Below the pieces are notes generated by a model. It saw nothing but the letters and a program-made list of their open reading frames with translations, was not told the origin of the DNA and made no database searches. The position numbers and the translations under genes were made by a program. From Pseudomonadota bacterium (lineage in GTDB: Bacteria > Pseudomonadota > Gammaproteobacteria > Burkholderiales > Burkholderiaceae_C): DNA of 64,000 nucleotides. Below are positions 1 to 64,000 of this stretch, in pieces; positions within the stretch are counted from its first letter, which is position 1; every line of letters starts with the position of its first letter. The DNA is taken from contig JADFIG010000006.1 of the NCBI GenBank assembly GCA_022566735.1, positions 1 through 64,000 of the forward strand, in the 5' to 3' direction.

Positions 1-1551
1 GGCATGGTCGTCCTGGGTGCGTACGATGGCGGGCACCTGCGGCGCATGGGTGTGGACGTGGTCCAGCACCTTGAGCGCACCGGCCACGTCGAGGTAGGTG
101 ATGACCACAGCACTGGCACGCGCCAGCCCGGCGGCCATCAGGGCCTGCAGACGTGCGGCATCGCCATAGACCACGCTGTTGCCCGCGGCGACGGCCTGGC
201 GCACCCGGTCGGGGTCCAGATCCAGCGCCAGATAGGGAATCTTCTCGCCCTCCAGCATGCGCGCCAGGTTCTGGCCGCAACGCCCATAGCCGCAGATGAT
301 CACATGGCCGCTGGTGCCGATGGACTGGCGCGCGATGGTGGTCATCTGCAGCGACTGCTGCAGCCACTCGCTGGACACCAGGCGCAGCACGATGCGGTTG
401 CTGTACATGATGATGAAGGGCGTGGCCAGCATGGACAGCACCATGGACGCCAGCACGGGGTTGAGCATGTCGGCCTCGATCAGGCCGCGCTGGTAGGTCT
501 GGGTCAGCAGCACGAAGCCGAACTCGCCCGCCTGGGTCAGGTACAGGCCCGTGCGCAGTGAGACCCCCATGCTTGCGCCCATGGCCCGCGTCAGCGCCGT
601 GATCAGGAGCAGCTTGAGCAGCAGCGAACAGGCCAGCAACATCAGCACGAAGGGCCAACGTTGCCAGACGATGCTCCAGTCCAGCAGCATGCCGATGGTG
701 ATGAAGAACAGGCCCAGCAGCACGTCGTGGAAGGGGCGGATATCGCTCTCCACCTGATGCTTGTACTCGGTTTCCGCGATCAGCATCCCGGCGACGAAGG
801 CACCCAGCGCCAGGCTCAATCCGGCCAGCTCGGTCAGCCAGGCCAGACCCAGCGTGATCAGCAGCAGGTTGAGCATGAAAAGCTCGTTGTTCTTGTGCCG
901 TGCCACCAGGGTCAGCCAGCGGCGCATGATGCGCTGGCCGCCCATGAGCAGCAGTGCCAGCAGAGCCACGGCCTTGACGAGAGCCAGGCCCAGGGCCTGG
1001 AACATTTCCTGCGCCGGACTGCCCAGAGCGGGGATCAGCACCAGCAGCGGCACCACGGCCAGATCCTGGAACAGCAGAATGCCCATGACCCGCTTGCCGT
1101 GCTCGGATTCCAGCTCCAGACGGTCGGCCATGAGCTTGACCACGATGGCCGTGCTGCTCATGGCCATGACCCCCGCCAGCGCCAGCCCGGCTTGCCAGCT
1201 GATGGACCAGAGCGCCGGAAACAGCAGCTGCAGCACATGGGCGCCTGCCATGGTCAGCATCATGGTCAGCAGCACCTGCAGCAGGCCCAGGCCGAACACA
1301 TGGCGCCGCATGGCGCGCAGCCGCGGCAGGTTGAATTCCAGCCCGATGGCGAACATCAGGAACACGACGCCGAATTCGGCCAGGTGGCTGATGTCCTCCG
1401 AATTCTGGGCCAGGGCCAGCGCGTTGGGGCCGATGACCACGCCCACGGCCAGGTAGCCCAGCATGGGCGGGAGCTTCATCAGCCGGCACAGCACCACGCC
1501 GACGACGGCCGCAAAGAGATAGAGAAGCGTCAGATCGAGCGTGGAGGCCAT
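1..1551 (-). CDS. Kef-type monovalent cation:proton antiporter with C-terminal TrkA-N (RCK) domain, truncated at window start
   Basis: Own minus-strand translation: MASTLDLTLLYLFAAVVGVVLCRLMKLPPMLGYLAVGVVIGPNAL...EFGVVFLMFAIGLEFNLPRL...GHVIICGYGRCGQNLARML; absent from ORF track because it runs off the edge. Confidence 0.9.
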   Translation of the reverse strand, partial: MASTLDLTLLYLFAAVVGVVLCRLMKLPPMLGYLAVGVVIGPNALALAQNSEDISHLAEFGVVFLMFAIGLEFNLPRLRAMRRHVFGLGLLQVLLTMMLTMAGAHVLQLLFPALWSISWQAGLALAGVMAMSSTAIVVKLMADRLELESEHGKRVMGILLFQDLAVVPLLVLIPALGSPAQEMFQALGLALVKAVALLALLLMGGQRIMRRWLTLVARHKNNELFMLNLLLITLGLAWLTELAGLSLALGAFVAGMLIAETEYKHQVESDIRPFHDVLLGLFFITIGMLLDWSIVWQRWPFVLMLLACSLLLKLLLITALTRAMGASMGVSLRTGLYLTQAGEFGFVLLTQTYQRGLIEADMLNPVLASMVLSMLATPFIIMYSNRIVLRLVSSEWLQQSLQMTTIARQSIGTSGHVIICGYGRCGQNLARMLEGEKIPYLALDLDPDRVRQAVAAGNSVVYGDAARLQALMAAGLARASAVVITYLDVAGALKVLDHVHTHAPQVPAIVRTQDDHA

Positions 1552-1631
1552 GTTGTCCCTAGAATCACCCGATCCTAACTGCCGCAGGGTGCCATCGCGA
1601 CAAAGTCGGCGCGGCCCCCCGAAATCTCTCC

Positions 1632-2639
1632 GTGAGCCATTCCCCGTCGTCCGCTGCACCGTCTGCCGTCCTGCTCGACCTGGCCCGCCAGGCCCTGGAC
1701 ATCGAAGCCCGCGCCCTGCAGGAATTGCGCGCACGCCTGGACGGCGAAGCCGGTGCCGCCTTCGCCCGCGCCGTGCAGGCCGTGCTGGGCAGCCGCGGCC
1801 GCGTGGCCGTGATGGGCATGGGCAAGAGCGGCCACGTGGGCCGCAAGATCGCCGCCACGCTGGCCTCCACCGGCACGCCGGCGCTGTTCGTGCACCCGGC
1901 CGAGGCCCACCACGGCGACCTCGGCATGGTCCAGCCGGGCGACGTCGTGCTGGCGATCTCCAACTCCGGCGAAAGCGAGGAGCTCACCGCGCTGCTGCCC
2001 GTGCTCAAGCGCCAGGGCGTCACCCTGATCGCCATGACCGGCAAGCCGGCGTCCTCGCTGGCCCGCCACGCCGACATCGTGCTCGACAGCGCCGTGGCCC
2101 AGGAGGCCTGCCCGCTCAACCTCGCGCCCACCGCCAGCACGACCACGCAGATGGCCCTGGGCGACGCCCTGGCCGTGGTGCTGCTCGACGCCCGCGGCTT
2201 CAAGGCCGAAGACTTCGCGCGCTCCCACCCGGGCGGTTCGCTGGGCCGCAAGCTGCTGACCCACCTGCGCGACGTCATGCGTTCGGGCGATGCCGTGCCC
2301 CGTGTGACCCCCGATGCGGGCTTCGGCGAGGTGATGTCCGAGATGAGCCGCAAGGGCCTGGGCGCCACCGCCGTGGTCGATGCCGAAGGCCGCCTGCTGG
2401 GCATCTTCACCGACGGCGACCTGCGCCGCAAGATCGAGGCCGGCGTGGACCTGCGCGTCCTCCACGCCCGCGAGCTCATGACCGCCTCGCCGCGCACCAT
2501 CCGCGACGACGTGCTCGCCGCCGAAGCCGTGGCCCTGATGGAAGCCCACCGCATCAACACCCTGCTGGTGAGCGATGCCCACGGCCAGCTGGTCGGGGCG
2601 GTCAGCACCAACGACCTGATGCGCGCCAAGGTGATCTGA
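1632..2639 (+). CDS. kdsD: Arabinose-5-phosphate isomerase (SIS + CBS domains)
   Basis: VAVMGMGKSGHVGRKIAATLASTGTPALFVHPAEAHHGDLGM...; followed directly by kdsC and lptC. Confidence 0.93.
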   Translation: MSHSPSSAAPSAVLLDLARQALDIEARALQELRARLDGEAGAAFARAVQAVLGSRGRVAVMGMGKSGHVGRKIAATLASTGTPALFVHPAEAHHGDLGMVQPGDVVLAISNSGESEELTALLPVLKRQGVTLIAMTGKPASSLARHADIVLDSAVAQEACPLNLAPTASTTTQMALGDALAVVLLDARGFKAEDFARSHPGGSLGRKLLTHLRDVMRSGDAVPRVTPDAGFGEVMSEMSRKGLGATAVVDAEGRLLGIFTDGDLRRKIEAGVDLRVLHARELMTASPRTIRDDVLAAEAVALMEAHRINTLLVSDAHGQLVGAVSTNDLMRAKVI

Positions 2640-2662
2640 CCCGAGCCCAAGAAAGCGCCGCC

Positions 2663-3268
2663 ATGCGAGCCCTGACCCCGTCCCTGTCCTTCCCCGCGGC
2701 CCTGCGCCACCACGCGCAAGGCATCCGCGCGGCCATCTTCGACGTCGACGGCGTGCTCACCGACGGCACCCTGTTCATCAGCGAAGCCGGCGAGACCCTC
2801 AAGGCCTTCCACGCCCTCGACGGCCACGGCCTCAAGCTGCTGGCCCAGGGTGGCATCACGCCCATCGTCATCACCGGCCGCGATTCGCCCGCGGTGCGCC
2901 GCCGCCTGAAGGACCTCGGCCTCGTGCATGCCGTGTTCGGCGCCCATGACAAGCTGGCCGCCGCCGAGCCGCTGCTGGCGCAGTCCGGCCTGGCGTGGTC
3001 GCAGGTGGCGGTGATGGGCGACGACTGGCCCGACCTGCCCCTGCTGGTGCGCGCCGGCCTGGCCGTGGCGCCGGCCAATGCCCATGCCGAGGTCAAGGCC
3101 GTGGCCCACCACGTCAGCCAGCTCAAGGGCGGGCAGGGTGCCGCGCGCGAGTGCTGCGACCTGCTGCTGTGGGCCACGGGCTGCTACGAGGCCTTGCTGC
3201 ACGGCCACCTGGAGACGCTCGACACCAATGTCCCCGCGGCGCAAGCGCGCCCTGGAGCGCAGCCATGA
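2663..3268 (+). CDS. kdsC: 3-deoxy-D-manno-octulosonate 8-phosphate phosphatase (HAD)
   Basis: IRAAIFDVDGVLTDGTLFISEAGETLKAFHALDGHGLKLL...VAVMGDDWPDLPLL. Confidence 0.92.
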   Translation: MRALTPSLSFPAALRHHAQGIRAAIFDVDGVLTDGTLFISEAGETLKAFHALDGHGLKLLAQGGITPIVITGRDSPAVRRRLKDLGLVHAVFGAHDKLAAAEPLLAQSGLAWSQVAVMGDDWPDLPLLVRAGLAVAPANAHAEVKAVAHHVSQLKGGQGAARECCDLLLWATGCYEALLHGHLETLDTNVPAAQARPGAQP

Positions 3269-3909
3269 GCGCCGCCCATCGCGGACCCGACTGGCTGGCG
3301 CGCCTGCAATCGGCCCTGCCGCTGGCGGTCGCTGCCGGCCTGGCGGGCTTTTCGTGGTGGCTGGTGTCCTCGTCGCCGGCGCCGCGCCAGTCGGTGCAGC
3401 AGGCCCGGGCCGATGACCGCCCCGATTACATCCTCCACCACGCCCGCATCGCCCGCTTCGACGAGCGCGGCCGCCTTGAGGCCGTGATGGACGGCGACAC
3501 CATGCGCCACCGGCCGGTGTCGAACGCGATGGAAGTCGATGCCATGGTGCTGTCGGCCCGCCATGCCGATGGCCGCAGCCTGCACGCCACGGCGCAGCGC
3601 GGCGAATGGGTGGAACCGACGGGCATGGTCACCCTCAGCGGTGGAGCCGATGTGCGCATGATGCCCGCGCCGGGCACGGCGAGCGCCTCGGGCGAGGCGG
3701 GCACCGGCCTGCGCCCCGGCACCACGCGCGTGGTGGGCGAGGGCCTGAGCCTGGACACCCGGGGCCGCGTGGTGACGTCGACCCTGCCCGTGACGATGAC
3801 CCAGGATGGCAGCGAAGTCCGCGGCCAGACCCTCCGGCACGACGACGTGGCCGGGCTGACCCAGCTGGGTGGGCGGGTGCACGGCCGGCTGGAGAGCCGA
3901 CCGCGCTGA
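3265..3909 (+). CDS. lptC: LPS export ABC transporter periplasmic protein LptC
   Basis: Single N-terminal TM, DYILHHARIARFDERGRLEAVMDGDTMRHRP...; ATGA overlap with kdsC. Confidence 0.85.
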   Translation: MSAAHRGPDWLARLQSALPLAVAAGLAGFSWWLVSSSPAPRQSVQQARADDRPDYILHHARIARFDERGRLEAVMDGDTMRHRPVSNAMEVDAMVLSARHADGRSLHATAQRGEWVEPTGMVTLSGGADVRMMPAPGTASASGEAGTGLRPGTTRVVGEGLSLDTRGRVVTSTLPVTMTQDGSEVRGQTLRHDDVAGLTQLGGRVHGRLESRPR

Positions 3910-3933
3910 GTTCAGGCGAGCGGGGGGCTCGGC

Positions 3934-4419
3934 TCAGTCGTGACCGTGGCCCTTGCCATGGCCGCGACCACGACCGCGGCCCGGACCGTCATCGCGGTCG
4001 CCCCGGTCGTCACGGCGGTAGCGTTCGTCGCGGCCATGGTCATGGCGGTCGTGATCGTGGTCGTAGCGGTCACCGTAGGCGGGCGGGCGCTCGCGCAGGA
4101 AATACACCGGCTGGCCGCAGGCGTTGTACTGGCCGCAGTAGCGACCCCAGTTCTTGGAGTGGCCCGGCGGCACGAACATGTAGATGGGACGCTGGCGGGC
4201 GCCGTAGGGCGACTGCTGGATGATGACCGGCTGCGGGTAGAGCAGCACCGGGGGTTGGTCGCCGAGGTCCACGCGGCCATAGAAGCCGGGTTGGCTGACG
4301 CTGACGCTGACACCGACGTTGGTGTTGGCTTGCGCTGCAGACACAGCGCCCAGCAGGCCCCATGCGGTTGTGGCGGCCATGGCGGCCAGGCGGGTCAGGG
4401 AGTTCCGGGAAATCGACAT
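3934..4419 (-). CDS. Exported protein with His/Asp/Arg/Gly-rich C-terminal tail
   Basis: Signal peptide (MSISRNSLTRLAAMAATTAWGLLGAVSAAQA) and tail DRYDHDHDRHDHGRDERYRRDDRGDRDDGPGRGRGRGHGKGHGHD. Confidence 0.7.
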   Translation of the reverse strand: MSISRNSLTRLAAMAATTAWGLLGAVSAAQANTNVGVSVSVSQPGFYGRVDLGDQPPVLLYPQPVIIQQSPYGARQRPIYMFVPPGHSKNWGRYCGQYNACGQPVYFLRERPPAYGDRYDHDHDRHDHGRDERYRRDDRGDRDDGPGRGRGRGHGKGHGHD

Positions 4420-4544
4420 GGTGTGATCCTGCAAGTGCCTGCAGCGCGGGGCCGCAGGCGTTGACAACATGAAGCCGACATTCTGCAAGAGAGGGCGCGG
4501 CCCCGGGTTTCCAGATGTCATGGCCCTGTCTTAACGCCCCAGGC

Positions 4545-4575
4545 AAACAAAAAGGCGACACCGCCGGGTGTCGCC
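4545..4575 (-). terminator. Rho-independent terminator of the RRM-protein gene
   Basis: Minus strand: GGCGACACC-cggc-GGTGTCGCC followed by TTTTTGTTT. Confidence 0.8.
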
Positions 4576-4636
4576 TCCGTGAAGATGTGCAAGCGTGGGA
4601 TTCAGGCTTGCCTCATCTTGATGATCCGTGGCGGGA

Positions 4637-5071
4637 TCAGTAGCCGCCGCGGCCGTAGCCACCGCCGCCGTCGCCACGGCCACCGCCGTAGCCGCCACCG
4701 CCGCCTTCGCGACGGCCACCACCGTAGCCACCGCCACCGCCGCCGCCTTCACGGCGACCGCCGCCGAAGCCGCCACCGCCATTGCCACCACCGTAGGGGC
4801 TGCGGAAGCCAGCGGGACGCTCTTCGCGGGGGCGGGCTTCGTTCACGACGACAGCGCGGCCAGCCACGGGTTGGCCGTTCAGGCCGTTGATGGCGGCTTG
4901 CGCTTCAGCGTCAGAGCCCATTTCGACGAAACCGAAGCCCTTGGAGCGGCCAGTTTCGCGGTCCATCATGACCTTGGCAGAAGTGACGGCGCCGAAGGGA
5001 GAGAAAGCGTCTTGCAGATCCTGATCGCGCACGCTGTAGGCCAGGTTGCCCACATAAAGTTTGTTGCCCAC
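4637..5071 (-). CDS. RNA-binding protein: single RRM plus Gly/Arg/Tyr-rich tail
   Basis: MGNKLYVGNLAYSVRDQDLQDAFSPFGAVTSAKVMMDRETGRSKGFGFVEM (RNP2/RNP1) and repeated GGGRREGGGGGGGYGG. Confidence 0.92.
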   Translation of the reverse strand: MGNKLYVGNLAYSVRDQDLQDAFSPFGAVTSAKVMMDRETGRSKGFGFVEMGSDAEAQAAINGLNGQPVAGRAVVVNEARPREERPAGFRSPYGGGNGGGGFGGGRREGGGGGGGYGGGRREGGGGGYGGGRGDGGGGYGRGGY

Positions 5072-5268
5072 GAGAGAGCCCCTTTCAAAGTAACAAAGTA
5101 ACCATGTGGAGCTTCAACCCATCAGGACCCATTCCAAAGACGGTGCCGCTTCCAGACACAGACCGAACCATTATGGGTGAAGCCCAGGGGTTCGACCAGC
5201 GTTTTGCACCCTAATTTTTGAATGGATGTCAACCATTGATGCGCATGTGGCGGGGAACCCGCAGGTTT

Positions 5269-5290
5269 TCATAGGGGCTAGCCCCTATGA
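5269..5290. repeat. 22-bp perfect palindrome TCATAGGGGCTAGCCCCTATGA
   Basis: Read directly; intergenic, upstream of the membrane protein at 5364. Confidence 0.9.
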
Positions 5291-5363
5291 TCGGCCCTCA
5301 TTTAGCCATTGTCGTGGGGGGGTGAAGGCTGTTTTGCCCCCCGCGCGAGCGGGGATTGACGCC

Positions 5364-6326
5364 ATGCCCACCACACCGCCCCTGACCGAGTCCCCGCCTG
5401 CCGCCGTGGCGCGGCCGCGCCGTTTCGATTGGTGGCAGGCGCTGGTGCGGGTGCTGTCGAGCATCGAGGCGGTGCGCGATGGCCGCGCCATGTACGTCCT
5501 GCTGGCGGCGTTCTGCGGGGCCGGCCTGGCGACGGCCTCGGCGATGGCCTCCTTCGGGCGGGGGCAACTCCCCTGGGCCATCGGCCAGGGCGCGGCGGCC
5601 TTGTTCATCCTGTTTTACGGGGCCAACGCGGCCGGCCTGCTGCTGATGGACCGTGCCATGGGGCGGCCGCCGCGGGATGTGGCCGACGCCATCGTCGATG
5701 CGCTGGGCATCGGCCACCGGGTGCTGCTGGCCCTGGCGACGATGCTGCTGCTGGCGCTGTGCCTGGCCGGCGGCCTGCTGGGGCTGTACTGGCTGAGCGG
5801 CTTGCCGGGCATCGGGCCGTGGTTGTTCGTGTTGGTGGTGCCGGTCACGGTGCTGATCATCGGGCTGGCGGCGCTGGCCGCGGTGGCCGTGGTCGCGCCC
5901 CTGACCGGCCCGACGGTGTGGGCCGGGGCGCCATCCCGGCAGGCGGTCCGCACCTTGCTGCGCCTGGTCCGTGAGCGCCTCTTGCACGCGGCCGTGCTGG
6001 TGGGGGCCTTGAGCCTGGCCACCGGCGTGGTCGGTGCGGCCACCAGCGCCATGGTGCTGCTGGGCGGGCGGGTCATGGCCGAGGCCTCGGTGTTCATGCT
6101 CGGGGTGGACATCCCGCCCGAGGCCTTGATGGCCGGCCTGTTCGGGCGCACGGTGCAGATCGCCAACGTGGCGGCCGTGCCGGCCAAGGCGCTGGGCTAC
6201 ATCTCCGCGGCCACGGTGGGCGGCGGCATGGTGTTCGCGCTGGCGCTGGTGCTGCCCACGCTGGTCTACCTGCGCGGGGTCTGCGAGGTCTACCTGGCTT
6301 TGCGCGCGGCCGAGGCCGAGCACTGA
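5364..6326 (+). CDS. Integral membrane protein of unknown function (~6 TM segments)
   Basis: Multiple hydrophobic segments (VLLALATMLLLALCLAGGLLGLYWL; WLFVLVVPVTVLIIGLAALAAVAVVAPL). Confidence 0.8.
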   Translation: MPTTPPLTESPPAAVARPRRFDWWQALVRVLSSIEAVRDGRAMYVLLAAFCGAGLATASAMASFGRGQLPWAIGQGAAALFILFYGANAAGLLLMDRAMGRPPRDVADAIVDALGIGHRVLLALATMLLLALCLAGGLLGLYWLSGLPGIGPWLFVLVVPVTVLIIGLAALAAVAVVAPLTGPTVWAGAPSRQAVRTLLRLVRERLLHAAVLVGALSLATGVVGAATSAMVLLGGRVMAEASVFMLGVDIPPEALMAGLFGRTVQIANVAAVPAKALGYISAATVGGGMVFALALVLPTLVYLRGVCEVYLALRAAEAEH

Positions 6327-6335
6327 GCCCTGCGC

Positions 6336-7181
6336 TCAGAAGTGCGAGAGGTAGCCGCCGTCCACGGCCAGCGTCTGCCCGGTCACGTAGCTGGCGGCAC
6401 TGCTGGCCAAGAAGACCACGGCCCCGGCGATTTCCTGCGGACGGCCCCAGCGGCCCAGGGAGGTGCGCCTTGACAGCCACTGCGCCACGTCGGCATCGGC
6501 CACCATCCTGGCATTGGCTTCGGTGGCGAAGTAGCCGGGCGCCACGGCGTTGACGGTGATGCCGCGCGGACCCAGCTCCGCGGCCAGGGCCCGGGTGGCG
6601 GCGTCGAGCCCGCCCTTGGCCACGGTGTAGGCCACGTCGCCGGCGCGCGAGATGGGCCCGGCGATCGAGGTGATGTTGACGATGCGGGCGCGGCCGGAGG
6701 CACAGGCGCCGCCCTCGGCCATCAGCTGGGCGGCCTCGCGCGCCAGGGCCAGGGGCGCGACCAGGTTGGTGTCGAGCAGGCGGCGGATGTCGTCGAGCGC
6801 GAAGTCGTCCAGGGCGCGGCGGTCGCGCTGCCCGACGTTGTTGACGAGGATGTCGAGCCCGCCATGCAGGGCGCGCAAGCGTGCCAGGGCGGCCTGGCGT
6901 GCGCCGTCGTCGGCGATGTCGAAGGGCAGGGTGCCGACGGGATGGGCGGCGTGCGTGGCCGAGACCTCCGCGCGGATGCGCCGGGCCGCGACCTGCAGGG
7001 CGGCTTCGTCGCGGCCGTTGAGCCAGACGTGGGCACCGGCCTGCGCCAGGCCCAGCGCGATCTCGAAGCCCAGGCCGCGCGCGGCCCCGCTGACCAGGGC
7101 GATGCGGCCGTCGAGGCGGAAGGGGTGGGCGCCGGGGCTGAGGGTGGGGCTGGGGGTGTCGTTCGGGGTCGGTGCGGCCAT
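6336..7181 (-). CDS. SDR-family NAD(P)-dependent oxidoreductase
   Basis: FRLDGRIALVSGAARGLGFEIALGLAQAGA...ILVNNVGQRD...YTVAKGGLDAATRALAAELGPRGITVNAVAPGYFATE. Confidence 0.92.
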   Translation of the reverse strand: MAAPTPNDTPSPTLSPGAHPFRLDGRIALVSGAARGLGFEIALGLAQAGAHVWLNGRDEAALQVAARRIRAEVSATHAAHPVGTLPFDIADDGARQAALARLRALHGGLDILVNNVGQRDRRALDDFALDDIRRLLDTNLVAPLALAREAAQLMAEGGACASGRARIVNITSIAGPISRAGDVAYTVAKGGLDAATRALAAELGPRGITVNAVAPGYFATEANARMVADADVAQWLSRRTSLGRWGRPQEIAGAVVFLASSAASYVTGQTLAVDGGYLSHF

Positions 7182-7241
7182 GCCATGATTGTGCGCGCGC
7201 CCCGGGTGCGCCTTGCCGACCCGAACCTTGTCTTGCAGTCC

Positions 7242-7661
7242 ATGGCCTCGTCCACCGATCCGTCCCCCTTGTCGCCCGACGCCCCTTGCCCCTGTGGGCG
7301 GGGCCCGCGCTACGCCGACTGTTGCGGGCGCTACCACGCGGGCCCGCTGCACTTGCTGGCGCCGGATCCGGAGTCCCTCATGCGCTCGCGCTACAGCGCC
7401 TTCGTGCTGGACCTGCGCGACTACCTGATGGCGACCTGGCACCCCGACCACCGTCCTGACGCCATCGGGCCTCCTGAGGCTGGCTTGCGCTGGCTGGGGC
7501 TGGAGGTGAAGTCGGTGCGGTTGAACGGCCCCGATGCGGGCGAGGTCAGCTTCGTGGCGCGCAGCAAGCTGGACGGGCGGGCCCACCGCCTGGTGGAGCG
7601 CAGCGCTTTCGTGCGTGAAGGCGGGCGCTGGCTGTACACCCGGGCCCTGGACGCGGCCTGA
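7242..7661 (+). CDS. YchJ-family protein with SEC-C motif
   Basis: CPCGRGPRYADCCGRYHAGP...LMRSRYSAFVLDLRDYLMATWH. Confidence 0.88.
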   Translation: MASSTDPSPLSPDAPCPCGRGPRYADCCGRYHAGPLHLLAPDPESLMRSRYSAFVLDLRDYLMATWHPDHRPDAIGPPEAGLRWLGLEVKSVRLNGPDAGEVSFVARSKLDGRAHRLVERSAFVREGGRWLYTRALDAA

Positions 7662-7813
7662 CGTTGGCGCGGTGCCCCGGGTGTGCGGGGGTGATCCCGA
7701 GGGGTTTAACGCGACCCGAAAGGGCTTCCCCGGGCGACAAGGCCCGGGCTTCTCACTAAGGTGGCGGGCACCGCTTGTTGGACCCGCAGCCCGCCCACGC
7801 GAGGAAGCCCGCC

Positions 7814-9019
7814 ATGCTCGACAAACTCAACGTCATCCAGACCATGATGGCCGCCCTGGGCGCCGCGGCCGTGGCCATCACCGCGCTGGAGGGGGTGCTC
7901 ATCGGCCGTCGGGCGGGCGGGTGCCACGGCCGCGAGCCTTACGACTGGGCTGCCTTCTGGACCACCGTGCGCATCAACCTGTGGCGGGTGGTGGTGGAGG
8001 CCATCCCGATGGGGGCGGTGCTGGGCGCCTCGTTGCCCCTGGGCGACTGGATGTACGCCCACCGCCTGTGGACCGTGCCGATGGACTCGGCCTGGGGCTG
8101 GGTGGCGATGTTCTTCTGCACCGAGTTCTTCTATTACTGGATGCACCGCGCCGGCCACCGCATCCGCTGGTACTGGGCATCGCACCAGGTGCACCATTCG
8201 GGCAACCAGTACAACCTGGCCGCGGCCTTCCGCCAGTCGATCACCGGCAAGGTGACGGGGGGCTTCGTGTTCTTCGCGCCGCAGTGCCTGCTGGGCTTCT
8301 CGCCGGACGCGGTGCTGATCTCCTACGGGCTCAACCTCGTCTACCAGTTCTGGATCCACACCGACCTGGTGTCCAGGCTGGGCTGGATGGAGGGCGTCTT
8401 CAACACGCCTTCCGCGCACCGGGTGCACCACGCGGCCAACGTCGAGTACCTGGACTGCAACTACGGCGGCACCATCATGCTGTTCGACCGGCTGTTCGGC
8501 ACCTACGTGGCGGAGCGCGAGGGCGTGCCCATCCGCTACGGCCTGGTCAAGCCGCAGACCTCGCGCAGCGCCCTGTGGGTGTGCCTGGCCGAATGGGTGG
8601 CCATGCTGCGCGACCTGCGGCGCGCGCGGGGGCCGGGCGAGGTCCTGGGCCGGCTGTTCGGGCCGCCGGGGTGGGCGCCGGACGGCCAGGGCCTGAGCAC
8701 CGAGGGCCTGCGCCAGCAGATGCGGGCCCTGAGCGGCCGCGCCGAGGGGGTGCCACCCCTGTGGCTGCTGGAGGGGCGGGGACCGACCGGCTTTCAGCCG
8801 CGAGGCGGCCTTGCGGCAACGGATGTGAGCGGCGCGCGGCCTTGGGCGTCCGCGTTGCCGGCATCGCCCACGCAGGTGAGGGCCTCCAGGCGAGCCAGCC
8901 AGTGCAGGGCCTGCTCGCGGGTGTCGCCACACATCTCGGCGGAGGGCTGCAGCGAGCCGCAGACCGCCGGACGTTCGGGCCGCCCGAACAGGCGGCAGCG
9001 CAGGTCCGTGTCCAGCTGA
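7814..9019 (+). CDS. Sterol desaturase / fatty acid hydroxylase family protein
   Basis: His motifs [28 protein letters not shown] and several TM segments. Confidence 0.88.
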
Positions 9020-9120
9020 GGGCAGGGCACGCCGGCGGGTTTGCCGTGAGGCAGGCCGGGCAGGGGGGAAGATATCGAGGGCGCGATGCAGCAGGCCGCG
9101 CAGCCGGGTCGGCAGTCCAT
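8794..9120 (-). CDS. YkgJ-family cysteine-cluster protein
   Basis: [57 protein letters not shown]. Confidence 0.82.
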
Positions 9121-9391
9121 GCGCGCATTGTGGGGCAGCCGGTGCCGCAACCCACGAGGCCGGCCAGGCCGCACACCGTGCCAGCAAAGGGATCCCTGAG
9201 TGAATCGTTCGCGATGACAGCGAATGACACCACTGTAGTGGGTTGGCATGACAATTTGTCGGGAGAAGGGCGCCGGGGCATTGGCCATGGCGCCCTCAGG
9301 CAGAGGTGTTGCCGCTAGAATGGAAGGTTGCCCAAAAATGAGGCAATCTGAACTGAAGGCCGGAACCGAAGGCCGGAACTGTGAGGCGCCC

Positions 9392-11494
9392 ATGCTGTAT
9401 CCCCAAGAATTTGACGTGATCGTGGTCGGGGGTGGCCACGCTGGCACCGAAGCGGCCCTGGCGGCCGCCCGCATGGGTTGCGCCACGCTGCTGCTGAGCC
9501 ACAACATCGAGACCCTGGGCCAGATGAGTTGCAACCCGTCGATCGGCGGGATCGGCAAGGGTCACCTGGTCAAGGAAGTCGATGCCCTGGGCGGGGCCAT
9601 GGCCGAAGCGACCGACGAGGGCGGCATCCAGTTCCGCATCCTCAATGCCAGCAAGGGGCCGGCCGTGCGTGCCACCCGCGCCCAGGCCGACCGCATCCTC
9701 TACAAGGCCGCCATCCGCCGCCGCCTGGAGAACCAGCCGAACCTGTGGCTGTTCCAGCAGGCCGTGGACGACCTGATGGTCGAGGGCGATGGCGAGGGCG
9801 CCCGCGTGGTGGGTGCCGTCACGCAGGTGGGCATCCGTTTCAGAGCGCGCACGGTGGTGCTGACCGCGGGCACCTTCCTGGACGGCCGCATCCACGTCGG
9901 GCTGCAGAACCACAGCGCCGGCCGCGCGGGCGACCCGCCAGCGGTGACGTTGTCGGCGCGCCTCAAGGAGCTCAAGCTGCCCCAGGGCCGCCTGAAGACG
10001 GGGACGCCGCCGCGCATCGACGGGCGCAGCATCGACTTCAGCCAACTCGGCGAGCAGCCGGGCGATGGCGTCGGTCGGGTGGGGCGCTGGGGTGCGTCGG
10101 CGCCCACGGGACCCGGGGTGCCGGTGTTCAGCTTCCTGGGTTCGCCCGAGCAGCACCCGCGCCAGCTGCCGTGCTGGATCACGCACACCAACCAGCGGAC
10201 GCACGACATCATCCGCTCCGGTTTCGACCGCAGCCCGATGTTCACCGGCGTGATCGAAGGGGTGGGGCCGCGTTACTGCCCGTCCATCGAGGACAAGATC
10301 AACCGCTTCGCCGACAAGGATTCGCACCAGATCTTCCTGGAGCCCGAGGGCCTGACGACGAACGAGTTCTACCCCAACGGCATCAGCACCTCGCTGCCCT
10401 TCGACATCCAGCTGGCGGCACTGCGCACCATGCCGGGTCTGGAGAACGCCTACATCCTGCGGCCGGGCTATGCCATCGAGTACGACTACTTCGACCCGCG
10501 TGAGCTGAAGTCGACCTTCGAGACCAAGGCCATCGGCGGCCTGTTTTTCGCAGGCCAGATCAACGGCACTACCGGCTACGAAGAGGCTGCGGCACAAGGC
10601 CTCTTCGCGGGCGTCAATGCCGCGCTGCAGGCCCAGGGCAAGGGCCCGTTCACCCTGCGCCGCGACCAGGCCTACCTGGGCGTGCTGGTGGACGACCTGA
10701 GCACCCAGGGCGTGACCGAGCCCTACCGCATGTTCACCAGCCGCGCGGAGTTCCGCCTGCAGCTGCGCGAGGACAACGCCGACATGCGCCTGACCGAACT
10801 GGGCCGCGAACTGGGCTTGGTGGATGACGTGCGTTGGGGCGCCTTCAACCGCAAGCGCGATGCGGTTTCACGTGAAACACAGCGCCTGCAGAACAGCTGG
10901 GCACGTCCGGCGACCCTGCCTGCCGAGGAGGCCGAGCGCTTGCTGGGCAAGGCCCTGGAGCGCGAGTACAAGCTGGCCGACCTGCTGCGTCGCCCCGGCG
11001 TGGCCTATGACCAGGTGGCCGAGGCCGGCAAGCTGGTCGCCGAGCGCCAGGCCGCCCTGCGTGCGGAAGGGGCCCGGGGCGTGGTCACCGAGGACGTGGG
11101 CTTGCCTGCGCACGTCGACCGCCAGACCCTGCATGCCGACCTGGGGGCGACGCTGGCCGACGCGGTGATCGAGCAGGTCGAGATCAGCATCAAGTACGCC
11201 GGCTACATCGACAAGCAGAACGAGGAGGTCGAGCGGGCCGCGGCCTACGAGCACCTCCGCCTGCCCGAGGAGTTGGACTACATGGCCGTGTCGGCGCTGA
11301 GCATCGAGGCGCGCCAGAAGCTCAACAAGCACCGCCCCGAGACGCTGGGCCAGGCCTCGCGCATTTCCGGCATCACGCCCGCGGCCATCTCCCTCTTGCT
11401 GATCCACCTGAAGAAGGGGCGCTTCAAGGGCTTTGCCACCGTGGCCGAGTCGGCCGGTGCGGCGGCGCCTGCGCAGGCGGTGGCCCGTTCCTGA
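9392..11494 (+). CDS. mnmG: tRNA uridine-5-carboxymethylaminomethyl(34) synthesis enzyme MnmG (GidA)
   Basis: [23 protein letters not shown]...[24 protein letters not shown]; full-length. Confidence 0.97.
10864..10879. promoter_or_regulatory. parS-like ParB-binding site GGTTTCACGTGAAACA (inside mnmG)
   Basis: 15/16 match to consensus TGTTTCACGTGAAACA; parA/parB nearby. Confidence 0.85.
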
Positions 11495-11552
11495 AGCCGA
11501 TCCCTTGACCTTTGCCATCCGCCTTGCTGTTTTTCTTGCCCGCGATCTGCCC

Positions 11553-12302
11553 ATGAGCCGAAGCCCTTCCGGTCGTCCTTCCGCGCCTGCTGCCCGAGCT
11601 GTCACCAGGCCCGCCGCCCAACCCGTCCAGTGGAGCGAGTCCGAGTGGTTGGCGGCCATCCCGCCGGTGCTGGACGCCCTGGGGCTGGCGCTGAGCCCCG
11701 CGCAAGTCCAGCAGTTGGCGGCCTACATGGGCTTGCTGAGCCACTGGAACGCGACCTTCAACCTGACGGCGCTGCGCAGCGCGCCGGACATGCTCAGCCA
11801 CCATCTGGCCGACTGTCTGGCGGTCCTGCCGTCCTTGGTGGCCCAAGTGCGCGAGCGCTGGGCCGGGCGGGCGGAGGAGGGTGGCTTGCGCGTGCTGGAC
11901 GTGGGCAGTGGCGGCGGCCTGCCCGGGGTGGTGCTGGCCATCTGCAGCCCTGCGTTGCGGGTCAGCTGTGTGGACACCGTGGGCAAGAAGGCCGCCTTCA
12001 TCCGCCAGGTGGCGGCCGAGTTGCGCCTGGGTCAGCTCCGTGGGGAGCATGCCCGGGTCGAGCAGTTGCCCGGCCGTTACGACCTCATCACTTCGCGGGC
12101 CTTTGCCTCGCTGGAGGATTTTGTCCGCCTGACCCGGCAGCAGCTGGCGCCTGGCGGCGTCTGGATGGCCATGAAGGGCAAGCTCCCGGACGAGGAGCTG
12201 AAGGCGTTGCCTCAGGACGTGGAAGTGTTCCACGTGGAACATCTGGCGGTGCCGGGCCTGGATGCCGAGCGCTGCCTGATCTGGATGCGACCACGGACGT
12301 GA
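11553..12302 (+). CDS. rsmG: 16S rRNA (guanine527-N7)-methyltransferase RsmG (GidB)
   Basis: WNATFNLTALRSAPDMLSHHLADCLA...VLDVGSGGGLPGVVLAI...DLITSRAFASL; follows mnmG. Confidence 0.95.
   Translation: MSRSPSGRPSAPAARAVTRPAAQPVQWSESEWLAAIPPVLDALGLALSPAQVQQLAAYMGLLSHWNATFNLTALRSAPDMLSHHLADCLAVLPSLVAQVRERWAGRAEEGGLRVLDVGSGGGLPGVVLAICSPALRVSCVDTVGKKAAFIRQVAAELRLGQLRGEHARVEQLPGRYDLITSRAFASLEDFVRLTRQQLAPGGVWMAMKGKLPDEELKALPQDVEVFHVEHLAVPGLDAERCLIWMRPRT
12226..12241. promoter_or_regulatory. parS-like site TGTTCCACGTGGAACA (inside rsmG)
   Basis: Perfect 16-bp palindrome, known type of parS variant; encodes VFHVEH. Confidence 0.8.
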
Positions 12303-12393
12303 TGCCGGCCCATCCATCACCAGCGAGCAGCACCACCGGCGTCCAACCACAGCGCGGGGCGACTCCCGCGCCTGGGCGAGGATAATCAAGGCG

Positions 12394-13248
12394 TTGGAGG
12401 CCGATGGCCTGCCCGTGTTTGTGGAGATGCGCTTGTCCCGTTCATTGACGATCCTTCGCCGAGCGCCCGCACGGGTTCGCCCTGCTCTGGGCCTGTTTGC
12501 CGCGCCTGTGCTCACGCGCTGGGTGTGGGCCTTGGGGGGCGTGGCGTTCGCGCTCGGTGGCCTGTCCGGTGAGGTGCTGGCGGTCCCAGCCAGGGCGGTG
12601 GCCGCTGCGCCTCAGGCGGTGTCCTCCGCGGTGCAGGTGCCCGCGCCGGTCTACCTGCCTGAGGCGCCGCACGACCTCAGCGCGCCTCCGTCCGTGGAGG
12701 TGGCGACGCCCGAGCGCACCCGCAGCCTTGTTTCACGTGAAACCACGCCGTCGCGGCCCAGGGCGGGCGTGGGTGGGGTGGCGGATGGGTCTGCCGATGC
12801 GGCAGGTAAGGGCCGTGTCGCGTCACGCCAGCAGGCGCGCACCCCGTCTCGGCGCGACACCCGGGCGGAGCAGGCCTCGCTTGTCGGACCGGGTCGCACC
12901 AGGAAGCGTCTGGCGCTGCCGGTCACGCCACAGGGTGCCCTGCAGCGCAGCGACGCGCACCGCCAGGCACATGCCGGGGCCGCCGTGGCGAAGCGCAAGG
13001 CGATGGCGCCAGCCGGCGTTCACGCTCCGAGCAAGGCTGTCACGAAAACGGCAGGGACATCCCGCGGCCTGGGCGCCACCCAGGGCACGCGCGCCAAGGC
13101 CGGACGTTCGGCGAAGGCGCAGGGCTCGGTTCAGGCGCGCACCCGGCGGATGCCTGAGCGCAGCGCGGCATCCCGGGCCGGGCTGCGGCGCGGTGCCGCC
13201 GCATCGCACGCAAGCCTGACCCCGGATCGTCCGGGGCACAAGCGATAA
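12394..13248 (+). CDS. Uncharacterised basic Ala/Arg/Lys-rich protein with N-terminal signal/TM segment
   Basis: Open frame between rsmG and parA with high GC3; hydrophobic TRWVWALGGVAFALGGLSGEVLAV then low-complexity basic tail. Confidence 0.5.
   Translation: MEADGLPVFVEMRLSRSLTILRRAPARVRPALGLFAAPVLTRWVWALGGVAFALGGLSGEVLAVPARAVAAAPQAVSSAVQVPAPVYLPEAPHDLSAPPSVEVATPERTRSLVSRETTPSRPRAGVGGVADGSADAAGKGRVASRQQARTPSRRDTRAEQASLVGPGRTRKRLALPVTPQGALQRSDAHRQAHAGAAVAKRKAMAPAGVHAPSKAVTKTAGTSRGLGATQGTRAKAGRSAKAQGSVQARTRRMPERSAASRAGLRRGAAASHASLTPDRPGHKR
12729..12744. promoter_or_regulatory. parS-like site TGTTTCACGTGAAACC (inside 12394-13248)
   Basis: 15/16 match to parS consensus, ~510 bp upstream of parA. 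Confidence 0.85.
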
Positions 13249-13255
13249 TCCCGCC

Positions 13256-14080
13256 ATGCCGCACATCTTCTGCATCGCCAACCAAAAGGGCGGGGTGGGC
13301 AAGACCACCACCACCGTCAACCTGGCGGCCGGTCTGGCCCAGATCGGCCAGCGCGTCCTCATCATCGACCTCGACCCCCAGGGCAATGCCACCATGGGTT
13401 CGGGCGTGGACAAGCGCACCCTGGCCCACAGCGTCTACGATGTGCTGCTGGAAGATGTCAGCATCGCGGAAGCCCGCGTGCACAGCGAGAAGGCGGGCTA
13501 CGACGTGCTCGGCGCCAACCGCGAACTGGCCGGTGCCGAGGTGGAACTGGTCAACCTGGAGCGCCGCGACCGGCGCCTGAAGACGGCCATCGAGGCCGCC
13601 GCGGCCGACCACGACTTCGTGCTCATCGACTGCCCACCGTCCCTGAGCCTGCTCACGCTCAATGGCCTGACCTGCGCCCACGGCGTGATCGTGCCCATGC
13701 AGTGCGAGTACTTCGCGCTCGAAGGCCTGACCGACCTGGTCAACACGGTCAAGCAGGTGCACGCCAACCTCAACCGCGAGCTGCAGCTCATCGGCCTGCT
13801 GCGCGTCATGTTCGACCCGCGCATCACCTTGCAGCAGCAGGTCAGCGACCAGCTCAAGGCGCACTTCGGCGACAAGGTGTTCGACACCGTCATCCCGCGC
13901 AATGTGCGCCTGGCCGAGGCACCCAGCTACGGCCTGCCCGGCGTGGTGTTCGACCCGGCCTCCAAGGGCGCCCAGGCCTTCGTGTCCTTCGCCGAAGAGT
14001 TGGTGCGCCGCGTCGCGAGTGGACAGCCCGCAACGGCCGCTGCGCCTGCGCCGGCGGCGACCCCCGCGCCGCAAGCCTGA
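13256..14080 (+). CDS. parA: Chromosome-partitioning ATPase ParA (Soj)
   Basis: HIFCIANQKGGVGKTTTTVNLAAGLAQIGQRVLIIDLDPQGNATMGSG. Confidence 0.96.
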   Translation: MPHIFCIANQKGGVGKTTTTVNLAAGLAQIGQRVLIIDLDPQGNATMGSGVDKRTLAHSVYDVLLEDVSIAEARVHSEKAGYDVLGANRELAGAEVELVNLERRDRRLKTAIEAAAADHDFVLIDCPPSLSLLTLNGLTCAHGVIVPMQCEYFALEGLTDLVNTVKQVHANLNRELQLIGLLRVMFDPRITLQQQVSDQLKAHFGDKVFDTVIPRNVRLAEAPSYGLPGVVFDPASKGAQAFVSFAEELVRRVASGQPATAAAPAPAATPAPQA

Positions 14081-14089
14081 CGGCACCGG

Positions 14090-15808
14090 TCAGGCCGCGG
14101 GCACGGGCCCCTGAACCTGCGCGAGTTGCTCGTCGAGGCAGCGCAGCAGGGCGGTGACGTCCAGCGGCTTGGTCAGGTAGGCGCGAAAGCCGTGCGCCCG
14201 CGCCGCCTGGATCCGGTCGGGCATGGCATCGGCGGACAGCGCCACCCGCGGGATGTCGCGCGTGGCCTCGTCGCCGTCCAGGGCCTGGGCCAGCGCCAGG
14301 CCGCTCATGTCGCCCAGGTGCATGTCCACCAGCATCAGGTCGGGCCGCTGGCGCCGGGCCAGCTCCAGCGCGCGCTGGCCGTTGGTGGCCACGCGCAGTT
14401 GCCAGTGCGGGCGCAGCTTGACCACCTGGTGCACCAGCGCGATGTTCACCTCGTGGTCTTCGGCATAGAGGATGGTGGCTGGGCGGCTTGGCGCGGCCGT
14501 GGTGTTGTCCTGGGGTGAGGGGGCGTCGGCGTCGACGGGGCGCTCGGCCACGGGCAAGGTCAGCGTCACCGCGGTGCCTTGGCCCACGGTGCTGTCCACC
14601 GCCAGCCGCCCGCCCATCAGGCGCACCAGCTTGTCGACGATGACCAGGCCGATGCCTGTGCCCTCGATGCCTGTCTGCTCCACGCCCAGCCGGTTGAAGG
14701 GCTGGAAGAGCTGCGCGCGCTGGGCCTCGCTCATGCCGATGCCGGTGTCGCGCACGGTGATGGCGACCTCGGGCGCCTTGCCGTCCTGAGGCACGGGCGC
14801 CACGGTCAGTCTGACCTGGCCGCCCTGGCGGTTGTACTTGATGGCATTGCTCAGCAGATTCACCAGCACCTGGCGCAGCCGCACCCGGTCGGCCTGCACC
14901 GTCAGCGGCGGGGAAGGCTCCGGCGGGCGCAACTGCACCCCGGCCTTGCGTGCCAGGCTGCCCACCAGCTCTTGGGCCTCGTCGACGACGCTGCCGACGT
15001 CCTGCGGCTCCAGCAGCAAGGGCAGGGCGCCGGCCTCGATGCGCGAGAGGTCCAGCACATCGCCCAGGATGGACAGCAGGTGCTGCCCGGCCTGCTCGAT
15101 GAGCCTGACGCGGCGGCGGTGCTCGGCGGTGAAGACGTGGCTGGGATCCATCTCCAGCAGCTGCGCAAAGCCGATCACGGCGTTCAGCGGGGTGCGCAGC
15201 TCGTGGCTCATGCGCGAGAGGAAGTCGTTCTTGGCCTGGCTGGCCTGCTCGGCCGTGCGCGCGGCGATCAGGGCCTCGGCATAGAGCTTCTGCTCGGTCA
15301 CGTCCTGCACATAGCCGTACCAGGCGGTGCGGCCGTCGGGGCCCTCGCGCAACGCCACCGACTGCCCCGCCATCCAGCGCAGGCCTTTGACGGGCAGCAG
15401 CACGCGGTACTCGTAGCGCGCCACCTTGCCGGCCGCGGTGGGCACGGTGGCGCTCAGGCGCTTGACGGCCGGCAGGTCGTCGGGGTGGATGCGTTCGTAG
15501 TGCGAGTCCCAGTCCAGCGCCTCGGGGCGGCTGGCGTCGAGCTCGTAGAGCTCGGCCGCGCGCTGGCTGATGTAGTGCAGGTGGAAGCGGCCGTCCTCGC
15601 CCACCACGCCTTTGAAGAGCACGCCGGGGATGTGCTGGCTCAGGCTCTGCAGCAGGCCTTCGCGGGCGTGCAGGCGCTGCTGGGTCTGCGCCAGCTGTGC
15701 GCGCAACGCCGCCACCTCTTGCTGCAAGGCAGCCAGCGCGGGGCCATCGCCCGCGCTGGGGGCGGTCGCCTGGGCGCTGTCAGTGGAAGGGGGGGACTGC
15801 GAGGACAT
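14090..15808 (-). CDS. PAS-domain hybrid sensor histidine kinase with C-terminal receiver
   Basis: FLSRMSHELRTPLNAVIGFAQLL; VNLLSNAIKYN; GTGIGLVIV; LMLVDMHLGDMSG; YLTKPLD. Confidence 0.93.
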   Translation of the reverse strand: MSSQSPPSTDSAQATAPSAGDGPALAALQQEVAALRAQLAQTQQRLHAREGLLQSLSQHIPGVLFKGVVGEDGRFHLHYISQRAAELYELDASRPEALDWDSHYERIHPDDLPAVKRLSATVPTAAGKVARYEYRVLLPVKGLRWMAGQSVALREGPDGRTAWYGYVQDVTEQKLYAEALIAARTAEQASQAKNDFLSRMSHELRTPLNAVIGFAQLLEMDPSHVFTAEHRRRVRLIEQAGQHLLSILGDVLDLSRIEAGALPLLLEPQDVGSVVDEAQELVGSLARKAGVQLRPPEPSPPLTVQADRVRLRQVLVNLLSNAIKYNRQGGQVRLTVAPVPQDGKAPEVAITVRDTGIGMSEAQRAQLFQPFNRLGVEQTGIEGTGIGLVIVDKLVRLMGGRLAVDSTVGQGTAVTLTLPVAERPVDADAPSPQDNTTAAPSRPATILYAEDHEVNIALVHQVVKLRPHWQLRVATNGQRALELARRQRPDLMLVDMHLGDMSGLALAQALDGDEATRDIPRVALSADAMPDRIQAARAHGFRAYLTKPLDVTALLRCLDEQLAQVQGPVPAA

Positions 15809-15935
15809 CACCCCCATGTTGTCGGACAAATCGCGACAGGGTGGAGAGAGGGACGACCCGCATGCCGTGCCCCGTCGAACCACATGTCGCACCCACCAGC
15901 GGGAAACGCGACGGAAACCGCGGACAATCACCCCC

Positions 15936-16841
15936 ATGGCGACCAAGAAATCCAAAGGCCTGGGCATGGGCCTGGAGGCCCTGCTGGGCCCCAAAGTCAG
16001 CGACAACCCCAACTCCGGCGCATCCACCGGCGGCAGCCCCTCGGTGCTGCGTCTGGACCTGCTGCAGCCCGGCAAGTACCAGCCGCGCACGCGCATGGAC
16101 GAGGGCTCGCTGTACGAGCTGGCCGAGAGCATCAAGGCCCAGGGCGTCATGCAGCCCATCCTGGTGCGCCCGGTGGGTGCGGGCAAGTACGAGATCATCG
16201 CCGGTGAGCGCCGCTCGCGCGCGGCGAAGCTGGCGGGGCTGGCCGAGGTGCCGGTGCTGGTCAAGGACGTGCCCGACGAGGCCGCCGCGGCCATGGCCCT
16301 GATCGAGAACATCCAGCGCGAAGACCTCAACCCGCTGGAAGAGGCCCAGGGCCTGCAGCGCCTGACCGCCGAGTTCGGCCTCACGCACGAGCAGGCCGCC
16401 CAGGCCGTGGGCCGCTCGCGCAGCGCCGCCTCCAACCTGCTGCGCCTGCTCAACCTGGCCGAGCCGGTGCAGGGCATGCTGATGGCCGGTGACATCGACA
16501 TGGGCCACGCCCGCGCCTTGTTGCCGCTGGACAAGGCCGTGCAGATCACCACCGCCCACGAGGTGGTGGCCAGGAAGCTCAATGTGCGCGAGACCGAAAA
16601 ACTCGTCACCAAGGTGCAGGGCGCCGGCCGCCAGGCCCCGCTGCTGCGCGTCAAGGGCGAGAAGTCCCGCGACGTGCTGCGCCTGGAAGAGCAGCTGTCT
16701 GACTTGCTGACAGCGCAAGTGAGCATTCACATCAAGCGCAAGACCAAGCGCGGCGAGCAGGGCGAGGTCACCATCCAGTTCGGCAGCCTGGAGGAGCTCA
16801 ACGGCGTGATCGACAAGCTGCGCGGCGGCCCCGAGGCCTGA
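15936..16841 (+). CDS. parB: ParB/Spo0J chromosome-partitioning protein
   Basis: KKSKGLGMGLEALLG...YEIIAGERRSRAAKLAGL...ALIENIQREDLNPLEEAQGLQRL. Confidence 0.96.
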   Translation: MATKKSKGLGMGLEALLGPKVSDNPNSGASTGGSPSVLRLDLLQPGKYQPRTRMDEGSLYELAESIKAQGVMQPILVRPVGAGKYEIIAGERRSRAAKLAGLAEVPVLVKDVPDEAAAAMALIENIQREDLNPLEEAQGLQRLTAEFGLTHEQAAQAVGRSRSAASNLLRLLNLAEPVQGMLMAGDIDMGHARALLPLDKAVQITTAHEVVARKLNVRETEKLVTKVQGAGRQAPLLRVKGEKSRDVLRLEEQLSDLLTAQVSIHIKRKTKRGEQGEVTIQFGSLEELNGVIDKLRGGPEA

Positions 16842-16866
16842 GCCCGGCGCACGCTGCCGATTTGCC

Positions 16867-17637
16867 ATGGCCGCCCGCCCGCAGCCCCGGCTCCTGCTGC
16901 CCTGGCCCCTGCCGGCCGCCGCCACCTGGGCGCTCGCCTGGGGCCTGGCGCTGGCCTTGCGCCGGGCCGATGCGCCCGTGTGGGCGGTGCTGGGCCTGCC
17001 CACGGCCCTGGGCGCCCTGGCCGCCTTGTGGCCCGCGGTGGCCCCCACACCGTGGCGGCGCGTGTTCGTGGCCGGCGGCTTCCCCTTGAGCGTGCTGGCC
17101 CTGGGGCAGGGCGGTGCGGTGCCGGCCTGGCTCTGGCTGGCGCCCCTGGCCCTGCTGCTGCTGGCCTACCCGCGCCGGGCCTGGCGTGACGCGCCGGTCT
17201 TCCCGACGCCGCGCGGCGCCCTGGCCGAGCTGCCGCGGCACATCCACCTGCCCGAGCGGGCTCGCGTGCTGGACGCCGGCTGCGGCATGGGCGATGGCCT
17301 GATCGAGCTGCACGCGGCCTGGCCGCAGGCGCGCCTGGAGGGCGTGGAGTGGAGCGCCCTGTGGCGCACGGTGGCGGCCTGGCGCTGTCCGTGGGCGCGC
17401 GTGCGCCGAGGTGACATGTGGGCCGACGACTGGTCGGACTTCGACCTGGTCTACCTGTTCCAGCGGCCCGAAACCATGCCGCGAGCCATGGCCAAGGCCC
17501 ACCAGGAAATGCGACCGGGCCGCTGGCTGGTCAGCCTGGAGTTCGAGGCCCCGCCGTCCTGGCGGCCCCAGGCCCGCATCGAACTGGCCGGCGGGCGGCC
17601 CCTGTGGGTCTACCGCGTGCCGGGCGCGGCGTCCTGA
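16867..17637 (+). CDS. Membrane-anchored class I SAM-dependent methyltransferase
   Basis: N-terminal TM segments followed by RARVLDAGCGMGDGLIELHAAWPQARLEGVEW. Confidence 0.82.
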   Translation: MAARPQPRLLLPWPLPAAATWALAWGLALALRRADAPVWAVLGLPTALGALAALWPAVAPTPWRRVFVAGGFPLSVLALGQGGAVPAWLWLAPLALLLLAYPRRAWRDAPVFPTPRGALAELPRHIHLPERARVLDAGCGMGDGLIELHAAWPQARLEGVEWSALWRTVAAWRCPWARVRRGDMWADDWSDFDLVYLFQRPETMPRAMAKAHQEMRPGRWLVSLEFEAPPSWRPQARIELAGGRPLWVYRVPGAAS

Positions 17638-17715
17638 CAAGGGCCCTGCCGCGAATGCCTTGCTGAGCGCATCACGCCAGCGCGCACTACACTCCAGCGT
17701 CTTGCCTGTCTGTCC

Positions 17716-18252
17716 ATGCCGATGTCTGCACCGCCTGCCCCTGCTGTCCCTGCCGCACCCTCTTCGGCCGCGCCTTTTTCCCAGGAGGATTACCGCGCCG
17801 CCCTGGGCCAGTTCGCCACCGGGGTCACCATCGTCACGGCGCGCGCCGCAGACGGCCGCCTGCTGGGCCTGACGGCCAACTCCTTCAACTCGGTCTCGCT
17901 GGCGCCGCCGCTGGTGCTGTGGAGCCTGTCGTGCCAGTCCAGCTCCATGCCGGGCTTCCAGTCGGCCTCGCACTACGCCATCAACGTCCTGGCGGCAGAC
18001 CAGCGCCTGCTGGCCGAGCGCTTTTCGCGCAAGGGCATCGACCGTTTCGAGGGCGTGGCCTGGCGTGCCGGCCTCACCGGGGCGCCGGTCATCGACGGTG
18101 CCGTGGCCGTGTTCGAGTGCCGCAACCGCAGCCAGCATGCCGAGGGCGACCACATCATCTTCGTGGGCGAGGTCGGGCACTGCCACCGCCGTGTCGGCGC
18201 GGCCCCGCTGGTCTTCCACGGCGGCCGCTTCTTCACCGACCTGACGATGTGA
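17716..18252 (+). CDS. Flavin reductase family protein (FMN-binding)
   Basis: YRAALGQFATGVTIVTARAADGRLLGLTANSFNSVSLAPPLVLWSL. Confidence 0.9.
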   Translation: MPMSAPPAPAVPAAPSSAAPFSQEDYRAALGQFATGVTIVTARAADGRLLGLTANSFNSVSLAPPLVLWSLSCQSSSMPGFQSASHYAINVLAADQRLLAERFSRKGIDRFEGVAWRAGLTGAPVIDGAVAVFECRNRSQHAEGDHIIFVGEVGHCHRRVGAAPLVFHGGRFFTDLTM

Positions 18253-18273
18253 GGGGATGCCCGCCCGGCGGGC

Positions 18274-19902
18274 TCAGAGTTCCTCGCCGCGGGCGCAGCG
18301 GTCCAGCAGGGACAGCAGCTTGCCCACGTCCAGCGGCTTGGTGAGGTAGGCCACGAAACCGCGCTGGCGGGCTTCGCTGATCTGGTCGGGCATGACGTCG
18401 GCCGACAGCGCCACCCGCGGGATGGCCACCGTGTGCGCGCTCATCGACAGCGCGTCGGACACGTCCAGGCCGCTCATGTCGCCCAGGTGCATGTCCAGCA
18501 GCAGCAGGTCGGGCGGCTGCGCCAGGGCCATCGCAATGGCTTCCTGGCCGCACAGCGCCACTTCCAGGTGCCACTGCGGGCGCATGCGCATCACCTGGCG
18601 CAGCAACTCCACGTTGACGACGTTGTCCTCGGCGTAGAGCAGGGTCAGGCCGCCGGGCAGGCCGTCGTCGAGCATGCCGAAACTGGTGCGCGGGCGATGG
18701 GCCAGGTCCGCCGCCTCCGCAGGGGCCTCGGCGCGCGGCAGCCAGACGCGGAACTGGGTGCCGGCGCCGTGCCGGCTGCTGACTTCGATGCGGCCGCGCA
18801 TCAGCTCGACCAGGCGTTTGACGATGACCAGGCCGATGCCCGTGCCCTCGATGGCGGTGCGCTCGGCGCCCAGGCGGTTGAAGGGCTCGAACAGGTGGGC
18901 GAGCTGCGCATCGCTCATGCCCCGACCCGAATCGCTGACGGTGATGACCACCTCGCGGCCCACGCCCAGGGCTTCGAGCATGACCTGGCCGCCGGGCTGG
19001 TTGTACTTGATGCCGTTGGACAGCAGGTTGACCAGGATCTGGCGCAGCCGCACCGCGTCGCCCTGCACGAACAGGCCGGGCTCGGGCGGGGTGCACAGCA
19101 GGCGCAGCCCGGCGTCGCCGGCCTGGTTGCTCACCAGGGCCTGGGCCGCATCGAGGACGTCGGCCAGGGCCAGGGGCTCGATGGACATCGGCAGGCTGCC
19201 GGCCTCGATGCGCGAGAGGTCCAGCACGTCGGTGAGCATGGCCAGCAGGTGGGCGCCGGCGCGCTCGATGTGGTCCACCTTGCCGCGCTGGTCGGGGTGC
19301 AGCGGGTGGCGCGGGTCGACGCGCAGCAGTTGCGCAAAGCCCAGCATGGCGTTGAGCGGCGTGCGCAACTCGTGGCTCATGCGCGAGAGGAACTCGGTCT
19401 TGGCCTTGCTGGCGCGCTCGGCGGCACGGGCGGAGTTCATCGCGTCCTGCATCTGCTGGCGCTCGGAGATGTCTTCCGCCACGGCGATGAGCTGCACCGG
19501 CTGGCCGCGCGCGTCCCGCAGCAGGGCCACGTTGAGCGAGACCCACACCACCTGACCGTCGGGGCGCACGTAGCGCTTTTCGGTGAGGTAGCCGTCCTCG
19601 CGGCCGACGACCGCCGCTTCCATGTGGGCGCGCCCCGAGGAGATGTCTTCGGGGTGGGTGATGTCCTGGACGTGCAGGCCCTGCAGGTCGGCGCGGCGGC
19701 GCCCGACGATGTCGGCAAAGCGCTGGTTGGCCTCCAGGATGGTGCCCTGCAGGCTCAGGCGCACCATGCCGATGGCCGCGGCCTCGAAGATCAGGCGGTA
19801 GGGTGCCTCGGCGGCCTCGTCGCGCGGGGCTTGCGGCGATGGCACGGGGAACAGGTCACTGACCGCGGACGGCCGGGGGAATCCTGAGGACATACTGGGC
19901 AT
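18274..19902 (-). CDS. PAS-domain hybrid sensor histidine kinase with C-terminal receiver (paralog of 14090-15808)
   Basis: FLSRMSHELRTPLNAMLGFAQLL; VNLLSNGIKYNQPGGQV; LLLLDMHLGDMSGL; YLTKPLDVGKLL. Confidence 0.93.
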   Translation of the reverse strand: MPSMSSGFPRPSAVSDLFPVPSPQAPRDEAAEAPYRLIFEAAAIGMVRLSLQGTILEANQRFADIVGRRRADLQGLHVQDITHPEDISSGRAHMEAAVVGREDGYLTEKRYVRPDGQVVWVSLNVALLRDARGQPVQLIAVAEDISERQQMQDAMNSARAAERASKAKTEFLSRMSHELRTPLNAMLGFAQLLRVDPRHPLHPDQRGKVDHIERAGAHLLAMLTDVLDLSRIEAGSLPMSIEPLALADVLDAAQALVSNQAGDAGLRLLCTPPEPGLFVQGDAVRLRQILVNLLSNGIKYNQPGGQVMLEALGVGREVVITVSDSGRGMSDAQLAHLFEPFNRLGAERTAIEGTGIGLVIVKRLVELMRGRIEVSSRHGAGTQFRVWLPRAEAPAEAADLAHRPRTSFGMLDDGLPGGLTLLYAEDNVVNVELLRQVMRMRPQWHLEVALCGQEAIAMALAQPPDLLLLDMHLGDMSGLDVSDALSMSAHTVAIPRVALSADVMPDQISEARQRGFVAYLTKPLDVGKLLSLLDRCARGEEL

Positions 19903-20106
19903 GGCACTGCGCTGACGGCCACCACCCACAGCCCCTTCACCGCCAGGTGCCCGGACCGCCTCCACGGCCTCGGGCAGGGGATGGTGAGCCCCGCCCGAGC
20001 GTCAATCGCTTGATCTGCTTGTTGTTGTGTGCGGTGCGCTGAGCGTTCCGCGGGGATGCAGCATAGCGCGGGCAGCGCCAATGCACCAGGGTTTGTTCCG
20101 ATGGTT

Positions 20107-21315
20107 TCAGATGATTCGTGCGGAAGCCGCTTCGCCCTTCGCCGCGGGGGTGTCCAGCTGGAGCAGGACGGGTGAGCGGGTGGGGGCCGCCTCGACCAGG
20201 GTGCGGTTGCGGCCGGCGGCCTTGGCGGCGTAGAGCGCCCGGTCGGCCCGCTCGATGCAGACATCCAGGGGCTCGGTGCAGTCGTAGTCGGTCAGGCCGG
20301 CCGAGAAGGTGGCGCGCAGTTGGGGGACGGCCGGGGCGACCACGGCGTCGGCCAGCAGCTCGCGCACCCGCTCCAGGCCCACCTGGGCCTGCTCGGTGGT
20401 GGTGTCGTTGAGCAGCACCAGGAACTCCTCGCCGCCCCAGCGGGCCAGCACGTCGGTGTCGCGCAGACCGCGTTGGGCGACCTGGGCGAACTGGCGCAGC
20501 ACGTCGTCACCGACGCCGTGTCCGTGGCTGTCGTTGACGCGCTTGAAGTGGTCCAGGTCGACCAGGGCCAGGCAGAAGCGGTGGTGGCCGGAGCGCTGCA
20601 GGCGTTTGCGGTGCTGCTGCAGCACGTCCATCATGTGGCGGCGGTTGACCAGGCCGGTGAGCTCGTCGCGGGTGGCCAGGATCTGGATGCGCACCAGCGC
20701 CTGCGCCAGCTCGTCCTTCTGCTGCTTGAGCCTCGCCCGCATGCTGCTGAGCTGGCTGGCCAGCGAGGAGATGGTGGGCACGATGGCCGCGATCAGCACG
20801 AAGTGCGCGACCTCCAGCTTGAAGGGGTAGTGGAGGGGGTCGGTCTCCATCTTGATGAGCTGGGCCGCGCCGATGGCCAGCAGGGAGTAGGCCGAGGCGA
20901 TGCGTGCGCCGCGCGGCTTGAGGTTGAAGACCCCGAAGACCAGCACCAGGGCCACCAGCATCATGACCGAGCCATGCACCGGCCCTGTGACGGCGTAGGC
21001 GCCCACGATGATGGTGATGGCCGCCAGGATCTGCGGCAGCGTCAGGGCCGGGTCGGCAAAGCGCAGGTTGAAGCCGCTGCGCAGCACCGTGTACCAGAGC
21101 AGGCAGTTCAGCACGATGGTGCCGGTCAGCCACTTCACGTTGTCCACCGACATGAAGCCGGCCCAGGCGGCGTAGACCTGCAGCAGGCAGCACGCCAGGA
21201 ACACATTGGCCGCCAGCAGGGAGCGCTGGAGGCGCAGCCGCTGCTGGGGGTCGGTGCTCAGGAGCACATGGGAGAGTCGGGTGTAGACGGACAAGGCGGG
21301 TTCGGGGAAAAACAT
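20107..21315 (-). CDS. Membrane GGDEF-domain diguanylate cyclase
   Basis: TM-rich N-terminus, then ATRDELTGLVNRRHMMDVL...[15 protein letters not shown]. Confidence 0.93.
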   Translation of the reverse strand: MFFPEPALSVYTRLSHVLLSTDPQQRLRLQRSLLAANVFLACCLLQVYAAWAGFMSVDNVKWLTGTIVLNCLLWYTVLRSGFNLRFADPALTLPQILAAITIIVGAYAVTGPVHGSVMMLVALVLVFGVFNLKPRGARIASAYSLLAIGAAQLIKMETDPLHYPFKLEVAHFVLIAAIVPTISSLASQLSSMRARLKQQKDELAQALVRIQILATRDELTGLVNRRHMMDVLQQHRKRLQRSGHHRFCLALVDLDHFKRVNDSHGHGVGDDVLRQFAQVAQRGLRDTDVLARWGGEEFLVLLNDTTTEQAQVGLERVRELLADAVVAPAVPQLRATFSAGLTDYDCTEPLDVCIERADRALYAAKAAGRNRTLVEAAPTRSPVLLQLDTPAAKGEAASARII

Positions 21316-21509
21316 GTCACCACAGTGACAAAGCATCGGCGAGATGCCGCCGAACTGGAGCCCGGGCAAGCCCTGAGAGCGTTTGGGGGACAGGGGCGCG
21401 GCAGACGATTCAAACGATTTGAATTTTGGCGTGAATCCCACTCAACCTGCTTGAAGTGGGCGTTCCTTACGCTGTCAACCGTGATGCACAGCCTTCGGAG
21501 GCGACTTCC

Positions 21510-22058
21510 ATGACAACCCAAGCCCGCTACACCCGCACGGCCATGCTGCTGCACTGGGTCCTTGCCCTGGCCATCCTGGGCGCCTTCGCCATGGGCCTGT
21601 ACGTCCATGACCTGCCCTTCTCGCCCGCCAAGCTCAAACTGATCAACTGGCACAAGTGGGCCGGGGTGACGATCCTGGCACTGTCGCTGCTGCGCCTGGT
21701 CTGGCGCCTGACGCACCGCCCGCCCGCCTTGCCGACCCGCATCGAACAGGCCATGCCGGCCTGGCAGCGTGCCGCCCACCACGGCACCCACCACCTGATG
21801 TACCTGCTGTTCTTCGCCGTGCCCCTGCTGGGCTGGGCCTACAGCTCGGCCAAGGGCTACCCCATCGTGTGGTTCGGCGTGCTGCCGCTGCCCGACCTGG
21901 TCTCGCCGGACCCGGCCCTGGCCGAGGCCCTCCAGCCCCTGCATGCCCTGGCGGCCTGGGGCCTGATCGGCCTGGCGGTGCTGCACGTGGCCGCGGCCCT
22001 CAAGCACCAGTTCATCGACCGCGATGGCCTGATCGACCGCATGCGCCCCGGCCGCTGA
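21510..22058 (+). CDS. Cytochrome b561 family protein
   Basis: YTRTAMLLHWVLALAILGAFAMG...KLINWHKWAGVTIL...HALAAWGLIGLAVLHVAAALKHQFIDRDGLIDRM. Confidence 0.92.
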   Translation: MTTQARYTRTAMLLHWVLALAILGAFAMGLYVHDLPFSPAKLKLINWHKWAGVTILALSLLRLVWRLTHRPPALPTRIEQAMPAWQRAAHHGTHHLMYLLFFAVPLLGWAYSSAKGYPIVWFGVLPLPDLVSPDPALAEALQPLHALAAWGLIGLAVLHVAAALKHQFIDRDGLIDRMRPGR

Positions 22059-22100
22059 GCCCTGGCGTCTTCATCCCCTCTTGTCCCCAAGGAGCCCCCC

Positions 22101-22703
22101 ATGTCTTCTCGCCGTTCCCTGATGGCCGCCCTGGCCACCGCCGGCTTCGTGCTGTCCTCGTTCGGGGGGCTGAGCCCGGCCCTGGCCGCCACCGCCCCGG
22201 CCGCCGCCCAGACCCTGGTGCCCGCAAAAAGCGAGGTCACCTTCGTGGCCAGGCAGCTGGGCGTGCCGCTGCAGGGGCGCTTCAAGTCCTTCCAGGTGCA
22301 GTCGGCCTTCGACCCCAAGGCCCTGGCCACCAGCAAGATCGCCTTCAGCCTGGACCTGGGCAGCGTCGCGCTCAATGCCGATGCCGACCGCGAGTTGCTC
22401 AAGCCCGAGTGGTTCTCCACTGCCAGGTTCCCGCACGCCACCTTCCAGTCCAGCGCCATCAAGGCCCTGGGCGGCGGCAAGTTCGAGGTGACGGGCAAGC
22501 TCAACCTCAAGGGCCAGGCGCGTGACCTGGTCGTGCCGGTGCAGCTCACCCAGGCCCAGGGCCTGAGCACGGCCACCGGCAGCTTCGTGCTCAAGCGCCT
22601 GGACTTCAAGGTGGGCGAAGGCGACTGGGCCGACGCGTCCATCGTGGCCAACGACGTCCAGGTGCAATTCAAGCTGGTGCTGCAGGGCGTGCCTGCCCTG
22701 TGA
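22101..22703 (+). CDS. YceI family protein, signal peptide
   Basis: LVPAKSEVTFVARQLGVPLQGRFKSFQVQSAFDP...HATFQSSAIKALGGGKFEVTGKLNLKG. Confidence 0.9.
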   Translation: MSSRRSLMAALATAGFVLSSFGGLSPALAATAPAAAQTLVPAKSEVTFVARQLGVPLQGRFKSFQVQSAFDPKALATSKIAFSLDLGSVALNADADRELLKPEWFSTARFPHATFQSSAIKALGGGKFEVTGKLNLKGQARDLVVPVQLTQAQGLSTATGSFVLKRLDFKVGEGDWADASIVANDVQVQFKLVLQGVPAL

Positions 22704-22765
22704 GTGCCGTGTTCCCCACCCCCACCCCTCAACCCCTTCCTTCTGTTCTGACTGGAGATCTCCTC

Positions 22766-23335
22766 ATGACCCGCACCCTGATCGCTTCCGCCCTGCTGGC
22801 CACCCTGGCTGCCACCGCCCACGCCGCGCCGGCCACCTACGCCATCGACCCCACCCACACCTTCGTGACCTTCGAGGCCAAGCACTTCGGCACCTCGACC
22901 AACCGCGGCCGCTTCGACAAGAAGTCGGGCTCCGTGACCATCGACGCCGCTGCCAAGACCGGCCAGGTCGAGATCACCCTGGAGACCGGCTCGATCAACA
23001 CCGGCACCGAAGCCTTCAACAACCACCTCAAGAGCAAGGATTTCTTCAACGCCGAGGCCTTCCCCCAGGCCACGTTCAAGAGCAGCAAGGTGGTGTTCGA
23101 GGGTGAGAAGGTCGTGGCGGTGGTCGGCGACCTGACCCTGCTGGGCAAGAGCCAGACCGTGACCCTGAAGGCCAACAACTACGGTTGCTACGACAACCCG
23201 ATGCTCAAGCGCCAGGTCTGCGGCGGTGACTTCGAAACCACCATCCAGCGCAGCGAGTTCGGCATGAACTACGGCCTGCCCTTCATCCCCAACGACGTGA
23301 AGCTGGTCATCCAGGTCGAAGCCGTCAAGCAGTGA
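22766..23335 (+). CDS. YceI family protein, signal peptide
   Basis: APATYAIDPTHTFVTFEAKHFGTSTNRGRFDKKSG...PQATFKSSKVVFEGEKVVAVVGDLTLLGKSQTV. Confidence 0.92.
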   Translation: MTRTLIASALLATLAATAHAAPATYAIDPTHTFVTFEAKHFGTSTNRGRFDKKSGSVTIDAAAKTGQVEITLETGSINTGTEAFNNHLKSKDFFNAEAFPQATFKSSKVVFEGEKVVAVVGDLTLLGKSQTVTLKANNYGCYDNPMLKRQVCGGDFETTIQRSEFGMNYGLPFIPNDVKLVIQVEAVKQ

Positions 23336-24776
23336 CGGAATCCAGCGGGGCCGCGTCCGGGGGATGACCCGGGCGGGCGGCTTCGCTGTCAGGGCCGATG
23401 AGGGCCGCGCGGGGGCCACCGAGGTGGTGCCGCAGCACGGCCAGGAGTTCATCGGCCCGGAATGGCTTGGGCAGGTGGCTGTCCATGCCCGCAGCCAGGC
23501 ACTGGGCACGGTCGTGACCCAGGGCATTGGCGGTGAGGGCCACCACCGGGAGGTGCGGCAGGCCCTGCGTCCGTTCCCACGCACGCAGCCTGCGGCAGGC
23601 TTCCATGCCGTCCATCTCGGGCATCTGCAGGTCCATCAGCACGAGCTGGAAGGGCCGGCCGGAGTGGCTCAGCAGGGCCAGGGCCTCGCGGCCGTGCTCC
23701 GCCCGGGTCACGCTCAGGCCGAAGCGGCGCAGCGTGGCTTCGGCCACCATGGCGTTGATGGCGTTGTCCTCGACCAGCAGCACATGGGCGTCGAATGGCG
23801 GCGGGGCGTGGGGCGGCGGCGGGCGGCAACTGCACCGTGGCGCTGAACACCGAGCCGCGCTGAGGCTCGCTCACGCAGACCACGTCCCCGCCCATGGCCC
23901 GCACGATCTCGCGGGTGATGGTCAGCCCCAGGCCCGTGCCCTTGTGGCGGCGCACGAAGCTGTCATCGACCTGGTGGAAGGCGTCGAAGATCAGGGGCAG
24001 CGCCTCGGGCGGGATGCCCACGCCGGTGTCCTGGACGTCGAGGCGCAGGGCGTGGCCCGGGCTGGCGTCGCGCGACACCCGCAGCCGCACTTCGCCCCTG
24101 TCGGTGAACTTGAGCGCGTTGCCCAGCAGGTTGTGCAGCACCTGGCGCACGCGGGCGGCGTCGCCCTGCACCCAGCAGGGCTGCGGCAGGCGGATGTCGG
24201 TGAGCAGGCGCAGGCCCGCTCGATGAGCTGGAGCTGGTGGCGCGATTCGGCCAGCACGCCGGGGCGATCGGGCAGGCGCTCCGGCGTCAGGCGCGCCAGG
24301 CCCAGGATGCCGTGCAGCGGCGTGCGCATCTCGTGGCTCATGGTGGCCAGGAAGCGGTCCTTGACGGCGCTGTGGCGCTGCGCCATGACGAGCGCCGCGC
24401 TGCGTTCGCGGGCGATGCGGTCGGTGGTGAAGCGCAGCCACAGCAGCTCGGTGATGCGGCGTTCGGCGCGTCGGCCTTCGAAGAGCATCAGCGCCAGCAG
24501 CGACAGCAGGCCCAGTCCGCGGAACAGGCCGTAGGCGTCCTGGCGGGCCAGCAGCGCCAGGCTGGCGGGCACCAGCAGGCACAGCGCGGCCCAGGCCAGT
24601 GCCCAGGTGAGGCCGGTCTGCTGGACCACCGCCAGGGCCAGGCCGGCCGCCGCCAGGGCGCTGACCACCGCGACGGGCAGGGTCGGCGCAAACAGCATGC
24701 GGATGCGCTCGGCCTGGATCAGGCGGGTGAGTTCGGCGTCGTCCGGTGGGGTCACGGTGCCCGGCGTGGGTGGCAT
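23325..24776 (-). pseudogene. Hybrid sensor histidine kinase split over three frames (TM-HisKA / HATPase / REC)
   Basis: Frame A: SHEMRTPLHGILGLARL...LQLIERA; frame B: GLRLLTDIRLPQPCWVQGDAARVRQVLHNLLGNALKFTDRGEV...GTGLGLTITREIV; frame C: LLVEDNAINAMVAEATL...VLMDLQMPEMDGMEACRRL. Confidence 0.75.
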
Positions 24777-24958
24777 GCGGTCCTTTGCCTTGCCCGGGGT
24801 CGGGCGCGGGGCCGGCGTGCTGGGCGTGCGGGCCGGCCGAGCGCAGGGTCACACCGAGGCGGCGGGCCTCGGGGACGTCCTCTCTGTGGGTTCTTTGCAG
24901 ACGATGCTGCAGGCGCCGGCGCGGGGTGTCAATCGGGCAGGACACCCGAAAGTGCCGC

Positions 24959-25789
24959 TCAACCCTCGGACTGGGGGATGTTGAGGCGCTCGCACACGCG
25001 CATGGTGGCGAGCTGGAAGGCCTGGAAATGCAGGCCGACCTGGTGGGCGACGGGTTCCAGCTCGGCCCACACGGATTGTGGGTCGGCGGCGCGCGTCGGG
25101 TTGAGCAGCAGGCTGTCGACGGCCGCGCCGATGGTCAGCAGCTTCTGCACGGCGGGGCGCTCCTGGCCCCACTGGCTGGGGCTGTTGGGGCGGGCGCGCA
25201 CGCTGTCGCTGACCTCGCGCGACAGGCCCCAGGACTGGCACAGGGCCGCGCCCAGCGCCGAGTGGCTGACGCCGAAGGCCTCGATCTCGGCGGCGCACAG
25301 CAGGGCCTCGTCGGAGCCGTCGGTCTCCAGCGAGGTGTAGCGCTGGCGGTCGTAAGCGTAGAGCACGGCGCGGCCGCTTTCGGCGAACAGGCCGGCGGTG
25401 TGGGCCTGCCAGGGGTCGACGTCGAGCTGGCGGGCGATGCGGCCCATGGCCAGGCCACGCACGCCGGCGCGGTCCCAGATGGTCTGCAGCAGGGGGCTGG
25501 GCGGGAAGGCGCCGCGCAGGCCGATCTCGTAGGTCAGGCCGGCCACCTGCGCCATGCCCAGGTAGCGGATGCCTTCGTGCACGGTCTCGACGCGCTTGAG
25601 CAGGCCGAACAGCGCCGAGTTGACGGTGCGCACCACGGCCGAGGACAGGGCCATGTCGGTCTCGATCAGGGCGGCGAGCTGGTCGGTCGAGCAGTTCTCG
25701 TCGGCCATCAGCAACGACAGTTTGACCAAGGTGCTCGGGCAGGCCGGCAGGTCGATGTTCAGGTTGCGGAGTTGGGGCGCGATGCTCAT
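24959..25789 (-). CDS. HDOD-domain protein
   Basis: NIDLPACPSTLVKLSLLMADENCSTDQLAALIETDMALSSAVVRTVNSALFGL. Confidence 0.87.
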   Translation of the reverse strand: MSIAPQLRNLNIDLPACPSTLVKLSLLMADENCSTDQLAALIETDMALSSAVVRTVNSALFGLLKRVETVHEGIRYLGMAQVAGLTYEIGLRGAFPPSPLLQTIWDRAGVRGLAMGRIARQLDVDPWQAHTAGLFAESGRAVLYAYDRQRYTSLETDGSDEALLCAAEIEAFGVSHSALGAALCQSWGLSREVSDSVRARPNSPSQWGQERPAVQKLLTIGAAVDSLLLNPTRAADPQSVWAELEPVAHQVGLHFQAFQLATMRVCERLNIPQSEG

Positions 25790-25910
25790 GACGGGGTCCT
25801 CAGGCAGACCCTGTCAGTCTAGGCGCTTGCGCCATCCGGGAGGCATCAAACAGAGCCCGCAGGGTCGGGCTTTCTGCTGCTTTTCGCGGCAAAGTGCACG
25901 GCGGGACCGC

Positions 25911-26996
25911 TCACCTCGGGATGAATCGGCGACGCGAGGCGCCATTGGGCCGGTACACGCCCTGGGCCTTGCGGAATTCGCTGGGTGGCACGCCGCGCCA
26001 GCGCCGGAAGGCTTCGATGAAGGTGGTGACGTCGGCGTAGCCCAGGCGCTCGGCGATCTCGCTGTGCGTGAGCGTGGCGCTGGTCATCAGCTCCTCGGCC
26101 AGGGTCGAGCGCACTTCCTCCAGCAGGGCCCGGAAGGACGCGCCCTCGGCGGTGAGGTGGCGGCGCAGGGTGCGCGAGGTCATGTGCATCTCGCAGGCGA
26201 CCTCTTCCATGTCGGGGATGTGGCCGGGGCGGCGCATCAGGCGGTCGCGCACCTGGGCGGCCACGCCGGTGCGAGAGGAGCGCGCATCGACCAGGCGCTT
26301 GCACATCTGCTCGCACAGGGCGGCGGTGTGCGGGTCGGCCTGCGGCAGGGGCTCGTGCATGAGCGCGGCGGCAAACAGGCTGCGGTCCTGGGCCTGGCCG
26401 AACAGGGGCTGCACGCCGAACAGCTCGGTGTAGGCCGCGATGGTGGCCTCGTCGGGTGTCGGCCGGCGCATCAGCACGGCCGTGTAGGGCATGGGGCGGC
26501 CCAGCACCTCGCGCTGCAGCGTGAGGGCGGCAGCACGGTCGCGGTCGATGATGAACTGGCGCACTTCGGGCGGCAGGTGGTCGGAGTGGAAGGTGACCAT
26601 GATCTGCTCGCCGACCTGCTCGACCTCGTTGGTGGTCAGCGAGAAGGTCTGGTTGAGCATGCGCGAGCCCATGCTCACGGCCATGCCCAGGTTCGGGCTC
26701 GACAGCACGGCGTAGCCCCACAGCCCGTAGGTGGTGACGTGGTAGCGCTTGCCGGCTTCCAGGCCCAGCAGGGGCAGGTGCGGCAGCTCGGCCACCAGGT
26801 TGCGGATGAGCTGGATTTCCTGCTGCGCCTCGATCTCGCCCTTGGGGTCTTCGATGGTGGTGCGGTGCAGGCCGGTGTGGCGGAACATGGCCTCGGGTGA
26901 GAGGCCGTGGTCGAAACCCAATTGGCACAGGACGCGGGCGGTGGCCATGCCACGGCGGAAATCCCAGAGGTGTCTGGGCACGGACTTCAGGCTCAT
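25911..26996 (-). CDS. AraC-family transcriptional regulator (arabinose-binding-like N-terminal domain)
   Basis: C-terminal HTH MEEVACEMHMTSRTLRRHLTAEGASFRALLEEVRSTLAEELM...IAERLGYADVTTFIEAFRRWRGVPPSEFRK. Confidence 0.93.
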   Translation of the reverse strand: MSLKSVPRHLWDFRRGMATARVLCQLGFDHGLSPEAMFRHTGLHRTTIEDPKGEIEAQQEIQLIRNLVAELPHLPLLGLEAGKRYHVTTYGLWGYAVLSSPNLGMAVSMGSRMLNQTFSLTTNEVEQVGEQIMVTFHSDHLPPEVRQFIIDRDRAAALTLQREVLGRPMPYTAVLMRRPTPDEATIAAYTELFGVQPLFGQAQDRSLFAAALMHEPLPQADPHTAALCEQMCKRLVDARSSRTGVAAQVRDRLMRRPGHIPDMEEVACEMHMTSRTLRRHLTAEGASFRALLEEVRSTLAEELMTSATLTHSEIAERLGYADVTTFIEAFRRWRGVPPSEFRKAQGVYRPNGASRRRFIPR

Positions 26997-27127
26997 GTCA
27001 CACCGATGCTGCTAGGCGGATCGAACGCACCCCGTGGCACGGGGGCAATGCGCGCCAATTATGGATCATTTGACAATGGTTGTCCGCAGAAATGCTCCGC
27101 ACCAGAACAATTTGAGTGACGGGTGCC

Positions 27128-28330
27128 TCACTTGCGCACGATGGCCAGGCCCTTGAGGTACTCGCCCTCGGGGAAGGTGATGGTCGTGGGGTGGTCGCTG
27201 GTGGCTTCCAGGCGGCGCAGCAGGTAGCCATCGACCTGGGCGTCCAGGCCGGCGCCGGCCACGATCTTGTGGAAGAGCTCGGCCCCGATGCCGCCCGAGC
27301 AGGAGAAGGTCAGCAGCAGGCCACCCGGGTTGAGCAGCTTGAAGGCCAGGCGGTTGATGTCCTTGTAGGCGCGGCTGGCGCGGTCGGCGTGGGCGGCGCT
27401 GGGGGCGAACTTGGGCGGGTCCAGCACGATGGCGTCGAAACGTCGGCCGTCCTTGATGAACTGGCGCAGCGAGCCGTTGACGTCGGCATCCAGCGCGGTG
27501 TGGGCGGCGGGGTCGAAGCCATTGAGCGCGACATGGGCCGTGGCGCGGGCCAGGGCCGGGCCGGAGGAGTCCACGCTGGTGACCTCGGTGGCGCCGCCGG
27601 CCAGGGCGGCCACGCTGAAGCCGCCGGTGTAGCTGTAGCAGTTGAGCACCGTCTGGCAGCCCAGGTCGCGCACCAGCCTGGCGAACAGGCCGCGGTTGTC
27701 GCGCTGGTCGAGGTAGTAGCCGGTCTTGTGGCCCTCGGCGACGTCCAGGGTCAGCTTCCAGCCGTTTTCGTGGATGGTGACCTCGGTGGCGCGTTGGTCG
27801 CCAGCGGCCGTGTCCGGGTGGCGCAGCCAGCCGGTGACCGGCGCCAGGCCTTCGAGGCCGCGCACGCCGGAGTCGGAGCGTTCGTAAAGAAAAGGGCAGC
27901 CGGTGGCGGCGACCAGCGCGTCGGCGATGGCGTCCTTCCAGCGCTCGGTGCCGGCGCTGAGGAACTGCGCCGAGAGCACGTCGTCGTAGCGGTCGACGAT
28001 CAGGCCGGGCAGGCCGTCGGCTTCGCCGTGGACGAGGCGGATGCCGTTGGAGTCGATGGCCAGGCGCTGGCGCAGGGCCACGGCGGCCTGGACGCGGCGG
28101 GCGAAGAACTCGGCGTCGATGCGCTCGGCTTCGTCGAAGCTCCAGGCGCGCACGCGGATCTGCGAGCTGGGGCTGAAGGCGGCCCAGGCCAGGAACTTGC
28201 CGTCGCTGGACTCGACGCGCACCGTCTCGCCGGCGTCGCCGCCACCTTTGGCGATGCTGCCCTGGAAGACCCAGGGGTGGTGCCGCAACAGGGAGCGCTC
28301 TTTGCCTTCGCGCAGGGTGATCGTCTTCAT
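27128..28330 (-). CDS. rlmI: Class I SAM-dependent rRNA methyltransferase, RlmI-like (PUA + MTase)
   Basis: LREGKERSLLRHHPWVFQGSI...GHKTGYYLDQRDNRGLFARLV...VLNCYSYTGGFSVAAL...FDAIVLDPPKFA. Confidence 0.88.
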   Translation of the reverse strand: MKTITLREGKERSLLRHHPWVFQGSIAKGGGDAGETVRVESSDGKFLAWAAFSPSSQIRVRAWSFDEAERIDAEFFARRVQAAVALRQRLAIDSNGIRLVHGEADGLPGLIVDRYDDVLSAQFLSAGTERWKDAIADALVAATGCPFLYERSDSGVRGLEGLAPVTGWLRHPDTAAGDQRATEVTIHENGWKLTLDVAEGHKTGYYLDQRDNRGLFARLVRDLGCQTVLNCYSYTGGFSVAALAGGATEVTSVDSSGPALARATAHVALNGFDPAAHTALDADVNGSLRQFIKDGRRFDAIVLDPPKFAPSAAHADRASRAYKDINRLAFKLLNPGGLLLTFSCSGGIGAELFHKIVAGAGLDAQVDGYLLRRLEATSDHPTTITFPEGEYLKGLAIVRK

Positions 28331-28380
28331 GGGGAGGAGGGGGACACGTGCAAAGCCGAGATTGTCCGTCACCCGCCGCG

Positions 28381-29370
28381 TCACGGGGTGTTTTTGCGTC
28401 GCGCCCGCGGGTGGGCGGCGTCGTAGACCTGGGCGAGGTGCTGGTAGTCCAGCCGCGTGTAGACCTGGGTGGTGCTGATGTGGGCGTGGCCCAGCAGCTC
28501 CTGCACGGCGCGCAGGTCGCTGCTGGACTGCAGCAGGTGGCTGGCGAAGCTGTGGCGCAGCATGTGCGGGTGCACGTGGGTGGGCAGGCCGGCGTCTTGC
28601 GCCAGCTGCTTGAGGCGGTTGCGCAGCTGCATGGCCGTCAGGCGCCGCCCCAGCCGGCTGAGGAAGAGGGCGGGTTCGGTGGGCGGGGTGAGCAGCTCGC
28701 GCACGGCCAGCCACTGGCGCACCGCCTGCAAGGCCGCCGGGCCGATGGGCACGGTGCGGCGCTTGCTGCCTTTGCCCAGCACATGGGCCTCGGCCGCGTC
28801 GAGGTCCAGCCAGCCGACGGCCTGGGCAGCGGCGTGGACGTCCAGGCTGAGCAGCTCGGCGCTGCGCAGGCCGCTGCTGTAGAGCAACTCGACGATGGCG
28901 TGGTCGCGGGCTTGCAGCCAGGGCGCTTCGCGGGCCAGCCGGGTGGCCGCAGCGGGAGAGGCGGCCCGATCCGCGGGATCGGACGGGCGGTGCTCGGCCA
29001 GGGCCACGGCCTGGTCCACCGACAGGGCCTTGGGCAGGGGGCTGGCGGGCTTGGGCGGCTTCAGGCCGTCGACCGGGTTGGCCGGGATCACCCCCTCGCG
29101 CCCCAGCCAGCGGTAGAAGCCCCGCCAGGCCGACAGGGTGATGGCCAGGCTGCGCGGCCCCTGGCCCTGCGCATGCAGGCGCGCCACCCAGCCGCGCGCA
29201 TGGTGCGGCTTGACCGCTTCCAGGGTCAGGCCCTCGCGTTCGCAAAAGCCGTGGAGCCGCGCCAGCGCGTCGGCGTAGAGGGAGAGCGTGCGCTCGGCCA
29301 GGCGCCGTTGCACGCGCAGGTGCGCCAGGTGGCGCGAGATGGCTTCGGGAGCGGGGGGCGCGGCCGCCAT
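28381..29370 (-). CDS. xerC: Tyrosine recombinase XerC
   Basis: LYSSGLRSAELLSLDV...HPHMLRHSFASHLLQSSSDLRAVQELLGHAHISTTQVYTRLDYQHLAQVYDAAHPRA; dapF-DUF484-xerC order. Confidence 0.93.
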   Translation of the reverse strand: MAAAPPAPEAISRHLAHLRVQRRLAERTLSLYADALARLHGFCEREGLTLEAVKPHHARGWVARLHAQGQGPRSLAITLSAWRGFYRWLGREGVIPANPVDGLKPPKPASPLPKALSVDQAVALAEHRPSDPADRAASPAAATRLAREAPWLQARDHAIVELLYSSGLRSAELLSLDVHAAAQAVGWLDLDAAEAHVLGKGSKRRTVPIGPAALQAVRQWLAVRELLTPPTEPALFLSRLGRRLTAMQLRNRLKQLAQDAGLPTHVHPHMLRHSFASHLLQSSSDLRAVQELLGHAHISTTQVYTRLDYQHLAQVYDAAHPRARRKNTP

Positions 29371-29409
29371 GCGGTGCCTGCTGTGTCCTGGGTCGCGCTC
29401 CGAGCGGCT

Positions 29410-30108
29410 TCAGCGCGCCAGCAGCCGTGCCAGCGCGGCACTGGCGATGTCGCCCACCTGCAGCAGGAAGTCCACGCCCATGTCGGAGGCGTAGCGCGTC
29501 GCGTCGGGCGAGCCCAGCACCAGCAGGCCGTGGCACTGGCCTTCGTGGCGCAGCGGGATCAGCGCCACCGAGGTGATGTGGGCGCTGTCGTCCAGCCACT
29601 TGCTGGCCTCGAAGCCCGAGTTCAGGCCGCAGTAGGGCTGGCCCAGGCTGGCGGCGAAGCTGCGGGTGTCCTCGCTGACCGGCTGGGTGCTGGGCAGGGC
29701 GGCGGCGGTGTCGCGCAGCGGGCGCTCGGTGCTGCCCCACACGCGCACGGCCACCTGCGGGATGAGGAACTCGTGGCGCAGCGTCTCCAGCAGCACCTCG
29801 GGCACGGCGTTGTCGTCGTGGGCCAGCATGATGGTGCGCACCCAGTGGTGCAGGCGGTTGGCGATGGCCTCGTTGTCCTGGCTGAAGCGGATCATCTCGA
29901 TGATGCGCTTTTCCAGGCCGCGGATCTTGTCGCGCAGCATCTCCATCTGGCGCTCCTGCAGCGAGACGGCGCGCTGGCCGTGCGGGCTGGTGAGCTGGAT
30001 GCTGGCCAGCAACTGGGCATTGCGCTCGAAGAAGCCGGGCGTGTGCACCAGGTAGTTGGCGATCTCGTCTTCGGTGATGCCTTGGAGGGTCATGTCAGGG
30101 GTACTCAC
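29410..30108 (-). CDS. DUF484 family protein
   Basis: [56 protein letters not shown]. Confidence 0.88.
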
Positions 30109-30980
30109 AGTTCGGGAACGTCGATCTCGCCGTCAAACACCTTGACGGCGGGACCGGTCATCAGGACGGGCTGGCCCGGGCCGGCCCAGGAAATGGTCAG
30201 GCGGCCGCCGCGCGTGTCCACGTGCACGGTGGCATCGAGCCAGCCCAGGCGGATGCCGGCCACCACCGCGGCGCAGGCGCCGGAGCCGCAGGCCAGGGTC
30301 TCGCCCGAGCCACGCTCGTAGACGCGCAGGCGGATGTGGCCGCGGTCGACCACTTCCATGAAGCCGGCATTGACCCGGCGCGGGAAGCGCGCATGGCTTT
30401 CGATCTGCGGGCCCAGCTCCTCCACCGGGGCGTGCTCGGCGCTGTCCACGCGCATCACGGCGTGCGGGTTGCCCATGGACACCACGGCCACGTCGACCGG
30501 GTAATCGGCCAGCGGCAGGGGCCACAGCTCGCAGCCGTTGACCAGCTTCGGCGTCAGTCCGGCGTCATCGAAGGGCACCTCGGCGGGCACGAGGAAGGGC
30601 GCGCCCATGTCCACCGTGACGCGGCCGTCGGCCTGCAGGCGCGGCTCGATGATGGCCTTCATCGTCTGCACGCGGATCACGTCTTTCGAGGTCAGGCCGC
30701 TGTCGTGCACGAAGCGCGCGAAGCAGCGCGCGCCATTGCCGCACTGCTCCACCTCGCCGCCGTCGGCGTTCATGATCCGGTAGGTGAAATCGGTGCCGCG
30801 TGCCGCATCGCCGGGCTCGACGATGAGGATCTGGTCGGCGCCGATGCCGAAGCGCCGGTCGGCCAGGAAGCGGTACTGGGCCGGGGACAAGGTCAAGCCC
30901 TGCGCCAGCGGCCCGCGGGTGGCGTCGAGCACGACGAAGTCGTTGCCCGCGCCGTGCATCTTGGTGAAACGCAGCTTCAT
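30105..30980 (-). CDS. dapF: Diaminopimelate epimerase
   Basis: [23 protein letters not shown]...[21 protein letters not shown]...[16 protein letters not shown]. Confidence 0.97.
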
Positions 30981-31035
30981 GCGGCCATTATCGGGCCGCT
31001 GGCGCTGCGTGTCAGGCCCAGCCCCGGCCGAGGCG

Positions 31036-32610
31036 TCAGCCCAGGGCTTCGATGTGGAAGCGCTGCACCGTCTGCGACAGGTCGATGGCTTGCTGGCGCA
31101 GGCTGTCGGCGGCGGCGGCCGACTGCTCCACCAGGGCGGCGTTCTGCTGTGTCATGTGGTCGAGTTGGGTCACCGACTGCGTGACCTGGCCGATGCCGCT
31201 GGACTGCTGGCGGGTGGCGTCGGCGATCTCGGCCATGGCCTGCGACACGCGCTGGATGGCGTCGACGATCTCGCTCATCACCGAGCCGGCCTCGCGCACC
31301 TTCTGCGAACCCACTTCCACGCGCTCGGTGGACTGGCCGATCAGGCCCTTGATCTCGCGGGCGGCCTCGGCGCTGCGTTGCGCCAGCGAACGCACCTCGC
31401 CGGCCACCACGGCGAAGCCACGGCCCTGTTCGCCCGCGCGGGCGGCTTCCACGGCGGCGTTCAGCGCCAGGATGTTGGTCTGGAAGGCGATGCCATCGAT
31501 CACGCCGATGATGTCGGCGATCTGGCGCGAGGCCTGGCTGATCTCGTCCATGTGCTGCACCACCGAGCTGACCACCTCGCCACCGGCGGCGGCGCGCTGG
31601 CTGGCGGTGTTGGCCAGGTGGTTGGCGACGTTGGCCGAATCGGCCGAGTGCTCCACGGTCTTGCTCAGCTCGTCCATGGACGAGGCGGCTTCCTGCAGGT
31701 TGGAGGCGGTCTGCTCGGTGCGGGTCGACAGGTCCTGGTTGCCGGCGGCGATCTCGGTGGAGGCCGTCAGCATGCTCTCCGAAGAGTCGCGCACCGAGGC
31801 CACCATCTCGCGCAGGCCCTCCTGCATGGTTTTCATCGACGTCATCAGGTGGGCGATCTCGTCCTTGCCCGCGGGGACGATCTCGCGGGTCAGGTCGCCA
31901 TGGGCGATGGCCTGGGTGATGTCTTCGGCGCGCTTGAGCGGACGGGTGATCGAGTAGATCGTGGCGCCCATCAGCGGCAGGAAGATGATGCCCGGCGACC
32001 ACAGCAGCACCCACAGCGAGGTGATGGCCGAGGTGACTTCCTCGGCCACGGCGTCGCGGTGCTGGTCGGCCACCGTGGTGACCTCGCTGTTGAGCTTGGC
32101 GGCCACGGCTTCGACCTGGTCGGCCTCCAGGCGGGCCGGTTCGCTCGACTGGTAGGCCTCGGCCGAGGAGCCCAGGGCGTTGGCGACGATCAGCTCCAGC
32201 GTGGGCGTCAGGCCCTTGCCGTAGCCCTCCAGCTTGCCCTTGAGGGCGTCGGCCTGCTGGCGGATCTGCTCGGTCGGAGCCACCTTGGCCAGGCCTTCGG
32301 AGGCCTTGATGGATTCCGCCAGGGCCAGCTTCCAGGCCTTGAAATGGCCCTCGGCCGTGACCGAGTCGCCGGTGTTGATGATGGCGGCCTTCTCCTGGCC
32401 GCGCAGCTTGCTGAGGTTCAGCGCCAGGTCGGCCATGCGCTGCGTGGCAGCGAACTCCTGCTGGGCAAAGCTGTCGAATTCATCCTTGAGCGACAACAGA
32501 CGCCAGCTCATGCCGATGCCCACGATCGTGCCGATGACGACGACCAGGGCCATGCAGGCGATCAGGCGGGACCGGATGGAAAAGCCCCGCAACCATGTGA
32601 TCCAGTTCAT
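31036..32610 (-). CDS. Methyl-accepting chemotaxis protein
   Basis: [62 protein letters not shown] and TM segments. Confidence 0.95.
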
Positions 32611-32699
32611 GAACCAGAACTCCTCAACGCTTGGAAGGTGTTCTGGTATCGGCGCCGGGTGGGGCAACTTGAATCAGGGTGATCGCGGATTGATCTGCG

Positions 32700-33644
32700 T
32701 CAGTACAAGCCGGGCTCGCCCGGCGGGCGGGTCTTGAAGCGTTTGTGCACCCACAGGTACTGGGCCGGGTTCTTCAGGATCTCGCCCTCGATGAAGCGGT
32801 TGAGCGCCAGGGTGTCGGCCTCGGCATCGGCGGTGGGGAAACCGGCCAGCGGCGCCAGGAAGCGCACCTTCCAGCCCCGTCCGCCCGGCAGCAGCTCCGC
32901 GATCACGGGCTGCACCACCATGTTCAGCATGCGCGACATGCGCGAGGGCGCCAGCAGGGTGGCCGCGGGCACGCCGAAGAACGGCACGAAGGCAGCGTCC
33001 TGCATGCCGAAATCCATGTCGGGCAGGTTGAAGAAGCCGCGGCCGACCTTGATGGCGCGCAGCAGCGGCTTGATCGAGTCCTGGCGGGGGAAGATCTCGG
33101 CGTCGCCGAAGCGCAGCCGGCCCTGCTTCATGAGGCGGTCGAGCAGCGGGTGGCTCTGCGACTGGTAGATCGAGGCGCCCGGTTGTCGCTGGCACAGCAG
33201 GATGGCCGCACCGGCCACGTCCAGGCCCACGAAGTGCGGGCACAGCCACATGGTGGCGCGGCCTTCTTCGCGCCAGACGCGCTCGGCCAGGTCGATGTCG
33301 CCCTCGACCTGGATGAGGCCCTGGATGCGTGCGGCCGGAGCCCACCACAGCACGGCGCGGTCCAGCAGGCTCTGCGTCAGCCACTGGAAGTGCTGCTTCA
33401 GCAGGGCCTGGCGTTCGGTCAGCGGCAGGGTGGGAAAGCACAGCGCCAGGTTGCGCAGACCGACCTTGCGGCGCGAGCCGGCCAGGCGGTAGAGCAGCCG
33501 GCCCATGCCCCGTGCGATGGCCGCCAGCACCGGCAGCGGCAGCCAGTGCAGCAGCCACAGCAGGGCCAGTCCGAGGCGGATGCCGACCTCGCTGGCCCCT
33601 TCAGCCAGGCGCTCGCCCAGGGGCCGTGCCCGAGGCCCGCTCAT
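32700..33644 (-). CDS. LpxL/HtrB-like lysophospholipid (lipid A) acyltransferase
   Basis: [26 protein letters not shown]...[12 protein letters not shown]...[17 protein letters not shown]; tail [23 protein letters not shown]. Confidence 0.88.
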
Positions 33645-34600
33645 GCGCCGCCCCCGCTGGCTTTTTCCGGGGTGGCCGAGGTCAGGATCTCGGCGCGCGG
33701 GCCCTTGTAGCGGTTGTAGCCCCACAGGTACTGCTCGGGCGCTTGCATGATGAGGCTTTCCATGAGCTCGTTGATGGCGGCTGCGGATTGTGCCGCATCG
33801 CCTGCGGCCAGCAGGGCCTCGGTGTCGGGCGGCACCCGCGTGGCGTGCACCACGTAATCGCAGCCACGGCGCCAGCGGGCCAGCGGGCCCAGGCGCTCGC
33901 CGCGCAGCAGCACGACGGCGCAGCGCGTCTGGGCCACCAGCTTGGCGGCCATCGTCATCGTGTAGGCCTCGCGGCCGAAGAAGGGCGCCCACACGCCCAT
34001 GCCTTCGGGCGGCACCTGGTCGGGCAGCAGGCCCACGGTCTGGCCCGACTTGAGCGCCCGCAGCATCTGGCGCACCCCGCTGAGCGTGGCCGGGCTGGTC
34101 AACATGCCGGGGCGGTTGCGGGCGTTTTTCATCATCTCGGCCAGCCAGGCCTGCTTGGCCGGGCGGTAGAGCGCGGTGATGGCTTGCTGCGCGCCGAAGC
34201 GCTCGGCATAGGCCTGCGCGGTGATCTCGAAGCAACCCAGGTGGGGGGTGAGCAGCAGCAGGCCACGGCCCTCGGCCAGGGCCTCGGCGACGCGCTCCGG
34301 GTGGGCCCACTGCACGCGCCTGCCCAGGGCGTGGTCGCGGGGGCGGCCCCACAGGCGGGGCAACTCGCCCACCATCTTGCCGGCGTGCGCCACGGCGCCG
34401 GCCACCTGCCAGGCGCTCAGGCCGGCCGCGCGTGCGTGCGCCACCAGCCGACGGCGGTAGGTGGGCGACAGCAGAAAGGCCAGCCAGCCCAGCAGGCTGC
34501 CCAGGGGGTGCAACACGGCCAGGGGCCAGGCGGACAGCAGGGAAAACAGGCGGGCCATGCGAAAAAGCGGAGCGACGACGGGCGACGGGTGATTCTGCAC
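33641..34600 (-). CDS. LpxL/HtrB-like lysophospholipid (lipid A) acyltransferase
   Basis: [21 protein letters not shown]...[18 protein letters not shown]...[19 protein letters not shown]...[15 protein letters not shown]. Confidence 0.88.
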
Positions 34601-34657
34601 GAGCCGCGGGCGCCCCCGGGCGTCCGAAGTGGCCGCAAATCCACTACACTGTTTGCC

Positions 34658-34769
34658 ATCGCCGAGTTAACAGGACAACTTGCGGGGCGATTCAAACATG
34701 CCGCTAAAGCGTTCGCCGCTGCCCGGAAGGTGACTCCACCGAATCCCACAGCCTCGGCGACGCCGAGGT
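34658..34769 (+). promoter_or_regulatory. Candidate structured 5' leader of metK
   Basis: Nested pairing ATCGCC(34658-63)/GGCGAT(34686-91) with AGTT/AACT inside; CCTCGGC-gac-GCCGAGG hairpin 34752-34768. Confidence 0.4.
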
Positions 34770-34798
34770 TTGATGTCACTTTTTCTGGAGCACACAGC

Positions 34799-35980
34799 GT
34801 GTCGAACGATTTCCTCTTCACTTCCGAATCCGTCTCGGAAGGCCACCCGGACAAGGTCGCCGACCAGATTTCCGATGCCATCCTGGACGCCATCTTCGAG
34901 CAGGACCCCAAGTCCCGCGTGGCGGCCGAGACCCTGACCAACACCGGTCTGGTCGTGCTGGCCGGTGAGATCACCACCAACGCCCACGTCGACTACATCC
35001 AGGTCGCGCGCGACACCATCAAGCGCATCGGCTACGACAACACCGAGTACGGCATCGACCACAAGGGTTGCGCCGTGCTGGTCGCCTACGACAAGCAGTC
35101 CAACGACATCGCCCAGGGCGTGGACCATGCCTCCGACGACTACCTCAACATCGGTGCCGGCGACCAGGGCCTGATGTTCGGCTACGCCTGCGACGAGACG
35201 CCCGAGCTGATGCCCGCGCCGATCTACTACGCCCACCGCCTGGTGGAGCGCCAGGCCCAGCTGCGCAAGGATGGCCGCCTGCCCTTCCTGCGCCCGGACG
35301 CCAAGAGCCAGGTCACCATGCGCTATGTCGATGGCAAGCCGCACAGCATCGACACCGTGGTGCTGTCGACCCAGCACAGCCCCGACCAGTCCGAGACCCC
35401 GACCAAGATGAAGGACAGCTTCATCGAGGCCGTGATCGAAGAGATCATCAAGCCGGTGCTGCCCAAGGAATGGCTCAACGAGACCCGCTACCTGATCAAC
35501 CCGACCGGCCGTTTCGTCATCGGTGGCCCGCAGGGTGACTGCGGCCTGACCGGCCGCAAGATCATTGTCGACACCTACGGCGGCGCCTGCCCGCACGGCG
35601 GTGGCGCCTTCTCGGGCAAGGACCCCTCCAAGGTGGACCGCTCGGCCGCCTACGCTGCCCGCTACGTCGCCAAGAACGTGGTGGCCGCCGGCCTGGCCCG
35701 CCAGTGCCAGGTGCAGGTGGCTTACGCCATCGGCGTGGCCAAGCCCATGAACGTGACCGTCTACACCGAAGGCACCGGCGTGATCCCCGACGAGCAGATC
35801 GCCAAGCTGGTCAACGAGCACTTCGACCTGCGTCCCAAGGGCATCATCCAGATGCTGGACCTGCTGCGCCCGATCTACACCAAGACCGCCGCTTACGGCC
35901 ACTTCGGTCGCGAAGAGCCCGAGTTCACCTGGGAAAAGACGGACAAGGCAGCCTCGCTGCGTGCAGCGGCTGGCCTGTAA
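34799..35980 (+). CDS. metK: S-adenosylmethionine synthetase (GTG start)
   Basis: [45 protein letters not shown]...[12 protein letters not shown]; in-frame GTG at 34799. Confidence 0.96.
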
Positions 35981-36070
35981 GGACAGCATCCGCCGCCGGC
36001 GGCTCGGCGGCCTCGCGGCGAGGCCCCGTCAGGGGCCGCAGCCACCAGACCGTTGCGAGCCCCCAAAGCC

Positions 36071-36096
36071 AAAGCCCCGCACTGCGGGGCTTTTTT
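36071..36096 (+). terminator. Rho-independent terminator of metK (possibly bidirectional)
   Basis: AAAGCCCCGCactGCGGGGCTTTTTT. Confidence 0.88.
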
Positions 36097-36144
36097 CATG
36101 GGCGGAGCAACCGCGGTCGCTCCATCGCAGGCAGGGCTCAGCGC

Positions 36145-37674
36145 TCAGGCCGTGCGGAACACGTTGACCGCACCCGACAGGCGCTGGGCCTGATCGCGCA
36201 TGCTCTGCGCGGCCGCGGCCGATTGCTCGACCAGCGCGGCGTTCTGCTGCGTCATCTGGTCCAGGTGCGTGACCGCCGTGGTGATCTGGCGGATGCCATC
36301 GCTTTGCTCCGAGGCCGAGGCGCTGATGTCGCCCATCATGTCGGTGACGCGCTGGATGGCCGAGACGATGTCGTCCATGGCGTGGCCGGCCTGGCCCACC
36401 AGCTCGGCGCCTGAATCGACGCGCTCGCTGGAGGCCGCGATCAGCGCCTTGATCTCGCGGGCGGCGTTGGCCGAGCGCTGCGCCAGCGAGCGCACCTCGG
36501 AGGCCACCACGGCGAAACCGCGGCCCTGTTCGCCGGCGCGGGCGGCCTCCACCGCGGCGTTCAGCGCCAGGATGTTGGTCTGGAAGGCGATGCCGTCGAT
36601 CACGCCGATGATGTCGTTGATCTTGCGCGACGAGGTGGCGATGTCCTCCATCGTGGCCACCACCTGGTGCACCACCTGGCCGCCGCGCTGGGCGGCGTCG
36701 CTGGCCGAGGCCGCCAGCTGGTTGGCCTGCGAGGCGGCCTGGGCCGAGTGGGTCACGGTGCCGGCCAGCTGCTCCATCGACGAGGCGGTTTCCTGCAGGC
36801 TGGAGGCGGTCTGCTCGGTGCGGTTGGAGAGGTCCTGGTTGCCCGTGGCGATCTCCGACGACGCGGTGTGGATGCTCTCGGTGCTGTGGCGGACCTCGCG
36901 CACCAGGGCGCCCAGCGAGGCGGTCATGTCGTGGAGCGACTTCATCAGCGCGCCGAACTCGTCCTGGCGGTTGAGGTTGACGCGCACGCTGAGGTCGCCC
37001 TGGGCGATGTGGGCGGCGACCTGGATGGCCTCCTGCAGGGGCGTCTGGATCGAGCGGATCAGGAAGTGGGCGCCGACGGCGGTGGCGATCAGCACGGCCA
37101 GCACCATCAGGCCGGCCGTCGTGGTGATGTTGCGGCGCGCCGCCGAGATCTCGCTCTGGATGCGGCGGCCCTCTTCCTCCTGCAGCGCGGCAAAGCCTTG
37201 CAGGGCTTCGGCGTAGGCGTTGGTCAGGGGCACGAACTCCTTGAGCACCTTCTCGCGGGAGGTGTCCATCTGGCCGCTGTCGCGCAGGGCGGCGAGTTCC
37301 TTGTTCAGCGCCAGGGTCTGCTTGCGCAGCTCGGCCACCTTGGCCATCTGGTCGCGGTCCTTGTCGCTCAGCGGCATCTCCTGGATGCTTTTCTGGATGC
37401 GGGTGATTTCTTCGATGGTGCTCGCGTTCGTCTTGGCAAACGTCTGCGCCACGAAGGGGTCGCTGCTGAGCGCGGCGGCGACGACGCGTGTGATGGTGTT
37501 GGTGCTCAGGCGCGCCCACTGGTTGGCCGCGTGCAGCTTGGCGTCGCTGACCTGCAGGGCCGCGTTGGCCGACTGCTGCTGGTGGGCAGAACGCCAGGCC
37601 GCCAGGGCGACCGTGCCCAGCATGGCCACGATCAGGGCGGCAACCGCAGCCCACAGCTTGACCGAAATCCTCAT
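36145..37674 (-). CDS. Methyl-accepting chemotaxis protein
   Basis: [58 protein letters not shown]; periplasmic helical domain. Confidence 0.95.
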
Positions 37675-37929
37675 GTTTGTCTCCGTGCCGGAAGTGCCTG
37701 CGCCAGCGCGCGGCCCCCAAAAGGTGAATCAGAGATGGGACGTGCGAGGCGCTGGGGGTGGCGCTGTCTCGCTCGGGATGTATCGGTCGCTGGCGGGCAA
37801 ACTGAAGGACGGTGGCATGCGCGCAACTATGTCGCGACAGGTGCGCATTTCATGTGACCAAATTCACCGGGACGCCCTAGGATCTGTAATTCGGTCAGCG
37901 CCTCGGTGGGCGGTGGCCGCGATGGATTC

Positions 37930-39201
37930 ATGCTCAAAAAGATCCCGACCCATCAGCTCTGTGTTGGCATGTTCGTGCACGAGGTGTGCGGCTCGTGGCT
38001 GTCGCATCCCTTCTGGCGTTCGGCCTTCAAGGTGAGCGATGCCCGCCAGATCGCGCAACTCGTGGCCGCGGTCCAGGAGGTGGTGATCGACACCGGCAAG
38101 GGCCTGGACGTGGCGCCGCCTGCGGCCCGCACGACCTTCATGGACGACGTCGAGATCCACGAGGCGGACCTCGCCCCCAGCCCGCAGGCCGTCGGTTCCG
38201 GTGTGGCCGGCGAGGCCGGGCTGGGCATGCGCCTGCCTCCGCCCGCGGCGACCAGCTTCCAGGACGAGGTGCTGCGCGCCTCGCGCATCGTCGCGCAGTC
38301 GCGCACGGCCATGAAGTCCATGTTCCAGGACGCGCGCATGGGCAAGGCGATCGACGCCGAGCACTGCCTGCCCCTGGTCAGCGACATCGCCGAGTCGGTG
38401 CAGCGCAACCCCGGCGCCATCGTCAGCCTGGCGCGCCTGAAGACCAGCGACGACTACACCTTCATGCACTCGGTGGCGGTGTGCGCCCTGATGGTGGCGC
38501 TGGCCCGCCAACTGGGGCTCAGCGACAGTGACACCCGCGAAGCCGGCCTGGCCGGCCTGGTGCACGACCTGGGCAAGGCCATGATGCCGCTGGAGGTGCT
38601 CAACAAGCCGGGCGCCCTGACCAGCGAAGAGTTCGCCATCATGAAGAACCACCCCGCGGCCGGGCACAAGATGCTGGTCGAGGGCAAGGGCGTGGGGCCC
38701 ATCCCGCTGGACGTCTGCCTGCACCACCACGAGAAGGTCAACGGCAAGGGCTACCCGCACGGCCTCAAGGGCGACGAGATCAGCCTGTTCGCCAGGATGG
38801 GCGCGGTCTGCGATGTCTACGACGCCATCACCTCCAACCGGCCGTACAAGGCGGGCTGGGATCCGGCCGACTCGATCACCAAGATGGCGCAGTGGGCCAA
38901 GGACGGCCACTTCGACGAGCGCATCTTCCAGGCCTTCGTCAAGAGCATCGGCATCTACCCGACGGGCTCGCTCGTCAAGCTCAAGTCGGGGCGCCTGGCC
39001 ATCGTGGTCGAGCAGGGTGAAAGCTCCCTGCTCAGCCCCATCGTCAAGGTCTTCTACTCGACCAAGGCCAGCGAGCCCCTGGTGCCCGAGCGGCTGGACC
39101 TGGGCCAGTCGGCCGACCAGATCGTCAGCCGGGAAAGCCCCGCGGTCTGGGGTTTCAAGAACCTCGACGAGCTGTGGCTGCCGCCCGAGGCGCGGGCCTG
39201 A
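37930..39201 (+). CDS. HD-GYP domain protein with N-terminal DUF3391-like region (putative c-di-GMP phosphodiesterase)
   Basis: MLKKIPTHQLCVGMFVHEVCGSWLSHPF...LVHDLGKAMMPLEVLNKPG...HHEKVNGKGYPHGLKGDEISLFARM. Confidence 0.93.
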   Translation: MLKKIPTHQLCVGMFVHEVCGSWLSHPFWRSAFKVSDARQIAQLVAAVQEVVIDTGKGLDVAPPAARTTFMDDVEIHEADLAPSPQAVGSGVAGEAGLGMRLPPPAATSFQDEVLRASRIVAQSRTAMKSMFQDARMGKAIDAEHCLPLVSDIAESVQRNPGAIVSLARLKTSDDYTFMHSVAVCALMVALARQLGLSDSDTREAGLAGLVHDLGKAMMPLEVLNKPGALTSEEFAIMKNHPAAGHKMLVEGKGVGPIPLDVCLHHHEKVNGKGYPHGLKGDEISLFARMGAVCDVYDAITSNRPYKAGWDPADSITKMAQWAKDGHFDERIFQAFVKSIGIYPTGSLVKLKSGRLAIVVEQGESSLLSPIVKVFYSTKASEPLVPERLDLGQSADQIVSRESPAVWGFKNLDELWLPPEARA

Positions 39202-39225
39202 GCCCGGCCTGAGGGGCCACCGGCC

Positions 39226-40851
<1,626 letters not shown>

Positions 40852-40988
40852 GGCGGGCTGGAGGCGTGCAGGGGCCTTGCGGCGGGGTTCTGGCGGCAGG
40901 TCGCCAGTGGCGACGCGGTCAATCGCGCATTGTCTCAGGCTTGGCGCCCGTGGTGTGTGGCGCTGCCGTCGGGGGCCGCACAAACGAA

Positions 40989-41010
40989 CATGGCGCCCGA
41001 AGGCGCCATG
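40989..41010 (-). terminator. Putative terminator of the PEP-CTERM gene: 9-bp stem with UUCG loop
   Basis: Minus strand: CATGGCGCC-TTCG-GGCGCCATG; weak T-tract. Confidence 0.55.
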
Positions 41011-41056
41011 GAGGCAGGCCAGGCCGCAAGGGGCCAGGGGCAGGCGCCGAACGGCC

Positions 41057-41854
41057 TCAGGCGGCCTTGCGGCGGCGGGCCACCAGACCGGCCACGGCCA
41101 GACCGGCCAGGGCGATGGCGTGGCTGGAGGGCTCGGGCACGGCGGTCATGGCGATGCTGCCAGTGGGCAGGCCGGCGCTGGTGGGCGACCAGTTGCTGGC
41201 ATTCGCGAAGGCGCTCAGCCACTCGGCCTTGCTCTTGGCCGGGCCGGCCAGCACGGAAGCGTTGATGGCGATGGTGCCGCCAACCGGGTAGTTCAGCGTC
41301 ACGGCGGTGCTGCCAGCCGTCAGGCCCGGGACCACGCCGCCGGTGCTCGCACTGGTGGCGACCTCGAAGCCGTTGGTGTCGTCCAGGGTGTACAGCGCCG
41401 TCTGCGTGGCGGTGTTGAACAGCGGGTTGCTGGGGTTGCTGTTCTGGAAGGCGGTGATCTGGTCGCCCGCGGTGCTCAGGGCCAGGGGGGCGTAGGAGCC
41501 CGCGGTGGCGCCGGTGATCCCGCCGGTGACGCCGTCGGTGGTGAAGCTGGCGTTGGTCGACAGCACGATGGTGCCGGCGGCCACGTTGCTGGCGGCGGTC
41601 CACTTGGTGAGGTTCTCGTTGCCGTCGCCGTCGGTGGCGGAGCTGCCGCGGAAGGCGGTGCCGGTCCAGCCGTTGTCGGTGAAGTAGACCACTTCGCCGG
41701 CGCTGATGTTGCTCAGGGCGACGAAGGCGAAGGAGTCGATGGCGCCGTTGTTGATGCGACCGATGATGGCGATGTCGCCAGCGGTCAGGGCGGCCTGGGC
41801 GGCGCCCGCGGTGCCCAGGGCCAGCAGCAGGGCGGAAAGCTTGTGGAACTTCAT
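41057..41854 (-). CDS. PEP-CTERM sorting domain protein
   Basis: Signal peptide MKFHKLSALLLALGTAGAAQA and C-terminus VPEPSSHAIALAGLAVAGLVARRRKAA. Confidence 0.88.
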   Translation of the reverse strand: MKFHKLSALLLALGTAGAAQAALTAGDIAIIGRINNGAIDSFAFVALSNISAGEVVYFTDNGWTGTAFRGSSATDGDGNENLTKWTAASNVAAGTIVLSTNASFTTDGVTGGITGATAGSYAPLALSTAGDQITAFQNSNPSNPLFNTATQTALYTLDDTNGFEVATSASTGGVVPGLTAGSTAVTLNYPVGGTIAINASVLAGPAKSKAEWLSAFANASNWSPTSAGLPTGSIAMTAVPEPSSHAIALAGLAVAGLVARRRKAA

Positions 41855-42075
41855 GGGAACTCCGTGCAGGGGATGGGATCGGACGGACGGCCCGTTCACC
41901 ACGAACCAGGATTCACAATCTAGGAAAGCGCCGTGAAATGCCCATGAACGGCGCGACGCGGATGTGCGCCGCAAGGACCATGGTCTGGCGACATTTGCGG
42001 CGGGATGGTGTCCAATGGGGTGTCCGATGGGCGGTGCGCATCGCGAGAGAGGCAGGCCGACGCGTGAGTTCCCTG

Positions 42076-43152
42076 ATGCATTTCCGCGGGTTCTTTTCCC
42101 CGCAGGCCCGGGAGGCCGAGGTCTTCCCGCGCCTGATGCTGGTGATTTCGGTGATCGCCTGCGTCGCCCACCTGAGCTTCATCGTCCTGTTCGACGCCAT
42201 CGGCGTCACCGTGCTGGCGTGGGCCAACGTCGCCAGCGTGCTGGTCTTTGCCCTGGCGGCCTGGCTCACCCGGCAAGGCCGCGCGGTGCTGGCCCTGCAG
42301 CTGATGGGCCTCGAAATCCTGTTGCACGGTACCGTGGCCACGGCCCTCATCGGCTGGACCGCCGGCTTCCACTGCTACATCGTCCTCATCATCCCGGTGG
42401 CCATCCTCAGCACCGTCTTTCGGCCGCGCACCAAGGCGGTGGTGGCGGTGGGGGCCGGGCTGTACGACATCGGGCTGGACATGGCCTACCGCGTGGCGAC
42501 CCCGGCCATCGAGGTCGCCCCGGACACCCTGGCCGTCCTGCACCACTTCAACCAGGCCAGCACCTTGCTCATCCTGGGGCTGCTGTCCATGGCCTACTTC
42601 CGCCTGGTCAAGCGCGCCGAGGAGGGCCTGCGCGAGCTGGCCTGCACCGACCCGCTCACGCACCTGCGCAACCGCCGCTCCGCCATGGAGATGGCCCAGC
42701 GCGAGGCCGCCGTCTTCCAGCGCGGTGGCCAGCCCCTGGCCGTCGTGATCGGGGATGTGGACCACTTCAAGCACGTCAACGACCAGCACGGCCACGCCGT
42801 CGGCGACACGGCCCTGCGCGCCATCGCCCGCGTGCTGCGCGAGGGGGTGCGCGAAGTCGACCATGTGGCCCGCTGGGGTGGCGAGGAGTTCCTGGTGCTG
42901 CTGCCGGCCACCGACACCGGGGAGGCCCTGCGCGTCTGCGAGCGGTTGCGCCAGGGGGTGCAGGTGCTGTCGACGCAGAACCTCGGCGGCGTCGCCTTGC
43001 CGCTGACCATCACCCTGGGCGTGGCCGTGCTGCAGCCGGGCGAATCCATCGAGCAGGTGCTGGTGCGGGCCGACCGTGCCCTGTACGAGGGCAAGCAGGC
43101 CGGCCGCAACCGTGTGGTTTTGGCAGGACACGAAGGCCCGCCCGCCCTATAA
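42076..43152 (+). CDS. Membrane GGDEF-domain diguanylate cyclase (start uncertain; GTG 42064 or ATG 41938 possible)
   Basis: [21 protein letters not shown]...[22 protein letters not shown]...[21 protein letters not shown]. Confidence 0.92.
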
Positions 43153-43153
43153 T
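43148..43153 (+). promoter_or_regulatory. Perfect -10 hexamer TATAAT for the ahcY leader, overlapping the TAA stop of the GGDEF gene
   Basis: TATAAT about 10 nt upstream of the SAH riboswitch-like element. Confidence 0.6.
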
Positions 43154-43162
43154 CCGGCCACC

Positions 43163-43248
43163 TTCGAGGAGCGTTGCAAGGCCCCTCGCGTCGACAGACG
43201 CCAGCGGCCCCAGGCTCGAAGGCTTCCCTTTTTGCAACGGCGCTCACC
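43163..43248 (+). promoter_or_regulatory. SAH riboswitch-like element upstream of ahcY
   Basis: TTCGAGGAGCGTTGCAAGGCCCC...GGCCCCAGGCTCGAAGG...TTTGCAACGGCGCTCACC; GAGCG/CGCTC and TTGCA/TGCAA pairing, upstream of ahcY. Confidence 0.85.
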
Positions 43249-43357
43249 CGCATGTGTCCCGCTGGGTGAGCCATTCCTGCTCCACGTCCGCTGTCTGCGC
43301 GTGGAGCCCTCCCTGCAGCGCACGGCGGCTTTCGAATCCCACTTCGGAGCTGAGTCC

Positions 43358-44806
43358 ATGAATGCTGTGTTGAAAAGCCTCGTTTCCTCCCACCAAGGCG
43401 TCGATTGCGTCGTCGCCGACATGTCCCTGGCCGCCTGGGGCCGCAAGGAAATCCTGATTGCCGAAAGCGAGATGCCCGCGCTGATGGCCATCCGCAAGGA
43501 ATACGCGGCCAGCCAGCCGCTCAAGGGCGCGCGCGTCACCGGTTCGCTGCACATGACCATCCAGACGGCCGTGCTGGTGGAAACGCTGCAGGCCCTGGGC
43601 GCCGAAGTGCGCTGGGCCTCGTGCAACATCTTCTCGACGCAGGACCACGCCGCTGCCGCTCTGGTGGCCGCCGGCACGCCCGTGTTCGCCTACAAGGGCG
43701 AGTCGCTGGAAGACTACTGGGACTACACCCACCGCATCTTCGACTTCGGTGCCAAGGGCACGGCAGGCGAAGGCCCCAACATGATCCTGGACGACGGTGG
43801 TGACGCCACGCTGCTGATGCACCTGGGCAAGAAAGCCGAGAAGGACCTGTCCGTGCTGGCCAACCCGGGCAGCGACGAAGAGCGCATCCTGTTCGCCGCC
43901 ATTCAGGCCAAGCTGGCCGAAGACAGCACCTGGTACTCGCGCAAGGCCGCCGAAATCATCGGCGTGACCGAAGAGACCACCACCGGCGTGCACCGCCTCA
44001 ACGAGATGAGCGCCAAGGGCTCGCTGCTGTTCCGCGCCATCAACGTCAATGACTCGGTCACCAAGTCCAAGTTCGACAACCTGTACGGCTGCCGCGAGTC
44101 CCTGGTGGACGGCATCAAGCGCGCCACCGACGTCATGATCGCCGGCAAGGTCGCCGTGGTGGCCGGCTATGGCGACGTGGGCAAGGGTTCGGCCCAGGCC
44201 CTGCGCGCCCTGTCGGCCCAGGTGTGGGTCACCGAGATCGACCCGATCAACGCCCTGCAGGCCGCCATGGAAGGCTTCCGCGTGGTGACGATGGAATGGG
44301 CCGCCGACAAGGCCGACATCTTCGTGACCACGACCGGCAACCGCGACGTGATCACCTTCGAGCACATGGCCGCGATGAAGAACAACGCCATCGTCTGCAA
44401 CATCGGCCACTTCGACAACGAGATCCAGGTCGCCAAGCTGGAGCAGCAGTGCGAGTGGGAAGAGATCAAGCCGCAGGTCGACCACGTCATCTTCAAGGAT
44501 GGCAAGCGCATCATCCTGCTGGCCAAGGGCCGCCTGGTGAACCTGGGCTGCGGCACCGGCCACCCCAGCTACGTGATGTCGTCGAGCTTCGCCAACCAGA
44601 CCCTGGCGCAGATCGAGCTGTTCGCCCACCAGGACGCCTACGACGTGGGCAAGGTCTACGTGCTGCCCAAGCACCTCGACGAGAAGGTGGCCCGCCTGCA
44701 GCTGACCACGCTGAACGCCGAGCTGACCACGCTGACCGACGAGCAGGCCGCCTACATCGGTGTGCCGGTGCAAGGCCCTTACAAGCCCGACACCTACCGG
44801 TATTGA
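43358..44806 (+). CDS. ahcY: Adenosylhomocysteinase
   Basis: [31 protein letters not shown]...[22 protein letters not shown]...C-terminal KPDTYRY. Confidence 0.97.
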
Positions 44807-44818
44807 TCCCCTGCCTGC

Positions 44819-45616
44819 ATGTCTTTGCCTCCATTGACCCAACGCGCGGACCAGCAGATCGTGGCCCTGGGCCTGGCGCCGACGCGCTCGGCCGCCCAGC
44901 GCCTGGTGGACGCCGGCTCCGTGCAGTGGCTCGGCCCTGAGGGCTGGACCACCGTGCGCAAGGCCGGCGAGAGCCTGCCCATCGGCGCCGAGTTCCAGGT
45001 GCTCGACGATGCCGAGACCCGTTGGGTCTCGCGCGCGGGCCTGAAGCTCGACGGTGCCATCCAGCTGTGCCGCGCAGGCAAGCCGCTGCTGCAGGTCAAG
45101 GGCAAGGTCTGCCTGGACGTGGGCCAGAGCACCGGTGGCTTCACCGAGGTGCTGCTGGCCCACGGAGCCAGGCACGTGGTCGGCGTCGACGTCGGCCACG
45201 GGCAGGTGCACCCGCGCATCCGCGCGCACGCGCAGGTCAGCGTCATCGAGGGCGTCAATGCCCGCCACATGGCCGCCGAGGACCTGGGCGAGGCCTGGCC
45301 CAAGCCAGGTTTTGCCCTCGTCACCGGTGACCTGTCCTTCATTTCCCTGACCCTGGTGCTGCCGGCCCTGGTGCCGCTGCTGGCGCCCAAGGGCGAGCTG
45401 CTCATGCTGGTCAAGCCGCAGTTCGAGCTCCAACCCGCCCAGATCGGCAAGGGCGGCCTGGTCAAAGACCCGGCTTCTTACGCCGAGGTCGAGGCCCGCA
45501 TCCGCCAGGCCTGCACCGAGCTGGGCCTGGAGGTGGTGAGCTACTTCGACAGCCCCATCGCCGGTGGCGATGGCAACCGTGAATTCTTCGTGCGCGCGCG
45601 TCGCGCCCAGGCCTGA
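44819..45616 (+). CDS. TlyA family RNA methyltransferase (S4 + FtsJ domains)
   Basis: RADQQIVALGLAPTRSAAQRLVDAGSV...ETRWVSRAGLKLDGAIQ...VCLDVGQSTGGFTEVLLAHGARHVVGVDVGHGQ. Confidence 0.92.
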   Translation: MSLPPLTQRADQQIVALGLAPTRSAAQRLVDAGSVQWLGPEGWTTVRKAGESLPIGAEFQVLDDAETRWVSRAGLKLDGAIQLCRAGKPLLQVKGKVCLDVGQSTGGFTEVLLAHGARHVVGVDVGHGQVHPRIRAHAQVSVIEGVNARHMAAEDLGEAWPKPGFALVTGDLSFISLTLVLPALVPLLAPKGELLMLVKPQFELQPAQIGKGGLVKDPASYAEVEARIRQACTELGLEVVSYFDSPIAGGDGNREFFVRARRAQA

Positions 45617-45659
45617 GCCCGCGAGGCGCAGCGCTTTCAGACACCCCAGCGAGATCCCC

Positions 45660-46523
45660 ATGAGCCAACCCACGCGCACCCCCAACCCGTCGCAGGCGCG
45701 TCTGCCCCTGAGCCTGGAGTTCTTCCCGCCCAAGACCCCTGAAGGCGCCGACAAGCTGGCCGCCGTGCGCCAGCAGCTCTACCCGCTCAAGCCCGAGTAC
45801 TGCTCGGTGACCTATGGTGCCGGCGGCTCGACCCAGGACGGCACCATCCAGACCGTGCGCGCCATCCTGGCCGAAGGCTGCGATGCCGCCCCGCACTTCT
45901 CCTGCATCGGCGCGAGCAAGGCCTCGGTGCGCGAGCAACTGCAGCAGTTCAAGGCCGACGGCATCAGGCGCATCGTGGCCCTGCGCGGCGACCTGCCCAG
46001 CGGCTACGGTGGCTTCGGCGAGTTCAAGTACGCCAGCGAGCTGGTGGCCTTCATCCGCGAGGAAACCGGCAGCCACTTCCACATCGAGGTGGGCGCCTAC
46101 CCCGAGATGCACCCCCAGGCCCGCAACCCGCAGGCCGACCTGCAGGCCTATGTGACCAAGGTCAAGGCCGGCGCCGACGTGGCCATCACCCAGTACTTCT
46201 TCAACACCGACGCCTACTTCCGCTTCGTGGACGAGGCCGAGAAGGCCGGTGCCACCATCCCGGTGGTGCCCGGCATCATGCCCATCACCAACGCCAGCCA
46301 GCTCATCCGTTTCTCGGACGCCTGCGGTGCCGAGGTGCCGCGCTGGATCCGCACCCGCCTGGAAGGCTTCGGCGACGACAAGGCCTCCATCCAGGCCTTC
46401 GGGCTGGACGTGGTCACCGACCTGTGCGACCAGTTGCGTTGCGCCGGCGTGCCCGGCCTGCATTTCTACACGATGAACCAGGCCACCACCGTCAAGGCCA
46501 TCTGCGAGCGCCTGGGCTGGTGA
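45660..46523 (+). CDS. metF: Methylenetetrahydrofolate reductase
   Basis: LSLEFFPPKTPEGADKLAAV...YCSVTYGAGGSTQDGT...RIVALRGDLPSG...ADVAITQYFFNTDAYFRFVD. Confidence 0.96.
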   Translation: MSQPTRTPNPSQARLPLSLEFFPPKTPEGADKLAAVRQQLYPLKPEYCSVTYGAGGSTQDGTIQTVRAILAEGCDAAPHFSCIGASKASVREQLQQFKADGIRRIVALRGDLPSGYGGFGEFKYASELVAFIREETGSHFHIEVGAYPEMHPQARNPQADLQAYVTKVKAGADVAITQYFFNTDAYFRFVDEAEKAGATIPVVPGIMPITNASQLIRFSDACGAEVPRWIRTRLEGFGDDKASIQAFGLDVVTDLCDQLRCAGVPGLHFYTMNQATTVKAICERLGW

Positions 46524-46751
46524 GGGCCGGCTCTTCGGGGCGACGGGCAGGGCGGCGTTGCAAAAACGCATCGCCCCCGGGGTGGAACATGATGTGTGTC
46601 AAAAAGTGACCCGAATGGCCCTGTCGGCGCCAGGGTGGGGTCGGCGGACTTGCGCTGAATCAATCGGGCTGCGGGTTGTCACTGATGCAATGGATCCATG
46701 GCGAAACGCAGATCGCATCGCCAGCGAATCAACGCACCGAAGGACCACATC

Positions 46752-47360
46752 ATGATCAAGACATCCGCTCTGTCCCGCGTCGCCGCTGCCGCTCTGGCCG
46801 TGTCGGCCCTGTCCGCTCCCCTGATGGCCCAGGCCGCTGACGGCCCCTGGCTGGTTCGTGCCCGCGCTGTGCATCTGGACCCCGCCAACCGCGGCGACAT
46901 CGATGGCCTGGACATCAACACCAAGACCATCCCGGAAGTGGACATCACCTACTTCTTCACGCCCAACATCGCTGCCGAGTTGATCCTGACCTACCCGCAA
47001 AAGCAGGACGTCACCCTCAACGGCGGTGACATCGGCACCCTCAAGCACCTGCCGCCCACCCTGTCGGCTCAGTACCACTTCAATCCTGAAGGCAAGGTGC
47101 GCCCCTATGTCAGCCTGGGCGTGAACTACACGCGCTTCTCCAGCGTGCACCTGCTGGACGGCGCTGGCAAGGTTGACAAGAGCAGCTTCGGCCTGTCCTA
47201 CGGTGCCGGCATGGACGTGCAACTGTCGGGTCCCTGGTACCTGAACGTGGACGTCAAGAAGGTCGGCATCAAGACCGACGTGAGCGTTTCGGGCACCAAG
47301 CTGGGCACCTTCAAGGTCGACCCGCTGCTGTTCGGCGTCGGCATCGGCTACCGCTTCTGA
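46752..47360 (+). CDS. OmpW family outer-membrane protein
   Basis: Signal peptide; GPWLVRARAVHLDP...IPEVDITYFFTPNIAAELILTYPQKQDV...C-terminal VGIGYRF. Confidence 0.93.
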   Translation: MIKTSALSRVAAAALAVSALSAPLMAQAADGPWLVRARAVHLDPANRGDIDGLDINTKTIPEVDITYFFTPNIAAELILTYPQKQDVTLNGGDIGTLKHLPPTLSAQYHFNPEGKVRPYVSLGVNYTRFSSVHLLDGAGKVDKSSFGLSYGAGMDVQLSGPWYLNVDVKKVGIKTDVSVSGTKLGTFKVDPLLFGVGIGYRF

Positions 47361-47422
47361 GGTGCTTGAGGCCTGAGCCTCCCCGGACGGCGTGAGGCCG
47401 AACCGGCGGTGGCCGAACGAGG

Positions 47423-47447
47423 AAAGCTCCCCGCGGGGAGCTTTTTT
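47423..47447 (+). terminator. Rho-independent terminator between ompW-like gene and convergent PEP-CTERM gene
   Basis: AAAGCTCCCCGCGGGGAGCTTTTTT. Confidence 0.88.
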
Positions 47448-47477
47448 CATGGGCGTGGGCACCCTGGCCGGTGCGGC

Positions 47478-48182
47478 TCAGCGCTCGACCTGGCGGCGAC
47501 GCGACACCGCGGCGATGCCCAGCAGGCCCAGGCCCATCAGCGCATAGGTGCCGGGTTCGGGCACGGCCGGTGCGGCCGAGCTGACGTTGACGCTCTTGAC
47601 CGCGGCGGGCAGCCAGGACACGAAGCTCACGGTGCTGCCCAGCTTGGTCTGCAGGTCGGACGACAGCGTGAACGAGCTCAGGCTCATGTTCAGCGAGCGA
47701 GCCGAGGCCGAGCTGTCGAGGTTGTTCAGGTCGGTGCCGTTCAGGGTGCCGCTTTCCTTGGCGGCGACCAGGATGGACTGGGCCGCGTAGGTCTTGCTGC
47801 CGCCCAGGGCGGTGACGAACACATCGCCGTACAGGGTGTTGTCGGCGAAGTTGTACGAGAAGTTGGTCAGGTTGACGTTGACGGTGCCCACGAACATGAT
47901 GGTCGTGCTCAGGGCGATGCCGGAGGCGGCGTCGTAGGCGACGGTGGCCGGGCCGGTGGCCCCGGTCAGCGACACGCTGGAGATGGCGTCCGTCAGGATG
48001 CCGGTGCCGCTGTTGTAGGTGGCGCCGCCCAGCGCGCTGGCGCTGAAGGAGTTGGCCTGGATGGCCGCGGCGTCGAAGCTCACCGTCGATGAGGTGACGG
48101 GGTTGAGCGGCTGGAGGGCGGCCGAGGCGGTGCCGGCAAGGGCGGCCAGCGACAGCATGGCCAGGGGCTTGAGGTTTGTCAT
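47478..48182 (-). CDS. PEP-CTERM sorting domain protein
   Basis: MTNLKPLAMLSLAALAGTASA... and C-terminal VPEPGTYALMGLGLLGIAAVSRRRQVER. Confidence 0.9.
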   Translation of the reverse strand: MTNLKPLAMLSLAALAGTASAALQPLNPVTSSTVSFDAAAIQANSFSASALGGATYNSGTGILTDAISSVSLTGATGPATVAYDAASGIALSTTIMFVGTVNVNLTNFSYNFADNTLYGDVFVTALGGSKTYAAQSILVAAKESGTLNGTDLNNLDSSASARSLNMSLSSFTLSSDLQTKLGSTVSFVSWLPAAVKSVNVSSAAPAVPEPGTYALMGLGLLGIAAVSRRRQVER

Positions 48183-48324
48183 GTTCACGTCCTGGTTGCG
48201 GAGGTTGCCGGGCGTTCTGCGCCGCCCTGGCGGGGTCGTGAAGGGATCTTCTTTGCTGTCCACCGAATGACGTTCAGGGTTCGCACCCATCACCCCGCAA
48301 CCACGGGACATCAAACGCGACACA

Positions 48325-48945
48325 TCATGCCGAACTGTCGCCTTCTGCTCCTTCGGTGATCACGCCCACCAAGGGTTGGTCATGGGGTTGGGCCTGCAGC
48401 GCCTCGGGCGTCAGCCGCCCCAGCTCCCACGCCAGGCCGACCGCCGTGACGTGCGGGTGCGCGGCCAGGAAGCGGTCGAAGTAGCCGCCGCCGTAGCCCA
48501 GGCGGAAGCCTTCGGGCGTGAAACCCACGCAAGGCACCAGCACCACGTCGGGCACCACGGGTTCGCCGCTGCCGGTGGGGATGCCGCAGTCGTCCTGGCG
48601 GCTGGGGGCGTCGCCATCCCAGGCCACGAAGTGCATGTCCCGTGGCGAACGGCGGGCAAAGGGCAGGGCCAGGCGGCATCCCCACAGGGCTTTGGCCTGG
48701 ATCGCCGCATCCCTTGGGTTAAATTCACCTGCCAGTTCACCCGCAAGCGGCCAGTACACGCCCAGGCAGCTGGGCTCCAGTTGCGCCAGCACGCCCATCA
48801 GGCGTTCGTGCACCCGGGACTGGGCTTCGGCGAAGCCCGGGGTGTCGGCCCAGGCGCGGCGCGCCTGCAGGAGGCGCAGGCGCAGGGCCGCGCGTTCGGA
48901 GGTGGGGCTGGCGTCCATGGGGGCGAGGGGCTGCGGCTGGGACAT
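48325..48945 (-). CDS. 5-formyltetrahydrofolate cyclo-ligase family protein
   Basis: DVVLVPCVGFTPEGFRLGYGGGYFDRFLA. Confidence 0.9.
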   Translation of the reverse strand: MSQPQPLAPMDASPTSERAALRLRLLQARRAWADTPGFAEAQSRVHERLMGVLAQLEPSCLGVYWPLAGELAGEFNPRDAAIQAKALWGCRLALPFARRSPRDMHFVAWDGDAPSRQDDCGIPTGSGEPVVPDVVLVPCVGFTPEGFRLGYGGGYFDRFLAAHPHVTAVGLAWELGRLTPEALQAQPHDQPLVGVITEGAEGDSSA

Positions 48946-48952
48946 CGAGAGA

Positions 48953-51277
48953 ATGAAAGTCAAGACATTGAGAGACACGTGCAAGTATGCGTCCCGCCGC
49001 GCCAGGCGCTGGACGGGCGGACTGATCGCGGCCGCGGCCCTGGCCTGCCTCCCGGCACAGGCCCAGAGCCTGGCGGGCCTGGCCGACGACCGTGCCGTCA
49101 GCGACGCCCGCGAGGCCTTGCGGGTGCGCGACAAGGCCCGCCTGCTGGCCGACCGGGATGCGCTGATCGCTGCCCAGCACCCGCTGGCGCCCTGGGTCGA
49201 CTATTGGTATTTCCAGCTGCGCCTGGTCGAGATCGGCCCGAGCGAGGTCGACGAGTTCCTGGCGCGCTGGCCCGACAGCTACGTGGCCGATCGCGCCCGC
49301 AACGACTGGTTGCTGGAGCTGGGCCGGCGCCAGAACTGGCCGGTGTTCCTGCGCATCCAGCCGGGTTTCCGCATGAACGACGACCGCGAGGTCAGCTGCC
49401 TGGGCGTGCTGGCGCGCTTCCAGACACGCACCCCCATGGAGGGGCCGGGCGACTGGCGCGAACAGGCCCGCCAGGCCTGGTGGAACCAGAAGGATGCGGA
49501 TCACGGCTGCGATGCCATGGCCAAGGCCCTGCTCGATGGCGGCGTGCTGAATGCCAACGACGTGTGGCGCAAGCTGCGCCTGGCCATCGAGGCCGACAAG
49601 CCCAGGGCCGTGCAGCAAAGCGCCCGCCTGCTGGGTGACACGGTGGTGCAGGCCGTCAACCGCCTGATGAGCCAGCCGCAGGCCTTCCTGATGCCCTCGG
49701 TGCCGGGCGCGCAGGTGCCTTCCGGCGACAACGGCGTGCATGCTCCCGGCGCCAACATCGGCCCGGACAGCCCGCGCGGCAAGGCCAGGCCAGGCAAGGC
49801 GAGCCGCCACAAGGCCGAGGCCAAGGCGGGCAAGAAGGCCCGACCCAAGCCGACGCTGGCGCCCATCCCGGTGGGCCTGCCGCCGGAGCTGGAAGGCCCG
49901 CTGAACCTGCTGGCCCTGGTCCGCTGGGCGGGGATCGACCCGGCCGCCGCGGCCAGCGCCCTGGACGACGCCGGTGCACGCGAGCGCTGGCACTGGCGCG
50001 CCGAAGAGGCCGCCTGGGCCTGGTCGCAGGTCGGGCGTGCCGCGGCCTGGCGCCTGCAACCCGAGGCGCCGGCCTATTTCGAGCGGGCCCTGGCCGACCG
50101 CGCCGTGGCCGCCAGCACCGGCGAGTGGCGCGGCGATGCCTCCCGGCTGGCAGCGGCCTGGTCGCCCGAGACCCTGGCCTGGATGGTCCGCGCGGGGCTG
50201 CGCTCGGCCACCGCCGGCACGTCCGCACGCTGGGGCCTGGTCGAAGCCGGCATCGAGGCCATGGCCCCCGAGCAGCAGCAAGACGGCGCCTGGCAGTACT
50301 GGAAGGCGCAGGCCCTGCTGGCACGCGCCAGGCCCATGTCGGCGGCGGCCCAGGCGCACGACCCGCTGCGCCAGCAGGCCCACGAGCTGCTGGGCCGCGT
50401 GGCCAACCCGCTGACCTTCTACGGCCAGCTGGCCGCCGAGGCCCTGCACCGCAGCCCGGCGCGCGAACCCGTCCGCCCCGCGCCCCTGACCGAGGCCGAA
50501 CTGGCCCAGGCCCGCGCCCTGCCCGGCGTGGACCGTGCCTTGCGCATGCTGGCGCTGGGCTGGCGCAGCGAGGCCGTGCGCGAGTGGAACTTCACCCTCA
50601 GCTGGGGCAAGCCGGGGGGCTTGAGCGACCGTGAGTTGCTGGCCGTGGCCGAGGAGGCCTGCCGCCGCGAGATCTGGGACCGCTGCATCAACTCCAGCGA
50701 GCGCACCCGCCAGGAGATCGACCTGCAGCAGCGCTATCCAACGCCCTACAAGGACGATGTGCTGGCCGCCGCGCGCGAGGTCGGCCTGGATGCAGCCTAC
50801 ATGTACGGCCTCATCCGCCAGGAGTCGCGCTTCATCGTCGCGGCCAAGTCCAGCGTCGGCGCCGCCGGCCTGATGCAGGTGATGCCGGCCACGGCCGCCT
50901 GGACGGCGCGCAAGCTGGGCATCGACTTCAAGCCCGAGCAGATCACCGACCGCCAGACCAACCTGCGCATCGGTGCGGGCTACCTCAAGCTGGTGCTCGA
51001 TGACTTCCAGGGCGCCCAGGCCCTGGCCGCGGCGGCCTACAACGCCGGCCCGTCTCGGCCGCGGCGCTGGCGCGAAGGCAGCCGTCTGGACGCTGCGGCC
51101 TGGGTGGAAAACATCCCCTTCAACGAGACGCGTGACTACGTCAAGAAGGTGCTGTCCAACGCCACCGTCTACGCCCACCTCCTGCAGGGGCGCAGCCTGT
51201 CGGTCAAGGCCCGCCTGGGCGCCACCGTGGGGCCGCGTGCCAGCAGCGCGCCGCCACCCGAGGGCGACCTGCCCTGA
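48953..51277 (+). CDS. Soluble lytic murein transglycosylase (Slt70-like)
   Basis: YMYGLIRQESRFIVAAKSSVGAAGLMQVMPATAAWTARKLG...NLRIGAGYLKLVLDDFQGAQALAAAAYNAGPSRPRRW. Confidence 0.93.
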   Translation: MKVKTLRDTCKYASRRARRWTGGLIAAAALACLPAQAQSLAGLADDRAVSDAREALRVRDKARLLADRDALIAAQHPLAPWVDYWYFQLRLVEIGPSEVDEFLARWPDSYVADRARNDWLLELGRRQNWPVFLRIQPGFRMNDDREVSCLGVLARFQTRTPMEGPGDWREQARQAWWNQKDADHGCDAMAKALLDGGVLNANDVWRKLRLAIEADKPRAVQQSARLLGDTVVQAVNRLMSQPQAFLMPSVPGAQVPSGDNGVHAPGANIGPDSPRGKARPGKASRHKAEAKAGKKARPKPTLAPIPVGLPPELEGPLNLLALVRWAGIDPAAAASALDDAGARERWHWRAEEAAWAWSQVGRAAAWRLQPEAPAYFERALADRAVAASTGEWRGDASRLAAAWSPETLAWMVRAGLRSATAGTSARWGLVEAGIEAMAPEQQQDGAWQYWKAQALLARARPMSAAAQAHDPLRQQAHELLGRVANPLTFYGQLAAEALHRSPAREPVRPAPLTEAELAQARALPGVDRALRMLALGWRSEAVREWNFTLSWGKPGGLSDRELLAVAEEACRREIWDRCINSSERTRQEIDLQQRYPTPYKDDVLAAAREVGLDAAYMYGLIRQESRFIVAAKSSVGAAGLMQVMPATAAWTARKLGIDFKPEQITDRQTNLRIGAGYLKLVLDDFQGAQALAAAAYNAGPSRPRRWREGSRLDAAAWVENIPFNETRDYVKKVLSNATVYAHLLQGRSLSVKARLGATVGPRASSAPPPEGDLP

Positions 51278-51423
51278 GGCCCCGGGCGGGGTGGCGGCCC
51301 GCCCGACAACCCAGCAATGGCACAGCCCGCCGAAACCTCGGCCGTGGGGCCGTGTCAGGCGGGCTGTCGTGGTGGCTGCCGGGGCAGACGTGGGGGACGG
51401 GACGCGGGCCGGAGGGGCGCGGC

Positions 51424-51981
51424 TCAGGCCGCGGCCAGCAGCGCCGAGGTGTCGAACACGCTGCTCATGGGCGGCAGGTTCATGACCATCGGGGCCGGGG
51501 TGTTCTTGGACACCTTGGCGGGCTTGACGTTCGGGTCGTTCTGGGCCACTTCGGCCTTGTCCCAGTTGCCGGCCGACTCCTTGCCCGAGACGGCGATGGA
51601 GTAGAAGACGCGGAAGGGGATCTTGCGCTCGCCCCAGTAGTCGGCGGCGTCGCGGAAGGCATCGAGCAGCTGCTCGCGGGTTTCGCGGTCCACGTTGCCG
51701 CCGGGGATCAGCTCCAGCACGACCACGAAGCCAGGCTGCGGGCCCGACTTGTGGACCATGTCGGTGATGCAGTCGTACAGGGCGTCGAGGTTCTTGCCGA
51801 AGTGGTCCGGGAAGAGGAAGTCGCGCGCGATGATGTCCAGCACGTCCTGCTTGCCCTGAGCGGCGCTCAGGTTGGTGTACAGGAAGTGGTGGCCCACCGC
51901 ATTGGCGGCTTGTTGCAAGTCTTCCGGACGGAAGGCCCGGATGGATTGAACGATGTTGGGTCGAACGGATTGCAACAGCAT
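51424..51981 (-). CDS. Barstar family protein (putative RNase inhibitor)
   Basis: LYTNLSAAQGKQDVLDIIARDFLFPDHFGKNLDALYDCITDM; adjacent to barnase-like gene. Confidence 0.85.
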   Translation of the reverse strand: MLLQSVRPNIVQSIRAFRPEDLQQAANAVGHHFLYTNLSAAQGKQDVLDIIARDFLFPDHFGKNLDALYDCITDMVHKSGPQPGFVVVLELIPGGNVDRETREQLLDAFRDAADYWGERKIPFRVFYSIAVSGKESAGNWDKAEVAQNDPNVKPAKVSKNTPAPMVMNLPPMSSVFDTSALLAAA

Positions 51982-52075
51982 GATCGCTTGGGGCCCGGGG
52001 TGCGTTGACCGGAGTCAGCGCCCTGTCGGGCAAGGTTGGAGGTCAGAGAAAAAGAGCGGGGGACAAAGAGCAAGG

Positions 52076-52510
52076 TCAGCGCTGGGGATCGATGGTTCGG
52101 AAGCTGGCGTAGTGATCCCCGCTGTAGAAACAAGTTTCAGGTTGTCGAACTTCTTTACCTCCGCAGACGATGCGCCGCGCGCCGCGGTCACGTTCGCCCG
52201 GGGTGGGCACGGTGTACTCCCGATAAAAGCCGCGTGGCCGACGTGGCAGCAGACGCTCCCGGTTGCCGAACACCACGCCGTCCTTCTCGTAGCGGAACGG
52301 CCCCCCAGCCAGAATGCGCTGGTAGACATCCTGCGCCTGCCGGGGCAGGGCGGTCAACGCCACCGGCTGGACGGCTTGAGCCAGCGCATCCGTCGCGGTC
52401 GGCACCTCGTCCAGCGGACGTTCCAGGTGGCGGCTCTGGCGGGCCCAGCCGGTGGCCGGGGCACTGGACAGCAGGACGCTGCAGCAGATCAGGCCCACCG
52501 CGGCGGCCAT
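52076..52510 (-). CDS. Barnase/RNase N1-T1 family secreted ribonuclease
   Basis: Signal MAAAVGLICCSVLLSSAPATGWA; GGPFRYEKDGVVFGNRERLLPRRPRGFYREYTVPTPGERDRGARRIVCGG...GDHYASFRTI. Confidence 0.87.
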   Translation of the reverse strand: MAAAVGLICCSVLLSSAPATGWARQSRHLERPLDEVPTATDALAQAVQPVALTALPRQAQDVYQRILAGGPFRYEKDGVVFGNRERLLPRRPRGFYREYTVPTPGERDRGARRIVCGGKEVRQPETCFYSGDHYASFRTIDPQR

Positions 52511-52885
52511 CCGCCAAAGAGGCTGCGGGCTTGTGGCCCGCGTGTCGGGATGATGGGGGCCTTGGCGGGTGTCCCTGGGGTGAAAGAGGCCGGCCATTTC
52601 TGGACGCATGTCTGGGGCAGGTCGAGGTGCTGAAGGGGCTCTACAGCATCGCAAGCAGTCTGGTGAGGTCAGCCATGCAGCGCTTCATCAAAGCCGATAT
52701 GCTAAAGAAACTGCTCGGAAATCTCAAGGGCTGATTGCACTCCAGCCCTGGGAGAAGGGGCCTTTTGAAGGCTGTCACACGGCTTGTGCTAGGCCTTGGT
52801 CGCCGATCGCACTGACCCCTGCACCCACCCCCTGTCTGGGGGCCGCGGCATCGCACCGAAGTGGGGCGAACGGCACTGACCTTCG

Positions 52886-52899
52886 GTGACATTTGTCAC
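52886..52899. promoter_or_regulatory. CRP/FNR-family-like palindrome GTGACATTTGTCAC upstream of the repetitive-protein operon
   Basis: GTGA-N6-TCAC half-site spacing, about 130 bp upstream of the proposed start. Confidence 0.4.
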
Positions 52900-53026
52900 G
52901 ACCTCTCCCTAGACTGTGTCCGAAACTCGTACAGGGAGAAGGTCTTTGGGTGCGCACCTCGCGTCCGGTGGTTGGTTGTTCGGCGCGAAGCACCCGACCC
53001 AACACCCCGGCAGCACCTCTCGTCGC

Positions 53027-56000
53027 ATGGATCGGCTGGCCGTGGGGGCCTGGGCTCTGTCGCGCCTGCTGCGTCCGCTGCTGTGCATGCTGGCCGCCCT
53101 GGTGACCGCGCTGTGGCCGTCCCTGTCGGCCGCGCAGACGGCTGTCAGCGGTGCCATCAACGCGAACACCCGCTGGACCCTCTCCGGCAGCCCCTACCTG
53201 GTGGCTGACAACCTCTACGTCAACGGCGGCGCCACGCTGACCATCGACCCCGGTGTGGTGGTCTACATGGCCAATGCGACGCGCCTGCAGGTGGTGTCCG
53301 GCGCGGTCGTGGCCGTGGGCACGGCGACCCAGCCCATCGTGTTCCAGTCCGACAAGGTGCGCCAGGGCCAGGCCCCGGCGGCGGGTGACTGGGGGCCCTG
53401 GCTGTTCACGCCGGGCACGCTGCCGACCAGCCGCCTGGCGCACGTGCGCTTGCAGCACGGCAAGGGCATGGTCATCGAGGCGTCTTCGCCGGTGCTCAAC
53501 CACGTCGAGTGGCAGATGCACCAGGGCGCGGCCCTGACGGTCGATCTGCAGTCCTCGCCCTCGGGGGTGGGCCTGAAGGCCTCGGGGTGCGACCTCAACG
53601 GCATCGCCGTGCCTGCGGGCGACCTGACCGGCTCGGTCAAGTGGTCGCTGCGCGGCATCCCCTATGTGGTCAGCTCGGGCCGGGTGTCGGTGGGGGCCTC
53701 GCCGGCGCTGACCTCGGTGTCGCCCGCCTCGGTGGAGCGCGGCCAGACCGTGACGCTGATGGTCAACGGTGCGCGCCTGGGGGGCATGACCGCGCCCAGC
53801 TTCGACCGCGGGGGCCTGGCCCTGACGCCGTTCAGCGGCGGCTCGGCCTCGCAGGTCTACCTGCAACTTCAGGTCGCCGCCGATGCCCCGCTGGGCCAGG
53901 CGGCGCTGCGCATGCAGGTCGATGCCGGCGAGCTGCTGCTGCCCAATGCCATCACCGTGACGCCGCCCTTGCCGGCCATCACCGCGCTGTCGCCGACCTC
54001 GGTGCTGGCCGGTGCGGGCCTGAGCACGCTGACGGTGCAGGGGCGCAATTTCACCTCCGCCTCCGAGGTGCTGGCCAATGGCGCGGCCCTGCCGACCACC
54101 TGGGTCAGCGCGGCCGAGTTGCGCGCCAGCCTGCCCAACCAGACCGCCACGGGCACGTTGCAGATCCAGGTGCGCACGCCCGACGCCACGCCTGGCCAGT
54201 ACCTGAGCTCCGGCCTGGCCTCGCTGTCGGTGCAGGCCCCGACGCCGCCGACCGTGACGGTCGAGCCCACGCCGATCGCGCTGCCGCCCGATGGCCGCCC
54301 GCGTGACCTGACGCTGCGCCTGTCCAAGGCCGATTACCGCGACAACACCATCGCCCTGTCGGTGTCCGACACGAGCAAGGCCTCGGTGTCGCCGGCTTCG
54401 GTGACGATCCCGGCGGGCCAGACTTCGGCCAAGTTCACCGTGACGCCAGGAACGACCGCGGCCACCCTGAGCCTGGTGGCGGACTCGGCCACCCTGGCCC
54501 GCGTGTCGGTGCCCGTGTTCCTGACGGCGGATTTCCGCGGGGCCAACACCAGCTATGCCCAACCCGTGGGCGTGGTGGTGGCGGTGGCGCCTGGTCAGGT
54601 CACGCGCAGCGTGCAGCTCGGCAACAGCCTGGTGGGGGTGTCGGTCGGCGCGGTGCTGACGTCGGCCCAGCCTCAGGCCTGGCCGGTGGGCATCAAGCAG
54701 GTGCTCACCGTGGCCGGCCGTGGCATCGCCAGCGGTGCGACGGTGGCGATCGAGCCGGCCAGCGGCCTGAGCCTGGGCCCCGTGTCGGTGGCCGCCGATG
54801 GCAGCAGCCTGCAAGTCGAGGTCGACACCGCGGCCGCTGCGCCGGTGGGCGTGCGCCGGGTCATCGTCAAGGATGCGGCGGGCAAGCTGCTGACCTTCGC
54901 CGACGCCTCGCGGGCTGTGGTGCAGATCGTGGCGGGCCTGCCGGTGGTCGACTCCATCGAGCCGGCCACCGCGGTGCGCGGCGGCGCCATCAACCTGGTG
55001 GTGCGCGGCCGCAACCTGCAGCAAGGCCGCGTGCAGATCCTGCCGGCCGAGGGCCTGGCGGTGGACGCGCAGCCGGTGGTCAGCGCCGATGGCACGACCC
55101 TGACGGCGCGCGTGGACATCGCCGCTGCGGCCGTGCTGGGCAGCCGCGTGGTGCAGGTGCTGACGCCGGCCGGTGCGACCACCGAACAAGCCCTGGCAGG
55201 CAACACCCTGACCGTGGGCCAGACGGCGCGTCCGGCCGTGACCCCGGTGACCGCCCCGGTGGTGGGCGTGGTCGTCGGCCAGGCCAGCCGCACGCCCGAT
55301 CCGCAGGTGCGCCAGTTCGGCGCCGGCCTGGTGGGCGTGATGAGCGGCACCGGCGTGAGCAGCGTGACGCCGCGCACCGGCGTGATCGGCACCGACGTGG
55401 TCGTGCAGGTGGCGGGGTCGGGCCTGAGCTCGGTGACCGCGCTGAACTTCGTGCCCGCCGACGGCCTGACCGTGCTGTCCGGCCCGACGCCCTCGGCCGA
55501 TGGCAAGCAGCTGAGCTTCACGGTGCGCGTCGATGCCACGGCGCCGCTGGGCCTGCGCCGCCTGGTGCTGAAGAACGCCACGGGCCTGCCGGTGACCTTC
55601 TCGCGTGCGGAGGATGGCGCTTTCCTGGTGTCGGCCCCGATCCCCGAGCTGATGTCGGTGTCGCCGGCCATCGTGGTCAGCGGCCAGTCGGCCGTGCGCA
55701 TGACGGTGCGTGGCCGCAACCTGACGAACACCTCGGCGGTGCGCGTGGTGCCGGCCGATGGCATGACGGTGTCCGGCCCCTTCGAGGTGAGCGCCGATGG
55801 CACGACCCTGGGCTTCACGATGTCGGCGGCGTCCGGCGCGACGTCCGGCCCGCGTGCGCTGGTGGCGAGCTCGCCTGCGGGTGAGTCGGCGACCACGCTG
55901 ACGGCAGGCAACATGGTGCGCGTGGCCGCCCAGCTGGGCAACACCTACGAAGCCATCACGGCGCCGATGGTCGGTGTGGTGGTGGGCTCGGCCAGTGTCC

Positions 56001-56713
56001 GCCGCGACCCGGTGGACGGCACGCTGATGAGCCGCGTGGTCGGGGTGCAGGTGGGGGCGGCCCAGCCGCCGGCCGATCCGCTGCCGCGTGCCGCCTTCGG
56101 CCTGCCGGTTGGTGTCAGCCGTGGCCCGGTGGCCCAGTCGATCAGCCCGCGTGGCTTCCTGCAGGGCAGCTCGGACAACCTGGTGGTGCAGGGCCGGGGT
56201 CTGGATGCCGTGACCAGCGTGAGCATCCGCCCCGACACCGGTGTGCTGCTGGGCACGCCCGCCGTGTCGGCCGATGCCGGCAGCCTGAGCGTGTCGATCT
56301 CGGTGGCGCCCGACGCCCCGCTGGTGCAGCGTGAACTGCGCCTGGTGACCGCCAACGGCCCGATCGTGTTTGCCGACGCGGGCACCAGCCGAACGATCGG
56401 CATCGGCAAGCTGCCCACGCTGACGTCCATCAGCCCGATCCTGATCGAGCAGGGCAAGGGCGTGACCCTCAGCCTGCGCGGCAAGGACCTGGCCGGCGTG
56501 ACCGGCGTGACCTTCGCCCCTGCCGATGGCCTGAGCGCAGCGCCCGCCATGACCTGGACCACCGACGCCCTGGGCGAGTTGCTGACGGTGTCCGTCACCG
56601 CCACCTCTGCCGCGCCTTTGGGCGAGCGCGCCCTGATCCTGCTGGTGCCGGGTGGCCAGACCACCGCGACGCCGAGTCCGGCCAACACCCTGAAGGTGAT
56701 CGCGCCGCAGTGA
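53027..56713 (+). CDS. Large secreted repetitive protein: N-terminal beta-helix-like segment, IPT/TIG-like repeats and 'VGVVVG' linkers (alternative start 52916)
   Basis: Signal peptide ending SLSAAQ; repeated ...VSPASVERGQTVTLMVNGARL / ISPILIEQGKGVTLSLRGKDLAGVTGVTFAPADGL; three VGVV(V) linkers. Confidence 0.85.
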   Translation: MDRLAVGAWALSRLLRPLLCMLAALVTALWPSLSAAQTAVSGAINANTRWTLSGSPYLVADNLYVNGGATLTIDPGVVVYMANATRLQVVSGAVVAVGTATQPIVFQSDKVRQGQAPAAGDWGPWLFTPGTLPTSRLAHVRLQHGKGMVIEASSPVLNHVEWQMHQGAALTVDLQSSPSGVGLKASGCDLNGIAVPAGDLTGSVKWSLRGIPYVVSSGRVSVGASPALTSVSPASVERGQTVTLMVNGARLGGMTAPSFDRGGLALTPFSGGSASQVYLQLQVAADAPLGQAALRMQVDAGELLLPNAITVTPPLPAITALSPTSVLAGAGLSTLTVQGRNFTSASEVLANGAALPTTWVSAAELRASLPNQTATGTLQIQVRTPDATPGQYLSSGLASLSVQAPTPPTVTVEPTPIALPPDGRPRDLTLRLSKADYRDNTIALSVSDTSKASVSPASVTIPAGQTSAKFTVTPGTTAATLSLVADSATLARVSVPVFLTADFRGANTSYAQPVGVVVAVAPGQVTRSVQLGNSLVGVSVGAVLTSAQPQAWPVGIKQVLTVAGRGIASGATVAIEPASGLSLGPVSVAADGSSLQVEVDTAAAAPVGVRRVIVKDAAGKLLTFADASRAVVQIVAGLPVVDSIEPATAVRGGAINLVVRGRNLQQGRVQILPAEGLAVDAQPVVSADGTTLTARVDIAAAAVLGSRVVQVLTPAGATTEQALAGNTLTVGQTARPAVTPVTAPVVGVVVGQASRTPDPQVRQFGAGLVGVMSGTGVSSVTPRTGVIGTDVVVQVAGSGLSSVTALNFVPADGLTVLSGPTPSADGKQLSFTVRVDATAPLGLRRLVLKNATGLPVTFSRAEDGAFLVSAPIPELMSVSPAIVVSGQSAVRMTVRGRNLTNTSAVRVVPADGMTVSGPFEVSADGTTLGFTMSAASGATSGPRALVASSPAGESATTLTAGNMVRVAAQLGNTYEAITAPMVGVVVGSASVRRDPVDGTLMSRVVGVQVGAAQPPADPLPRAAFGLPVGVSRGPVAQSISPRGFLQGSSDNLVVQGRGLDAVTSVSIRPDTGVLLGTPAVSADAGSLSVSISVAPDAPLVQRELRLVTANGPIVFADAGTSRTIGIGKLPTLTSISPILIEQGKGVTLSLRGKDLAGVTGVTFAPADGLSAAPAMTWTTDALGELLTVSVTATSAAPLGERALILLVPGGQTTATPSPANTLKVIAPQ

Positions 56714-56784
56714 CCTTGATGCACCTGATTGCCATGAATTCCGTCTTCACCCCTTCCTTTCACCTTCTCACGAGGAGCCTGTCC

Positions 56785-58344
56785 ATGAACACTTCATCTC
56801 CCAAGCTGAAGCTGGCTCCGAGGCTTGGCGCCTCGGCTGTTTTTGCCCTGTCCCTGCTGGCCGCTGCCTCGGCCCAGGCCGCATTCGACAGTGGCAGCAC
56901 GGGTGCCGATGGCGCCCTGAACCCCACGGTCAACACCGAGATCGTGCTGCCCGCCAGCGGCGTGCTGAACTACACCAGCATCAACATCCCCGCCGGCGTG
57001 ACGGTGACGTTCAAGAAGAACACCACCAACACCCCGATCTACCTGCTGGCCAGCGGCAACGTGACGATCGCCGGCACCATCGACATCCGCGGCGCCGATG
57101 CCAAGGCCACCGGCACCTATGGCGATGGCGCCCTGGGCGATGACGGCATCCCCGGTGCCGGCGGCCCTGGCGGCTTCGACGGTGGCCGCGGTGGCCGTGA
57201 CGATGCGGCGCAGCGCGTGGACATCGTCCGCGGTGGCGGCGGCCTGGGCCCGGGCGGCGGCCGTGGTGGCATCGAAGGCGGCAACGGCTGCGTCAACGAC
57301 GGCACCAGCTACTTCAAGTACGAGGCTTCCGGCGGCGCCTATGCCGACAGCACCTGGGGCTACTACGCCAGCAGCTACTGCGATGGCAACTACCGCACCA
57401 ACCTCGTTCCCTCGGCCAAGTCCTATGGCTCGGCCCTGCTGCAGCCCCTGGTGGGCGGATCGGGCGGCGGCGGTGGCCGTGGCGGCACGACCTACCCGGG
57501 CTCGGGCGGCGGCGGCGGCGGCGGCGCCATCCTGATCGCGGCCTCGGGCACCATGTCCGTGACCGGCACCATCGACGCCACCGGCGGTGACGCGGGCGGC
57601 CTGGCGGGCACGGGCGCGGGCGGCTACGGCGCGGGGGGCTCGGGCGGCGCGGTGCGCCTGATGGCCACGTCCATTGCCGGCAACGGCAAGCTCTACGCGG
57701 CCGGTGGCTGCATGAACTACAACAACACCCGCCGCCAGTACTGCGGCATCACCGGCTCCGGCAGCTCGCGCGGCGGCGCCCCGGGCCGCATCCGCCTGGA
57801 AGCCGAAGCCATCACCTTCAATGGCACCGCCGACCCGGCCTACAACAAGGACGTGCCGGGCCCGGTGTTCCTGGCCGACGCGCCTTCGCTGCGCATCGCT
57901 TCGGTGGCCGGCCAGGCCGTGCCGGAGAACCCCACGGGCAATGCCGACGTCACCCTGCCGGCCGACACCACCACGGCGGTGGAAGTGACCTTCCAGACCC
58001 GCAACGTGCCGGTGGGCAACACCGTGCTGCTGCGCGTGGTGCCGGCTTACGGCAAGCCCACCGAGGCCATCACCCCGGCCATCGCGGGCACGGCGGCCGC
58101 GGGCACGGCGGCCGTCTCGGTGGTGCTGCCTTCGGGCCCGAGCACCCTGCAGGCCACGACGACCTACACCGTGGTGGTGGCGGGTGATCTGGACCTGTCG
58201 CGCTTCGCCCAGAACGAGGCGGTGGACAAGGTCGAGGTGACCGTGTCCCTGCATGGCGAAACCCGCACCCGCGTGCTGACCGCCAGCGGCAAGGCCTACG
58301 ACGTGCCTTACCGCGCGCTGCTGGCCGCGGGCTTCCGCGGTTGA
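56785..58344 (+). CDS. Secreted Gly-rich surface protein
   Basis: Signal peptide; GVTVTFKKNTTNTPIYLLASGNVTIAGTIDIRGADA; GGSGGGGGRGGTTYPGSGGGGGGGAILIAASGTMSVTGTIDATGG. Confidence 0.85.
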   Translation: MNTSSPKLKLAPRLGASAVFALSLLAAASAQAAFDSGSTGADGALNPTVNTEIVLPASGVLNYTSINIPAGVTVTFKKNTTNTPIYLLASGNVTIAGTIDIRGADAKATGTYGDGALGDDGIPGAGGPGGFDGGRGGRDDAAQRVDIVRGGGGLGPGGGRGGIEGGNGCVNDGTSYFKYEASGGAYADSTWGYYASSYCDGNYRTNLVPSAKSYGSALLQPLVGGSGGGGGRGGTTYPGSGGGGGGGAILIAASGTMSVTGTIDATGGDAGGLAGTGAGGYGAGGSGGAVRLMATSIAGNGKLYAAGGCMNYNNTRRQYCGITGSGSSRGGAPGRIRLEAEAITFNGTADPAYNKDVPGPVFLADAPSLRIASVAGQAVPENPTGNADVTLPADTTTAVEVTFQTRNVPVGNTVLLRVVPAYGKPTEAITPAIAGTAAAGTAAVSVVLPSGPSTLQATTTYTVVVAGDLDLSRFAQNEAVDKVEVTVSLHGETRTRVLTASGKAYDVPYRALLAAGFRG

Positions 58345-58387
58345 CCGGACGCGGCACCCACGGCACACGCACACCGCAGCTCTGACC

Positions 58388-61300
58388 ATGACCACGCGCG
58401 CCCCTTCCATCCTGCACCGCACCCCACTGGCTGAGCGCCGCGGCTCGGCCCCGGTGTGGGCTGCCGCGTGGGCGCCGGTGCGCGCGATGGCGGGCGCGGT
58501 GGCGCTGGGGCTGCTCGGCGCGGCGGCGGCCGTCGGTGTGGGTGGGGCTGCCCATGCGGCCGACCTCACCCTGGACGAGGGCGTGGTCGTCAAGTTCGGG
58601 GCGGGCGCCCAACTGGTGGTGCGCGACCGCCTGGTGACGCAAAGCGGCGTCATCCTGACCAGCCAGAACGACGATGGCGTGCTGGGCCCCAGCTTCGCGC
58701 AAGCCCGCACGCCCGCGGCCGGCGACTGGCTGGGCGTGCGCGTGGAGAAATCCGTCACCGGCTTCGGTGGCGTGTCCTTCAGCGACATCCTCATCAAGCA
58801 CGCGGGCGAGCGCGGCGAGCCGGCCCTGTTCCTGCGCGCCAACAGCCCGCAGCTGCAGTATTTCCAGGTCAGCGACAGCGTGCTGGGACTGCGCCTGGTC
58901 GACGGCGCCAAGCCGGCCATCAGCGGCGCGAGCTTCCTGCGCAACGGCGTGGGCCTGGAGGCCGATGGCATCAGCGGCCTGGGCATCACGAGCACGCAGT
59001 TCTCGGGCAACACCACGCAGGCCATCCTCAACAAGACGCCGGCCTCGCTGATCACGGCCACGGGCAACTGGTGGGGCCACGCTTCGGGCCCGAAGGATGC
59101 GGCAGGCAACCCGGCGGGCCTGGGCGACGTGGTGTCGGGCGGGGTCAGCTATGGCGGCTTCCTGTCGAGCGCGCCGCTGCTGGCGCCGTCGGTGCGCATG
59201 GCCCAGCCAGTCAGCTACGTCGAGGACCGCACGGTGGCGCTGGAGCTGTCGTGCATCAACGCCAGCGAGTACCGCCTCGTCGAAGGCACCGGTTTCGTCG
59301 GCGTGCCTTTCCAGACCTTGAGCAATGGCCGCACCTCGGTGAACTTCACTGTCTCCGAGGGCGATGGCCGCAAGCCGATTTCCGTCCAGTACCGCAACGC
59401 GACCGGCACGGTCACCACGGCCACGCTGGCCAACGGTGTGCTGGTGGACACCCAGGCGCCGGTGGTGGTGCTGAGCAACCCGGCCGAAGGCAGCGTGGTG
59501 AGCGCGTCCATCACGGTGGAGGCCGCCGTGAGCGACGCCTCCGGCGTGGCCAAGGTCGAGTTCTACCTCGACGACAAGCTGGTGAGCACGCGCACGGCAG
59601 CGCCCTACACCTATGCCTGGAACACCGACACCACGACCGACGGCAGCCACACCTGGCGCGTGGTCGCCACCGACATCGCCGGCCGCACCACCACGCTGAG
59701 CCGCCCGACCCTGGTCAGCCGCGCGCCTGTGGCGCCGGACGTCGAGGGCCCGGTGCTGACCGAGGTGGCGGCGGGCGGGCTGGCCCTGGCCAACGGCGCG
59801 AGCTTTGGCCGCGATGTGGCCCTGAGCCTGAAGGCGAGCGACCGCAGTGGCGTGTCGCGCGTGGAGTGGTTGCTCGATGGCGCCGTGGTGGCCACGGCCT
59901 CCGGCAGTGGCAGCTACAGCGCCACCCTGGCCCTGGGCGCCGTGCCCAATGGCGCGCACATCCTGGCGGTGCGCGCGACCGACTCGCTCAACAACACCAG
60001 CACCAGCAGCTACAGCGTGACCGTGGCCCACGTGGCCCCGGACGCGCCCAGGCTGAGCAGCCCGGCAGCCGGCACGGTGACCCGCGTGGCCGAGGCCACC
60101 GTCAGCGGCACGGCCCAGCCCGGCAGCACGGTGCAGGTGACCATCAACGGCGCGCCGGTGGGCCCGCAGGCCACGGCGGGCAGCGACGGGCGCTTCTCGC
60201 AGCTCATCACGCTGTTGTCCGGCGTCAACCAGCTGCAGGCCAGCGCCACCGACGCCTGGGCCACCAGCGCGCTGTCGGCGGTCCTGACCGTGACCCTCGA
60301 CCAGACCGTGCCGAGCGCCCCGGGCGCGCTGACGGCCAGCTCGCAGGCCCTGGGCAAGGTGCGCCTGTCCTGGTTGAAGTCCACGGACGCCAACGTCACC
60401 GGCTACCAGCTCTACCGTGCGGCCCAGCCTTTCGCGGCGATCAGCGAAGGCGTGCGCGTGGGCGGCAACCTGAGCGCGGCCACGCTGGCCTACGAGGACC
60501 TGCCCGCACAGCAAGGCACCTGGTACTACCGCGTCGTGTCGGTCAATGCCGCAGGGGCCACGTCCGACCCGAGCAACCAGGTCCAGGCCTTGTCGGATGC
60601 GGCCGCACCGCGCGCCACCGCGATCGCCTACACGCCGCTGGGCAAGGTGGACGCCGCTACGGGCCGCATCGGCCAGGGCCGCGTCAACGTGGTCGTGACC
60701 GTCAGCGAGGTGCTGCAGTCCGCACCCTACCTGTCCATCGTCCCGCAGGGCGGCTCGCCCCTGCCCGTGGACCTCGTCAAGACCGGTGACTTCACCTACG
60801 CCGGCAGTTTCCTGGTGGACGCCAGCACCGCTTCGGGCCTGGCCAACGCGCTGTTCTCGGCGCGCGACGTGGTGGGCAACCGCGGCACCGAAATCGACGC
60901 GGGCGCCACCCTGAAGATCGACACCGACGGCCCGGCGGTGACCGCCATCGCGCTGTCGCCGACCGCCCCGATCAAGAACGACACGGCGCAGACCCTGCAA
61001 GCCACCTTCACCTACAGCAAGGCCCTGCGTGCCGGCGCCCAGCCCGCGCTGAGCTACCTGCTGTCGGGCCCGGTGCGCACCTCGGTGGCCATCACCAGCC
61101 TGACCCAGGTGGATGCGCTGACCTGGCGCGCCAGCTTCACGCTGCCGTCGGACGCCGGCCTGGGCGGCTCGGAGAACCTGAGCTTCGCTTCGCAGGCGGT
61201 CGATGACCTCGACAACCTCTCCACCAAGGTCACGGCGCTCAACCGCTTCCAGGTCTACCAGGGCAGCCTGCCGCCGCTGAACGTGCCCCTGGGCTTCAAG

Positions 61301-64000
61301 GCCGTGGCCCAGCCGGGCGGCAAGGTCGCCCTGAGCTGGCAGGCCGTGGCCGAGGCCAGCGCCTACCAGGTCTACCGCCAGGGCCCGGACGACACCGAAT
61401 TGCGCGCCCTGGTGCGCACGGCCGGCGACAGCCTGATCGACACGACCCCGCGCGACGGCAGCTACCGCTATGCCGTGGCCACCGTGCGCTCGTCCAATGG
61501 CCAGGAGTCGGTCTCCAGCCAGAGCGTCACCCTCGACGTGCTGGCCAGCGCCACCGCGCCGGGCGCGCCGCAGAACCTCGCGCTGCAGCTCACCGGCCAG
61601 GGTATCGTCGCCACCTGGCAGGCGCCGCAGGCCAGCACGGTCGCGGGCTACCGCCTCTACCGCGCTGCGGGCACCAGCATCACCAGCATCGCGGGCCTGA
61701 CACCGCTGAAGTCCGGCATCGTGCAGACCGCCGCCCTCGACACCGCGCCGTCGCCGACCCAGGGCGCCTACGTCGTGACCGCGGTGGATGCCGCCGGCAA
61801 CGAATCGGCCTTGTCGAACTCGGCCTACCTGAACGCCAGCCTGCTGCCGGTGGCCAACCTCAAGGTCCAGCAGATCGGCAAGGAACTGCCCGTGGTCAGC
61901 TGGGATGCGCCCAACGGCAACCTGGCCGGCTACCTCGTCTACGTCGGCCCGGACGCGGCCAAGGTCAAGCTGACCCCGGCCGTCACCAGCAGCCGCACCC
62001 TGACCGACAGCGGCTACACCAGCGGCGAGCGCCGCTACACCGTGGCCTCGGTCGATGCGGCCGGCGTGGAGATGCCGCGCAGCGTGCTGCTGCCGGCCGT
62101 CAGCACCCAGATCGCGTCGGGCTTGCCCATCAAGCGCGGCGTGATGAACAAGCTCGGCGTGCAGGTGGTGAACCTGTCGGCCAGCCCGCTGGCGGGTGTG
62201 CGCGTGGTCGTCAAGCTGCCCACCGACAAGGCCGTGACCCAGTTCAAGGAGCACCGCTCCGACGCCTTCACGCTGGCGGCCAACGAGACGCGCATCGTCC
62301 CCGTGATCGTGGGTGGTTATGCGGAGCTGCCCGGCTCGGCGCCCTCGCAGATCGGCGTGGAGATCGCGGCCCACGAGGGCGAGCTCGTCAAGCTGGCCCG
62401 CGACGAGACCCTGTCCGTGACCGACGGCGCCCTGGTCGTGGGCATGGCCACCGACGCCTTCACCCGCGGCGGCACCGGCCAGCTGCGCCTGACCATCGAG
62501 AACACCAGCGAGGTCGATGTCGAGCTGCTGACCGCCACCAACAACGGCAACAGCGAGTCGTCGGAGCTGCGCTTCAAGATCCTCGACGCCGATGGCAACG
62601 TGCTGTCCACCCAGTCGTACAAGCAGGCCCTGGGCGCCCAGGTGGTCACGCTGACGAATGGCCTGACCGTGGCGCGCATCCCGGCCGGCCAGAGCTACAC
62701 CTCGGACGCATTCACCCTGAACGTGCCCGGCGCCAGCCCGAACAACATCCGCGTGCGCCTGGAGGTGGACAAGCTGCGCTACCACTCCGGCCAGGACGAC
62801 CAGGTCATCATCCCGGGCCAGGGTTCGGAGAAGCTGGTCTCGCTGCTGGACACCGCCTACCTGGGCGATGTCACCGACGTGAGCCCGGCCAACTCCTTCG
62901 GCGACCAGGACGTGCTCATCACCGGCCGTGCGCTGGACCGTGCCTCGCGCGGCCCGCTGCCCAACACCCGCCTGAAGCTGGTGCTCAACCAGCAGGGCTT
63001 CGAGCGCACCTTCAGCGTGCTGACCGATGGCACGGGCCAGTTCTTCCACACCTTCAAGCCGACGGTGACCGATGCCGGCCTGTTCAAGGTCTCGGCGGTG
63101 CACCCCGACATCACCGACCGGCCCGAGCAGAAGGCCTTCACCATCAACCGCGTGACCGTGGGCCCGGCGCCTTACAAGCTGGACATCCCGCGCAACTACG
63201 CCTTCACCATCCCGTTCACGGCCAAGGCCGGTCCGGGCACGGCGGCCACCAACCTGCGCCTGGTGCTGAACGCGGCCAGCCAGCCCACCGGCCAGCTGCC
63301 TGCCGGCGTCAGCGTGCAACTGCCCGTGCCGGTGAGCCTGGCCGAGCGCCAGACCCTGAACGTGCCCGTGGTGTTCAGTGCCAACAACGAGGCCCAGCCT
63401 TCGGGCTCGCTGATCCTGGACGTGGTCTCCGACGAGCAGCCGCTCAACCCGATCGGCCGGGTGGCGGTGAACTACACCCTCTCGATCGCCAAGCCCAACC
63501 TGACGTCCACGCCGAGCTTCGTCGAAACCGGCCTGGCCCAGGGCAGCAGCCAGATCGAATCCGTCGAGGTGCGCAACAACGGCCTGCAGGACGCGCTCAA
63601 CCTGCGCTTTGCGCTGACCGGCACGGACGGCTCGCCCGCGCCGGCCTGGGTCGCCATCGCCAGCCGTGCCAATGGCAGCCTGGCCGTCGGCGAGCGCCGC
63701 AGCATCGACCTGTCCTTCTCGCCGCCGGCGGGCACGCCCGAGGGTGTCTACGAGTACCGCCTGACCGTGGCCGGCGACAACGTGCCCACGCAGTCGCTCA
63801 ACGTCTACGTGAGCCTGACGCAAAGCGGCCAGGGCCATGTGCTGTTCAAGGCGGCCGACATCTACACCGCCACCGTGGACAAGCAAGGCAAGCTCATCCC
63901 CGGCCTGGCCGGTGCCCGCGTGACCCTGCAGAACGAGGACGTGCCGACCATCACCCAGGAGCTCAACACCGATGCGCTCGGCGAGGCCCTGTTCCAGAAC
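58388..64000 (+). CDS. Giant secreted multidomain protein (beta-helix-like head, Ig-like and fibronectin-III-like repeats, CARDB/carboxypeptidase-regulatory-like modules), open at window end
   Basis: Own translation from ATG 58388, no stop to 64000 (>1871 aa): ...PVVVLSNPAEGSVVSASITVEAAVSDASGVAKVEFYLDD...; TVPSAPGALTASSQALGKVRLSWLKSTDANVTGYQLYRA; PGAPQNLALQLTGQGIVATWQAPQASTVAGYRLYRAAG. Confidence 0.9.
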   Translation, partial: MTTRAPSILHRTPLAERRGSAPVWAAAWAPVRAMAGAVALGLLGAAAAVGVGGAAHAADLTLDEGVVVKFGAGAQLVVRDRLVTQSGVILTSQNDDGVLGPSFAQARTPAAGDWLGVRVEKSVTGFGGVSFSDILIKHAGERGEPALFLRANSPQLQYFQVSDSVLGLRLVDGAKPAISGASFLRNGVGLEADGISGLGITSTQFSGNTTQAILNKTPASLITATGNWWGHASGPKDAAGNPAGLGDVVSGGVSYGGFLSSAPLLAPSVRMAQPVSYVEDRTVALELSCINASEYRLVEGTGFVGVPFQTLSNGRTSVNFTVSEGDGRKPISVQYRNATGTVTTATLANGVLVDTQAPVVVLSNPAEGSVVSASITVEAAVSDASGVAKVEFYLDDKLVSTRTAAPYTYAWNTDTTTDGSHTWRVVATDIAGRTTTLSRPTLVSRAPVAPDVEGPVLTEVAAGGLALANGASFGRDVALSLKASDRSGVSRVEWLLDGAVVATASGSGSYSATLALGAVPNGAHILAVRATDSLNNTSTSSYSVTVAHVAPDAPRLSSPAAGTVTRVAEATVSGTAQPGSTVQVTINGAPVGPQATAGSDGRFSQLITLLSGVNQLQASATDAWATSALSAVLTVTLDQTVPSAPGALTASSQALGKVRLSWLKSTDANVTGYQLYRAAQPFAAISEGVRVGGNLSAATLAYEDLPAQQGTWYYRVVSVNAAGATSDPSNQVQALSDAAAPRATAIAYTPLGKVDAATGRIGQGRVNVVVTVSEVLQSAPYLSIVPQGGSPLPVDLVKTGDFTYAGSFLVDASTASGLANALFSARDVVGNRGTEIDAGATLKIDTDGPAVTAIALSPTAPIKNDTAQTLQATFTYSKALRAGAQPALSYLLSGPVRTSVAITSLTQVDALTWRASFTLPSDAGLGGSENLSFASQAVDDLDNLSTKVTALNRFQVYQGSLPPLNVPLGFKAVAQPGGKVALSWQAVAEASAYQVYRQGPDDTELRALVRTAGDSLIDTTPRDGSYRYAVATVRSSNGQESVSSQSVTLDVLASATAPGAPQNLALQLTGQGIVATWQAPQASTVAGYRLYRAAGTSITSIAGLTPLKSGIVQTAALDTAPSPTQGAYVVTAVDAAGNESALSNSAYLNASLLPVANLKVQQIGKELPVVSWDAPNGNLAGYLVYVGPDAAKVKLTPAVTSSRTLTDSGYTSGERRYTVASVDAAGVEMPRSVLLPAVSTQIASGLPIKRGVMNKLGVQVVNLSASPLAGVRVVVKLPTDKAVTQFKEHRSDAFTLAANETRIVPVIVGGYAELPGSAPSQIGVEIAAHEGELVKLARDETLSVTDGALVVGMATDAFTRGGTGQLRLTIENTSEVDVELLTATNNGNSESSELRFKILDADGNVLSTQSYKQALGAQVVTLTNGLTVARIPAGQSYTSDAFTLNVPGASPNNIRVRLEVDKLRYHSGQDDQVIIPGQGSEKLVSLLDTAYLGDVTDVSPANSFGDQDVLITGRALDRASRGPLPNTRLKLVLNQQGFERTFSVLTDGTGQFFHTFKPTVTDAGLFKVSAVHPDITDRPEQKAFTINRVTVGPAPYKLDIPRNYAFTIPFTAKAGPGTAATNLRLVLNAASQPTGQLPAGVSVQLPVPVSLAERQTLNVPVVFSANNEAQPSGSLILDVVSDEQPLNPIGRVAVNYTLSIAKPNLTSTPSFVETGLAQGSSQIESVEVRNNGLQDALNLRFALTGTDGSPAPAWVAIASRANGSLAVGERRSIDLSFSPPAGTPEGVYEYRLTVAGDNVPTQSLNVYVSLTQSGQGHVLFKAADIYTATVDKQGKLIPGLAGARVTLQNEDVPTITQELNTDALGEALFQN

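Follow-up and report, generated by a model that had tools for sequence, protein, structure and literature searches.

A conserved valine-glycine repeat unit in the linkers of a secreted TIG protein that heads an RHS cassette, and its possible role as docking strands

Among described systems, the closest to the protein considered here are the IPT/TIG domain (PF01833) and the choice-of-anchor Z repeat (CoaZ_rpt_PGGG, NF058597), which its domains of ~90 aa resemble, whereas the linkers between these domains are covered by neither model. RHS/YD-repeat proteins (PF05593, TIGR01643, TIGR03696) and polymorphic toxins share a common cassette with it, and its distant orthologues carry N-terminal YD repeats; nevertheless, the protein itself has no RHS match in Pfam or NCBIfam and its linkers are not YD-like. 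Elastin-like sequences and titin PEVK springs are likewise Val/Gly/Pro/Ala-rich segments of low model confidence that connect Ig-like domains, and a repeated VGV is similar to the hydrophobic repeats of elastin. Unlike these entropic springs, the linkers described below have a conserved strand core and a conserved spacing. Donor-strand or beta-augmentation peptides, such as pilin N-terminal extensions, offer an analogy in the form of a short alternating-hydrophobic strand lying outside its own domain, although the present protein has no chaperone/usher or pilin match.

The window, that is, the whole 64,000-nucleotide stretch of DNA analysed, carries the gene on its forward strand (G, C and L numbers are our handles for genomes, contigs and loci). 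The likely start is the ATG at 53027 (MDRLAV...), followed by a signal peptide, judged by eye, to about ...SLSAAQ; an anchor was not seen at the C-terminus. The features of the gene and its neighbours are as follows.

52916 to 56713, + strand: open reading frame of the secreted TIG/VG protein, 1265 aa (ORF list and translation)
53132 to 53710, + strand: N-terminal module in which 'GGATLTIDPGVVVYM'-type strands are abundant, beta-helix-like by eye (alignment)
53972 to 54199, + strand: top Pfam TIG match, residues 353-428 (PF01833, E 8.3e-16)
54518 to 54646, + strand: linker 1, two VG units, V codons 54566 and 54632 (AlphaFold2 pLDDT <50, residues 1-43 of the 731-aa model)
54647 to 55225, + strand: TIG pair 1, with a1 at about 54647-54934 and b1 at about 54935-55225 (super-repeat alignment, AlphaFold2)
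55226 to 55351, + strand: linker 2, two VG units, V codons 55262 and 55331 (low AlphaFold2 pLDDT, no Pfam match)
55352 to 55930, + strand: TIG pair 2, a2 and b2 (super-repeat alignment, AlphaFold2)
55931 to 56122, + strand: linker 3, three VG units, V codons 55970, 56039 and 56108 (AlphaFold2 pLDDT about 26, residues 472-535 of the 731-aa model)
56123 to 56710, + strand: TIG pair 3, a3 and b3, with the C-terminal end ...LKVIAPQ (translation, AlphaFold2)
56710 to 58344, + strand: P0002, glycine-rich secreted protein of 544 aa, co-inherited (translation, homologue searches)
58388 to 64000, + strand: P0003, giant Ig/fn3-like secreted protein, ending beyond the window at about G000:C43:64747 (translation, domain scan)

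A sequence-only reading of this gene had described three phased copies of a VG motif and proposed a composite super-repeat, in which a paired VGVxVG linker without a named domain alternates with TIG-like units. The G codons at 54569, 55265 and 55973 (V codons of the first VG at 54566, 55262 and 55970) are confirmed, the copy spacings of 696 and 708 nt are exact, and the quoted peptides are found in the translation. The super-repeat is real, copies 2 and 3 aligning end to end with the first at 38% and 34% identity. A linker repeat does exist, but it consists of a smaller unit, '[A/S]-P-[L/V]-V-G-V-x-V-G', of 22-24 aa, which occurs in 2, 2 and 3 tandem copies in linkers 1, 2 and 3 rather than as one pair per super-repeat; since linker 3 holds three units, 'paired' is not exact. 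The VG residues of the window protein are 551/573, 783/806 and 1019/1042/1065, with units 22-23 aa apart (codons at 54566, 54632, 55262, 55331, 55970, 56039 and 56108). By its residue pattern, in which valines alternate, the constant part [A/S]P[L/V]-VGVxVG resembles a short beta-strand. The linkers are almost uncharged, with V 21%, G 14%, A 12%, P 9% and D+E+K+R about 7%.

Searches for a known identity of the linkers returned nothing, as the earlier reading had supposed. Pfam scans of 24 linkers taken singly at E<=10 gave zero matches, the linker profile had none among PDB sequences at E<=10, and scans of whole proteins against Pfam and NCBIfam gave only TIG, CoaZ, Qn_am_d_aIII and RHS repeats, all outside the linkers. 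The linker repeat, the unit definition and the partner gene were without match in the libraries and literature searched; a literature search on cassettes combining TIG, RHS and T2SS gave nothing, and a search of viral contigs yielded nothing. The domains between the linkers are indeed TIG-like, with PF01833 at 58.2 bits (cut-off 20.9) and NF058597 at 109.6 bits (cut-off 30). The latter model covers five stretches at E 5.7e-32, and its match at residues 351-427 falls on the top Pfam TIG match. Pfam TIG exceeds its cut-off once in the window protein and in five stretches of the Rhizobacter orthologue. All six domains between or after the linkers are modelled by AlphaFold2 as Ig-like beta-sandwiches with pLDDT about 75-93, for which Foldseek with a two-TIG model against PDB gives generic Ig tandems only; a TIG pair has weak profile matches to titin Ig tandems. 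Tandem VG units were not found in other CoaZ loci from 300 genomes of the order. Taken alone, the linker repeat is a module without a name; the TIG part is already known.

The composite arrangement had been presented as a property of one protein; it is indeed composite, but it is a trait of a whole protein family. The window's genus appears to be Aquabacterium, as the nearest named record is from Aquabacterium sp. nzgw550 (85%). Repeat-bearing orthologues were found in G026, G041 (same genus as the window), Rhizobacter sp. SG703, Eleftheria terrae, G070/G950, G941, G975 and G879, as well as in G309 from another family of the order. The pattern of 2/2/3 units recurs in 9/9 orthologues, the window's included, while the identity of the repeat region falls to about 33-40%. 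Unit spacings in these nine are only 22, 23 or 24 aa (12, 17 and 7 cases). The unit alignment of the nine was anchored on VG, and the invariance of G is therefore partly by construction. The G070/G950 proteins are shorter, with two linkers, and some of their glycines are replaced (VTVNVG and VRVKVA in G070) with the alternating valines kept. The search for the linker in other proteins, once set as a check, also reached distant relatives: a linker-only profile (A7) run over 321 genomes of the class revealed the unit in three further gammaproteobacterial families (G1062, G1171 and G1233), which super-repeat alignments (A2 and A6) over samples of the order and phylum had missed. The G1062 protein is readable as 2/2/3 units with AGVAKG as the last; in that of G1171, the first units stand at residues 301 and 347, a distance of exactly two periods that encloses a degenerate stretch, and two and then three more follow; and that of G1233 (locus L099) has four tandem units within a single linker, indicating that the unit multiplies independently of TIG domains. 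Sequence searches against Pfam, NCBIfam and PDB do not see the VG motif, so that proteins carrying it go under the IPT/TIG name alone; the Eleftheria record is annotated merely as 'IPT/TIG domain-containing protein'.

At the codon level, the 21 VGV codons of the window compared with G041 are identical in 10 cases, synonymous in 11 and nonsynonymous in none; the corresponding counts are 9/11/1 against Eleftheria and 10/10/1 against Rhizobacter, whereas spacer codons are nonsynonymous in 30/40 and 31/40 in these two comparisons. The VGV core is under strong purifying selection, and what is constrained is the strand-core peptide and the spacing, not the spacer sequence. Pairs of [VL]G[VI] lying 21-25 aa apart number 4 in the window protein; when its sequence was shuffled 5000 times, such pairs averaged 0.09 and never exceeded 2. 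Chance or low complexity is ruled out by the shuffles together with the codon-level selection, and the remaining doubt about the repeat is gone because it is conserved in orthologues. It is very likely that the VG repeat represents a conserved module that has yet to be named.

The N-terminal module of the protein is also kept in relatives without VG repeats. In distant orthologues (L088:10376-13489, L090:11232-14315, L099 and L100), one or two YD (RHS) repeats stand in its place, which by sequence is an N-terminal swap within one putative TIG/VG family between YD repeats and a beta-helix-like module.

The TIG/VG gene heads a conserved cassette consisting of the TIG protein, P0002 and one or more giant Ig/RHS proteins, and the order TIG, glycine-rich, Ig/RHS is held in all VG-bearing loci read far enough. 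For P0002, a Pfam family above cut-off was not found. A homologue of it lies directly downstream in 13/13 VG-bearing loci tested besides the window, and the strong matches among 166 genomes of the family (G000, G026, G070, G879, G941 and G950) all come from VG-bearing genomes. A gene sharing only the N-terminal module was recovered in four species, of Pseudoxanthomonas, Hydrogenophaga, Lampropedia and Acidovorax. In the two read completely (L028:9854-14884 and L031:10191-12719), long tandem Ig-like repeats replace the VG/TIG part; L029 and L030 are cut by the locus or contig end, so that only L028 and L031 show with certainty that the gene lacks VG. P0002 is absent from these four whole genomes, in which the linker profile gave weak partial matches only. 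P0002 is inherited strictly together with the VG/TIG gene. Co-inheritance of this kind points to a joint function, and P0002 may be the partner of the VG/TIG protein; nevertheless, the same pattern could follow if both genes merely travel as one operon. Both G070 and G950 have two adjacent P0002 paralogues and one fewer VG linker.

Following P0003, the same strand carries an RHS protein (P0005), an Ig protein (P0006) and a second RHS protein (P0007). In P0005 (L003:4783-8370), encoded by the cluster's first RHS gene, a stretch of N (X in the translation) prevents reading through. P0007 (L003:12749-17611, equal to G000:C43:72748-77610) combines a signal peptide, judged by eye, with an HNH nuclease domain at its C-terminus, making it a candidate Sec-exported RHS polymorphic toxin. 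RHS genes lie downstream on the same strand in the window's own locus and in G026, G041, G070, G309, Eleftheria, Rhizobacter, G941, G975, G879, G1171, G1233 and G1062. The Eleftheria terrae cassette (NZ_CP106952.1) is located on a 784-kb linear record labelled plasmid, where an ankyrin-repeat gene, possibly an immunity gene, comes immediately after the RHS gene.

About 23-33 kb past the window's TIG gene, on the same strand, there is a T2SS-like operon (L094, G000:C43:79000-98900) with GspF, GspE, a secretin with TPR and a C-terminal cohesin domain, and pseudopilins. A related secretin lies 18-40 kb away on the same strand in G026, G041, G309, G941, Rhizobacter and others, and a T2SS-like neighbourhood also occurs in several other genera (loci including L095 and L011). 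In G975 and G879 the best secretin is far off or on another contig, and none came to notice among the ORFs listed around the G1062 locus; these three cases weaken a universal association with T2SS. We infer that the protein would be exported by Sec and then, judging by this neighbourhood, by the T2SS-like machine.

Taken together, these observations may be explained best, with guarded and less than even confidence, by a surface scaffold whose linkers would serve as beta-strands for docking, the probable partner being another cassette product. The gene product would be a secreted multi-domain Ig/TIG scaffold heading the RHS cassette, and its VG strands would gain order on joining a beta-sheet that is not part of their own TIG domains. 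This sheet would most likely be that of P0002, otherwise that of an RHS/Ig protein or one formed by the VG strands among themselves; TIG pairs would thereby be kept a constant distance apart on the cell surface, and the products of the cassette would assemble together. Docking is supported by the maintained 2/2/3 units and spacing, the selected VGV, the position of the linkers outside the predicted TIG folds and the co-inherited P0002, as well as by the V-x-V-x-V alternation that persists where G is lost and the three more families carrying the unit. It is weakened in that operon travel could explain the co-inheritance, low pLDDT is ambiguous and the composition suits an elastic spacer. That the VG unit docks to another cassette protein at all is plausible but still doubtful. 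A seven-strand composite domain built from the 2+2+3 units is not obligatory, as G070/G950 with only two linkers exclude an obligate assembly of this kind. It is rather unlikely that the units form a new class of tandem beta-strand docking repeats, each strand being donated in trans to P0002 or the RHS shell within a multi-protein surface complex that is built up at regular intervals along a TIG stalk.

The docking reading has to be weighed against structures that need no partner. In a cis beta-module, the 2-4 VG strands of one linker would pair mutually and pack between TIG b and TIG a, setting their angle. The regular strand-plus-loop spacing of 22-24 aa with two to four units per linker and the strongly conserved strand core are in its favour; the poorly conserved spacers would be unusual for a small compact fold relying on its own loops. 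Moreover, in both AlphaFold2 models all three linkers are practically strandless, with pLDDT 25-36 beside TIG neighbours at 75-93 (linker 2 at 25-37 over residues 237-278 of the 731-aa model and at 31-36 over residues 98-139 of the other). The underlying alignments were shallow, with 8 and 4 sequences, so that low pLDDT may reflect this rather than real disorder and a cis fold is possible; on balance we consider it unlikely, if a serious contender. The same low pLDDT, together with the nearly uncharged V/G/A/P-rich composition, would suit an elastic or flexible spacer, i.e. hydrophobic coils like elastin or titin PEVK that let TIG pairs move. Such a spacer needs neither a position-specific VGV core nor constancy, from family to family, in the number of units and their 22-24 spacing, and with 11 synonymous and 0 nonsynonymous VGV changes against G041 the linkers do not behave as elastin-like disordered spacers, making this explanation improbable. 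Degenerate YD/RHS-type hairpins that add to the RHS shell are very improbable. Their period of roughly 21-23 aa is shared by the units, distant orthologues open with YD repeats, one or two of them, ahead of the first TIG, and RHS genes come after the TIG/VG gene, but hhalign gives the linkers 0.03% probability against YD repeats and a sequence relation is unsupported. Finally, the possibility that the linker is a degenerate TIG, or a terminal strand belonging to the TIG fold next to it, is largely refuted and retains hardly any likelihood. The last unit of each linker runs straight into strand A of TIG a, as such an arrangement would have it; nevertheless, both AlphaFold2 models close the TIG sandwiches without the linker, the linker and TIG profiles compared by hhalign reach 0.6% probability, and the four tandem units in L099 multiply independently of TIG. 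Neither of the two outcomes named beforehand as refuting the earlier reading, a Pfam match of the linker or a place as terminal TIG strand, was obtained.

The whole protein belongs to a known kind, the secreted TIG proteins of RHS cassettes, and the linker repeat is novel within it. For many giant secreted repeat proteins in RHS clusters outside type VI secretion, we know of no assigned role. The VG unit provides a new motif for annotating secreted proteins of RHS cassettes, and a short, strictly conserved module with one specific co-occurring neighbour would offer a concrete contact point for RHS cassette assembly.
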